From Crossaster papposus (taxonomy: Eukaryota; Echinodermata; Asteroidea; Velatida; Solasteridae): a stretch of 64,000 nucleotides of DNA. The notes beneath the pieces were generated by a model. That model had not been told where the DNA came from and searched no databases. It saw only the letters and a program-made list of their open reading frames with translations. Shown here one piece after another: positions 1-64,000 of the stretch. Position numbers and translations under genes: made by a program. The first letter of the stretch is position 1. Every line of letters begins with the position of its first letter. The DNA lies in NCBI GenBank assembly GCA_037893245.1, contig JBAIAA010000030.1, positions 558,001 to 622,000 of the forward strand, written 5' to 3'.

Positions 1-137
1 TGCAAATTTTGCCATTCCTGGAGGCCCCCCCTCTATCTCCTAACACCCAGCCCCTTCCCGGGGCATGCTTTCCTTCATGCCCTTATTTGTGGGCGGGGAT
101 TGTGTGCACAAACCTATGGCAAAATTGAAACGCGTGT

Positions 138-336
138 GTTAACGTTAACATTTTCAGAAAATCGAAATAAAATACTAACAAAGCATGCCCTGGGTCAAAT
201 TGCTAATTTTGCCATTCCTGGAGGCCCCCCTCTATCTCCTAACACCCAGCCCCTTCCCGGGGCATGCTTTCCTTCATGCCCTTATTTGTGGGCGGGGATT
301 GTGTGCACAAACCTATGGCAAAATTGAAACGCGTGT
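138..336 (+). repeat. Representative satellite monomer
   Basis: One 199-bp monomer, taken from one GTTAACGTTAAC palindrome to the next. The palindrome is 12 bp and equals its own reverse complement, so each monomer offers two closely spaced TTAA tetranucleotides. The monomer also contains SphI-type GCATGC twice, CCCGGG twice, GTGCAC and ACGCGT. Because 199 is one more than a multiple of three, a reading frame that crosses a monomer edge re-enters the same sequence in another frame. Confidence 0.95.
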
Positions 337-378
337 GTTAACGTTAACATTTTCAGAAAATCGAAATAAAATACTAAC

Positions 379-469
379 AAAGCATGCCCCGGGTCAAATT
401 GCTAATTTTGCCATTCCTGGAGGCCCCCCTCTATCTCCTAACACCCAGCCCCTTCCCGGGGCATGCTTT
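379..469. repeat. 15-bp perfect inverted repeat inside the monomer (example copy)
   Basis: AAAGCATGCCCCGGG at 379-393 is the exact reverse complement of CCCGGGGCATGCTTT at 455-469, with a 61-nt spacer. The same pair is visible in most monomers across the window; changes such as CCCAGGG, CCCTGGG or GCATTC break it in some. It could form a hairpin in RNA or a cruciform in DNA. It may also be a relic of the inverted-repeat element from which the satellite arose. Both ideas are inference. Confidence 0.9.
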
Positions 470-3400
470 CCTTCATTCCCTTATTTGTGGGCGGGGATTG
501 TGTGCACAAACCTATTGCGAATTTGAAACGCGTGTGTTAACGTTAAAATGTTCAGAAAATCGAAATAAAATACTAACAAAGCATGCCCCGGGTCAAATTG
601 CTAATTTTGCCATTCCTGGAAGCCCCCCTCTATCTCCTAACACCCAGCCCCTTTCCGGGGCATGCTTTCCTTCATGCCCTTATTTGTGGGCGGGGATTGT
701 GTGCACAAACCTATGGCGAATTTGAAACGCGTGTGTTAACGTTAACATTTTCAGAAAATCGAAATAAAATACTAACAAAGCATGCCCCGGGTCAAATTGC
801 TAATTTTGCCATTCCTGGAGGCCCCCCTCTATCTCCTAACACCCAGCCCCTTCCCGGGGCATGCTTTCCTTCATTCCCTTATTTGTGGGCGGGGATTGTG
901 TGCACCAACCTATGGCGAATTTGAAACGCGTGTGTTAACGTTAAAATGTTCAGAAAATCGAAATAAAATACTAACAAAGCATGCCCCGGGTCAAATTGCT
1001 AATTTTGCCATTCCTGGAAGCCCCCCTCTATCTCCTAACACCCAGCCCCTTCCCGGGGCATGCTTTCCTTCATGCCCTTATTTGTGGGCGGGGATTGTGT
1101 GCACAAACCTATGGCGAATTTGAAACGCGTGTGTTAACGTTAACATTTTCAGAAAATCGAAATAAAATACTAACAAAGCATGCCCCTGGTCAAATTGCTA
1201 ATTTTGCCATTTCTGGAGGCCCCCCTCTATCTCCTAACACCCAGCCCCTTCCCGGGGCATGCTTTCCTTCATGCCCTTATTTGTGGGCGGGGATTGTGTG
1301 CACAAACCTATGGCGAATTTGAAACGCGTGTGTTAACGTTAACATTTTCAGAAAATCGAAATAAAATACTAACAAATCATGCCCAGGGTCAAATTGCTAA
1401 TTTTGCCATTCCTGGAGGCCCCCCTCTATCTCCTAACACCCAACCCCTTCCCGGAGCATGCTTTCCTTCATGCCCTTATTTGTGGGCGGGGATTTTGTGC
1501 ACAAACCTATGGCGAATTTGAAACGCGTGTGTTAACGTTAAAATTTTCAGAAAATCGAAATAAAATACTAACAAAGCATGCCCCGGGTCAAATTGCTAAT
1601 TTTGCCATTCCTGGAGGCCCCCCTCTATCTCCTAACACCCAGCCCCTTCCCGGGGCATGCTTTCCTTCATGCCCTTATTTGTGGGCGGGGATTGTGTGCA
1701 CAAACCTATGGCGAATTTGAAACGCGTGTGTTAACGTTAACATTTTCAGAAAATCGAAATAAAATACTAACAAAGCATGCCCCGGGTCAAATTGCTAAGT
1801 TTGCCATTCCTGGAGGCCCCCCTCTATCTCCTAACACCCAGCCCCTTCCCGGGGCATGCTTTTCTTCATGCCCTTATTTGTGGGCGAGGATTGTGTGCAC
1901 AAACCTATGGCGAATTTGAAACGCGTGTGTTAACGTTAAAATTTTCAGAAAATCGAAATAAAATACTAACAAAGCATGCCCCGGGTCAAATTTTATAATT
2001 TTGCCATTCCTGGAGGCCCCCCCTCTATCTCCTAACACCCAGCCCCTTCCCGGGGCATGCTTTCCTTCATGCCCTTATTTGTGGGCGGGGATTGTGTGCA
2101 CAAACCTATGGCGAATTTGAAACGCGTGTGTTAACGTTAAAATGTTCAGAAAATCGAAATAAAATACTAACAAAGCATGCCCCGGGTCAAATTGCTAATT
2201 TTGCCATTCCTGGAGGCCCCCCTCTATCTCCTAACACCCAGCCCCTTCCCGGGGCATGCTTTCCTTCATGCCCTTATTTGTGGGCGGGGATTGTGTGCAC
2301 AAACCTATGGCGAATTTGAAACGCGTGTGTTAACGTTAACATTTTCAGAAAATCGAAATAAAATACTAACAAAGCATGCCCCGGGTCAAATTGCTAAGTT
2401 TGCCATTCCTGGAGGCCCCCCTCTATCTCCTAACACCCAGCCCCTTCCCGGGGCATGCTTTTCTTCATGCCCTTATTTGTGGGCGAGGATTGTGTGCACA
2501 AACCTATGGCGAATTTGAAACGCGTGTGTTAACGTTAAAATGTTCAGAAAATCGAAATAAAATACTAACAAAGCATGCCCCGGGTCAAATTGCTAATTTT
2601 GCCATTCCTGGAAGCCCCCCTCTATCTCCTAACACCCAGCCCCTTCCCGGGGCATGCTTTCCTTCATGCCCTTATTTGTGGGCGGGGATTGTGTGCACAA
2701 ACCTATGGCGAATTTGAAACGCGTGTGTTAACGTTAACATTTTCAGAAAATCGAAATAAAATACTAACAAAGCATGCCCCTGGTCAAATTGCTAATTTTG
2801 CCATTTCTGGAGGCCCCCCTCTATCTCCTAACACCCAGCCCCTTCCCGGGGCATGCTTTTCTTCATGCCCTTATTTGTGGGCGAGGATTGTGTGCACAAA
2901 CCTATGGCGAATTTGAAACGCGTGTGTTAACGTTAAAATTTCAGAAAATCGAAATAAAATACTAACAAAGCATGCCCCGGGTCAAATTGCAAATTTTGCC
3001 ATTCCTGGAGGCCCCCCCTCTATCTCCTAACACCCAGCCCCTTCCCGGGGCATGCTTTCCTTCATGCCCTTATTTGTGGGCGGGGATTGTGTGCACAAAC
3101 CTATGGCAAAATTGAAACGCGTGTGTTAACGTTAACATTTTCAGAAAATCGAAATAAAATACTAACAAAGCATGCCCTGGGTCAAATTGCTAATTTTGCC
3201 ATTCCTGGAGGCCCCCCTCTATCTCCTAACACCCAGCCCCTTCCCGGGGCATGCTTTCCTTCATGCCCTTATTTGTGGGCGGGGATTGTGTGCACAAACC
3301 TATGGCAAAATTGAAACGCGTGTGTTAACGTTAACATTTTCAGAAAATCGAAATAAAATACTAACAAAGCATGCCCCGGGTCAAATTGCTAATTTTGCCA

Positions 3401-6400
3401 TTCCTGGAGGCCCCCCTCTATCTCCTAACACCCAGCCCCTTCCCGGGGCATGCTTTCCTTCATTCCCTTATTTGTGGGCGGGGATTGTGTGCACAAACCT
3501 ATTGCGAATTTGAAACGCGTGTGTTAACGTTAAAATGTTCAGAAAATCGAAATAAAATACTAACAAAGCATGCCCCGGGTCAAATTGCTAATTTTGCCAT
3601 TCCTGGAAGCCCCCCTCTATCTCCTAACACCCAGCCCCTTCCCGGGGCATGCTTTCCTTCATGCCCTTATTTGTGGGCGGGGATTGTGTGCACAAACCTA
3701 TGGCGAATTTGAAACGCGTGTGTTAACGTTAACATTTTCAGAAAATCGAAATAAAATACTAACAAAGCATGCCCCGGGTCAAATTGCTAATTTTGCCATT
3801 CCTGGAGGCCCCCCTCTATCTCCTAACACCCAGCCCCTTCCCGGGGCATGCTTTCCTTCATTCCCTTATTTGTGGGCGGGGATTGTGTGCACCAACCTAT
3901 GGCGAATTTGAAACGCGTGTGTTAACGTTAAAATGTTCAGAAAATCGAAATAAAATACTAACAAAGCATGCCCCGGGTCAAATTGCTAATTTTGCCATTC
4001 CTGGAAGCCCCCCTCTATCTCCTAACACCCAGCCCCTTCCCGGGGCATGCTTTCCTTCATGCCCTTATTTGTGGGCGGGGATTGTGTGCACAAACCTATG
4101 GCGAATTTGAAACGCGTGTGTTAACGTTAACATTTTCAGAAAATCGAAATAAAATACTAACAAAGCATGCCCCTGGTCAAATTGCTAATTTTGCCATTTC
4201 TGGAGGCCCCCCTCTATCTCCTAACACCCAGCCCCTTCCCGGGGCATGCTTTCCTTCATGCCCTTATTTGTGGGCGGGGATTGTGTGCACAAACCTATGG
4301 CGAATTTGAAACGCGTGTGTTAACGTTAACATTTTCAGAAAATCGAAATAAAATACTAACAAATCATGCCCAGGGTCAAATTGCTAATTTTGCCATTCCT
4401 GGAGGCCCCCCTCTATCTCCTAACACCCAACCCCTTCCCGGAGCATGCTTTCCTTCATGCCCTTATTTGTGGGCGGGGATTTTGTGCACAAACCTATGGC
4501 GAATTTGAAACGCGTGTGTTAACGTTAAAATTTTCAGAAAATCGAAATAAAATACTAACAAAGCATGCCCCGGGTCAAATTGCTAATTTTGCCATTCCTG
4601 GAGGCCCCCCTCTATCTCCTAACACCCAGCCCCTTCCCGGGGCATGCTTTCCTTCATGCCCTTATTTGTGGGCGGGGATTGTGTGCACAAACCTATGGCG
4701 AATTTGAAACGCGTGTGTTAACGTTAACATTTTCAGAAAATCGAAATAAAATACTAACAAAGCATGCCCCGGGTCAAATTGCTAAGTTTGCCATTCCTGG
4801 AGGCCCCCCTCTATCTCCTAACACCCAGCCCCTTCCCGGGGCATGCTTTTCTTCATGCCCTTATTTGTGGGCGAGGATTGTGTGCACAAACCTATGGCGA
4901 ATTTGAAACGCGTGTGTTAACGTTAAAATTTTCAGAAAATCGAAATAAAATACTAACAAAGCATGCCCCGGGTCAAATTTTATAATTTTGCCATTCCTGG
5001 AGGCCCCCCCTCTATCTCCTAACACCCAGCCCCTTCCCGGGGCATGCTTTCCTTCATGCCCTTATTTGTGGGCGGGGATTGTGTGCACAAACCTATGGCA
5101 AAATTGAAACGCGTGTGTTAACGTTAACATTTTCAGAAAATCGAAATAAAATACTAACAAAGCATGCCCCGGGTCAAATTGCTAATTTTGCCATTCCTGG
5201 AGGCCCCCCTCTATCTCCTAACACCCAGCCCCTTCCCGGGGCATGCTTTCCTTCATGCCCTTATTTGTGGGCGGGGATTGTGTGCACAAACCTATGGCGA
5301 AATTGAAACGCGTGTGTTAACGTTAACATTTTCAGAAAATCGAAATAAAATACTAACAAAGCATGCCCCGGGTCAAATTGCTAATTTTGCCATTCCTGGA
5401 GGCCCCCCTCTATCTCCTAACACCCAGCCCCTTCCCGGGGCATGCTTTCCTTCATTCCCTTATTTGTGGGCGGGGATTGTGTGCACAAACCTATGGCGAA
5501 TTTGAAACGCGTGTGTTAACGTTAACATTTTCAGAAAATCGAAATAAAATACTAACAAAGCATGCCCCTGGTCAAATTGCTAATGTTGCCATTTCTGGAG
5601 GCCCCCCTCTATCTCCTAACACCCAGCCCCTTCCCGGGGCATGCTTTCCTTCATGCCCTTATTTGTGGGCGGGGATTGTGTGCACAAACCTATGGCGAAT
5701 TTGAAACGCGTGTGTTAACGTTAACATTTTCAGAAAATCGAAATAAAATACTAACAAATCATGCCCAGGGTCAAATTGCTAATTTTGCCATTCCTGGAGG
5801 CCCCCCTCTATCTCCTAACACCCAGCCCCTTCCCGGAGCATGCTTTTCTTCATGCCCTTATTTGTGGGCGGGGATTTTGTGCACAAACCTATGGCGAATT
5901 TGAAACGCGTGTGTTAACGTTAAAATTTTCAGAAAATCCAAATAAAATACTAACAAAGCATGCCCCGGGTCAAATTGCTAATTTTGCCATTCCTGGAGGC
6001 CCCCCTCTATCTCCTAACACCCAGCCCCTTCCCGGGGCATGCTTTCCTTCATGCCCTTATTTGTGGGCGGGGATTGTGTGCACAAACCTATGGCGAATTT
6101 GAAACGCGTGTGTTAACGTTAAAATTTTCAGAAAATCGAAATAAAATACTAACAAAGCATGCCCCGGGTCAAATTGCTAATTTTGCCATTCCTGGAGGCC
6201 CCCCCTCTATCTCCTAACATCCAGCCCCTTCCCGGGGCATGCTTTCCTTCATGCCCTTATTTGTGGGCGGGGATTGTGTGCACAAACCTATGGCAAAATT
6301 GAAACGCGTGTGTTAACGTTAACATTTTCAGAAAATCGAAATAAAATACTAACAAAGCATGCCCCAGGTCAAATTGCTAATTTTGCCATTCCTGGAGGCC

Positions 6401-7905
6401 CCCCTCTATCTCCTAACACCCAGCCCCTTCCCGGGGCATGCTTTCCTTCATGCCCTTATTTGTGGGCGGGGATTGTGTGCACAAACCTATGGCGAAATTG
6501 AAACGCGTGTGTTAACGTTAACATTTTCAGAAAATCGAAATAAAATACTAACAAAGCATGCCCCGGGTCAAATTGCTAATTTTGCCATTCCTGGAGGCCC
6601 CCCTCTATCTCCTAACACCCAGCCCCTTCCCGGGGCATGCTTTCCTTCATTCCCTTATTTGTGGGCGGGGATTGTGTGCACAAACCTATGGCGAATTTGA
6701 AACGCGTGTGTTAACGTTAAAATGTTCAGAAAATCGAAATAAAATACTAACAAAGCATGCCCCGGGTCAAATTGCTAATTTTGCCATTCCTGGAAGCCCC
6801 CCTCTATCTCCTAACACCCAGCCCCTTCCCGGGGCATGCTTTCCTTCATGCCCTTATTTGTGGGCGGGGATTGTGTGCACAAACCTATGGCGAATTTGAA
6901 ACGCGTGTGTTAACGTTACAATTTTCAGAAAAGCGCAAATAAAATACTAACAAAGCATGCCCCGGGTCAAATTGCTAATTTTGCCATTCCTGGAGGCCCC
7001 CCTCTATCTCCTAACACCCAGCCCCTTCCCGGGGCATGCTTTCCTTCATGCCCTTATTTGTGGGCGGGGATTGTGTGCACAAACCTAGGGCGAATTTGAA
7101 ACGCGCGTGTTAACGTTAACATTTTCAGAAGATCGAAATAAAATACTAACAAAGCATGCCCCGGGTCAAATTGCTAATTTTGCCATTCCTGGAGGCCCCC
7201 CTCTATCTCCTAACACCCAGCCCCTTCCCGAGGCATGCTTTCCTTCATGCCCTTATTTGTGGGCGGGGATTGTGTGCACAAACCTATGGCGAATTTGAAA
7301 CGCTTGTGTTAACGTTACAATTTTCAGAAAATCGAAATAAAATACTAACAAAGCATGCCCCGGGTCAAATTGCTAATTTTGCCATTCCTGGAGGCCCCCC
7401 TCTATCTCCTAACACCCAGCCCCTTCCCGGGGCATGCTTTCCTTCATGCCCTTATTTGTGGGCGGGGATTGTGTGCACAAACCTATGGCGAATTTGAAAC
7501 GCGTGTGTTAACGTTAACATTTTCAGAAAATCGAAATAAAATACTAACAAAGCATGCCCCTGGTCAAATTGCTAATTTTGCCATTCCTGGAGGCCCCCCT
7601 CTATCTCCTAACACCCAGCCCCTTCCCGGGGCATGCTTTCCTTCATGCCCTTATTTGTGGGCGGGGATTGTGTGCACAAACCTATGGCGAATTTGAAACG
7701 CGTGTGTTAACGTTAACATTTTCAGAAAATCGAAATAAAATACTAACAAAGCATGCCCAGGGTCAAATTGCTAATTTTGCCATTCCTGGAGGCCCCCCTC
7801 TATCTCCTAACACCCAGCCCCTTCCCGGAGCATGCTTTCCTTCATGCCCTTATTTGTGGGCGGGGATTGTGTGCACAAACCTATGGCGAATTTGAAACGC
7901 GTGTG

Positions 7906-7909
7906 TTAA
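7906..7909. other. Target-site duplication TTAA, left copy
   Basis: The satellite reads GCGTGTG then TTAA up to 7909, and the element begins at 7910. The matching TTAA lies at 12177-12180 and is followed by CGTTAACATTTT, the normal continuation of the monomer. The target is the first TTAA of the GTTAACGTTAAC palindrome. Confidence 0.93.
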
Positions 7910-7927
7910 AGGTTCAGAGAAATCAAA
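7910..7927 (+). repeat. Left terminal inverted repeat of the element
   Basis: AGGTTCAGAGAAATCAAA. The reverse complement of the right end differs only at the fifth base (T here, G there). Together with the target site, the terminus reads TTAAAGGT. Confidence 0.93.
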
Positions 7928-8088
7928 CATACTTTAGGCCTAATTAAATCGATGTATGTCTAAATATAACTTTACCATAAACCGTTTTTACCAAATATCC
8001 ATTGTATTAAAAATTCACGTCATTTTAGTGCTCTTTTATGTGCCCTCCACTTTTGACTCTGAAAATTTGCGAAATGATGATGTAATGT

Positions 8089-8098
8089 GTCACGTGAC
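8089..8098. promoter_or_regulatory. Palindromic E-box GTCACGTGAC upstream of the THAP gene
   Basis: A perfect 10-bp palindrome with core CACGTG, the class bound by bHLH-zip factors such as USF, Myc or Max. It lies about 150 bp upstream of the proposed THAP start codon and next to the ACGTCA motif. No clear TATA box is visible nearby. Function is inferred from motif and position only. Confidence 0.45.
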
Positions 8099-8103
8099 TC
8101 AAT

Positions 8104-8119
8104 ACGTCAGGTCCAGAAC
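8104..8119 (+). promoter_or_regulatory. Left subterminal motif ACGTCAGGTCCAGAAC
   Basis: This 16-base motif lies 194 bp inside the left end of the element and about 130 bp upstream of the THAP gene start. Its inverted partner (14 of 16 bases) lies 193 bp inside the right end. It includes a CRE half-site (ACGTCA). It may be a transposase or THAP-protein binding site, or a promoter element shared by the two genes; the role is inference. Confidence 0.6.
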
Positions 8120-8247
8120 GGCCGGCTGGGCGCGCGCGTGGGTCGCATGCTAATCTATAGCGCTGGGGTATGGTACCGGGTACGTACTGCAGACACAACA
8201 ACGAAAAAACGAAACAACTAAATCAAGAGTGTCCTAAATATTCCGTA

Positions 8248-8582
8248 ATGCCGGAACGTTGTATTGTTGCTGGTTGCAGCAATACAACAAAAGCAGGATT
8301 TAGCCTTCATAGGTTTCCTCAAAACGAGAAAATCCGAAAGATATGGACAGCAAAAGTGAAGCTGACGAGAGGAAATTGGCCTGGGCCATCTGCTACGAGC
8401 GTCGTTTGTAGCGCCCATTTCATTGACGAGGATTTTGAGGTTGGCCTGCACTCCCAGTTCGGGATGACAAAACTGAAGAAGTTGAAGGCAGATGTCTTTC
8501 CAACGAAAATAAAAGTGCCACTGTCAGCGAAAGAGACACCAAGGAGACGGAGCAGAGTTTCAGAAAAACTGGAAAAGAAACG
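8248..8582 (+). CDS. THAP zinc-finger protein, exon 1
   Basis: This exon encodes a complete N-terminal THAP domain, a C2CH zinc finger that binds DNA. The zinc ligands are C5 and C10 (MPERCIVAGC) and the C..H of VVCSAHF. Other hallmarks are HRFP, the tryptophan of RKIW, a central proline (NWPGPS), and ADVFPTK in the place of the AVPTIF box. A basic Arg/Lys-rich stretch follows (TPRRRSRVSEKLEKKR). I chose the ATG at 8248 rather than 8170 because THAP domains start at the extreme N-terminus. The exon ends at a consensus donor, ACG then GTAAGT, at 8583, leaving two bases of a codon. THAP domains occur in animal transcription factors and in P-element- and Kolobok-type transposon proteins. Here it most likely recognises element ends or promoters, which is inference. 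Confidence 0.85.
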
Positions 8583-8874
8583 GTAAGTTTGAACCGTTTT
8601 TTGTTTACGTGTCCGGAAACTAGGCACAACTTAATTGCGTACAAATGCCCATTTTCCGGACACGTGTACGGCCGAGTAGTTGTGGCAGAGCCGGATTGGG
8701 TTCGATTCAACTTCGGTTTACATCTTGTGATTATACTAATAACCTGATATTGATGGTATTTTTTACGAGCACAATTAATTAATTTTGTTTGTACTGTACA
8801 CTCATTCGTCTTCACTTAAGCATGTTCATTACTAGCGAAGACTTAGTTGACATGTGTTTTGTTTTTATACACAG

Positions 8875-9439
8875 ATGCTGAAGAAACTATTGCTAGTACT
8901 AGGGTCAACAAACGAACCCTTTGCCGATGTGTTCATGGATGCAGAGGCTAGTGACCAGCCTGGACCCAGTTTGGAAATGGACTGTAGTATGCAGCAAGAA
9001 CTAGTTCTAGTATGTATAAACGATTCATCGTATAAACAATAATTAAAACAAATATTATCGGGTTTTGTTTGAGGGGGGGGGGGGGGGGGGGGGGCGGATG
9101 CAGGTGAATGTTTTATTTGGGCTGTATGAAATCTTTTTAAAGTAGAGTTACTCGGTCATAACTCAGTCATAAACAGCGACAATCTTCGCCCATTTTTCAA
9201 ACATACAATTTACTTTTTGTAAAACAGTAATATTAGAAAAAACATGTACTATGATTTTTGCATTTGTCTATTAAACAGGCTATGCCGATGACTTGATGGG
9301 AGAGGTGACAAAGCGTGCATCGAAGTCGAAGAAGATGACAAAAAGAAAGACTGCACCTCCAAGCCTGGTCGCCAAATACAACTACCCATCAAAACAAGAG
9401 CTAATTGCTGCCCATCGCAGTAGATTTAATTTAAAATAG
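8875..9439 (+). CDS. Probable 3' exons of the THAP gene
   Basis: Two open stretches follow exon 1. The first, 8875-9013, comes after acceptor TATACACAG and encodes an acidic segment containing STNEPFADVFMDAEASDQPG. The second, 9279-9439, comes after acceptor TTAAACAG and encodes a Lys/Arg-rich segment (TKRASKSKKMTKRK) then YPSKQELIAAHRSRFNLK and a TAG stop. The donor GTATAA at 9014 joins these two in frame; a better-looking donor GTATGT at 9010 would not. The junction from exon 1 does not keep frame with the acidic segment, so there is either a missed small exon, an alternative splice site or a frameshift. The total would be about 210 residues, far too short for a transposase. I do not recognise the tail. 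Confidence 0.5.
9073..9094 (+). repeat. Poly-G tract (22 G)
   Basis: Uninterrupted run of 22 G in the putative second intron of the THAP gene. It is likely to be length-variable and a weak point for sequencing and assembly. Confidence 0.95.
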
Positions 9440-9761
9440 ATTAACAGAACTACAAATATTTGGGAAAAAAAGAAGCGATTTTCATTGTATTGGGAGGCTC
9501 AATGAAAAGATGTAAATTAAGCGAGAGAAACATATTTGTAACCTGCTCCCACAAAAACAGACATAAGTGTTTTTTTGTTATTTCCATTTAGTAGTACACA
9601 TCGTCAGCTTTCATTTGGTACTAAAACCACCTTTATACCATACATACTTCCAATTTTATTTCGATGTATTTGGGAGATAAATTACCACTTTTAGGACAGT
9701 TTGTCTCGATACATGCATGATTTTTGTACAACCTAACTGAGGGTTAAGTATACATGTACAT

Positions 9762-9767
9762 ATTAAA
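9762..9767 (+). terminator. Possible polyadenylation signal ATTAAA of the THAP gene
   Basis: ATTAAA about 320 nt after the TAG at 9439, in AT-rich sequence. It is one candidate among several A-rich hexamers, and no closer canonical AATAAA is visible on the plus strand. Confidence 0.25.
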
Positions 9768-10170
9768 GAAACGAAAAACTAAAATTGATGCCTGCCAGAT
9801 TTTTCACCCCATCTCAAGTTTAATGAGCTTCATCTCGAAATAGCCTGTCACATTTACTGGCTAAGGATGCAGGCAAAAAAATGAAATTTTCGATAGAAAT
9901 TAGAATTATACCATACAAAATTTCAAGTTTATTGCATACTTTAGTTTTATTATTTAAACAGCTCGATGCATTTGTACATGTATAAATGGCTAACATTAAA
10001 TCAATAACGACTGCAAACCACATTTCTAAAGCTAATTTTCATTACAAAAAGTGCAATTTTGTTTTACTTTGGCGTACCTATTTTAAGACTGCATGTACAT
10101 TTAATCGAAAGCAGAACATTGTACATCTGAAAGTTTTTATAAATAAATCACATTATGCTTACTTTCCAAC

Positions 10171-10176
10171 TTTATT
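10171..10176 (-). terminator. Polyadenylation signal AATAAA of the ballast-domain gene
   Basis: TTTATT on the plus strand, reading AATAAA on the minus strand 27 nt after the stop codon at 10203. This is a good position for a very short 3' untranslated region. Confidence 0.5.
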
Positions 10177-10202
10177 TTAAGACTGGCATAAACAAATCAG
10201 TT

Positions 10203-10349
10203 TTATATTTCTTGAAAACCCTTATATGTACCAGAAAGAGATGGAAATTTCTCTCGAATTTTCAAAACGACACACGAGGGTAGGGGAACACGGACGTTTA
10301 TCCCCAGCACCACCTTGCCATCTGGCGATAAGCTGTGTGCCTATATTTC
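10203..10349 (-). CDS. Exon 3 of the ballast-domain gene (C-terminal)
   Basis: Begins after acceptor TTCTCATAG (AG at 10351-10350) and gives KYRHTAYRQMARWCWG before a TAA in frame. The next frame continues with INVRVPLPSC and a basic/aromatic end with KGFQEI and a stop at 10205-10203. The break sits at TGGGGATAAA; one more G would keep the frame open to the natural end. The last segment matches the family's closing LPSC..IR..FP..G.Y.GF pattern. Confidence 0.75.
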
Positions 10350-10565
10350 CTATGAGAAAAGAAAAATGTGGAGAAAAATGTACAGTAGTTATTTATAAAC
10401 TGTCGGCCTAATGGTACATCTACAGAAATAAAAGGGAGGGGGGAAACTGAAGATGCATCACCGTAGTGACATTGTCCCCATAAAAACTACCTGAACAAAA
10501 AAATGGATTGAAACTAATAATTACCAACTTGTTTTTTTCTGCAGAGGGTGCATCAAACAAACCTT

Positions 10566-10799
10566 GCACCCCCCTCCCCGCACCCCCCTCCCCGCACCCC
10601 CCTCCCCGCACCCCCCTCCCCGCACCCCCCTCCCCGCACCCCCCTCCCCGCACCCCCTCCCCGCACCCCCTCCCCGCACCCCCCCTCCCCGCACCCCCCC
10701 TCCCCGCACCCCCCCTCCCCGCACCCCCCCTCCCCGCACCCCCCCTCCCCGCACCCCCCCGCACCCCCCCTCCCCGCACCCCCCCTCCCCGCACCCCGC
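10566..10799. repeat. C-rich minisatellite (units of 13-15 bp) in intron 2 of the ballast-domain gene
   Basis: About 16 tandem copies of a unit like GCACCCCCCTCCCC, with the C run varying by one or two bases. The minus strand, which is the sense strand of the host gene, has regularly spaced runs of G and could fold into G-quadruplexes in the transcript. Open frames rich in Pro/His/Thr or Gly/Arg/Cys across it are composition artefacts. Confidence 0.92.
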
Positions 10800-10852
10800 A
10801 TGTACTATTATCCCCTTTTCCCCATAAAGAACAAAAAATACAATGTACGCAC

Positions 10853-11080
10853 TGGTTTTCAGTTCCTTCTTGGGCTCCTTGTCCATACTGCTGCCGATAC
10901 TGGAGATATGCAGTATCTAGCACCCATCTGTCCAGGCATACTGTCTGCAAACCAGGATGTTCTGTTATGCAGTCGAGGTCTAGTACGAATACGTCCATCA
11001 TGTGCACCACCTGGTCAATTTCTTTGCAGCAGTCGGATTCTCTCACAGTTGGCATAATCCCACAACCGCCACAAGAACAC
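10853..11080 (-). CDS. Exon 2 of the ballast-domain gene (cysteine-rich core)
   Basis: Bounded by acceptor TTGTATTCAG (11083-11081) and donor GTGCGT (10852-10847). It reads through without a stop: the Trp completed across the splice, then CSCGGCG, the SDCCKE pair and a C-ITEHPG-C-LDRWVL helix-like segment. The cysteine spacing is the best evidence for the family. Open frames that run on past 10853 into the C-rich tract are intron read-through. Confidence 0.8.
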
Positions 11081-11588
11081 CTGAATACAAATTTTAGAAA
11101 ATATTTTAATCAATCAATGCCTTAAAATGTCGAGACAAGTAAAAATATACATATAGCCTGGTGTATGTATTTATGTGTGTACATATTTTGTATTTATTTT
11201 TATTTAGTTAAAAAGGTTGTGTACATTTTACTAAAGATTATTTATGTTTATACAAAACATGATTTCAACATGGTTTATGATTGTCATTATCCATTATTAT
11301 TCACAGTAACTAGTATTATACAATGGAGGTAGGAACCACAACAAATGCGAAACGAATTTGTTTCGTTTAATATGAAAACCATTCATATACATGTACACCT
11401 GTATACATGTACATGTACATGTTTAGCTTTTCCCATGTTTATAACATGTATAAAGCATCTATTTCCGACAGGTTTTGGAGAGGCTTTTTATGAAAACTTC
11501 GCCCAATTTTAAAAAGAGAGACCAATTTGTATATTTCTTGTTTATCATTTACAGTTTTTCCCATAGCTTTGTAAGTCGTTATATTTAC
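11081..11588 (-). other. Intron 1 of the ballast-domain gene, with an ATGTAC repeat
   Basis: 508-bp intron with donor GTAAAT and acceptor TTGTATTCAG. At 11386-11422 it holds ATGTAC-type repeats forming overlapping palindromes. Near 11350 it has a small hairpin, AAACGAA facing TTTCGTTT. I see no gene in it. Confidence 0.65.
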
Positions 11589-11864
11589 CAATTATGGTTT
11601 CCAAATCTTTCTTCTAAATCGTCGTTGTCGTTGTCGTTGTGAACGCCGGGAATTTCATGTTCGCCATCATCATCACCGCTCAAGTACTGGCTCGTACATA
11701 TACGGAACTATTCGACCCTGAAAATCTCGGTGCTCTTCCTCAGAATCAGGATCACTATTTAATTCATCAGAAATATCTGCACTGAAATCACTTTCTGAGC
11801 TTGATGTTGAATCCGAAGACGAAAAGCCTGAATTAACTTCTTCTAGTTCTACCGTGTCTGCCAT
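11589..11864 (-). CDS. Exon 1 of the ballast-domain gene
   Basis: Starts at ATG 11864 with G at +4 and reads an acidic, serine-rich N-terminus followed by IVPYMYEPVLER and a stop in that frame near 11673. A frame shifted by one base carries on as SGDDDGEHEIPG, an Asn-Asp repeat coded by the (GTCGTT)n tract near 11621-11640, then LEERFGNHN. It ends with TG before donor GTAAAT (11588). The continuation makes sense only if one extra base, or two missing bases, lies between the YMYEP and SGDDD parts. Confidence 0.7.
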
Positions 11865-11875
11865 GATCTAGTTCA

Positions 11876-11896
11876 GCGCGCGCGTGTGTGTGTATA
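11876..11896. repeat. (GC)n(GT)n microsatellite just upstream of the minus-strand start
   Basis: Alternating GC then GT dinucleotides directly 5' of the start codon at 11864, a sequence type that can adopt Z-DNA. A similar GCGCGCGCGTG stretch lies at about 8130-8140 upstream of the THAP gene, so both gene starts share this feature in mirror orientation. Confidence 0.75.
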
Positions 11897-11967
11897 CAAA
11901 ACTAATGCACATGTACATAGCGCGCGTGGCATAAGAAGCTAGCTTGCCAGCTTCGCTTCTAGCTTTT

Positions 11968-11983
11968 GTTCTGGAGATGACGT
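11968..11983 (-). promoter_or_regulatory. Right subterminal motif ACGTCATCTCCAGAAC
   Basis: Read on the minus strand, the motif matches the left subterminal motif at 14 of 16 bases and sits 193 bp from the right end. It is about 100 bp upstream of the minus-strand gene start. The nearly identical distance from both ends argues against chance. Confidence 0.6.
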
Positions 11984-11985
11984 CA
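11978..11985. promoter_or_regulatory. Full CRE palindrome TGACGTCA upstream of the minus-strand gene
   Basis: A consensus CREB/ATF site overlapping the right subterminal motif, 114 bp upstream of the start codon at 11864. It suggests host-type promoter control of the ballast-domain gene. Function is inferred from motif and position only. Confidence 0.5.
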
Positions 11986-12158
11986 CGTCTAAACTAAGGA
12001 CGGACAGTCTGTAAGTGGAATTTTTGGAGGCGGGGCAACGTGGTTTGGTTTTTTCCTTTCCAAGTCTAAAATAATTACATAAACTCAAAAACACAAACAG
12101 TCCTTTATTTTGTACGTATTTATCATTAATAATATACTAATCTCCTTTTTTTTGAAAA

Positions 12159-12176
12159 TTTGATTTCTCTGCACCT
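12159..12176 (-). repeat. Right terminal inverted repeat of the element
   Basis: TTTGATTTCTCTGCACCT on the plus strand, that is AGGTGCAGAGAAATCAAA read inward. It matches the left end at 17 of 18 bases. Beyond 18 bp the two ends are not obviously alignable until the subterminal motif about 194 bp in. Confidence 0.93.
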
Positions 12177-12180
12177 TTAA
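12177..12180. other. Target-site duplication TTAA, right copy
   Basis: TTAA directly after the right terminal inverted repeat; the satellite resumes at once as CGTTAACATTTTCAG. It pairs with the copy at 7906-7909. Confidence 0.93.
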
Positions 12181-12819
12181 CGTTAACATTTTCAGAAAAT
12201 CGAAATAAAATACTAACAAAGCATGCCCCGGGTCAAATTGCAAATTTTGCCATTCCTGGAGGCCCCCCTCTATATCCTAACACCCAGCCCCTTCCCGGGG
12301 CATGCTTTTCTTCATGCCCTTATTTGTGGGCGGGGATTGTGTGCACAAACCTATGGCGAATTTGAAACGCGTGTGTTAACGTTAACATTTTCAGAAAATC
12401 GAAATAAAATACTAACAAAGCATGCCCCGGGTCAAATTGCTAATTTTGCCATTCCTGGAGGCCCCCCTCTATCTCCTAACACCCAGCCCCTTCCCGGGGC
12501 ATGCTTTCCTTCATGCCCTTATTTGTGGGCGGGGATTGTGTGCACAAACCTTAGGCGAAATTGAAACGCGTGTGTTAACGTTAACATTTTCAGAAAATCG
12601 AAAAAAAATACTAACAAAGCATGCCCCGGGTCAAATTGCTAATTTTGCCATTTCTGGAGGCCCCCCTCTATCTCCTAACACCCAGCCCCTTCCCGGGGCA
12701 TGCTTTCCTTCATGCCCTTATTTGTGGGCGGGGATTGTGTGCACAAACCTATGGCGAATTTGAAACGCGTGTGTTAACGTTAAAATGTTCAGAAAATCGA
12801 AATAAAATACTAACAAAGC

Positions 12820-15800
12820 ATGCCCCGGGTCAAATTGCTAATTTTGCCATTCCTGGAGGCCCCCCTCTATCTCCTAACACCCAGCCCCTTCCCGGGGCAT
12901 TCTTTTCTTCATGCCCTTATTTGTGGGCAGGGATTGTGTGCACAAACCTATGGCGAATTTGAAACGCGTGTGTTAACGTTAACATTTTCAGAAAATCGAA
13001 ATAAAATACTAACAAAGCATGCCCCGGGTCAAATTGCTAATTTTGCCATTCCTGGAGGCCCCCCTCTATCTCCTAACACCCAGCCCCTTCCCGGGGCATG
13101 CTTTCCTTCATGCCCTTATTTGTGGGCGGGGATTGTGTGCACAAACCTATGGCGAATTTGAAACGCGTGTGTTAACGTTACAATTTTCAGAAAATCGAAA
13201 TAAAATACTAACAAAGCATGCCCAGGGTCAAATTGCTAATTTTGCCATTCCTGGAGGCCCCCCTCTATCTCCTAACACCCAGCCCCTTCCCGGGGCATGC
13301 TTTCCTTCATGCCCTTATTTGTGGGCGGGGATTGTGTGCACAAACCTATGGCGAATTTGAAACGCGTGTGTTAACGTAAAAATTTTCAGAACATCGAAAT
13401 AAAATACTAACAAAGCATGCCCCGGGTCAAATTGCTAATTTTGCCATTCCTGGAGGCCCCCCTCTATCTCCTAACACCCAGCCCCTTCCCGGGGCATGCT
13501 TTTCTTCATGCCCTTATTTGTGGGCGGGGATTGTGTGCACAAACCTATGGCGAATTTGAAACGCGTGTGTTAACGTTAACATTTTCAGAAAATCGAAATA
13601 AAATACTAACAAAGCATGCCCAGGGTCAAATTGCTAATTTTGCCATTCCTGGAGGTCCCCCTCTATCTCCTAACACCCAGCCCCTTCCCGGGGCATGCTT
13701 TCCTTCATGCCCTTATTTGTGGGCGGGGATTGTGTGCACAAACCTATGGCGAAATTGAAACGCGTGTGTTAACGTTAACATTTTCAGAAAATCGAAATAA
13801 AATACTAACAAAGCATGCCCCGGGTCAAATTGCTAATTTTGCCATTCCTGGAGGCCCCCCTCTATCTCCTAACACCCAGCCCCTTCCCGGGGCATGCTTT
13901 CCTTCATGCCCTTATTTGTGGGCGGGGATTGTGTGCACAAACCTATGGCGAATTTGAAACGCGTGTGTTAACGTTAACATTTTCAGAACATCGAAATAAA
14001 ATACTAACAAAGCTTGCCCCGGGTCAAATTGCTAATTTTGCCATTCCTGGAGGCCCCCCTCTATCTCCTAACACCCAGCCCCTTCCCGGGGCATGCTTTC
14101 CTTCATGCCCTTATTTGTGGGCGGGGATTGTGTGCACAAACCTATGGCGAATTTGAAACGCGTGTGTTAACGTTAACATTTTCAGAACATCGAAATAAAA
14201 TACTAACAAAGCATGCCCCGGGTCAAATTGCTAATTTTGCCATTCCTGGAGGCCCCCCTCTATCTCCTAACACCCAGCCCCTTCCCGGGGCATGCTTTCC
14301 TTCATGCCCTTATTTGTGGGCGGGGATTGTGTGCACAAACCTATGGCGAATTTGAAACGCGTGTGTTAACGTTAAAATTTTCAGAAAATCGAAATAAAAT
14401 ACTAACAAAGCATGCCCCGGGTCAAATTGCTAATTTTGCCATTCCTGGAGGCCCCCCTCTATCTCCTAACACCCAGCCCCTTCCCGGGGCATGCTTTCCT
14501 TCATGCCCTTATTTGTGGGCGGGGATTGTGTGCACAAACCTATGGCGAATTTGAAACGCGTGTGTTAACGTTAACATTTTCAGAAAATCGAAATAAAATA
14601 CTAACAAAGCATGCCCCGGGTCAAATTGCTAATTTTGCCATTCCTGGAGGCCCCCCTCTATCTCCTAACACCCAGCCCCTTCCCGGGGCATGCTTTCCTT
14701 CATGTCCTTATTTGTGGGCGGGGATTGTGTGCACAAACCTATGGCGAATTTGAAACGCGTGTGTTAACGTTAACATTTTCAGAAGATCGAAATAAAATAC
14801 TAACAAAGCATGCCCCGGGTCAAATTGCTAATTTTTCCATTCCTGGAGGCCCCCCTCTATCTTCTAACACCCAGCCCCTTCCCGGGGAATGCTTTCCTTC
14901 ATGCCCTTATTTGTGGGCGGGGATTGTGTGCACAAACCTATGGCGAATTTGAAACGCGTGTGTTAACGTTAACATTTTCGGAAAATCGAAATAAAATACT
15001 AACAAAGCATGCCCCGGGTCAAATTGCAAATTTTGCCATTCCTGGAGGCCCCCCTCTATCTCCTAACACCCAGCCCCTTCCCGGGGCATGCTTTTCTTCA
15101 TGCCCTTATTTGTGGGCGGGGATTGTGTGCACAAACCTATGGCGAATTTGAAACGCGTGTGTTAACGTTAACATTTTCAGAAAATCGAAATAAAATACTA
15201 ACAAAGCATGCCCCGGGTCAAATTGCTAATTTTGCCATTCCTGGAGGCCCCCCTCTATCTCCTAACACCCAGCCCCTTCCCAGGGCATGCTTTCCTTCAT
15301 GCCCTTATTTGTGGGCGGGGATTGTGTGCACAAACCTATGGCGAAATTGAAACGCGTGTGTTAACGTTAACATTTTCAGAAAATCGAAATAAAATACTAA
15401 CAAAGCATGCCCCGGGTCAAATTGCTAATTTTGCCATTCCTGGAGGCCCCCCTCTATCTCCTAACACCCAGCCCCTTCCCGGAGCATGCTTTCCTTCATG
15501 CCCTTATTTGTGGGCGGGGATTGTGTGCACAAACCTATGGCGAATTTGAAACGCGTGTGTTAACGTTAACATTTTCAGAAAATCGAAATAAAATACTAAC
15601 AAAGCATGCCCCGGGTCAAATTGCTAATTTTGCCATTCCTGGAGGCCCCCCTCTATCTCCTAACACCCAGCCCCTTCCCGGGGCATGCTTTCCTTCATGT
15701 CCTTATTTGTGGGCGGGGATTGTGTGCACAAACCTATGGCGAATTTGAAACGCGTGTGTTAACGTTAACATTTTCAGAAGATCGAAATAAAATACTAACA

Positions 15801-18800
15801 AAGCATGCCCCGGGTCAAATTGCTATTTTTTCCATTTCTGGAGGCCCCCCTCTATCTCCTAACACCCAGCCCCTTCCCGGGGCATGCTTTCCTTCATGCC
15901 CTTATTTGTGGGCGGGGATTGTGTGCACAAACCTATGGCGAATTTGAAACGCGTGTGTTAACGTTAAAATGTTCAGAAAATCGAAATAAAATACTAACAA
16001 AGCATGCCCCGGGTCAAATTGCTAATTTTGCCATTCCTGGAGGCCCCCCTCTATCTCCTAACACCCAGCCCCTTCCCGGGGCATTCTTTTCTTCATGCCC
16101 TTATTTGTGGGCGGGGATTGTGTGCACAAACCTATGGCGAATTTGAAACGCGTGTGTTAACGTTAACATTTTCAGAAAATCGAAATAAAATACTAACAAA
16201 GCATGCCCCGGGTCAAATTGCTAATTTTGCCATTCCTGGAGGCCCCCCTCTATCTCCTAACACCCAGCCCCTTCCCGGGGCATGCTTTCCTTCATGCCCT
16301 TATTTGTGGGCGGGGATTGTGTGCACAAACCTATGGCGAATTTGAAACGCGTGTGTTAACGTTACAATTTTCAGAAAATCGAAATAAAATACTAACAAAG
16401 CATGCCCAGGGTCAAATTGCTAATTTTGCCATTCCTGGAGGCCCCCCTCTATCTCCTAACACCCAGCCCCTTCCCGGGGCATGCTTTCCTTCATGCCCTT
16501 ATTTGTGGGCGGGGATTGTGTGCACAAACCTATGGCGAATTTGAAACGCGTGTGTTAACGTTAACATTTTCAGAAAATCGAAATAAAATACTAACAAAGC
16601 ATGCCCAGGGTCAAATTGCTAATTTTGCCATTCCTGGAGGCCCCCCTCTATCTCCTAACACCCAGCCCCTTCCCGGGGCATGCTTTCCTTCATGCCCTTA
16701 TTTGTGGGCGGGGATTGTGTGCACAAACCTATGGCGAAATTGAAACGCGTGTGTTAACGTTAACATTTTCAGAAAATCGAAATAAAATACTAACAAAGCA
16801 TGCCCCGGGTCAAATTGCTAATTTTGCCATTCCTGGAGGCCCCCCTATATCTCCTAACACCCAGCCCCTTCCCGGGGCATGCTTTCCTTCATGCCCTTAT
16901 TTGTGGGCGGGGATTGTGTGCACAAACCTATGGCGAATTTGAAACGCGTGTGTTAACGTTAACATTTTCAGAAAATCGAAATAAAATACTAACAAAGCTT
17001 GCCCCGGGTCAAATTGCTAATTTTGCCATTCCTGGAGGCCCCCCTCTATCTCCTAACACCCAGCCCCTTCCCGGGGCATGCTTTCCTTCATGCCCTTATT
17101 TGTGGGCGGGGATTGTGTGCACAAACCTATGGCGAATTTGAAACGCGTGTGTTAACGTTAACATTTTCAGAACATCGAAATAAAATACTAACAAAGCATG
17201 CCCCGGGTCAAATTGCTAATTTTGCCATTCCTGGAGGCCCCCCTCTATCTCCTAACACCCAGCCCCTTCCCGGGGCATACTTTCCTTCATGCCCTTATTT
17301 GTGGGCGGGGATTGTGTGCACAAACCTATGGCGAATTTGAAACGCGTGTGTTAACGTTAAAATTTTCAGAAAATCGAAATAAAATACTAACAAAGCATGC
17401 CCCTGGTCAAATTGCTAATTTTGCCATTCCTGGAGGCCCCCCTCTATCTCCTAACACCCAGCCCCTTCCCGGGGCATGCTTTCCTTCATGCCCTTATTTG
17501 TGGGCGGGGATTGTGTGCACAAACCTATGGCGAATTTGAAACGCGTGTGTTAACGTTAACATTTTCAGAAAATCGAAATAAAATACTAACAAAGCATGCC
17601 CCGGGTCAAATTGCTAATTTTGCCATTCCTGGAGGCCCCCCTCTATCTCCTAACACCCAGCCCCTTCCCGGGGCATGCTTTCCTTCATGTCCTTATTTGT
17701 GGGCGGGGATTGTGTGCACAAACCTATGGCGAATTTGAAACGCGTGTGTTAACGTTAACATTTTCAGAAGATCGAAATAAAATACTAACAAAGCATGCCC
17801 CGGGTCAAATTGCTAATTTTTCCATTCCTGGAGGCCCCCCTCTATCTCCTAACACCCAGCCCCTTCCCGGTGAATGCTTTCCTTCATGCCCTTATTTGTG
17901 GGCGGGGATTGTGTGCACAAACCTATGGCGAATTTGAAACGCGTGTGTTAACGTTAACATTTTCAGAAAATCGAAATAAAATACTAACAAAGCATGCCCC
18001 GGGTCAAATTGCAAATTTTGCCATTCCTGGAGGCCCCCCTCTATCTCCTAACACCCAGCCCCTTCCCGGGGCATGCTTTTCTTCATGCCCTTATTTGTGG
18101 GCGGGGATTGTGTGCACAAACCTATGGCGAATTTGAAACGCGTGTGTTAACGTTAACATTTTCAGAAAATCGAAATAAAATACTAACAAAGCATGCCCCG
18201 GGTCAAATTGCTAATTTTGCCATTCCTGGAGGCCCCCCTCTATCTCCTAACACCCAGCCCCTTCCCAGGGCATGCTTTCCTTCATGCCCTTATTTGTGGG
18301 CGGGGATTGTGTGCACAAACCTATGGCGAAATTGAAACGCGTGTGTTAACGTTAACATTTTCAGAAAATCGAAATAAAATACTAACAAAGCATGCCCCGG
18401 GTCAAATTGCTAATTTTGCCATTCCTGGAGGCCCCCCTCTATCTCCTAACACCCAGCCCCTTCCCGGAGCATGCTTTCCTTCATGCCCTTATTTGTGGGC
18501 GGGGATTGTGTGCACAAACCTATGGCGAATTTGAAACGCGTGTGTTAACGTTAACATTTTCAGAAAATCGAAATAAAATACTAACAAAGCATGCCCCGGG
18601 TCAAATTGCTAATTTTGCCATTCCTGGAGGCCCCCCTCTATCTCCTAACACCCAGCCCCTTCCCGGGGCATGCTTTCCTTCATGTCCTTATTTGTGGGCG
18701 GGGATTGTGTGCACAAACCTATGGCGAATTTGAAACGCGTGTGTTAACGTTAACATTTTCAGAAGATCGAAATAAAATACTAACAAAGCATGCCCCGGGT

Positions 18801-18945
18801 CAAATTGCTATTTTTTCCATTCCTGGAGGCCCCCCTCTATCTCCTAACACCCAGCCCCTTCCCGGGGAATGCTTTCCTTCATGCCCTTATTTGTGGGCGG
18901 GGATTGTGTGCACAAACCTATGGCGAATTTGAAACGCGTGTGTTA
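12820..18945. repeat. Higher-order duplication, 15/16-monomer period with one monomer lost
   Basis: 12820 to about 13220 matches 16004 onward at an offset of 3,184 bp (16 monomers). From 13417 to about 15960 the match continues at an offset of 2,985 bp (15 monomers), to about 18945. The monomer near 13218-13416, which ends in the variant GTAAAAATTTTCAGAACATCG, therefore has no counterpart in copy 2. This is one exact monomer gained or lost after the duplication, as expected from unequal exchange in register. Confidence 0.85.
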
Positions 18946-19380
18946 ACGTTAAAATTTTCAGAAAATCGAAATAAAATACTAACAAAGCATGCCCCGGGTC
19001 AAATTGCAAATTTTGCCATTCCTGGAGGCCCCCCTCTATCTCCTAACACCCAGCCCCTTCCCGGGGCATGCTTTTCTTCATGCCCTTATTTGTGGGCGGG
19101 GATTGTGTGCACAAACCTATGGCGAATTTGAAACGCGTGTGTTAACGTTAACATTTTCAGAAAATCGAAATAAAATACTAACAAAGCATGCCCCGGGTCA
19201 AATTGCTAATTTTGCCATTCCTGGAGGCCCCCCTCTATCTCCTAACACCCAGCCCCTTCCCAGGGCATGCTTTCCTTCATGCCCTTATTTGTGGGCGGGG
19301 ATTGTGTGCACAAACCTATGGCGAAATTGAAACGCGTGTGTTAACGTTAACATTTTCAGAAAATCGAAATAAAATACTAA
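17795..19380. repeat. Nested 5-monomer duplication (995 bp)
   Basis: The diagnostic variant series starting at 17795, with GGAATGCTTT, ATTGCAAATTTTG and TTCCCAGGGC, repeats from 18790 at an offset of 995 bp for about three monomers. It is nested inside copy 2 of the larger 15/16-monomer duplication, so it is younger than that event or formed from similar modules. Confidence 0.7.
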
Positions 19381-20222
19381 CAAAGCATGCCCCGGGTCAA
19401 ATTGCTAATTTTGCCATTCCTGGAGGCCCCCCTCTATCTCCTAACACCCAGCCCCTTCCCGGGGCATGCTTTCCTTCATGCCCTTATTTGTGGGCGGGGA
19501 TTGTGTGCACAAACCTATGGCGAATTTGAAACGCGTGTGTTAACGTTAAAATGTTCAGAAAATCGAAATAAAATACTAACAAAACATGCCCCGGGTCAAA
19601 TTGCTAATTTTGCCATTCCTGGGGGCCCCCCTCTATCTCCTAACACCCAGCCCCTTCCCGGGGCATTCTTTTCTTCATGCCCTTATTTGTGGGCGGGGAT
19701 TGTGTGCACAAACCTATGGCGAATTTGAAACGCGTGTGTTAACGTTAACATTTTCAGAAAATCGAAATAAAATACTAACAAAGCATGCCCCGGGTCAAAT
19801 TGCTAATTTTGCCATTCCTGGAGGCCCCCCTCTATCTCCTAACACCCAGCCCCTTCCCGGGGCATGCTTTCCTTCATGCCCTTATTTGTGGGCGGGGATT
19901 GTGTGCACAAACCTATGGCGAATTTGAAACGCGTGTGTTAACGTTACAATTTTCAGAAAATCGAAATAAAATACTAACAAAGCATGCCCAGGGTCAAATT
20001 GCTAATTTTGCCATTCCTGGAGGCCCCCCTCTATCTCCTAACACCCAGCCCCTTCCCGGGGCATGCTTTTCTTCATGCCCTTATTTGTGGGCGGGGATTG
20101 TGTGCACAAACCTATGGCGAATTTGAAACGCGTGTGTTAACGTTAACATTTTCAGAAAATCGAAATAAAATACTAACAAAGCATGCCCAGGGTCAAATTG
20201 CAAATTTTGCCATTCCTGGAGG

Positions 20223-20233
20223 CCCCCCCCCCC
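20223..20233 (+). repeat. Expanded C tract in one monomer (11 C)
   Basis: The usual six-C run after CTGGAGG is 11 long here, making the local monomer 204 bp. The same monomer shares CCAGGGTCAAATTGCAAATT and CCCGGCGCATGC with the 12-C copy at 28386-28397, so the two are related by duplication. Confidence 0.9.
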
Positions 20234-21182
20234 TCTATCTCCTAACACCCAGCCCCTTCCCGGCGCATGCTTTCCTTCATGCCCTTATTTGTGGGCGGGG
20301 ATTGTGTGCACAAACCTATGGCGAATTTGAAACGCGTATGTTAACGTTAAAATTTTCAGAAAATCGAAATAAAATACTAACAAAGCATGCCCCGGGTCAA
20401 ATTGCTAATTTTGCCATTCCTGGAGGCCCCCCTCTATCTCCTAACACCCAGCCCCTTCCCGGGGCATGCTTTCCTTCATGTCCTTATTTGTGGGCGGGGA
20501 TTGTGTGCACAAACCTATGGCGAATTTGAAACGCGTGTGTTAACGTTAACATTTTCAGAAGATCGAAATAAAATACTAACAAAGCATGCCCCGGGTCAAA
20601 TTGCTAATTTGTCCATTCCTGGAGGCCCCCCTCTATCTCCTAACACCCAGCCCCTTCCCGGGGAATGCTTTCCTTCATGCCCTTATTTGTGGGCGGGGAT
20701 TGTGTGCACAAACCTATGGCGAATTTGAAACGCGTGTGTTAACGTTAACATTTTCAGAAAATCGAAATAAAAGAATAACAAAGCATGCCCCGGGTCAAAT
20801 TGCAAATTTTGCCATTCCTGGAGGCCCCCCTCTATCTCCTAACACCCAGCCCCTTCCCGGGGCATGCTTTTCTTCATGCCCTTATTTGTGGGCGGGGATT
20901 GTGTGCACAAACCTATGGCGAATTTGAAACGCGTGTGTTAACGTTAACATTTTCAGAAAATCGAAATAAAATACTAACAAAGCATGCCCCGGGTCAAATT
21001 GCTAATTTTGCCATTCCTGGAGGCCCCCCTTTATCTCCTAACACCCAGCCCCTTCCCGGGGCATGCTTTCCTTCATGCCCTTATTTGTGGGCGGGGATTG
21101 TGTGCACAAACCTATGGCGAAATTGAAACGCGTGTGTTAACGTTAACATTTTCAGAAAATCGAAATAAAATACTAACAAAGC

Positions 21183-23400
21183 ATGCCCCGGGTCAAATTG
21201 CTAATTTTGCCATTCCTGGAGGCCCCCCTCTATCTCCTAACACCCAGCCCCTTCCCGGGGCATGCTTCCCTTCATGCCCTTATTTGTGGGCGGGGATTGT
21301 GTGCACAAACCTATGGCGAATTTGAAACGCGTGTGTTAACGTTAAAATGTTCAGAAAATCGAAATAAAATACTAACAAAGCATGCCCCGGGTCAAATTGC
21401 TAATTTTGCCATTCCTGGAGGCCCCCCTCTATCTCCTAACACCCAGCCCCTTCCCGGGGCATTCTTTTCTTCATGCCCTTATTTGTGGGCGGGGATTGTG
21501 TGCACAAACCTATGGCGAATTTGAAACGCGTGTGTTAACGTTAACATTTTCAGAAAATCGAAATAAAATACTAACAAAGCATGCCCCGGGTCAAATTGCT
21601 AATTTTGCCATTCCTGGAGGCCCCCCTCTATCTCCTAACACCCAGCCCCTTCCCGGGGCATGCTTTCCTTCATGCCCTTATTTGTGGGCGGGGATTGTGT
21701 GCACAAACCTATGGCGAATTTGAAACGCGTGTGTTAACGTTAAAATTTTCAGAAAATCGAAATAAAATACTAACAAAGCATGCCCCGGGTCAAATTGCTA
21801 ATTTTGCCATTCCTGGAGGCCCCCCTCTATCTCCTAACACCCAGCCCCTTCCCGGGGCATGCTTTCCTTCATGCCCTTATTTGTGGGCGGGGATTGTGTG
21901 CACAAACCTATGGCGAATTTGAAACGCGTGTGTTAACGTTAACATTTTCAGAAAATCGAAATAAAATACTAACAAAGCATGCCCCGGGTCAAATTGCTAA
22001 TTTTGCCATTCCTGGAGGCCCCCCTCTATCTCCTAACACCCAGCCCCTTCCCGGGGCATGCTTTCCTTCATGCCCTTATTTGTGGGCGGGGATTGTGTGC
22101 ACAAACCTATGGCGAATTTGAAACGCGTGTGTTAACGTTAAAATGTTCAGAAAATCGAAATAAAATACTAACAAAGCATGCCCCGGGTCAAATTGCTAAT
22201 TTTGCCATTCCTGGAGGCCCCCCTCTATCTCCTAACACCCAGCCCCTTCCCGGGGCATTCTTTTCTTCATGCCCTTATTTGTGGGCGGGGATTGTGTGCA
22301 CAAACCTATGGCGAATTTGAAACGCGTGTGTTAACGTTAACATTTTCAGAAAATCGAAATAAAATACTAACAAAGCATGCCCCGGGTCAAATTGCTAATT
22401 TTGCCATTCCTGGAGGCCCCCCTCTATCTCCTAACACCCAGCCCCTTCCCGGGGCATGCTTTCCTTCATGCCCTTATTTGTGGGCGGGGATTGTGTGCAC
22501 AAACCTATGGCGAATTTGAAACGCGTGTGTTAACGTTAAAATTTTCAGAAAATCGAAATAAAATACTAACAAAGCATGCCCCGGGTCAAATTGCTAATTT
22601 TGCCATTCCTGGAGGCCCCCCTCTATCTCCTAACACCCAGCCCCTTCCCGGGGCATGCTTTTCTTCATGCCCTTATTTGTGGGCGGGGATTGTGTGCACA
22701 AACCTATGGCGAATTTGAAACGCGTGTGTTAACGTTAACATTTTCAGAAAATCGAAATAAAATACTAACAAAGCATGCCCCGGGTCAAATTGCTAATTTT
22801 GCCATTCCTGGAGGCCCCCCTCTATCTCCTAACACCCAGCCCCTTCCCGGGGCATGCTTTCCTTCATGCCCTTATTTGTGGGCGGGGATTGTGTGCACAA
22901 ACCTATGGCGAATTTGAAACGCGTGTGTTAACGTTAACATTTTCAGAAAATCGAAATAAAATACTAACAAAGCATGCCCCGGGTCAAATTGCTAATTTTG
23001 CCATTCCTGGAGGCCCCCCTCTATCTCCTAACACCCAGCCCCTTCCCGGGGCATGCTTTCCTTCATGCCCTTATTTGTGGGCGGGGATTGTGTGCACAAA
23101 CCTATGGCGAATTTGAAACGCGTGTGTTAACGTTAAAATGTTCAGAAAATCGAAATAAAATACTAACAAAGCATGCCCCGGGTCAAATTGCTAATTTTGC
23201 CATTCCTGGAGGCCCCCCTCTATCTCCTAACACCCAGCCCCTTCCCGGGGCATTCTTTTCTTCATGCCCTTATTTGTGGGCGGGGATTGTGTGCACAAAC
23301 CTATGGCGAATTTGAAACGCGTGTGTTAACGTTAACATTTTCAGAAAATCGAAATAAAATACTAACAAAGCATGCCCCGGGTCAAATTGCTAATTTTGCC
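21183..23400. repeat. Module of three monomer types repeated three times (offsets 796 and 995 bp)
   Basis: A run of variant types (AAAATGTTCAG followed by GGGGCATTCTTTT, then a normal copy, then AAAATTTTCAG) occurs near 21183, 21979 and 22974. The spacing is four and then five monomers, showing repeated local amplification with a changing number of monomers. Confidence 0.65.
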
Positions 23401-23569
23401 ATTCCTGGAGGCCCCCTATATCTCCTAACACCCAGCCCCTTCCCGGGGCATGCTTTCCTTCATGCCCTTATTTGTGGGCGGGGATTGTGTGCACAAACCT
23501 ATGGCGAATTTGAAACGCGTGTGTTAACGTTAAAATTTTCAGAAAATCGAAATAAAATACTAACAAAGC

Positions 23570-25160
23570 ATGCCCCGGGTCAAATTGCTAATTTTGCCAT
23601 TCCTGGAGGCCCCCCTCTATCTCCTAACACCCAGCCCCTTTCCGGGGCATGCTTTCCTTCATGTCCTTATTTGTGGGCGGGGATTGTGTGCACAAACCTA
23701 TGGCGAATTTGAAACGCGTGTGTTAACGTTAACATTTTCAGAAGATCGAAATAAAATACTAACAAAGCATGCCCCGGGTCAAATTGCTAATTTTTCCATT
23801 CCTGGAGGCCCCCCTCTATCTCCTAACACCCAGCCCCTTCCCGGGGAATGCTTTCCTGCATGCCCTTATTTGTGGGCGGGGATTGTGTGCACAAACCTAT
23901 GGCGAATTTGAAACGCGTGTGTTAACGTTAACATTTTCAGAAAATCGAAATAAAATACTAACAAAGCATGCCCCGGGTCAAATTGCAAATTTTGCCATTC
24001 CTGGAGGCCCCCCTCTATCTCCTAACACCCAGCCCCTTCCCGGGGCATGCTTTTCTTCATGCCCTTATTTGTGGGCGGGGATTGTGTGCACAAACCTATG
24101 GCGAATTTGAAACGCGTGTGTTAACGTTAACATTTTCAGAAAATCGAAATAAAATACTAACAAAGCATGCCCCGGGTCAAATTGCTAATTTTGCCATTCC
24201 TGGAGGCCCCCCTCTATCTCCTAACACCCAGCCCCTTCCCGGGGCATGCTTTCCTTCATGCCCTTATTTGTGGGCGGGGATTGTGTGCACAAACCTATGG
24301 CGAATTTGAAACGCGTGTGTTAACGTTAAAATGTTCAGAAAATCGAAATAAAATACTAACAAAGCATGCCCCGGGTCAAATTGCTAATTTTTCCATTCCT
24401 GGAGGCCCCCCTCTATCTCCTAACACCCAGCCCCTTTCCGGGGCATGCTTTCCTTCATGTCCTTATTTGTGGGCGGGGATTGTGTGCACAAACCTATGGC
24501 GAATTTGAAACGCGTGTGTTAACGTTAACATTTTCAGAAGATCGAAATAAAATACTAACAAAGCATGCCCCGGGTCAAATTGCTAATTTTTCCATTCCTG
24601 GAGGCCCCCCTCTATCTCCTAACACCCAGCCCCTTCCCGGGGAATGCTTTCCTGCATGTCCTTATTTGTGGGCGGGGATTGTGTGCACAAACCTATGGCG
24701 AATTTGAAACGCGTGTGTTAACGTTAACATTTTCAGAAAATCGAAATAAAATACTAACAAAGCATGCCCCGGGTCAAATTGCAAATTTTGCCATTCCTGG
24801 AGGCCCCCCTCTATCTCCTAACACCCAGCCCCTTCCCGGGGCATGCTTTTCTTCATGCCCTTATTTGTGGGCGGGGATTGTGTGCACAAACCTATGGCGA
24901 ATTTGAAACGCGTGTGTTAACGTTAACATTTTCAGAAAATCGAAATAAAATACTAACAAAGCATGCCCGGGGTCAAATTGCTAATTTTGCCATTCCTGGA
25001 GGCCCCCCTCTATCTCCTAACACCCAGCCCCTTCCCGGGGCATGCTTTCCTTCATGCCCTTATTTGTGGGCGGGGATTGTGTGCACAAACCTATGGCGAA
25101 TTTGAAACGCGTGTGTTAACGTTAAAATGTTCAGAAAATCGAAATAAAATACTAACAAAG
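23570..25160. repeat. Adjacent 4-monomer tandem duplication (796 bp)
   Basis: Landmarks at 23570, 23769, 23968 and 24167 recur at 24366, 24565, 24764 and 24963. The shared private variant CTTTCCTGCATG (near 23850 and 24648) marks the two copies. Small differences (TTTTTCC for TTTTGCC, and GCATGTCC for GCATGCCC in copy 2) show that the copies have since diverged slightly. Confidence 0.8.
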
Positions 25161-28100
25161 CATGCCCCGGGTCAAATTGCTAATTTTTCCATTCCTGGAG
25201 GCCCCCCTCTATCTCCTAACACCCAGCCCCTTCCCGGGGCATTCTTTTCTTCATGCCCTTATTTGTGGGCGGGGATTGTGTGCACAAACCTATGGCGAAT
25301 TTGAAACGCGTGTGTTAACGTTAACATTTTCATAAAATCGAAATAAAATACTAACAAAGCATGCCCCGGGTCAAATTGCTAATTTTGCCATTCCTGGAGG
25401 CCCCCCTCTATCTCCTAACACCCAGCCCCTTCCCGGGGCATGCTTTCCTTCATGCCCTTATTTGTGGGCGGGGATTGTGTGCACAAACCTATGGCGAATT
25501 TGAAACGCGTGTGTTAACGTTACAATTTTCAGAAAATCGAAATAAAATACTAACAAAGCATGCCCAGGGTCAAATTGCTAATTTTTCCATTCCTGGAGGC
25601 CCCCCTCTATCTCCTAACACCCAGCCCCTTCCCGGGGCATGCTTTCCTTCATGCCCTTATTTGTGGGCGGGGATTGTGTGCACAAACCTATGGCGAATTT
25701 GAAACGCGTGTGTTAACGTTAAAATTTTCAGAACATCGAAATAAAATACTAACAAAGCATGCCCCGGGTCAAATTGCTAATTTTGCCATTCCTGGAGGCC
25801 CCCCTCTATCTCCTAACACCCAGCCCCTTCCCGGGGCATGCTTTTCTTCATGCCCTTATTTGTGGGCGGGGATTGTGTGCACAAACCTATGGCGAATTTG
25901 AAACGCGTGTGTTAACGTTAACATTTTCAGAAAATCGAAATAAAATACTAACAAAGCATGCCCCGGGTCAAATTGCTAATTTTTCCATTCCTGGAGGCCC
26001 CCCTCTATCTCCTAACACCCAGCCCCTTCCCGGGGCATGCTTTCCTTCATGCCCTTATTTGTGGGCGGGGATTGTGTGCACAAACCTATGGCGAAATTGA
26101 AACGCGTGTGTTAACGTTAACATTTTCAGAAAATCGAAATAAAATACTAACAAAGCATGCCCCGGGTCAAATTGCTAATTTTGCCATTCCTGGAGGCCCC
26201 CCTCTATCTCCTAACACCCAGCCCCTTCCCGGGGCATGCTTTCCTTCATGCCCTTATTTGTGGGCGGGGATTGTGTGCACAAACCTATGGCGAATTTGAA
26301 ACGCGTGTGTTAACGTTACAATTTTCAGAAAATCGAAATAAAATACTAACAAAGCATGCCCCGGGTCAAATTGCTAATTTTGCCATTCCTGGAGGCCCCC
26401 TTCTATCTCCTAACGCCCAGCCCCTTCCCGGGGCATTCTTTTCTTCATGCCCTTATTTGTGGGCGGGGATTGTGTGCACAAACCTATGGCGAATTTGAAA
26501 CGCGTGTGTTAACGTTAACATTTTCAGAAAATCGAAATAAAATACTAACAAAGCATGCCCAGGGTCAAATTGCTAATTTTGCCATTCCTGGAGGCCCCCC
26601 CTCTATCTCCTAACACCCAGCCCCTTCCCGGCGCATGCTTTCCTTCATGCCCTTATTTGTTGGCGGGGATTGTGTGCACAAACCTATGGCGAATTTGAAA
26701 CGCGTGTGTTAACGTTAACATTTTCAGAAAATCGAAATAAAATACTAACAAAGCATGCCCCGGGTCAAATTGCTAATTTTGCCATTCCTGGAGGCCCCCC
26801 TCTATCTCCTAACACCCAGCCCCTTCCCGGGGCATTCTTTTCTTCATGCCCTTATTTGTGGGCGGGGATTGTGTGCACAAACCTATGGCGAATTTGAAAC
26901 GCGTGTGTTAACGTTAACATTTTCAGAAAATCGAAATAAAATACTAACAAAGCATGCCCCGGGTCAAATTGCTAATTTTGCCATTCCTAGAGGCCCCCCT
27001 CTATCTCCTAACACCCAGCCCCTTCCCGGGGCATGCTTTCCTTCATGCCTTTATTTGTGGGCGGGGATTGTGTGCACAAACCTATGGCGAATTTGAAACG
27101 CGTGTGTTAACGTTAAAATTTTCAGAAAATCGAAATAAAATACTAACAAAGCATGCCCCGGGTCAAATTGCTAATTTTGCCATTCCTGGAGGCCCCCCTC
27201 TATCTCCTAACACCCAGCCCCTTCCCGGGGCATGCTTTCCTTCATGTCCTTATTTGTGGGCGGGGATTGTGTGCACAAACCTATGGCGAATTTGAAACGC
27301 GTGTGTTAACGTTAACATTTTCAGAAGATCGAAATAAAATACTAACAAAGCATGCCCCGGGTCAAATTGCTAATTTTTCCATTCCTGGAGGCCCCCCTCT
27401 ATCTCCTAACACCCAGCCCCTTCCCGGGGAATGCTTTCCTTCATGCCCTTATTTGTGGGCGGGGATTGTGTGCACAAACCTATGGCGAATTTGAAACGCG
27501 TGTGTTAACGTTAACATTTTCAGAAAATCGAAATAAAATACTAACAAAGCATGCCCCGGGTCAAATTGCAAATTTTGCCATTCCTGGAGGCCCCCCTCTA
27601 TCTCCTAACACCCAGCCCCTTCCCGGGGCATGCTTTTCTTCATGCCCTTATTTGTGGGCGGGGATTGTGTGCACAAACCTATGGCGAATTTGAAACGCGT
27701 GTGTTAACGTTAACATTTTCAGAAAATCGAAATAAAATACTAACAAAGCATGCCCCGGGTCAAATTGCTAATTTTGCCATTCCTGGAGGCCCCCCTCTAT
27801 CTCCTAACACCCAGCCCCTTCCCGGGGCATGCTTTCCTTCATGCCCTTATTTGTGGGCGGGGATTGTGTGCACAAACCTATGGCGAAATTGAAACGCGTG
27901 TGTTAACGTTAACATTTTCAGAAAATCGAAATAAAATACTAACAAAGCATGCCCCGGGTCAAATTGCTAATTTTGCCATTCCTGGAGGCCCCCTCTATCT
28001 CCTAACACCCAGCCCCTTCCCGGGGCATGCTTTCCTTCATGCCCTTATTTGTGGGCGGGGATTGTGTGCACAAACCTATGGCGAATTTGAAACGCGTGTG

Positions 28101-28385
28101 TTAACGTTACAATTTTCAGAAAATCGAAATAAAATACTAACAAAGCATGCCCCGGGTCAAATTGCTAATTTTGCCATTCCTGGAGGCCCCCCTCTATCTT
28201 CTAACGCCCAGCCCCTTCCCGGGGCATTCTTTTCTTCATGCCCTTATTTGTGGGCGGGGATTGTGTGCACAAACCTATGGCGAATTTGAAACGCGTGTGT
28301 TAACGTTAACATTTTCAGAAAATCGAAATAAAATACTAACAAAGCATGCCCAGGGTCAAATTGCAAATTTTGCCATTCCTGGAGG

Positions 28386-28397
28386 CCCCCCCCCCCC
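28386..28397 (+). repeat. Expanded C tract in one monomer (12 C)
   Basis: A 12-C run, making the monomer 205 bp. It is the sister of the expanded copy near 20.2 kb by shared flanking variants, and differs from it by one C. Confidence 0.9.
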
Positions 28398-28699
28398 TCT
28401 ATCTCCTAACACCCAGCCCCTTCCCGGCGCATGCTTTCCCTCATGCCCTTATTTGTGGGCGGGGATTGTGTGCACAAACCTATGGCGAATTTGAAACGCA
28501 TGTGTTAACGTTAAAATTTTCAGAAAATCGAAATAAAATACTAACAAAGAATGCCCCGGGTCAAATTGCTAATTTTGCCATTCCTGGAGGCCCCCCTCTA
28601 TCTCCTAACACCCAACCCCTTCCCGGGGCATGCTTTCCTTCATGCCCTTATTTGTGGGCGGGGATTGTGTGCACAAACCTATGGCGAATTTGAAACGCG

Positions 28700-31600
28700 T
28701 GTGTTAACGTTAACATTTTCAGAAAATCGAAATAAAATACTAACAAAGCATGTCCCGGGTCAAATTGCTAATTTTGCCATTCCTGGAGGCCCCCCTCTAT
28801 CTCCTAACACCCAGCCCCTTCCCGGGGCATGCTTTCCTTCATGTCCTTATTTGTGGGCGGGGATTGTGTGCACAAACCTATGGCGAATTTGAAACGCGTG
28901 TGTTAACGTTAACATTTTCAGAAGATCGAAATAAAATACTAACAAAGCATGCCCCGGGTCAAATTGCTAATTTTTCCATTCCTGGAGGCCCCCCTCTATC
29001 TCCTAACACCCAGCCTCTTCCCGGGGCATGCTTTCCTTCATGCCCTTATTTGTGGGCGGGGATTGTGTGCACAAACCTATGGCGAATTTGAAACGCGTGT
29101 GTTAACGTTAAAACTTTCAGAAGATTGAAATAAAATACTAACAAAGCATGCCCCGGGTCAAATTTCTAATTTTGCCATTCCTGGAGGCCCCCCTCTATCT
29201 CCTAACACCCAGCCCCTTCCCGGGGAATGCTTTCCTTCATGCCCTTATTTGTGGGCGGGGATTGTGTGCACAAACCTATGGCGAATTTGAAACGCGTGTG
29301 TTAACGTTAACATTTTCAGAAAATCGAAATAAAATACTAACAAAGCATGCCCCGGGTCAAATTGCAAATTTTGCCATTCCTGGAGGCCCCCCCTCTATCT
29401 CCTAACACCCAGCCCCTTCCCGGCGCATGCTTCCCTTCATGCCCTTATTTGTGGGCGGGGATTGTGTGCACAAACCTATGGCGAATTTGAAACGCGTGTG
29501 TTAACGTTAAAATTTTCAGAAAATCGAAATAAAATACTAACAAAGCATGCCCCGGGTCAAATTGCTAATTTTGCCATTCCTGGAGGCCCCCCTCTATCTC
29601 CTAACACCCAACCCCTTCCCGGGGCATGCTTTCCTTCATGCCCTTATTTGTGGGCGGGGATTGTGTGCACAAACCTATGGCGAATTTGAAACGCGTGTGT
29701 TAACGTTAAAATTTTCAGAAATTCGAAATAAAATACTAACAGAGCATGCCCCGGGTCAAATTGCTAATTTTGCCATTCCTGGAGGCCCCTCTCTATCTCC
29801 TAACACCCAGCCCCTTCACGGGGCATGCTTTTCTTCATGCCCTTATTTGTGGGCGGGGATTGTGTGCACAAACCTATGGCGAATTTGAAACGCGTGTGTT
29901 AACGTTAACATTTTCAGAAAATCGAAATAAAATACTAACAAAGCATGCCCCGGGTCAAATTGCTAATTTTGCCATTCCTGGAGGCCCCCCTCTATCTCCT
30001 AACACCCAGCCCCTTCCCGGGGCATGCTTTCCTTCATGCCCTTATTTGTGGGCGGGGATTGTGTGCACAAACCTATGGCGAATTTGAAACGCGTGTGTTA
30101 ACGTTACAATTTTCAGAAAATCGAAATAAAATACTAACAAAGCATGCCCAGGGTCAAATTGCTAATTTTGCCATTCCTGGAGGCCCCCTTCTATCTCCTA
30201 ACACCCAGCCCCTTCCCGGGGCATGCTTTCCTTCATGCCCTTATTTGTGGGCGGGGATTGTGTGCACAAACCTATGGCGAATTTGAAACGCGTGTGTTAA
30301 CGTTAAACTTTTCAGAACATCGAAATAAAATACTAACAAAGCATGCCCCGGGTCAAATTGCTAATTTTGCCATTCCTGGAGGCCCCCCTCTATCTCCTAA
30401 CACCCAGCCCCTTCCCAGGGCATGCTTTTCTTCATGCCCTTATTTGTGGGCGGGGATTGTGTGCACAAACCTATGGCAAATTTGAAACGCGTGTGTTAAC
30501 GTTAACATTTTCAGAAAATCGAAATAAAATACTAACAAAGCATGCCCCGGGTCAAATTGCTAATTTTGCCATTCCTGGAGGCCCCCCTCTATCTCCTAAC
30601 ACCCAGCCCCTTCCCGGGGCATGCTTTCCTTCATGCCCTTATTTGTGGGCGGGGATTGTGTGCACAAACCTATGGCGAATTTGAAACGCGTGTGTTAACG
30701 TTAACATTTTCAGAAAATCGAAATAAAATACTAACAAAGCATGCCCCGGGTCAAATTGCTAATTTTGCCATTCCTGGAGGCCCCCCTCTATCTCCTAACA
30801 CCCAGCCCCTTCCCGGGGCATGCTTTCCTTCATGTCCTTATTTGTGGGCGGGGATTGTGTGCACAAACCTATGGCGAATTTGAAACGCGTGTGTTAACGT
30901 TAACATTTTCAGAAGATCGAAATAAAATACTAACAAAGCATGCCCCGGGTCAAATTGCTAATTTTTCCATTCCTGGAGGCCCCCCTCTATCTCCTAACAC
31001 CCAGCCCCTTCCCGGGGAATGCTTTCCTTCATGCCCTTATTTGTGGGCGGGGATTGTGTGCACAAACCTATGGCGAATTTGAAACGCGTGTGTTAACGTT
31101 AACATTTTCAGAAAATCGAAATAAAATACTAACAAAGCATGCCCCGGGTCAAATTGCAAATTTTGCCATTCCTGGAGGCCCCCCTCTATCTCCTAACACC
31201 CAGCCCCTTCCCGGGGCATGCTTTCCTTCATGCCCTTATTTGTGGGCGGGGATTGTGTGCACAAACCTATGGCGAATTTGAAACGCGTGTGTTAACGTTA
31301 ACATTTTCAGAAAATCGAAATAAAATACTAACAAAGCATGTCCCGGGTCAAATTGCTAATTTTGCCATTCCTGGAGGCCCCCCTCTATCTCCTAACACCC
31401 AGCCCCTTCCCGGGGTATGCTTTCCTTCATGTCCTTATTTGTGGGCGGGAATTGTGTGCACAAACCTATGGCGAATTTGAAACGCGTGTGTTAACGTTAA
31501 CATTTTCAGAAGATCGAAATAAAATACTAACAAAGCATGCCCCGGGTCAAATTGCTAATTTTTCCATTCCTGGAGGCCCCCCTCTATCTCCTAACACCCA

Positions 31601-32690
31601 GCCTCTTCCCGGGGCATGCTTTCCTTCATGCCCTTATTTGTGGGCGGGGATTGTGTGCACAAACCTATGGCGAATTTGAAACGCGTGTGTTAACGTTAAA
31701 ACTTTCAGAAGATTGAAATAAAATACTAACAAAGCATGCCCCGGGTCAAATTTCTAATGTTGCCATTCCTGGAGGCCCCCCTCTATCTCCTAACACCCAG
31801 CCCCTTCCCGGGGAATGCTTTCCTTCATGCCCTTATTTGTGGGCGGGGATTGTGTGCACAAACCTATGGCGAATTTGAAACGCGTGTGTTAACGTTAACA
31901 TTTTCAGAAAATCGAAATAAAATACTAACAAAGCATGCCCCGGGTCAAATTGCAAATTTTGCCATTCCTGGAGGCCCCCCCTCTATCTCCTAACACCTAG
32001 CCCCTTCCCGGCGCATGCTTTCCTTCATGCCCTTATTTGTGGGCGGGGATTGTGTGCACAAACCTATGGCGAATTTGAAACGCGTGTGTTAACGTTAAAA
32101 TTTTCAGAAAATCGAAATAAAATACTAACAAAGCATGCCCCGGGTCAAATTGCTAATTTTGCCATTCCTGGAGGCCCCCCTCTATCTCCTAACACCCAAC
32201 CCCTTCCCGGGGCATGCTTTCCTTCATGCCCTTATTTGTGGGCGGGGATTGTGTGCACAAACCTATGGCGAATTTGAAACGCGTGTGTTAACGTTAAAAT
32301 TTTCAGAAATTCGAAATAAAATACTAACAGAGCATGCCCCGGGTCAAATTGCTAATTTTGCCATTCCTGGAGGCCCCCCTCTATCTCCTAACACCCAGCC
32401 CCTTCACGGGGCATGCTTTTCTTCATGCCCTTATTTGTGGGCGGGGATTGTGTGCACAAACCTATGGCGAATTTAAAAACGCGTGTGTTAACGTTAACAT
32501 TTTCAGAAAATCGAAATAAAATACTAACAAAGCATGCCCCGGGTCAAATTGCTAATTTTGCCATTCCTGGAGGCCCCCCTCTATCTCCTAACACCCAGCC
32601 CCTTCCCGGGGCATGCTTTCCTTCATGCCCTTATTTGTGGGCGGGGATTGTGTGCACAAACCTATGGCGAATTTGAAACGCGTGTGTTAA
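28700..32690. repeat. Higher-order duplication, 13-monomer period (2,588 bp)
   Basis: From about 28700 to about 30170 the sequence repeats at an offset of 2,588 bp, including the rare variants GCATGTCCCGG, AAAACTTTCAGAAGATTG, AGAAATTCG and CTTCACGGGG. After an extra A in copy 2 (GAATTTAAAAACGCG near 32470) the offset becomes 2,589 bp. One further monomer present near 30144 is absent from the corresponding place in copy 2. Confidence 0.85.
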
Positions 32691-34209
32691 CGTTACAATT
32701 TTCAGAAAATCGAAATAAAATACTAACAAAGCATGCCCAGGGTCAAATTGCTAATTTTGCCATTCCTGGAGGCCCCCCTCTATCTCCTAACACCCAGCCC
32801 CTTCCCGGGGCATGCTTTTCTTCATGCCCTTATTTGTGGGCGGGGATTGTGTGCACAAACCTATGGCAAATTTGAAACGCGTGTGTTAACGTTAACATTT
32901 TCAGAAAATCGAAATAAAATATTAACAAAGTTTGCCCCGGGTCAAATTGCTAATTTTGCCATTCCTGGAGGCCCCCCTCTATCTCCTAACACCCAGCCCC
33001 TTCCCGGGGCATGCTTTCCTTCATGCCCTTATTTGTGGGCGGGGATTGTGTGCACAAACCTATGGCGAATTTGAAACGCGTGTGTTAACGTTAAAATTTT
33101 CAGAAAATCGAAATAAAATACTAACAAAGCATGCCCCGGGTCAAATTGCTAATTTTGCCATTCCTGGAGGCCCCCCTCTATCTCCTAACACCCAGCCCCT
33201 TCCCGGGGCATGCTTTCCTTCATGTCCTTATTTGTGGGCGGGGATTGTGTGCACAAACCTATGGCGAATTTGAAACGCGTGTGTTAACGTTAACATTTTC
33301 AGAAGATCGAAATAAAATACTAACAAAGCATGCCCCGGGTCAAATTGCTAATTTGTCCATTCCTGGAGGCCCCCCTCTATCTCCTAACACCCAGCCCCTT
33401 CCCGGGGAATGCTTTCCTTCATGCCCTTATTTGTGGGCGGGGATTGTGTGCACAAACCTATGGCGAATTTGAAACGCGTGTGTTAACGTTAACATTTTCA
33501 GAAAATCGAAATAAAATACTAACAAAGCATGCCCCGGTTCAAATTGCAAATTTTGCCATTCCTGGAGGCCCCCCTCTATCTCCTAACACCCAGCCCCTTC
33601 CCGGGGCATGCTTTCCTTCATGCCCTTATTTGTGGGCGGGGATTGTGTGCACAAACCTATGGCGAATTTGAAACGCGTGTGTTAACGTTACAATTTTCAG
33701 AAAATCGAAATAAAATACTAACAAAGCATGCCCAGGGTCAAATTGCTAATTTTGCCATTCCTGGAGGCCCCCCTCTATCTCCTAACACCCAGCCCCTTCC
33801 CGGGGCATGCTTTCCTTCATGCCCTTATTTGTGGGCGGGGATTGTGTGCACAAACCTATGGCGAATTTGAAACGCGTGTGTTAACGTTAAAATTTTCAGA
33901 ACATCGAAATAAAATACTAACAAAGCATGCCCCGGGTCAAATTGCTAATTTTGCCATTCCTGGAGGCCCCCCTCTATCTCCTAACACCCAGCCCCTTCCC
34001 GGGGCATGCTTTTCTTCATGCCCTTATTTGTGGGCGGGGATTGTGTGCACAAACCTATGGCGAATTTGAAACGCGTGTGTTAACGTTAACATTTTCAGAA
34101 AATTGAAATAAAATACTAACAAAGCATGCCCCGGGTCAAATTGCTAATTTTTCCATTCCTGGAGGCCCCCCTCTATCTCCTAACACCCAGCCCCTTCACG
34201 GGGCATGCT

Positions 34210-36185
34210 TCCCTTCATGCCCTTATTTGTGGGCGGGGATTGTGTGCACAAACCTATGGCGAATTTGAAACGCGTGTGTTAACGTTACAATTTTCAGAAA
34301 ATCGAAATAAAATACTAACAAAGCATGCCCCGGGTCAAATTGCTAATTTTGCCATTCCTGGAGGCCCCCCTCTATTTCCTAACACCCAGCCCCTTCCCGG
34401 GGAATGCTTTCCTTCATGCCCTTATTTGTGGGCGGGGATTGTGTGCACAAACCTATGGCGAATTTGAAACGTGTGTGTTAACGTTAACATTTTCAGAAAA
34501 TCGAAATAAAATACTAACAAAGCATGCCCCGGGTCAAATTGCTAATTTTGTCATTCCTGGAGGCCCCCCTCTATCTCTTAACACCCAGCCCCTTCCCGGG
34601 GCATGCTTTCCTTCATGCCCTTATTTGTGGGCGGGGATTGTGTGCACAAACCTATGGCGAATTTGAAACGCGTGTGTTAACGTTAACATTTTCAGAAATT
34701 CGAAATAAAATACTAACAAAGCATGCCCCGGGTCAAATTGCTAATTTTGCCATTCCTGGAGGCCCCCCTCTATCTCCTAACACACAGCCCCTTCACGGGG
34801 CATGCTTTCCTTCATGCCCTTATTTGTGGGCGGGGATTTTGTGCACAAACCTATGGCGAATTTTAAACGCGTGTGTTAACGTTACAATTTTCAGAAAATC
34901 GAAATAAAATACTAACAAAGCATGCCCCGGGTCAAATTGCTAATTTTGCCATTCCTGGAGGCCCCCCTCTATCTCCTAACACCCAGCCCCTTCCCGGGGC
35001 ATGCTTTCCTTCATGCCCTTATTTGTGGGCGGGGATTGTGTGCACAAACCTATGGCGAATTTGAAACGCGTGTGTTAACGTTAACATTTTCAGAAAATCG
35101 AAATAAAATACTAACAAAGCATGCCCCGGGTCAAATTGCTAATTTTGCCATTCCTGGAGGCCCCCCTCTATCTCCTAACACCCAGCCCCTTCACGGGGCA
35201 TGCTTTCCTTCATGCCCTTATTTGTGGGCGGGGATTGTGTGCACAAACCTATGGCGAATTTGAAACGCGTGTGTTAACGTTACAATTTTCAGAAAATCGA
35301 AATAAAATACTAACAAAGCATGCCCCGGGTCAAATTGCTAATTTTGCCATTCCTGGAGGCCCCCCTCTATTTCCTAACACCCAGCCCCTTCCCGGGGAAT
35401 GCTTTCCTTCATGCCCTTATTTGTGGGCGGGGATTGTGTGCACAAACCTATGGCGAATTTGAAACGTGTGTGTTAACGTTAACATTTTCAGAAAATCGAA
35501 ATAAAATACTAACAAAGCATGCCCCGGGTCAAATTGCTAATTTTGTCATTCCTGGAGGCCCCCCTCTATCTCTTAACACCCAGCCCCTTCCCGGGGCATG
35601 CTTTCCTTCATGCCCTTATTTGTGGGCGGGGATTGTGTGCACAAACCTATGGCGAATTTGAAACGCGTGTGTTAACGTTAACATTTTCAGAAATTCGAAA
35701 TAAAATACTAACAAAGCATGCCCCGGGTCAAATTGCTAATTTTGCCATTCCTGGAGGCCCCCCTCTATCTCCTAACACACAGCCCCTTCACGGGGCATGC
35801 TTTCCTTCATGCCCTTATTTGTGGGCGGGGATTTTGTGCACAAACCTATGGCGAATTTTAAACGCGTGTGTTAACGTTACAATTTTCAGAAAATCGAAAT
35901 AAAATACTAACAAAGCATGCCCCGGGTCAAATTGCTAATTTTGCCATTCCTGGAGGCCCCCCTCTATCTCCTAACACCCAGCCCCTTCCCGGGGCATGCT
36001 TTCCTTCATGCCCTTATTTGTGGGCGGGGATTGTGTGCACAAACCTATGGCGAATTTGAAACGCGTGTGTTAACGTTAACATTTTCAGAAAATCGAAATA
36101 AAATACTAACAAAGCATGCCCCGGGTCAAATTGCTAATTTTGCCATTCCTGGAGGCCCCCCTCTATCTCCTAACACCCAGCCCCT
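34210..36185. repeat. Near-perfect 5-monomer direct duplication (995 bp)
   Basis: Positions about 34210-35190 repeat directly at about 35205-36185, carrying the same private variants: ATTTCCTAAC, GAAACGTGTG, TTTTGTCATTCC, CTCTTAACACC, AACACACAGC and GAATTTTAAACG. I saw no difference within the block, so this is among the most recent amplifications in the window. Confidence 0.85.
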
Positions 36186-39100
36186 TCCCGGGGCATGCTT
36201 TCCTTCATGCCCTTATTTGTGGGCGGGGATTGTGTGCACAAACCTATGGCGAATTTGAAACGCGTGTGTTAACGTTAAAATTTACAGAAAATCGAAATAA
36301 AATACTAACAAAGCATGCCCCGGGTCAAATTGCTAATTTTGCCATTCCTGGAGGCCGCCCTCTATCTCCTAACACCCAGCCCCTTCCCGGGGCATGCTTT
36401 CCTTCATGCCCTTATTGGTGGGCGGGGATTGTGTGCACAAACCTATGGCGAATTTGAAACGCGTGTGTTAACGTTAACATTTTCAGAAAATCGAAATAAA
36501 ATACTAACAAAGCATGCCCCGGGTCAAATTGCTAATTTTGCCATTCCTGGAGGCCCCCCTCTATCTCCTAACACCCAGCCCCTTCCCGGGGCATGCTTTC
36601 CTTCATGTCCTTATTTGTGGGCGGGGATTGTGTGCACAAACCTTTGGCGAATTTGAAACGCGTGTGTTAACGTTAACATTTTCAGAAGATCGAAATAAAA
36701 TACTAACAAAGCATGCCCCGGGTCAAATTGCTAATTTTTCCATTCCTGGAGGCCCCCCTCTATCTCCTAACACCCAGCCCCTTCTCGGGGCATGCTTTCC
36801 TTCATGCCCTTATTTGTGGGCGGGGATTGTGTGCACAAACCTATGGCGAATTTGAAACGCGTGTGTTAACGTTAAAACTTTCAGAAGATTGAAATAAAAT
36901 ACTAACAAAGCATGCCCCGGGTCAAATTGCTAATTTTGCCATTCCTGGAGGCCCCCCTCTATCTCCTAACACCCAGCCCCTTCCCGGGGAATGCTTTCCT
37001 TCATGTCCTTATTTGTGGGCGGGGATTGTGTGCACAAACCTATGGCGAATTTGAAACGCGTGTGTTAACGTTAACATTTTCAGAAGATCGAAATAAAATA
37101 CTAACAAAGCATGCCCCGGGTCAAATTGCTAATTTTTCAATTCCTGGAGGCCCCCCTCTATCTCCTAACACCCAGCCCCTTCCCGGGGCATGCTTTCCTT
37201 CATGCCCTTATTTGTGGGCGGGGATTGTGTGCACAAACCTATGGCGAATTTGAAACGCGTGTGTTAACGTTAAAATTTTCAGAAGATTGAAATAAAATAC
37301 TAACAAAGCATGCCCCGGGTCAAATTTCTAATTTTGCCATTCCTGGAGGCCCCCCTCTATCTCCTAACACCCAGCCCCTTCCCGGGGAATGCTTTCCTTC
37401 ATGCCCTTATTTGTGGGCGGGGATTGTGTGCACAAACCTATGGCGAATTTGAAACGCGTGTGTTAAGGTTAACATTTTCAGAAAATCGAAATAAAATACT
37501 AACAAAGCATGCCCCGGGTCAAATTGCTAATTTTGCCATTCCTGGAGGCCCCCCTCTATCTCCTAACACCCAGCCCCTTCCCGGGGCATGCTTTCCTTCA
37601 TGCCCTTATTTGTGGGCGGGGATTGTGTGCACAAACCTATGGCGAATTTGAAACGCGTGTGTTAACGTTAACATTTTCAGAAAATCGAAATAAAATACTA
37701 ACAAAGCATGCCCCGGGTCAAATTGCTAATTTTGCCATTCCTGGAGGCCCCCCTCTATCTCCTAACACCCAGCCCCTTCCCGGGGCATGCTTTCCTTCAT
37801 GCCCTTATTTGTGGGCGGGGATTGTGTGCACAAACCTATGGCGAATTTGAAACGCGTGTGTTAACGTTAAAAGTTTCAGAAAATCGAAATAAAATACTAA
37901 CAAAGCATGCCCCGGGTCAAATTGCTAATTTTGCCATTCCTGGAGGCCCCCCTCTATCTCCTAACACCCAGCCCCTTCCCGGGGCATGCTTTCCTTCATG
38001 CCCTTATTTGTGGGCGGGGATTGTGTGCACAAACCTATGGCGAATTTGAAACGCGTGTGTTAACGTTAACATTTTCAGAAAATTGAAATAAAATACTAAC
38101 AAAGCATGCCCCGGGTCAAATTGCTAATTTTGCCATTCCTGGAGGCCCCCCTCTATCTCCTAACACCCAGCCCCTTCCCGGGGCATGCTTTCCTTCATGC
38201 CCTTATTTGTGGGCGGGGATTGTGTGCACAAACCTATGGCGAATTTGAAACGCGTGTGTTAACGTTAAAATGTACAGAAAATCGAAATAAAATACTAACA
38301 AAGCATGCCCCGGGTCAAATTGCTAATTTTGCCATTCCTGGAGGCCCCCCTCTATCTCCTAACACCCAGCCCCTTCCCGGGGCATGCTTTCCTTCATGCC
38401 CTTATTTGTGGGCGGGGATTGTGTACACAAACCTATGGCGAATTTGAAACGCGTGTGTTAACGTTAACATTTTCAGAAAATCGAAATAAAATACTAACAA
38501 AGCATGCCCAGGGTCAAATTGTTAATTTTGCCATTCCTGGAGGCCCCCCGTCTATCTCCTAACACCCAGCCCCTTCCCGGGGCATGCTTTCCTTCATGCC
38601 CTTATTTGTGGGCGGGGATTGTGTGCACAAACCTATGACGAATTTGAAACGCGTGTGTTAACGTTAACATTTTCAGAAAATCGAAATAAAATACTAACAA
38701 AGCATGCCCAGGGTCAAATTGCTAATTTTGCCATTCCTGGAGGCCCCCCTCTATCTCCTAACACCCAGCCCCTTCCCGGGGCATGCTTTCCTTCATGCCC
38801 TTATTTGTGGGCGGGGATTGTGTGCACAAACCTATGGCGAACTTGAAACGCGTGTGTTAACGTTAAAATGTTCAGAAAATCGAAATAAAATACTAACAAA
38901 GCATGCCCCGGGTCAAATTGCTAATTTTGCCATTCCTGGAGGCCCCCCTCTATCTCCTAACACGCAGCCCCTTCCCGGGGCATGCTTTTCTTCATGCCCT
39001 TATTTGTGGGCGGGGATTGTGTGCACAAACCTATGGCGAATTTGAAACGCGTGTGTTAACGTTAACATTTTCAGAAAATCGAAATAAAATACTAACAAAG

Positions 39101-41124
39101 CATGCCCCGGGTCAAATTGCTAATTTTGCCATTCCTGGAGGCCCCCCTCTATCTCCTAACACCCAGCCCCTTCCCGGGGCATGCTTTCCTTCATGCCCTT
39201 ATTTGTTGTCGGGGATTGTGTGCACAAACCTATAGCGAATTTGAAACGCGTGTGTTAACGTTACAATTTTCAGAAAATCGAAATAAAATACTAACAAAGC
39301 ATACCCCGGGTCAAATTGCTAATTTTGCCATTCCTGGAGGCCCCCCTCTATCTCCTAACACCCAGCCCCTTCCCGGGGCATTCTTTTCTTCATGCCCTTA
39401 TTTGTGGGCGGGGATTGTGTGCACAAACCTATGGCGAATTTGAAACGCGTGTGTTAACGTTAACATTTTCAGAAAATCGAAATAAAATACTAACAAAGCA
39501 TGCCCCGGGTCAAATTGCAAATTTTGCCATTCCTGGAGGCCCCCCCTTTATCTCCTAACACCCAGCCCCTTCCCGGGGCATGCTTTCCTTCATGCCCTTA
39601 TTTGTGGGCGGGGATTGTGTGCACAAACCTATGACGAATTTGAAACGCGTGTGTTAACGTTAACATTTTCAGAAAATCGAAATAAAATACTAACAAAGCA
39701 TGCCCAGGGTCAAATTGCTAATTTTGCCATTCCTGGAGGCCCCCCTCTATCTCCTAACACCCAGCCCCTTCCCGGGGCATTCTTTTCTTCATGCCCTTAT
39801 TTGTGGGCGGGGATTGTGTGCACAAACCTATGGCGAATTTGAAACGCGTGTGTTAACGTTAACATTTTCAGAAAATCGAAATAAAATACTAACAAAGCAT
39901 GCCCCGGGTCAAATTGCAAATTTTGCCATTCCTGGAGGCCCCCCCTTTATCTCCTAACACCCAGCCCCTTCCCGGGGCATGCTTTCCTTCATGCCCTTAT
40001 TTGTGGGCGGGGATTGTGTGCACAAACCTATGACGAATTTGAAACGCGTGTGTTAACGTTAACATTTTCAGAAAATCGAAATAAAATACTAACAAAGCAT
40101 GCCCAGGGTCAAATTGCTAATTTTGCCATTCCTGGAGGCCCCCCTCTATCTCCTAACACCCAGCCCCTTCCCGGGGCATGCTTTCCTTCATGCCCTTATT
40201 TGTGGGCGGGGATTGTGTGCACAAACCTATGGCGAATTTGAAACGCGTGTGTTAACGTTACAATTTTTAGAAAATCGAAATAAAATACTAACAAAGCATG
40301 CCCCGGGTCAAATTGCTAATTTTGCCATTCCTGGAGGCCCCCCTCTATCTCCTAACACCCAGCCCCTTCCCGGGGCATGCTTTCCTTCATGCCCTTATTT
40401 GTGGGCGGGGATTGTGTGCACAAACCTATGGCGAATTTGAAACGCGTGTGTTAACGTTAAAATTTTCAGAAAATCGAAATAAAATACTAACAAAGCATGC
40501 CCCGGGTCAAATTGCTAATTTTGCCATTCCTGGAGGCCCCCCTCTATCTCCTAACACCCAGCCCCTTCCCGGGGCATGCTTTCCTTCATGCCCTTATTTG
40601 TGGGCGGGGATTGTGTGCACAAACCTATGGCGAATTTGAAACGCGTGTGTTAACGTTAAAATGTTCAGAAAATCGAAATAAAATACTAACAAAGCATGCC
40701 CCGGGTCAAATTGCTAATTTTGCCATTCCTGGAGGCCCCCCTCTATCTCCTAACACGCAGCCCCTTCCCGGGGCATGCTTTTCTTCATGCCCTTATTTGT
40801 GGGCGGGGATTGTGTGCACAAACCTATGGCGAATTTGAAACGCGTGTGTTAACGTTAACATTTTCAGAAAATCGAAATAAAATACTAACAAAGCATGCCC
40901 CGGGTCAAATTGCTAATTTTGCCATTCCTGGAGGCCCCCTCTATCTCCTAACACCCAGCCCCTTCCCGGGGCATTCTTTTCTTCATGCCCTTATTTGTGG
41001 GCGGGGATTGTGTGCACAAACCTATGGCGAATTTGAAACGCGTGTGTTAACGTTAACATTTTCAGAAAATCGAAATAAAATACTAACAAAGCATGCCCCG
41101 GGTCAAATTGCAAATGTTGCCATT

Positions 41125-44100
41125 CCTGGAGGCCCCCCCTCTATCTCCTAACACCCAGCCCCTTCCCGGGGCATGCTTTCCTTCATGCCCTTATTTGTGG
41201 GCGGGGATTGTGTGCACAAACCTATGGCGAATTTGAAACGCGTGTGTTAACGTTACAATTTTCAGAAAATCGAAATAAAATACTAACAAAGCATGCCCCG
41301 GGTCAAATTGCTAATTTTGCCATTCCTGGAGGACCCCTATATCTCCTAACACCCAGCCCCTTCCCGGGGCATGCTTTCCTTCATGCCCTTATTTGTGGGC
41401 GGGGATTGTGTGCACAAACCTATGGCGAATTTGAAACGCGTGTGTTAACGTTAAAATTTTAAGAAAATCGAACTAAAATACTAACAAAGCATGCCCCGGG
41501 TCAAATTGCTAATTTTGCCATTCCTGGAGGCCCCCCTCTATCTCCTAACACCCAGCCCCTTCCCGGGGCATGCTTTCCTTCATGCCCTTATTTGTGGGCG
41601 GGGATTGTGTGCACAAACCTATGGCAAATTTGAAACGCGTGTGTTAACGTTAAAATGTACAGAAAATCGAAATAAAACACTAACAAAGCATGCCCCGGGT
41701 CAAATTGCTAATTTTGCCATTCCTGGAGGCCCCCCTCTATCTCCTAACACCCAGCCCCTTCCCGGGGCATGCTTTCCTTAATGCCCTTATTTGTGGGCGG
41801 GGATTGTGTGCACAAACCTATGGCGAATTTGAAACGCGTGTGTTAACGTTAACATTTACAGAAAATCGAAATAAAATACTAACAAAGCATGCCCCCGGTC
41901 AAATTGCTAATTTTGCCATTCCTGGAGGCCGCCCTCTATCTCCTAACACCCAGCCCCTTCCCGGGGCATGCTTTCCTTCATGCCCTTATTTGTGGGCGGG
42001 GATTGTGTGCACAAACCCATGGCGAATTTGAAACGCGTGTGTTAACGTTAACATTTTCAGAAAATCGAAATAAAATACTAACAAAGCATGCCCCGGGTCA
42101 AATTGCTAATTTTGCCATTCCTTGAGGCCCCCCTCTATCTCCTAACACCCAGCCCCTTCCCGGGGCATGCTTTCCTTCATGCCCTTATTTGTGGGCGGGG
42201 ATTGTGTGCACAAACCTAGGGCGAATTTGAAACGCGTGTGTTAACGTTAACATTTTCAGAAGATCGAAATAAAATACTAACAAAGCATGCCCCGGGTCAA
42301 ATTGCTAATTTGTCCATTCCTGGAGGCCCCCCTCTATCTCCTAACACACAGCCCCTTCCCGGGGCATGCTTTCCTTCATGCCCTTATTTGTGGGCGGGGA
42401 TTGTGTGCACAAACCTATGGCGAATTTGAAACACGTGTGTTAACGTTAACATTTTCAGAAAATCGAAATAAAATACTAACAAAGCATGCCCCGGGTCAAA
42501 TTGCTAATTTTGCCATTCCTGGAGGCCCCCCCTCTATCTCCTAACACCCAGCCCCTTCCCGGGGCATGCTTTCCTTCATGCCCTTATTTGTGGGCGGGGA
42601 TTGTGTGCACAAACCTATGGCGAATTTGAAACGCGTGTGTTAACGTTAACATTTTCAGAAAATCGAAATAAAATACTAACAAAGCATGCCCCGGGTCAAA
42701 TTGCTAATTTTGCCATTCCTGGAGGCCCCCCTCTATCTCCTAACACCCAGCCCCTTCCCGGGGCATGCTTTCCTTCATGCCCTTATTTGTGGGCGGGGAT
42801 TGTGTGCACAAACCTATGGCGAATTTGAAACGCGTGTGTTAACGTTAAAATTTACAGAAAATCGAAATAAAATACTAACAAAGCATGCCCCGAGTCAAAT
42901 TGCTAATTTTGCCATTCCTGGAGCCCCCCCTCTATCTCCTAACACCCAGCCCCATCCCGGGGCATGCTTTCCTTCATGCCCTTATTTGTGGGCGGGGATT
43001 GTGTGAACAAACCTATGGCGAATTTTAAACGCGTGTGTTAACGTTAACATTTTTAGAAAATCGAAATAAAATACTAACAAAGCATGCCCCGGGTCAAATT
43101 GCTAATTTTGCCATTCCTGGAGGCCCCCCTCTATCTCCTAACACCCAGCCCCTTCCCGGGGCATGCTTTCCTTCATGCCCTTATTTGTGGGCGGGGATTG
43201 TGTGCACAAACCTATGGCGAATTTGAAATGCGTGTGTTAACGTAAAAATTTTCAGAAGATCGAAATAAAATACTAACAAAGCATGCCCCGGGTCAAATTT
43301 CTAATTTTGCCATTCCTGGAGGCCCCCCTCTATCTCCTAACACACAGCCCCTTCCCGGGGCATGCTTTCCTTCATGCCCTTATTTGTGGGCGGGGATTGT
43401 GTGCACAAACCTATGGCGAATTTGAAACACGTGTGTTAACCTTAACATTTTCAGAAAATCAAAATAAAATACTAACAAAGCATGCCCCGGGTCAAATTGC
43501 TAATGTTGCCATTCCTGGAGGCCCCCCTCTATCTCCTAACACCCAGCCCCTTCCCGGGGCATGCTTTCCTTCATGCCCTTATTTGTGGGCGGGGATTGTG
43601 TGCACAAACCTAGGGCGAATTTGAAACGCGTGTGTTAACGTTAACATTTTCAGAAGATCGAAATAAAATACTAACAAAGCATGCCCCGGGTCAAATTGCT
43701 AATTTGTCCATTCCTGGAGGCCCCCCTCTATCTCCTAACACACAGCCCCTTCCCGGGGCATGCTTTCCTTCATGCCCTTATTTGTGGGCGGGGATTGTGT
43801 GCACAAACCTATGGCGAATTTGAAACACGTGTGTTAACGTTAACATTTTCAGAAAATCGAAATAAAATACTAACAAAGCATGCCCCGGGTCAAATTGCTA
43901 ATTTTGCCATTCCTGGAGGCCCCCCCTCTATCTCCTAACACCCAGCCCCTTCCCGGGGCATGCTTTCCTTCATGCCCTTATTTGTGGGCGGGGATTGTGT
44001 GCACAAACCTATGGCGAATTTGAAACGCGTGTGTTAACGTTACAATTTTCAGAAAATCGAAATAAAATACTAACAAAGCATGCCCCGGGTCAAATTGCTA

Positions 44101-46410
44101 ATTTTGCCATTCCTGGAGGACCCCTCTATCTCCTAACACCCAGCCCCTTCCCGGGGCATGCTTTCCTTCATGCCCTTATTTGTGGGCGGGGATTGTGTGC
44201 ACAAACCTATGGCGAATTTGAAACGCGTGTGTTAACGTTAAAATTTTAAGAAAATCGAACTAAAATACTAACAAAGCATGCCCCGGGTCAAATTGCTAAT
44301 TTTGCCATTCCTGGAGGCCCCCCTCTATCTCCTAACACCCAGCCCCTTCCCGGGGCATGCTTTCCTTCATGCCCTTATTTGTGGGCGGGGATTGTGTGCA
44401 CAAACCTATGGCAAATTTGAAACGCGTGTGTTAACGTTAAAATGTACAGAAAATCGAAATAAAATACTAACAAAGCATGCCCCGGGTCAAATTGCTAATT
44501 TTGCAATTCCTGGAGGCCCCCCTCTATCTCCTAACACCCAGCCCCTTCCCGGGGCATGCTTTCCTTAATGCCCTTATTTGTGGGCGGGGATTGTGTGCAC
44601 AAACCTATGGCGAATTTGAAACGCGTGTGTTAACGTTAACATTTACAGAAAATCGAAATAAAATACTAACAAAGCATGCCCCCGGTCAAATTGCTAATTT
44701 TGCCATTCCTGGAGGCCGCCCTCTATCTCCTAACACCCAGCCCCTTCCCGGGGCATGCTTTCCTTCATGCCCTTATTTGTGGGCGGGGATTGTGTGCACA
44801 AACCCATGGCGAATTTGAAACGCGTGTGTTAACGTTAACATTTTCAGAAAATCGAAATAAAATACTAACAAAGCATGCCCCGGGTCAAATTGCTAATTTT
44901 GCCATTCCTTGAGGCCCCCCTCTATCTCCTAACACCCAGCCCCTTCCCGGGGCATGCTTTCCTTCATGCCCTTATTTGTGGGCGGGGATTGTGTGCACAA
45001 ACCTAGGGCGAATTTGAAACGCGTGTGTTAACGTTAACATTTTCAGAAGATCGAAATAAAATACTAACAAAGCATGCCCCGGGTCAAATTGCTAATTTGT
45101 CCATTCCTGGAGGCCCCCCTCTATCTCCTAACACACAGCCCCTTCCCGGGGCATGCTTTCCTTCATGCCCTTATTTGTGGGCGGGGATTGTGTGCACAAA
45201 CCTATGGCGAATTTGAAACACGTGTGTTAACGTTAACATTTTCAGAAAATCGAAATAAAATACTAACAAAGCATGCCCCGGGTCAAATTGCTAATTTTGC
45301 CATTCCTGGAGGCCCCCCCCTCTATCTCCTAACACCCAGCCCCTTCCCGGGGCATGCTTTCCTTCATGCCCTTATTTGTGGGCGGGGATTGTGTGCACAA
45401 ACCTATGGCGAATTTGAAACGCGTGTGTTAACGTTAACATTTTCAGAAAATCGAAATAAAATACTAACAAAGCATGCCCCGGGTCAAATTGCTAATTTTG
45501 CCATTCCTGGAGGCCCCCCTCTATCTCCTAACACCCAGCCCCTTCCCGGGGCATGCTTTCCTTCATGCCCTTATTTGTGGGCGGGGATTGTGTGCACAAA
45601 CCTATGGCGAATTTGAAACGCGTGTGTTAACGTTAAAATTTACAGAAAATCGAAATAAAATACTAACAAAGCATGCCCCGAGTCAAATTGCTAATGTTGC
45701 CATTCCTGGAGCCCCCCCTCTATCTCCTAACACCCAGCCCCATCCCGGGGCATGCTTTCCTTCATGCCCTTATTTGTGGGCGGGGATTGTGTGAACAAAC
45801 CTATGGCGAATTTTAAACGCGTGTGTTAACGTTAACATTTTTAGAAAATCGAAATAAAATACTAACAAAGCATGCCCCGGGTCAAATTGCTAATTTTGCC
45901 ATTCCTGGAGGCCCCCCTCTATCTCCTAACACCCAGCCCCTTCCCGGGGCATGCTTTCCTTCATGCCCTTATTTGTGGGCGGGGATTGTGTGCACAAACC
46001 TATGGCGAATTTGAAATGCGTGTGTTAACGTAAAAATTTTCAGAAGATCGAAATAAAATACTAACAAAGCATGCCCCGGGTCAAATTTCTAATTTTGCCA
46101 TTCCTGGAGGCCCCCCTCTATCTCCTAACACACAGCCCCTTCCCGGGGCATGCTTTCCTTCATGCCCTTATTTGTGGGCGGGGATTGTGTGCACAAACCT
46201 ATGGCGAATTTGAAACACGTGTGTTAACCTTAACATTTTCAGAAAATCGAAATAAAATACTAACAAAGCATGCCCCGGGTCAAATTGCTAATGTTGCCAT
46301 TCCTGGAGGCCCCCCTCTATCTCCTAACACCCAGCCCCTTCCCGGGGCATGCTTTCCTTCATGCCCTTATTTGTGGGCGGGGATTGTGTGCACAAACCTA
46401 TGGCGAATTT
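41125..46410. repeat. Higher-order duplication, 14-monomer period (2,787 bp), itself with a 7-monomer echo
   Basis: About 41125-43610 recurs at about 43912-46398 at offsets of 2,787 then 2,788 bp; the change follows one extra C near 45310. Private variants shared by both copies include CCGCCCTCTATC, AAACCCATGG, CCTTGAGGCC, CCCCATCCCGG and GTGTGAACAAAC. A segment with CCTAGGGCGAA and TTTGTCCATTCC appears three times (near 42220, 43610 and 45003), at half the period. Confidence 0.85.
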
Positions 46411-47049
46411 GAAACGCGTGTGTTAACGTTACAATTTTCAGAAAATCGAAATAAAATACTAACAAAGCATGCCCCGGGTCAAATTGCTAATTTTGCCATT
46501 CCTGGAGGCCCCCCTCTATCTCCTAACACCCAGCCCCTTCCCGGGGCATGCTTTCCTTCATGCCCTTATTTGTGGGCGGGGATTGTGTGCACAAACCTAT
46601 GGCGCATTTGAAACGCGTGTGTTAACGTTAAAATTTTAAGAAAATCGAAATAAAATACTAACAAAGCATGCCCCGGGTCAAATTGCTAATTTTGCCATTC
46701 CTGGAGGCCCCCTCTATCTCCTAACCCCCAGCCCCTTCCCGGGGCATGCTTTCCTTCATGCCCTTATTTGTGGGCGGGGATTGTGTGCACAAACCTATGG
46801 CGAATTTGAAACGCGTGTGTTAACGTTACAATTTTCAGAAAATCGAAATAAAATACTAACAAAGCATGCCCCGGGTCAAATTGCTAATTTTGCCATTCCT
46901 GGAGGCCCCCCTCTATCTCCTAACACCCAGCCCCTTCCCGGGGCATGCTTTCCTTCATGCTCTTATTTGTGGGCGGGGATTGTGTGCACAAACCTATGGC
47001 GAATTTGAAACGCGTGTGTTAACGTTAAAATTTTAAGAAAATCGAAATA

Positions 47050-50000
47050 AAATACTAACAAAGCATGCCCCGGGTCAAATTGCTAATTTTGCCATTCCTG
47101 GAGGCCCCCCTCTATCTCCTAACACCCAGCCCCTTCCCGGGGCATGCTTTCCTTCATGCCCTTATTTGTGGGCGGGGATTGTGTGCACAAACCTATGGCG
47201 AATTTGAAACGCGTGTGTTAACGTTACAATTTTCAGAAAATCGAAATAAAATACTAACAAAGCATGCCCCGGGTCAAATTGCTAATTTTGCCATTCCTGG
47301 AGGCCCCCCTCTATCCCCTAACACCCAGCCCCTTCCCGGGGCATGCTTTCCTTCATGCCCTTATTTGTGGGCGGAGATTGTGTGCACAAACCTATGGCGA
47401 ATTTGAAACGCGTGTGTTAACGTTAAAATTTTAAGAAAATCGAAATAAAATACTAACAAAGCATGCCCCGGGTCAAATTGCTAATGTTGCCATTCCTGGA
47501 GGCCCCCCTCTATCTCCTAACACCCAGCCCCTTCCCGGGGCATGCTTTCCTTCATGCCCTTATTTGTGGGCGGGGATTGTGTGCACAAACCTATGGCGAA
47601 TTTGAAACGCGTGTGTTAACGTTACAATTTTCAGAAAATCGAAATAAAATACTAACAAAGCATGCCCCGGGTCAAATTGCTAATTTTGCCATTCCTGGAG
47701 GACCCCTCTATCTCCTAACACCCAGCCCCTTCCCGGGGCATGCTTTCCTTCATGCCCTTATTTGTGGGCGGGGATTGTGTGCACAAACCTATGGCGAATT
47801 TGAAACGCGTGTGTTAACGTTAAAATTTTAAGAAAATCGAACTAAAATACTAACAAAGCATGCCCCGGGTCAAATTGCTAATTTTGCCATTCCTGGAGGC
47901 CCCCCTCTATCTCCTAACACCCAGCCCCTTCCCGGGGCATGCTTTCCTTCATGCCCTTATTTGTGGGCGGGGATTGTGTGCACAAACCTATGGCAAATTT
48001 GAAACGCGTGTGTTAACGTTAAAATGTACAGAAAATCGAAATAAAATACTAACAAAGCATGCCCCGGGTCAAATTGCTAATTTTGCCATTCCTGGAGGCC
48101 CCCCTCTATCTCCTAACACCCAGCCCCTTCCCGGGGCATGCTTTCCTTCATGCCCTTATTTGTGGGCGGGGATTGTGTGCACAAACCTATGGCGAATTTG
48201 AAACGCGTGTGTTAACGTTAACATTTTCAGAAAATCGAAATAAAATACTAACAAAGCATGCCCCGGGTCAAATTGCTAATTTTGCCATTCCTGGAGGCCC
48301 CCATCTATCTCCTAACACCCAGCCCCTTCCCGGGGCATGCTTTCCTTCATGCCCTTATTTGTGGGCGGGGATTGTGTGCACAAACCTATGGCGAATTTGA
48401 AACGCGTGTGTTAACGTTACAATTTTCAGAAAATCAAAATAAAATACTAACAAAGCATGCCCCGGGTCAAATTGCTAATTTTGCCATTCCTGGAGGCCCC
48501 CCTCTATCTCCTAACACCCAGCCCCTTCCCGGGGCATGCTTTCCTTCATGCCCTTATTTGTGGGCGGGGATTGTGTGCACAAACCTATGGCGAATTTAAA
48601 ACGCGTGGGTTAACGTTAAAATTTTAAGAAAATCGAACTAAAATACTAACAAAGCATGCCCCGGGTCAAATTGCTAATTTTGCCATTCCTGGAGGCCCCC
48701 CTCTATTTCCTAACACCCAGCCCCTTCCCGGGGCATGCTTTCCTTCATGCCCTTATTTGTGGGCGGGGATTGTGTGCACAAACCTATGGCGAATTTGAAA
48801 CGCGTGTGTTAACGTTACAATTTTCAGAAAATCGAAATAAAATACTAACAAAGCATGCCCCGGGTCAAATTGCTAATTTTGCCATTCCTGGAGGACCCCT
48901 CTATCTCCTAACACCCAGCCCCTTCCCGGGGCATGCTTTCCTTCATGCCCTTATTTGTGGGCGGGGATTGTGTGCACAAACCTATGGCGAATTTGAAACG
49001 CGTGTGTTAACGTTAAAATTTTAAGAAAATCGAACTAAAATACTAACAAAGCATGCCCCGGGTCAAATTGCTAATTTTGCCATTCCTGGAGGCCCCCCTC
49101 TATCTCCTAATACCCAGCCCCTTCCCGGGGCATGCTTTCCTTCATGCCCTTATTTGTGGGCGGGGATTGTGTGCACAAACCTATGGCAAATTTGAAACGC
49201 GTGTGTTAACGTTAAAATGTACAGAAAATCGAAATAAAATACTAACAAAGCATGCCCCGGGTCAAATTGCTAATTTTGCTATTTCTGGAGGCCCCCCCTC
49301 TATCTCCTAACACCCAGCCCCTTCCCGGGGCATGCTTTCCTTCATGCCCTTATTTGTGGGCGGGGATTGTGTGCACAAACCTATGGCGAATTTGAAACGC
49401 GTGTGTTAACGTTACAATTTTCAGAAAATCAAAATAAAATACTAACAAAGCATGCCCCGGGTCAAATTGCTAATTTTGCCATTCCTGGAGGCCCCCCTCT
49501 ATCTCCTAACACCCAGCCCCTTCCCGGGGCATGCTTTCCTTCATGCCCTTATTTGTGGGCGGGGATTGTGTGCACAAACCTATGGCGAATTTGAAACGCG
49601 TGTGTTAACGTTACAATTTTCAGAAAATCGAAATAAAATACTAACAAAGCATGCCCCGGGTCAAATTGCTAATTTTGCCATTCCTGGAGGCCCCCCTCTA
49701 TCCCCTAACACCCAGCCCCTTCCCGGGGCATGCTTTCCTTCATGCCCTTATTTGTGGGCGGAGATTGTGTGCACAAACCTATGGCGAATTTGAAACGCGT
49801 GTGTTAACGTTAAAATTTTAAGAAAATCGAAATAAAATACTAACAAAGCATGCCCCGGGTCAAATTGCTAATGTTGCCATTCCTGGAGGCCCCCCTCTAT
49901 CTCCTAACACCCAGCCCCTTCCCGGGGCATGCTTTCCTTCATGCCCTTATTTGTGGGCGGGGATTGTGTGCACAAACCTATGGCGAATTTGAAACGCGTG

Positions 50001-53000
50001 TGTTAACGTTACAATTTTCAGAAAATCGAAATAAAATACTAACAAAGCATGCCCCGGGTCAAATTGCTAATTTTGCCATTCCTGGAGGACCCCTCTATCT
50101 CCTAACACCCAGCCCCTTCCCGGGGCATGCTTTCCTTCATGCCCTTATTTGTGGGCGGGGATTGTGTGCACAAACCTATGGCGAATTTGAAACGCGTGTG
50201 TTAACGTTAAAATTTTAAGAAAATCGAACTAAAATACTAACAAAGCATGCCCCGGGTCAAATTGCTAATTTTGCCATTCCTGGAGGCCCCCCTCTATCTC
50301 CTAACACCCAGCCCCTTCCCGGGGCATGCTTTCCTTCATGCCCTTATTTGTGGGCGGGGATTGTGTGCACAAACCTATGGCAAATTTGAAACGCGTGTGT
50401 TAACGTTAAAATGTACAGAAAATCGAAATAAAATACTAACAAAGCATGCCCCGGGTCAAATTGCTAATTTTGCCATTCCTGGAGGCCCCCCTCTATCTCC
50501 TAACACCCAGCCCCTTCCCGGGGCATGCTTTCCTTCATGCCCTTATTTGTGGGCGGGGATTGTGTGCACAAACCTATGGCGAATTTGAAACGCGTGTGTT
50601 AACGTTAACATTTTCAGAAAATCGAAATAAAATACTAACAAAGCATGCCCCGGGTCAAATTGCTAATTTTGCCATTCCTGGAGGCCCCCATCTATCTCCT
50701 AACACCCAGCCCCTTCCCGGGGCATGCTTTCCTTCATGCCCTTATTTGTGGGCGGGGATTGTGTGCACAAACCTATGGCGAATTTGAAACGCGTGTGTTA
50801 ACGTTACAATTTTCAGAAAATCAAAATAAAATACTAACAAAGCATGCCCCGGGTCAAATTGCTAATTTTGCCATTCCTGGAGGCCCCCCTCTATCTCCTA
50901 ACACCCAGCCCCTTCCCGGGGCATGCTTTCCTTCATGCCCTTATTTGTGGGCGGGGATTGTGTGCACAAACCTATGGCGAATTTAAAACGCGTGGGTTAA
51001 CGTTAAAATTTTAAGAAAATCGAACTAAAATACTAACAAAGCATGCCCCGGGTCAAATTGCTAATTTTGCCATTCCTGGAGGCCCCCCTCTATTTCCTAA
51101 CACCCAGCCCCTTCCCGGGGCATGCTTTCCTTCATGCCCTTATTTGTGGGCGGGGATTGTGTGCACAAACCTATGGCGAATTTGAAACGCGTGTGTTAAC
51201 GTTACAATTTTCAGAAAATCGAAATAAAATACTAACAAAGCATGCCCCGGGTCAAATTGCTAATTTTGCCATTCCTGGAGGACCCCTCTATCTCCTAACA
51301 CCCAGCCCCTTCCCGGGGCATGCTTTCCTTCATGCCCTTATTTGTGGGCGGGGATTGTGTGCACAAACCTATGGCGAATTTGAAACGCGTGTGTTAACGT
51401 TAAAATTTTAAGAAAATCGAACTAAAATACTAACAAAGCATGCCCCGGGTCAAATTGCTAATTTTGCCATTCCTGGAGGCCCCCCTCTATCTCCTAATAC
51501 CCAGCCCCTTCCCGGGGCATGCTTTCCTTCATGCCCTTATTTGTGGGCGGGGATTGTGTGCACAAACCTATGGCAAATTTGAAACGCGTGTGTTAACGTT
51601 AAAATGTACAGAAAATCGAAATAAAATACTAACAAAGCATGCCCCGGGTCAAATTGCTAATTTTGCTATTTCTGGAGGCCCCCCCTCTATCTCCTAACAC
51701 CCAGCCCCTTCCCGGGGCATGCTTTCCTTCATGCCCTTATTTGTGGGCGGGGATTGTGTGCACAAACCTATGGCGAATTTGAAACGCGTGTGTTAACGTT
51801 ACAATTTTCAGAAAATCAAAATAAAATACTAACAAAGCATGCCCCGGGTCAAATTGCTAATTTTGCCATTCCTGGAGGCCCCCCTCTATCTCCTAACACC
51901 CAGCCCCTTCCCGGGGCATGCTTTCCTTCATGCCCTTATTTGTGGGCGGGGATTGTGTGCACAAACCTATGGCGAATTTGAAACGCGTGGGTTAACGTTA
52001 ACATTTTAAGAAAATCTAACTAAAATACTAACAAAGCATGCCCCGGGTCAAATTGCTAATTTTGCCATTCCTGGAGGCCCCCCTCTATCTCCTAACACCC
52101 AGCCCCTTCCCGGGGCATGCTTTCCTTCATGCTCTTATTTGTGGGCGGGGATTGTGTGCACAAACCTATGGCGAATTTGAAACGCGTGTGTTAACGTTAA
52201 AATGTACAGAAAATCGAAATAAAATACTAACAAAGCATGCCCCGGGTCAAATTGCTAATTTTGCCATTCCTGGAGGCCCCCCTCTATCTCCTAACACCCA
52301 GCCCCTTCCCGGGGCATGCTTTCCTTCATGCCCTTATTTGTGGGCGGGGATTGTGTGCACAAACCTATGGCAAATTTGAAACGCGTGTGTTAACGTTAAA
52401 ATGTACAGAAAATCGAAATAAAATACTAACAAAGCATGCCCCGGGTCAAATTGCTAATTTTGCCATTCCTGGAGGCCCCCCTCTATCTCCTAACACCCAG
52501 CCCCTTCCCGGGGCATGCTTTCCTTCATGCCCTTATTTGTGGGCGGGGATTGTGTGCACAAACCTATGGCGAATTTGAAACGCGTGTGTTAACGTTAACA
52601 TTTTCAGAAAATCGAAATAAAATACTAACAAAGCATGCCCCGGGTCAAATTGCTAATTTTGCCATTCCTGGAGGCCCCCATCTATCTCCTAACACCCAGC
52701 CCCTTCCCGGGGCATGCTTTCCTTCATGCCCTTATTTGTGGGCGGGGATTGTGTGCACAAACCTATGGCGAATTTGAAACGCGTGTGTTAACGTTACAAT
52801 TTTCAGAAAATCAAAATAAAATACTAACAAAGCATGCCCCGGGTCAAATTGCTAATTTTGCCATTCCTGGAGGCCCCCCTCTATCTCCTAACACCCAGCC
52901 CCTTCCCGGGGCATGCTTTCCTTCATGCCCTTATTTGTGGGCGGGGATTGTGTGCACAAACCTATTGCGAATTTAAAACGCGTGGGTTAACGTTAAAATT

Positions 53001-53640
53001 TTAAGAAAATCGAACTAAAATACTAACAAAGCATGCCCCGGGTCAAATTGCTAATTTTGCCATTCCTGGAGGCCCCCCTCTATTTCCTAACACCCAGCCC
53101 CTTCCCGGGGCATGCTTTCCTTCATGCCCTTATTTGTGGGCGGGGATTGTGTGCACAAACCTATGGCGAATTTGAAACGCGTGTGTTAACGTTACAATTT
53201 TCAGAAAATCGAAATAAAATACTAACAAAGCATGCCCCGGGTCAAATTGCTAATTTTGCCATTCCTGGAGGACCCCTCTATCTCCTAACACCCAGCCCCT
53301 TCCCGGGGCATGCTTTCCTTCATGCCCTTATTTGTGGGCGGGGATTGTGTGCACAAACCTATGGCGAATTTGAAACGCGTGTGTTAACGTTAAAATTTTA
53401 AGAAAATCGAACTAAAATACTAACAAAGCATGCCCCGGGTCAAATTGCTAATTTTGCCATTCCTGGAGGCCCCCCTCTATCTCCTAATACCCAGCCCCTT
53501 CCCGGGGCATGCTTTCCTTCATGCCCTTATTTGTGGGCGGGGATTGTGTGCACAAACCTATGGCAAATTTGAAACGCGTGTGTTAACGTTAAAATGTACA
53601 GAAAATCGAAATAAAATACTAACAAAGCATGCCCCGGGTC
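47050..53640. repeat. Higher-order duplication, 12-monomer period (2,387 bp) plus a 10-monomer partial copy
   Basis: From about 47050 to 49590 the sequence repeats at an offset of 2,387 bp (to about 51977). Markers 50247, 50446, 50645, 51043 and 51440 recur again at an offset of 1,990 bp (52237 to 53430). Shared variants include GTGGGCGGAGATTG, CGCGTGGGTTAACG, CCCCCATCTATC and CCTAATACCC. The change of period between successive copies indicates deletion or addition of whole monomers between rounds. Confidence 0.8.
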
Positions 53641-54799
53641 AAATTGCTAATTTTGCCATTCCTGGAGGCCCCCCTCTATCTCCTAACACCCAGCCCCTTC
53701 CCGGGGCATGCTTTCCTTCATGCCCTTATTTGTGGGCGGGGATTGTGTGCACAAACCTATGGCGAATTTGAAACGCGTGTGTTAACGTTAACATTTTCAG
53801 AAAATCGAAATAAAATACTAACAAAGCATGCCCCGGGTCAAATTGCTAATTTTGCCATTTCTGGAGGCCCCCCCTCTATCTCCTAACACCCAGCCCCTTC
53901 CCGGGGCATGCTTTCCTTCATGCCCTTATTTGTGGGCGGGGATTGTGTGCACAAACCTATGGCGAATTTGAAACGCGTGTGTTAACGTTACAATTTTCAG
54001 AAAATCAAAATAAAATACTAACAAAGCATGCCCCGGGTCAAATTGCTAATTTTGCCATTCCTGGAGGCCCCCCTCTATCTCCTAACACCCAGCCCCTTCC
54101 CGGGGCATGCTTTCCTTCATGCCCTTATTTGTGGGCGGGGATTGTGTGCACAAACCTATGGCGAATTTGAAACGCGTGGGTTAACGTTAACATTTTAAGA
54201 AAATCTAACTAAAATACTAACAAAGCATGCCCCGGGTCAAATTGCTAATTTTGCCATTCCTGGAGGCCCCCCTCTATCTCCTAACACCCAGCCCCTTCCC
54301 GGGGCATGCTTTCCTTCATGCCCTTATTTGTGGGCGGGGATTGTGTGCACAAACCTATGGCGAATTTGAAACGCGTGTGTTAACGTTAAAATGTACAGAA
54401 AATCGAAATAAAATACTAACAAAGCATGCCCCGGGTCAAATTGCTAATTTTGCCATTCCTGGAGGCCCCCCTCTATCTCCTAACACCCAGCCCCTTCCCG
54501 GGGCATGCTTTCCTTCATGCTCTTATTTGTGGGCGGGGATTGTGTGCACAAACCTATGGCGAATTTGAAACGCGTGTGTTAACGTTAAAATTTTAAGAAA
54601 ATCGAAATAAAATACTAACAAAGCATGCCCCGGGTCAAATTGCTAATTTTGCCATTCCTGGAGGCCCCCCTCTATCTCCTAACACCCAGCCCCTTCCCGG
54701 GGCATGCTTTCCTTCATGCCCTTATTTGTGGGCGGGGATTGTGTGCACAAACCTATGGCGAATTTGAAACGCGTGTGTTAACGTTACAATTTTCAGAAA

Positions 54800-57700
54800 A
54801 TCGAAATAAAATACTAACAAAGCATGCCCCGGGTCAAATTGCTAATTTTGCCATTCCTGGAGGCCCCCCTCTATCTCCTAACACCCAGCCCCTTCCCGGG
54901 GCATGCTTTCCTTCATGCCCTTATTTGTGGGCGGAGATTGTGTGCACAAACCTATGGCGAATTTGAAACGCGTGTGTTAACGTTAAAATTTTAAGAAAAT
55001 CGAAATAAAATACTAACAAAGCATGCCCCGGGTCAAATTGCTAATGTTGCCATTCCTGGAGGCCCCCCTCTATCTCCTAACACCCAGCCCCTTCCCGGGG
55101 CATGCTTACCTTCATGTCCTTATTTGTGGGCGGGGATTGTGTGCACAAACCTATGGCGAATTTGAAACGCGTGTGTTAACGTTACAATTTTCAGAAAATC
55201 GAAATAAAATACTAACAAAGCATGCCCCGGGTCAAATTGCTAATTTTTCCATTCCTGGAGGACCCCTCTATCTCCTAACACCCAGCCCCTTCCCGGGGCA
55301 TGCTTTCCTTCATGCCCGTATTTGTGGGCGGGGATTGTGTGCACAAACCTATGGCGAATTTGAAACGCGTGTGTTAACGTTAAAATGTACAGAAAATCGA
55401 AATAAAATACTAACAAAGCATGCCCCGGGTCAAATTGCTAATTTTGCCATTCCTGGAGGCCCCCCTCTATCTCCTAACACCCAGCCCCTTCCCGGGGCAT
55501 GCTTTCCTTCATGCCCTTATTTGTGGGCGGGGATTGTGTGCACAAACCTATGGCGAATTTGAAACGCGTGTGTTAACGTTAACATTTTCAGAAAATCGAA
55601 ATAAAATACTAACAAAGCATGCCCCGGGTCAAATTGCTAATTTTGCCATTCCTGGAGGCCCCCCTCTATCTCCTAACACCCAGCCCCTTCCCGGGTCATG
55701 CTTTCCTTCATGCCCTTATTTGTGGGCGGGGATTGTGTGCACAAACCTATGGCGAATTTGAAACGCGTGTGTTAACGTTACAATTTTCAGAAAATCAAAA
55801 TAAAATACTAACAAAGCATGCCCCGGGTCAAATTGCTAATTTTGCCATTCCTGGAGGCCCCCCTCTATCTCCTAACACCCAGCCCCTTCCCGGGGCATGC
55901 TTTCCTTCATGCCCTTATTTGTGGGCGGGGATTGTGTGCACAAACCTATGGCGAATTTGAAACGCGTGGGTTAACGTTAAAATTTTAAGAAAATCGAACT
56001 AAAATACTAACAAAGCATGCCCCGGGTCAAATTGCTAATTTTGCCATTCCTGGAGGCCCCCCTCTATCTCCTAACACCCAGCCCCTTCCCGGGGCATGCT
56101 TTCCTTCATGCCCTTATTTGTGGGCGGGGATTGTGTGCACAAACCTATGGCGAATTTGAAACGCGTGTGTTAACGTTAACCTTTTCAGAACATCGAAATA
56201 AAATACTAACAAAGCATGCCCCGGGTCAAATTGTTAATGTTGCCATTCCTGGAGGCCCCCCTCTATCTCCTAACACCCAGCCCCTTCCCGGGGCATGCTT
56301 TCCTTCATGCCCTTATTTGTGGGCGGGGATTGTGTGCACAAACCTATGGCGAATTTGAAACGCGTGTGTTAACGTTACAATTTTCAGAAAATCGAAATAA
56401 AATACTAACAAAGCATGCCCCGGGTCAAATTGCTAATTTTGCCATTCCTGGAGGCCCCCCTCTATCTCCTAACACCCAGCCCCTTCCCGGGGCATGCTTT
56501 CCTTCATGCCCTTATTTGTGGGCGGAGATTGTGTGCACAAACCTATGGCGAATTTGAAACGCGTGTGTTAACGTTAAAATTTTAAGAAAATCGAAATAAA
56601 ATACTAACAAAGCATGCCCCGGGTCAAATTGCTAATGTTGCCATTCCTGGAGGCCCCCCTCTATCTCCTAACACCCAGCCCCTTCCCGGGGCATGCTTAC
56701 CTTCATGTCCTTATTTGTGGGCGGGGATTGTGTGCACAAACCTATGGCGAATTTGAAACGCGTGTGTTAGCGTTACAATTTTCAGAAAATCGAAATAAAA
56801 TACTAACAAAGCATGCCCCGGGTCAAATTGCTAATTTTTCCATTCCTGGAGGACCCCTCTATCTCCTAACACCCAGCCCCTTCCCGGGGCATGCTTTCCT
56901 TCATGCCCTTATTTGTGGGCGGGGATTGTGTGCACAAACCTATGGCGAATTTGAAACGCGTGTGTTAACGTTAAAATGTACAGAAAATCGAAATAAAATA
57001 CTAACAAAGCATGCCCCGGGTCAAATTGCTAATTTTGCCATTCCTGGAGGCCCCCCTCTATATCCTAACACCCAGCCCCTTCCCGGGGCATGCTTTCCTT
57101 CATGCCCTTATTTGTGGGCGGGGATTGTGTGCACAAACCTATGGCGAATTTGAAACGCGTGTGTTAACGTTAACATTTTCAGAAAATCGAAATAAAATAC
57201 TAACAAAGCATGCCCCGGGTCAAATTGCTAATTTTGCCATTCCTGGAGGCCCCCCTCTATCTCCTAACACCCAGCCCCTTCCCGGGGCATGCTTTCCTTC
57301 ATGCCCTTATTTGTGGGCGGGGATTGTGTGCACAAACCTATGGCGAATTTGAAACGCGTGTGTTAACGTTACAATTTTCAGAAAATCAAAATAAAATACT
57401 AACAAAGCATGCCCCGGGTCAAATTGCTAATTTTTCCATTCCTGGAGGCCCCCCTCTATCTCCTAACACCCAGCCCCTTCCCGGGGCATGCTTACCTTCA
57501 TGTCCTTATTTGTGGGCGGGGGTTGTGTGCACAAACCTATGGCGAATTTGAAACGCGTGTGTTAACGTTACAATTTTCAGAAAATCGAAATAAAATACTA
57601 ACAAAGCATGCCCCGGGTCAAATTGCTAATTTTTCCATTCCTGGAGGACCCCTCTATCTCCTAACACCCAGCCCCTTCCCGGGGCATGCTTTCCTTCATG

Positions 57701-60700
57701 CCCTTATTTGTGGGCGGGGATTGTGTGCACAAACCTATGGCGAATTTGAAACGCGTGTGTTAACGTTAAAATGTACAGAAAATCGAAATAAAATACTAAC
57801 AAAGCATGCCCCGGGTCAAATTGCTAATTTTGCCATTCCTGGAGGCCCCCCTCTATCTCCTAACACCCAGCCCCTTCCCGGGGCATGCTTTCCTTCATGC
57901 CCTTATTTGTGGGCGGGGATTGTGTGCACAAACCTATGGCGAATTTGAAACGCGTGTGTTAACGTTAACATTTTCAGAAAATCGAAATAAAATACTAACA
58001 AAGCATGCCCCGGGTCAAATTGCTAATTTTGCCATTCCTGGAGGCCCCCCTCTATCTCCTAACACCCAGCCCCTTCCCGGGGCATGCTTTCCTTCATGCC
58101 CTTATTTGTGGGCGGGGATTGTGTGCACAAACCTATGGCGAATTTGAAACGCGTGTGTTAGCGTTACAATTTTCAGAAAATCGAAATAAAATACTAACAA
58201 AGCATGCCCCGGGTCAAATTGCTAATTTTTCCATTCCTGGAGGACCCCTCTATCTCCTAACACCCAGCCCCTTCCCGGGGCATGCTTTCCTTCATGCCCT
58301 TATTTGTGGGCGGGGATTGTGTGCACAAACCTATGGCGAATTTGAAACGCGTGTGTTAACGTTAAAATGTACAGAAAATCGAAATAAAATACTAACAAAG
58401 CATGCCCCGGGTCAAATTGCTAATTTTGCCATTCCTGGAGGCCCCCCTCTATATCCTAACACCCAGCCCCTTCCCGGGGCATGCTTTCCTTCATGCCCTT
58501 ATTTGTGGGCGGGGATTGTGTGCACAAACCTATGGCGAATTTGAAACGCGTGTGTTAACGTTAACATTTTCAGAAAATCGAAATAAAATACTAACAAAGC
58601 ATGCCCCGGGTCAAATTGCTAATTTTGCCATTCCTGGAGGCCCCCCTCTATCTCCTAACACCCAGCCCCTTCCCGGGGCATGCTTTCCTTCATGCCCTTA
58701 TTTGTGGGCGGGGATTGTGTGCACAAACCTATGGCGAATTTGAAACGCGTGTGTTAACGTTACAATTTTCAGAAAATCAAAATAAAATACTAACAAAGCA
58801 TGCCCCGGGTCAAATTGCTAATTTTTCCATTCCTGGAGGCCCCCCTCTATCTCCTAACACCCAGCCCCTTCCCGGGGCATGCTTACCTTCATGTCCTTAT
58901 TTGTGGGCGGGGATTGTGTGCACAAACCTATGGCGAATTTGAAACGCGTGTGTTAACGTTACAATTTTCAGAAAATCGAAATAAAATACTAACAAAGCAT
59001 GCCCCGGGTCAAATTGCTAATTTTTCCATTCCTGGAGGACCCCTCTATCTCCTAACACCCAGCCCCTTCCCGGGGCATGCTTTCCTTCATGCCCTTATTT
59101 GTGGGCGGGGATTGTGTGCACAAACCTATGGCGAATTTGAAACGCGTGTGTTAACGTTAAAATGTACAGAAAATCGAAATAAAATACTAACAAAGCATGC
59201 CCCGGGTCAAATTGCTAATTTTGCCATTCCTGGAGGCCCCCCTCTATCTCCTAACACCCAGCCCCTTCCCGGGGCATGCTTTCCTTCATGCCCTTATTTG
59301 TGGGCGGGGATTGTGTGCACAAACCTATGGCGAATTTGAAACGCGTGTGTTAACGTTAACATTTTCAGAAAATCGAAATAAAATACTAACAAAGCATGCC
59401 CCGGGTCAAATTGCTAATTTTGCCATTCCTGGAGGCCCCCCTCTATCTCCTAACACCCAGCCCCTTCCCGGGGCATGCTTTCCTTCATGCCCTTATTTGT
59501 GGGCGGGGATTGTGTGCACAAACCTATGGCGAATTTGAAACGCGTGTGTTAACGTTACAATTTTCAGAAAATCAAAATAAAATACTAACAAAGCATGCCC
59601 CGGGTCAAATTGCTAATTTTTCCATTCCTGGAGGCCCCCCTCTATCTCCTAACACCCAGCCCCTTCCCGGGGCATGCTTTCCTTCATGCCCTTATTTGTG
59701 GGCGGGGATTGTGTGCACAAACCTATATCGAATTTGAAACGCGTGGGTAAACGTTAAAATTTTAAGAAAATCGAACTAAAATACTAACAAAGCATGCCCA
59801 GGGTCAAATTGCTAATTTTGCCATTCCTGGAGGCCCCCCTCTATCTCCTAACACCCAGCCCCTTCCCGGGGCATGCTTTCCTTCATGCCCTTATTTGTGG
59901 GCGGGGATTGTGTGCACAAACCTATGGCGAATTTGAAACGCGTGTGTTAACGTTAAAATGTACAGAAAATCGAAATAAAATACTAACAAAGCATGCCCCG
60001 GGTCAAATTGCTAATTTTGCCATTCCTGGAGGCCCCCCCTCTATCTCCTAACACCCAGCCCCTTCCCGGGGCATGCTTTCCTTCATGCCCTTATTTGTGG
60101 GCGGGGATTGTGTACACAAACCTATGGCGAATTTGAAACGCGTGTGTTAACGTTAACATTTTCAGAAAATCGAAATAAAATACTAACAAAGCATGCCCCG
60201 GGTCAAATTGCTAATTTTGCCATTCCTGGAGGCCCCCCTCTATCTCCTAACACCCAGCCCCTTCCCGGGGCATGCTTTCCTTCATTCCCTTATTTGTGGG
60301 CGGGGATTGTGTGCACAAACCTATGGCGAATTTGAAACGCGTGTGTTAACGTTAACATTTTCAGAACATCGAAATAAAATACTAACAAAGCATGCCCCGG
60401 GTCAAATTGCTAATTTTGCCATTCCTGGAGGCCCCCCTCTATCTCCTAACACCCAGCCCCTTTCCGGGGCATGCTTTCCTTCATGCCCTTATTTGTGGGC
60501 GGAGATTGTGTGCACAAACCTATGGCGAATTTGAAACGCGTGTGTTAACGTTAAAATTTTAAGAAAATCGAAATAAAATACTAACAAAGCATGCCCCGGG
60601 TCAAATTGCTAATGTTGCCATTCCTGGAGGCCCCCCTCTATCTCCTAACACCCAGCCCCTTCCCGGGGCATGCTTTCCTTCATGCCCTTATTTGTGGGCG

Positions 60701-63320
60701 GGGATTGTGTGCACAAACCTATGGCGAATTTGAAACGCGTGTGTTAACGTTACAATTTTCAGAAAATCGAAATAAAATACTAACAAAGCATGCCCCGGGT
60801 CAAATTGCTAATTTTGCCATTCCTGGAGGACCCCTCTATCTCCTAACACCCAGCCCCTTCCCGGGGCATGCTTTCCTTCATGCCCTTATTTGTGGGCGGG
60901 GATTGTGTGCACAAACCTATGGCAAATTTGAAACGCGTGTGTTAACGTTAAAATGTACAGAAAATCGAAATAAAATACTAACAAAGCATGCCCCGGGTCA
61001 AATTGCTAATTTTGCCATTCCTGGAGGCCCCCCTCTATCTCCTAACACCCAGCCCCTTCCCGGGGCATGCTTTCCTTCATATCCTTATTTGTGGGCGGGG
61101 ATTGTGTGCACAAACCTATGGCGAATTTGAAACGCGTGTGTTAACGTTAAAATGTACAGAAAATCGAAATAAAATACTAACAAAGCATGCCCCGGGTCAA
61201 ATTGCTAATTTTGCCATTCCTGGAGGCCCCCCTCTATCTCCTAACACCCAGCCCCTTCCCGGGGCATGCTTTCCTTCATATCCTTATTTGTGGGCGGGGA
61301 TTGTGTGCACAAACCTATGGCGAATTTGAAACGCGTGGGTTAACGTTAAAATTTTAAGAAAATCGAACTAAAATACTAACAAAGCATGCCCCGGGTCAAA
61401 TTGCTAATTTTACCATTCCTGGAGGCCCCCCTCTATCTCCTAACACCCAGCCCCTTCCCGGGGCATGCTTTCCTTCATGCCCTTATTTGTGGGCGGGGAT
61501 TGTGTGCACAAACCTATGGCGAATTTGAAACGCGTGTGTTAACGTTAAAATGTACAGAAAATCGAAATAAAATACTAACAAAGCATGCCCCGGGTCAAAT
61601 TGCTAATTTTGCCATTCCTGGAGGCCCCCCCTCTATCTCCTAACACCCAGCCCCTTCCCGGGGCATGCTTTCCTTCATGCCCTTATTTGTGGGCGGGGAT
61701 TGTGTACACAAACCTATGGCGAATTTGAAACGCGTGTGTTAACGTTAAAATTTTCAGAAAATCGAAATAAAATACTAACAAAGCATGCCCCGGGTCAAAT
61801 TGCTAATTTTGCCATTCCTGGAGGCCCCCCTCTATCTCCTAACACCCAGCCCCTTCCCGGGGCATGCTTTCCTTCATTCCCTTATTTGTGGGCGGGGATT
61901 GTGTGCACAAACCTATGGCGAATTTGAAACGCGTGTGTTAACGTTAACCTTTTCAGAACATCGAAATAAAATACTAACAAAGCATGCCCCGGGTCAAATT
62001 GTTAATGTTGCCATTCCTGGAGGCCCCCCTCTATCTCCTAACACCCAGCCCCTTCCCGGGGCATGCTTTCCTTCATGCCCTTATTTGTGGGCGGGGATTG
62101 TGTGCACAAACCTATGGCGAATTTGAAACGCGTGTGTTAACGTTACAATTTTCAGAAAATCGAAATAAAATACTAACAAAGCATGCCCCGGGTCAAATTG
62201 CTAATTTTGCCATTCCTGGAGGCCCCCCTCTATCTCCTAACACCCAGCCCCTTCCCGGGGCATGCTTTCCTTCATGCCCTTATTTGTGGGCGGAGATTGT
62301 GTGCACAAACCTATGGCGAATTTGAAACGCGTGTGTTAACGTTAAAATTTTAAGAAAATCGAAATAAAATACTAACAAAGCATGCCCCGGGTCAAATTGC
62401 TAATGTTGCCATTCCTGGAGGCCCCCCTCTATCTCCTAACACCCAGCCCCTTCCCGGGGCATGCTTACCTTCATGTCCTTATTTGTGGGCGGGGATTGTG
62501 TGCACAAACCTATGGCGAATTTGAAACGCGTGTGTTAACGTTACAATTTTCAGAAAATCGAAATAAAATACTAACAAAGCATGCCCCGGGTCAAATTGCT
62601 AATTTTTCCATTCCTGGAGGACCCCTCTATCTCCTAACACCCAGCCCCTTCCCGGGGCATGCTTTCCTTCATGCCCTTATTTGTGGGCGGGGATTGTGTG
62701 CACAAACCTATGGCGAATTTGAAACGCGTGTGTTAACGTTAAAATGTACAGAAAATCGAAATAAAATACTAACAAAGCATGCCCCGGGTCAAATTGCTAA
62801 TTTTGCCATTCCTGGAGGCCCCCCTCTATCTTCTAACACCCAGCCCCTTCCCGGGGCATGCTTTCCTTCATGCCCTTATTTGTGGGCGGGGATTGTGTGC
62901 ACAAACCTATGGCGAATTTGAAACGCGTGTGTTAACGTTAACATTTTCAGAAAATCGAAATAAAATACTAACAAAGCATGCCCCGGGTCAAATTGCTAAT
63001 TTTGCCATTCCTGGAGGCCCCCCTCTATCTCCTAACACCCAGCCCCTTCCCGGGGCATGCTTTCCTTCATGCCCTTATTTGTGGGCGGGGATTGTGTGCA
63101 CAAACCTATGGCGAATTTGAAACGCGTGTGTTAACGTTACAATTTTCAGAAAATCAAAATAAAATACTAACAAAGCATGCCCCGGGTCAAATTGCTAATT
63201 TTTCCATTCCTGGAGGCCCCCCTCTATCTCCTAACACCCAGCCCCTTCCCGGGGCATGCTTACCTTCATGTCCTTATTTGTGGGCGGGGATTGTGTGCAC
63301 AAACCTATGGCGAATTTGAA
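54800..63320. repeat. Overlapping duplications with 8-, 7- and 29-monomer offsets
   Basis: Landmarks at 54625, 55023, 55420 and 55619 recur at +1,591 bp (56216 to 57210). A block from about 56720 recurs at +1,391 bp (58111 to about 59500), sharing GTGTGTTAGCGTTAC and CTCTATATCC. The series 56216, 56614, 57011, 57210 and 57409 recurs at +5,768 bp (61984 to 63177). GCTTACCTTCATGTCC is a shared private variant of several copies. The same local module has been copied at three scales. Confidence 0.75.
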
Positions 63321-64000
63321 ACGCGTGTGTTAACGTTACAATTTTCAGAAAATCGAAATAAAATACTAACAAAGCATGCCCCGGGTCAAATTGCTAATTT
63401 TGCCATTCCTGGAGGACCCCTCTATCTCCTAACACCCAGCCCCTTCCCGGGGCATGCTTTCCTTCATGCCCTTATTTGTGGGCGGGGATTGTGTGCACAA
63501 ACCTATGGCAAATTTGAAACGCGTGTGTTAACGTTAAAATGTACAGAAAATCGAAATAAAATACTAACAAAGCATGCCCCGGGTCAAATTGCTAATTTTG
63601 CCATTCCTGGAGGCCCCCCTCTATCTCCTAACACCCAGCCCCTTCCCGGGGCATGCTTTCCTTCATATCCTTATTTGTGGGCGGGGATTGTGTGCACAAA
63701 CCTATGGCGAATTTGAAACGCGTGTGTTAACGTTAAAATGTACAGAAAATCGAAATAAAATACTAACAAAGCATGCCCCGGGTCAAATTGCTAATTTTGC
63801 CATTCCTGGAGGCCCCCCTCTATCTCCTAACACCCAGCCCCTTCCCGGGGCATGCTTTCCTTCATATCCTTATTTGTGGGCGGGGATTGTGTGCACAAAC
63901 CTATGGCGAATTTGAAACGCGTGGGTTAACGTTAAAATTTTAAGAAAATCGAACTAAAATACTAACAAAGCATGCCCCGGGTCAAATTGCTAATTTTACC
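60780..64000. repeat. 13-monomer duplication running into the window end (2,586 bp)
   Basis: About 60780-61414 recurs at about 63366-64000, including the rare CTTCATATCC variants and the TTTTACC variant that forms the last bases of the window. The second copy is cut by the window edge. Confidence 0.75.

Follow-up and report, generated by a model that had tools for sequence, protein, structure and literature searches.

The window, a 64-kb stretch of the Crossaster papposus genome (contig C30, 558001-622000), is filled by a 199-bp satellite (1-7909 and 12177-63997), and its single interruption, 7910-12176, is a clean transposon insertion. The termini of the inserted element read AGGT...ACCT, that is, 5'-RR...YY-3', and are inverted with a 17/18 match (Table 1). 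When the flanks are joined with one TTAA, they give a 200-base stretch with 2 mismatches to uninterrupted satellite elsewhere in the window, which corresponds to the empty site. Because the boundaries of the element are the edges of the satellite array and the joined flanks restore the satellite, chance is excluded. The element carries a gene for a ballast domain of the P2X7 type, known as KolX, together with both ends of a transposase gene, and is almost certainly an internally deleted, non-autonomous copy of a KolX-bearing (Kol0-type) Kolobok transposon. The satellite itself has ~300 copies with 97% matches and contains 584 TTAA sites, ~2 per unit on average. An Rfam search of 7700-12600 gave no match.

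Table 1. Coordinates of the element and its parts in the window
Feature	Position	Strand	Details
Left TTAA target-site duplication	7906..7909	.	TTAA on both flanks; one TTAA in the empty satellite site
Whole element	7910..12176	+	internally deleted, non-autonomous Kolobok of 4,267 bp; colinear with full-length L041
Left terminal inverted repeat, AGGTTCAGAGAAATCAAA	7910..7927	+	17/18 match to right end
THAP exon, transposase residues 1-112/116	8248..8582	+	Pfam THAP, 55.3 bits
Internal deletion junction	9150..9161	.	~3.25 kb (DDE exons) gone; 11-bp imperfect repeat at the join
Last transposase exon, residues 734-783	9279..9439	+	matches the far C-terminal end of P0032 (52% identity, E 3e-16)
KolX exon 3	10203..10349	-	frame broken by a 10-base loss following WCWG
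GC-rich minisatellite in KolX intron 2	10566..10797	.	15-bp period, 16.5 copies
KolX exon 2	10853..11080	-	holds six of the seven cysteines
KolX exon 1, including the start codon	11589..11864	-	frame broken by a net loss of 2 bases
Right terminal inverted repeat, AGGTGCAGAGAAATCAAA	12159..12176	-	17/18 match to left end
Right TTAA target-site duplication	12177..12180	.	TTAA on both flanks

The ballast gene and the transposase remnants

KolX has three minus-strand exons with GT/AG junctions and matching phases, and its sequence contains all seven ballast cysteines and the LPSC..IR..FP pattern. The joined window protein, in which X was typed at both frame breaks, matches Pfam P2RX7_C (PF20478) with 67 bits (cut-off 23.5; E 2.8e-18). 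In this search P2RX7_C was the only family found and no P2X channel domain (PF00864) was detected, while exon 2 alone gave no Pfam family. The losses in exons 1 and 3 were measured against L024, a related copy on contig C2 that is 94.7% identical to the window copy over 3,589 ungapped columns and in which the frame is open. The seventh cysteine lies past the frame break in exon 3. Owing to the losses, LPSC..IR..FP is no longer in the reading frame in which exon 3 starts, and the window copy cannot make a whole ballast domain. The sequence-only reading had described a ballast-type gene with these cysteine and LPSC..IR..FP patterns and without channel segments; both statements are borne out by the P2RX7_C profile search, which it had proposed as a check. 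Its three phase-matched exons are right as to the phases, whereas the frame is broken in exons 1 and 3.

Convergent to the minus-strand KolX run the THAP exon and the last exon of a transposase gene. The THAP exon is 55% identical to P0034 and P0035 over residues 1-112, and the two exons match both ends of P0032, a 783-aa THAP+DDE protein of Lytechinus variegatus. The donor side of the THAP exon appears to be one base short compared with its relatives, so that a following exon would be out of frame. A search of 7910-12176 for the DDE core gave no match between the THAP exon and the last exon, and the window copy is therefore filed as a non-autonomous derivative. Compared with the full-length L041 of contig C264, the window copy gives three aligned blocks (91.5, 83.6 and 92.1% identity) and one large gap. 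Window position 9150|9161 joins L041 positions 6617 and 3365, and the gap between these takes out the DDE exons. The window copy is a C264-type element minus ~3.25 kb. Its history may be pictured as a cut-and-paste insertion at a satellite TTAA, with the transposase either supplied in trans or acting before the deletion. The DDE exons might have been deleted by faulty gap repair, the join bearing a short imperfect repeat.

Related copies and the genome-wide survey

L041 is 7,359 bp long, with inverted ends matching at 16/18 and TTAA duplications. It contains seven transposase blocks, corresponding to residues 1-117 and 283-783 of its relatives, as well as three KolX exons surrounded by GT/AG sites, and all aligned blocks are stop-free. 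The transposase linker, residues 118-282, gave no alignment in L041. Together with the THAP exon, the motifs GDGRAD, TDRH, DVWH, NHVQGVHVGH..CLH and SLEAFH provide the putative D, D, DxxH, H2CH and E of the transposase, these residues being assigned by motif with the definitions of PMC6004289 and PMC9587614. Another family is represented by elements of 9,048 and 9,029 bp on contigs C381 and C1277, with ends at 14/18 and their two genes convergent as in L041; given their close likeness to each other, the two may not be independent. In the C381 copy, one KolX alignment crosses an intron and hence contains stops. A copy on C117 has the left end of the window element and also DDE exons, of which one block contains a stop; of KolX it has exon 3 only. 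Further deletion derivatives of the window's family are L024 (C2), L042 (C176) and L025 (C198).

The L024 element (3020-6748) is flanked by a TTAA duplication, its true ends match at 16/18, and it is apparently an independent insertion at the same satellite TTAA. Its satellite is a 230-bp relative, ~80% identical, in which the element uses the same TTAA as the window copy and lies in the opposite orientation. Such repeat use of a TTAA could reflect target preference or plain satellite abundance. Another locus, L040 (C271:531050-535650), is a 96.9% copy of window 7910-10916 that ends within KolX exon 2, and the satellite unit that flanks it has a variant in common with the window's flank. Rather than a new insertion, this locus probably represents the window locus itself, duplicated or as a second haplotype.

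A profile search with PF20478 across the 1.02-Gb assembly (1,841 contigs) found 112 matches at 108 places, and stops were counted by eye in 8 of the 112. No match is listed on C30, because the frame of the window KolX is broken. For 20 of the 108 ballast loci a stretch of 10 kb was fetched, extended to 14-15 kb in three cases; L041 and L042 were fetched later for their likeness to the window's family, and L040 is the one non-ballast place. TTAA with inverted ends of at least 14/18 encloses 13 of the 20 ballast loci, a fraction that is not a random-sample value because the loci include top-scoring matches and others picked for variety. The controls, direct orientation and other tetramers within the same loci, gave 1/20 for direct ends and 0-3/20 for each of the other 15 A/T tetramers. 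At 15/18 and 16/18, inverted TTAA ends enclose 9 and 7 of the 20 loci, respectively, with 0 direct pairs and 0-2 loci for other tetramers at both thresholds. Purine ends were not demanded in the search, and 12 of the 13 best pairs begin with AG; the 13th, that of L024, is a satellite pair, and the true ends of L024 also pass at 16/18. Seven of the 20 loci have no enclosing TTAA with inverted ends at 14/18. Among the loci fetched later, L041 is enclosed by such ends and L042 is not.

The transposase genes were surveyed with P0032, for which 64 matches are listed (57 of 2,067 candidates scored). The pairing count is based on the 19 listed matches that cover the first DDE block. The other 45 matches were left out and comprise 26 to later DDE blocks (16 of these being an array on C721), 7 short middle matches and 12 THAP exons. 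A P2RX7_C match lies within 10 kb of 15 of the 19 listed DDE-core matches and is convergent to it in all 15, while under a uniform spread ~0.002 P2RX7_C neighbours would be expected per DDE-core match; some of the 19 matches, as of the 20 loci above, are near-duplicates, so that neither count represents independent events. The remaining 4 of the 19 are without KolX within 10 kb. Seen from the ballast genes, at least 15 of the 108 places are near a listed first-block DDE match and 93 have none within 10 kb. A single genome has 108 listed ballast places, and many of these proved to be genes of transposons, in copies that are full-length, deleted or decayed. A scan of viral contigs for KolX gave 65 pattern matches and no relative.

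Six of the fetched loci (L014, L015, L018, L019, L022 and L028) form a Kolobok family of 3.1-4.3 kb with ends AGACCTAC... The members of this family combine a THAP exon with KolX exons, of which L022 yielded exon 3 alone, and none of them gave a DDE match. A two-gene THAP+KolX cassette was considered as a separate kind of element and was ruled out, since the last exon of the THAP gene is the C-terminus of the full transposase. On C721 (224981-313568), sixteen matches to transposase residues 532-633 lie mostly ~5.24 kb apart; this is a tandem array made from part of a Kolobok element.

Kolobok membership and the relation to P2X7

The window copy and its relatives L024 and L041 together show the features that define Kolobok: the 4-bp TTAA duplication (in the window copy, L024 and L041), RR...YY termini, and, in L041, a THAP+DDE transposase with DxxH and H2CH. 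The KolX accessory gene, convergent to the transposase, is the mark of Kol0. In all these features, including a ballast domain as second gene, they resemble the Kol0/KolX elements of the Kolobok-1_XT type described in PMC9587614. Unlike these, the window copy is without DDE exons and its KolX is frame-broken; its putative Kol0 assignment goes by the KolX gene, and since it contains no DDE core, it is placed in Kolobok by its ends and by its relatives. The window copy can also be compared with T2-MITE and other non-autonomous Kolobok elements (PMC6004289), which likewise have TTAA sites and a terminal AGG. Unlike T2-MITE, it is long, retains remains of both genes and is not miniature.

Two other origins have to be weighed against a Kol0-type element. 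One is capture, in which a TTAA transposon that normally lacks such a gene picked up a host ballast gene; the sequence-only reading had taken the gene as transposon cargo in this sense. The gene does lie inside transposon ends and the window copy has no transposase core, as capture would have it, but the full-length elements of two families hold KolX at the same convergent place, and 15 of the 19 listed DDE-core matches are paired with it. In addition, PMC9587614 treats KolX as a regular Kolobok gene, and a single contig, C373, accounts for all 12 PF00864 matches, the P2X channel exons of the host, and for none of the 112 P2RX7_C matches. Because the C264 (L041), C381 and C1277 elements carry it, the ballast gene belongs to the element and is not captured cargo; we consider capture very unlikely. 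The other origin would be a piggyBac element with a KolX-like gene, as occurs in a few families according to PMC9587614. The TTAA duplication fits piggyBac too, but the termini 5'-AG...CT-3' have the Kolobok form given in the same paper, the transposase relatives are THAP+DDE proteins with DxxH and H2CH, C264 carries such a THAP+DDE transposase and not a piggyBac one, and all seven cysteines are present here, whereas most of them are missing from the piggyBac versions (PMC9587614). This makes a piggyBac origin hardly credible. For the Kol0-type element, two further statements of the sequence-only reading can be taken up. The gene is indeed wholly inside transposon ends, although the element (7910-12176) is larger than the interval it had marked and also holds the transposase ends. 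Its suggestion that mobile elements spread the ballast domain agrees with the TTAA ends around 13 of the 20 ballast loci at 14/18 or better, against 1/20 for direct ends; it had named a look for such ends around other ballast genes as a check.

The homology to P2X7 is seen directly in sequence searches. Against PDB sequences, the joined window protein aligns with residues 474-592 of P2X7 chains, with a best E of 7.4e-7, and a profile of 11 KolX relatives finds P2X7 with E 8.8e-8. Seven columns are C in all 7 rows compared, two of which are P2X7. In P2X7, the seven ballast cysteines are zinc ligands. KolX and the C-terminal ballast of vertebrate P2X7 (6u9v, 9e3m) thus share a homologous domain, the seven conserved cysteines and LPSC..IR..FP; unlike P2X7, KolX has no channel part and is a stand-alone transposon protein encoded in three exons. 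It is in this respect like zebrafish nanor and the invertebrate 'P2X purinoceptor 7-like' genes, which are stand-alone ballast proteins as well (PMC7016195). Protein P0001 of Acanthaster is 57% identical to the joined window protein. Its structure model is weak (pLDDT 53.6), and P2X7 chains occupy its first structural ranks.

In a ballast tree of 23 rows and 134 columns, the window row and L024 form a pair (99/99), and the rows nearest to the window row by path are C1277, P0002 and Acanthaster. A tree with vertebrate P2X7 had been proposed by the sequence-only reading; in the one built here, the P2X7 branch is 4.5 changes per column long and has no resolved neighbour. Four loci (L009, L010, L016 and L020) have divergent ballast genes, with RHTAYRCY and VIPSC, that by eye are closer to P2X7 than the window KolX is. 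The tree, in which L009, L016 and L020 are included, showed no grouping of these with P2X7.

That Kolobok elements carry the ballast gene KolX, and that this gene was probably the source of the domain in P2X7, was already published in 2022 (PMC9587614). According to the account given there, KolX of the Kolobok Kol0 lineage resembles human P2X7 over residues 476-595 and has the ballast fold, its seven cysteines being conserved; a P2X4-like gene and KolX fused to give P2X7, and nanor is read as a domesticated KolX. Stand-alone ballast genes across animals had been reported in PMC7016195, in the text of which the word stem 'transpos' occurs 0 times. Searches of the open-access literature listed no paper beyond PMC9587614 that joins Kolobok and P2X7 in substance. 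Our contribution is a check in one further genome, that of Crossaster papposus, so that the proposed route for the P2X7 ballast is now an independently checked case. What is added here is that KolX is strongly conserved, that it persists in DDE-less copies and that two copies sit at the same satellite TTAA. From its conservation and its cysteines, KolX would most likely act as an accessory protein beside the transposase. The seven cysteines may hold a small helical KolX domain, which vertebrate P2X7 would have received later by gene fusion.

Conservation of KolX in the element lineage

Between families, dS of KolX is mostly saturated and beyond estimation, and dN is ~0.06-0.40 in exon 3 and 0.22-0.67 in exon 2. 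For L014 and L018, which represent two DDE-less families, dN is 0.11 in KolX exon 3, 0.32 in exon 2 and 0.53 in the THAP exon. A blastn comparison of the two (E 1e-10) gives two aligned stretches only, both of which overlap KolX exons. Low dN at saturated dS shows that KolX has been under selection in the element lineage, and in the same values we see signs that the gene is functional.

This selection could act on the autonomous elements, with KolX as an accessory gene, or on KolX in cis. In the latter case, DDE-less elements with an open KolX would outspread those that have lost it, and copies with KolX only would form a second self-interested class. KolX would then be a self-maintaining second component, and the DDE-less KolX copies, as the bulk of the ballast genes, would be selected for KolX itself. 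KolX might, for example, help in a cis-preferring manner or regulate the full element, and the repeated host uptake (P2X7, nanor) of the KolX domain rather than the transposase would be explained. L024, L042 and several copies of the AGACCTAC-end family are consistent with this, being DDE-less with KolX exons that are stop-free in the aligned blocks, and so are the rarity of stops among the P2RX7_C matches (8 of 112, by eye) and the far stronger conservation of KolX exon 3 than of the THAP exon between L014 and L018. However, the loci were picked by KolX matches, which favours open copies, and the constraint on KolX may stem from autonomous ancestors. We regard self-maintenance of KolX, both as a selective process and as an account of the bulk of the ballast genes, as unlikely, and prefer KolX as an accessory gene of the Kol0-type element. 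The state of individual copies points the same way: the KolX of the window copy is broken, exon 3 alone was found in L022, and in one DDE-less subfamily (L012, L018, L019 and L028) the differences seen in exon 2 are all non-synonymous, though there are only 1 to 3 per pair.
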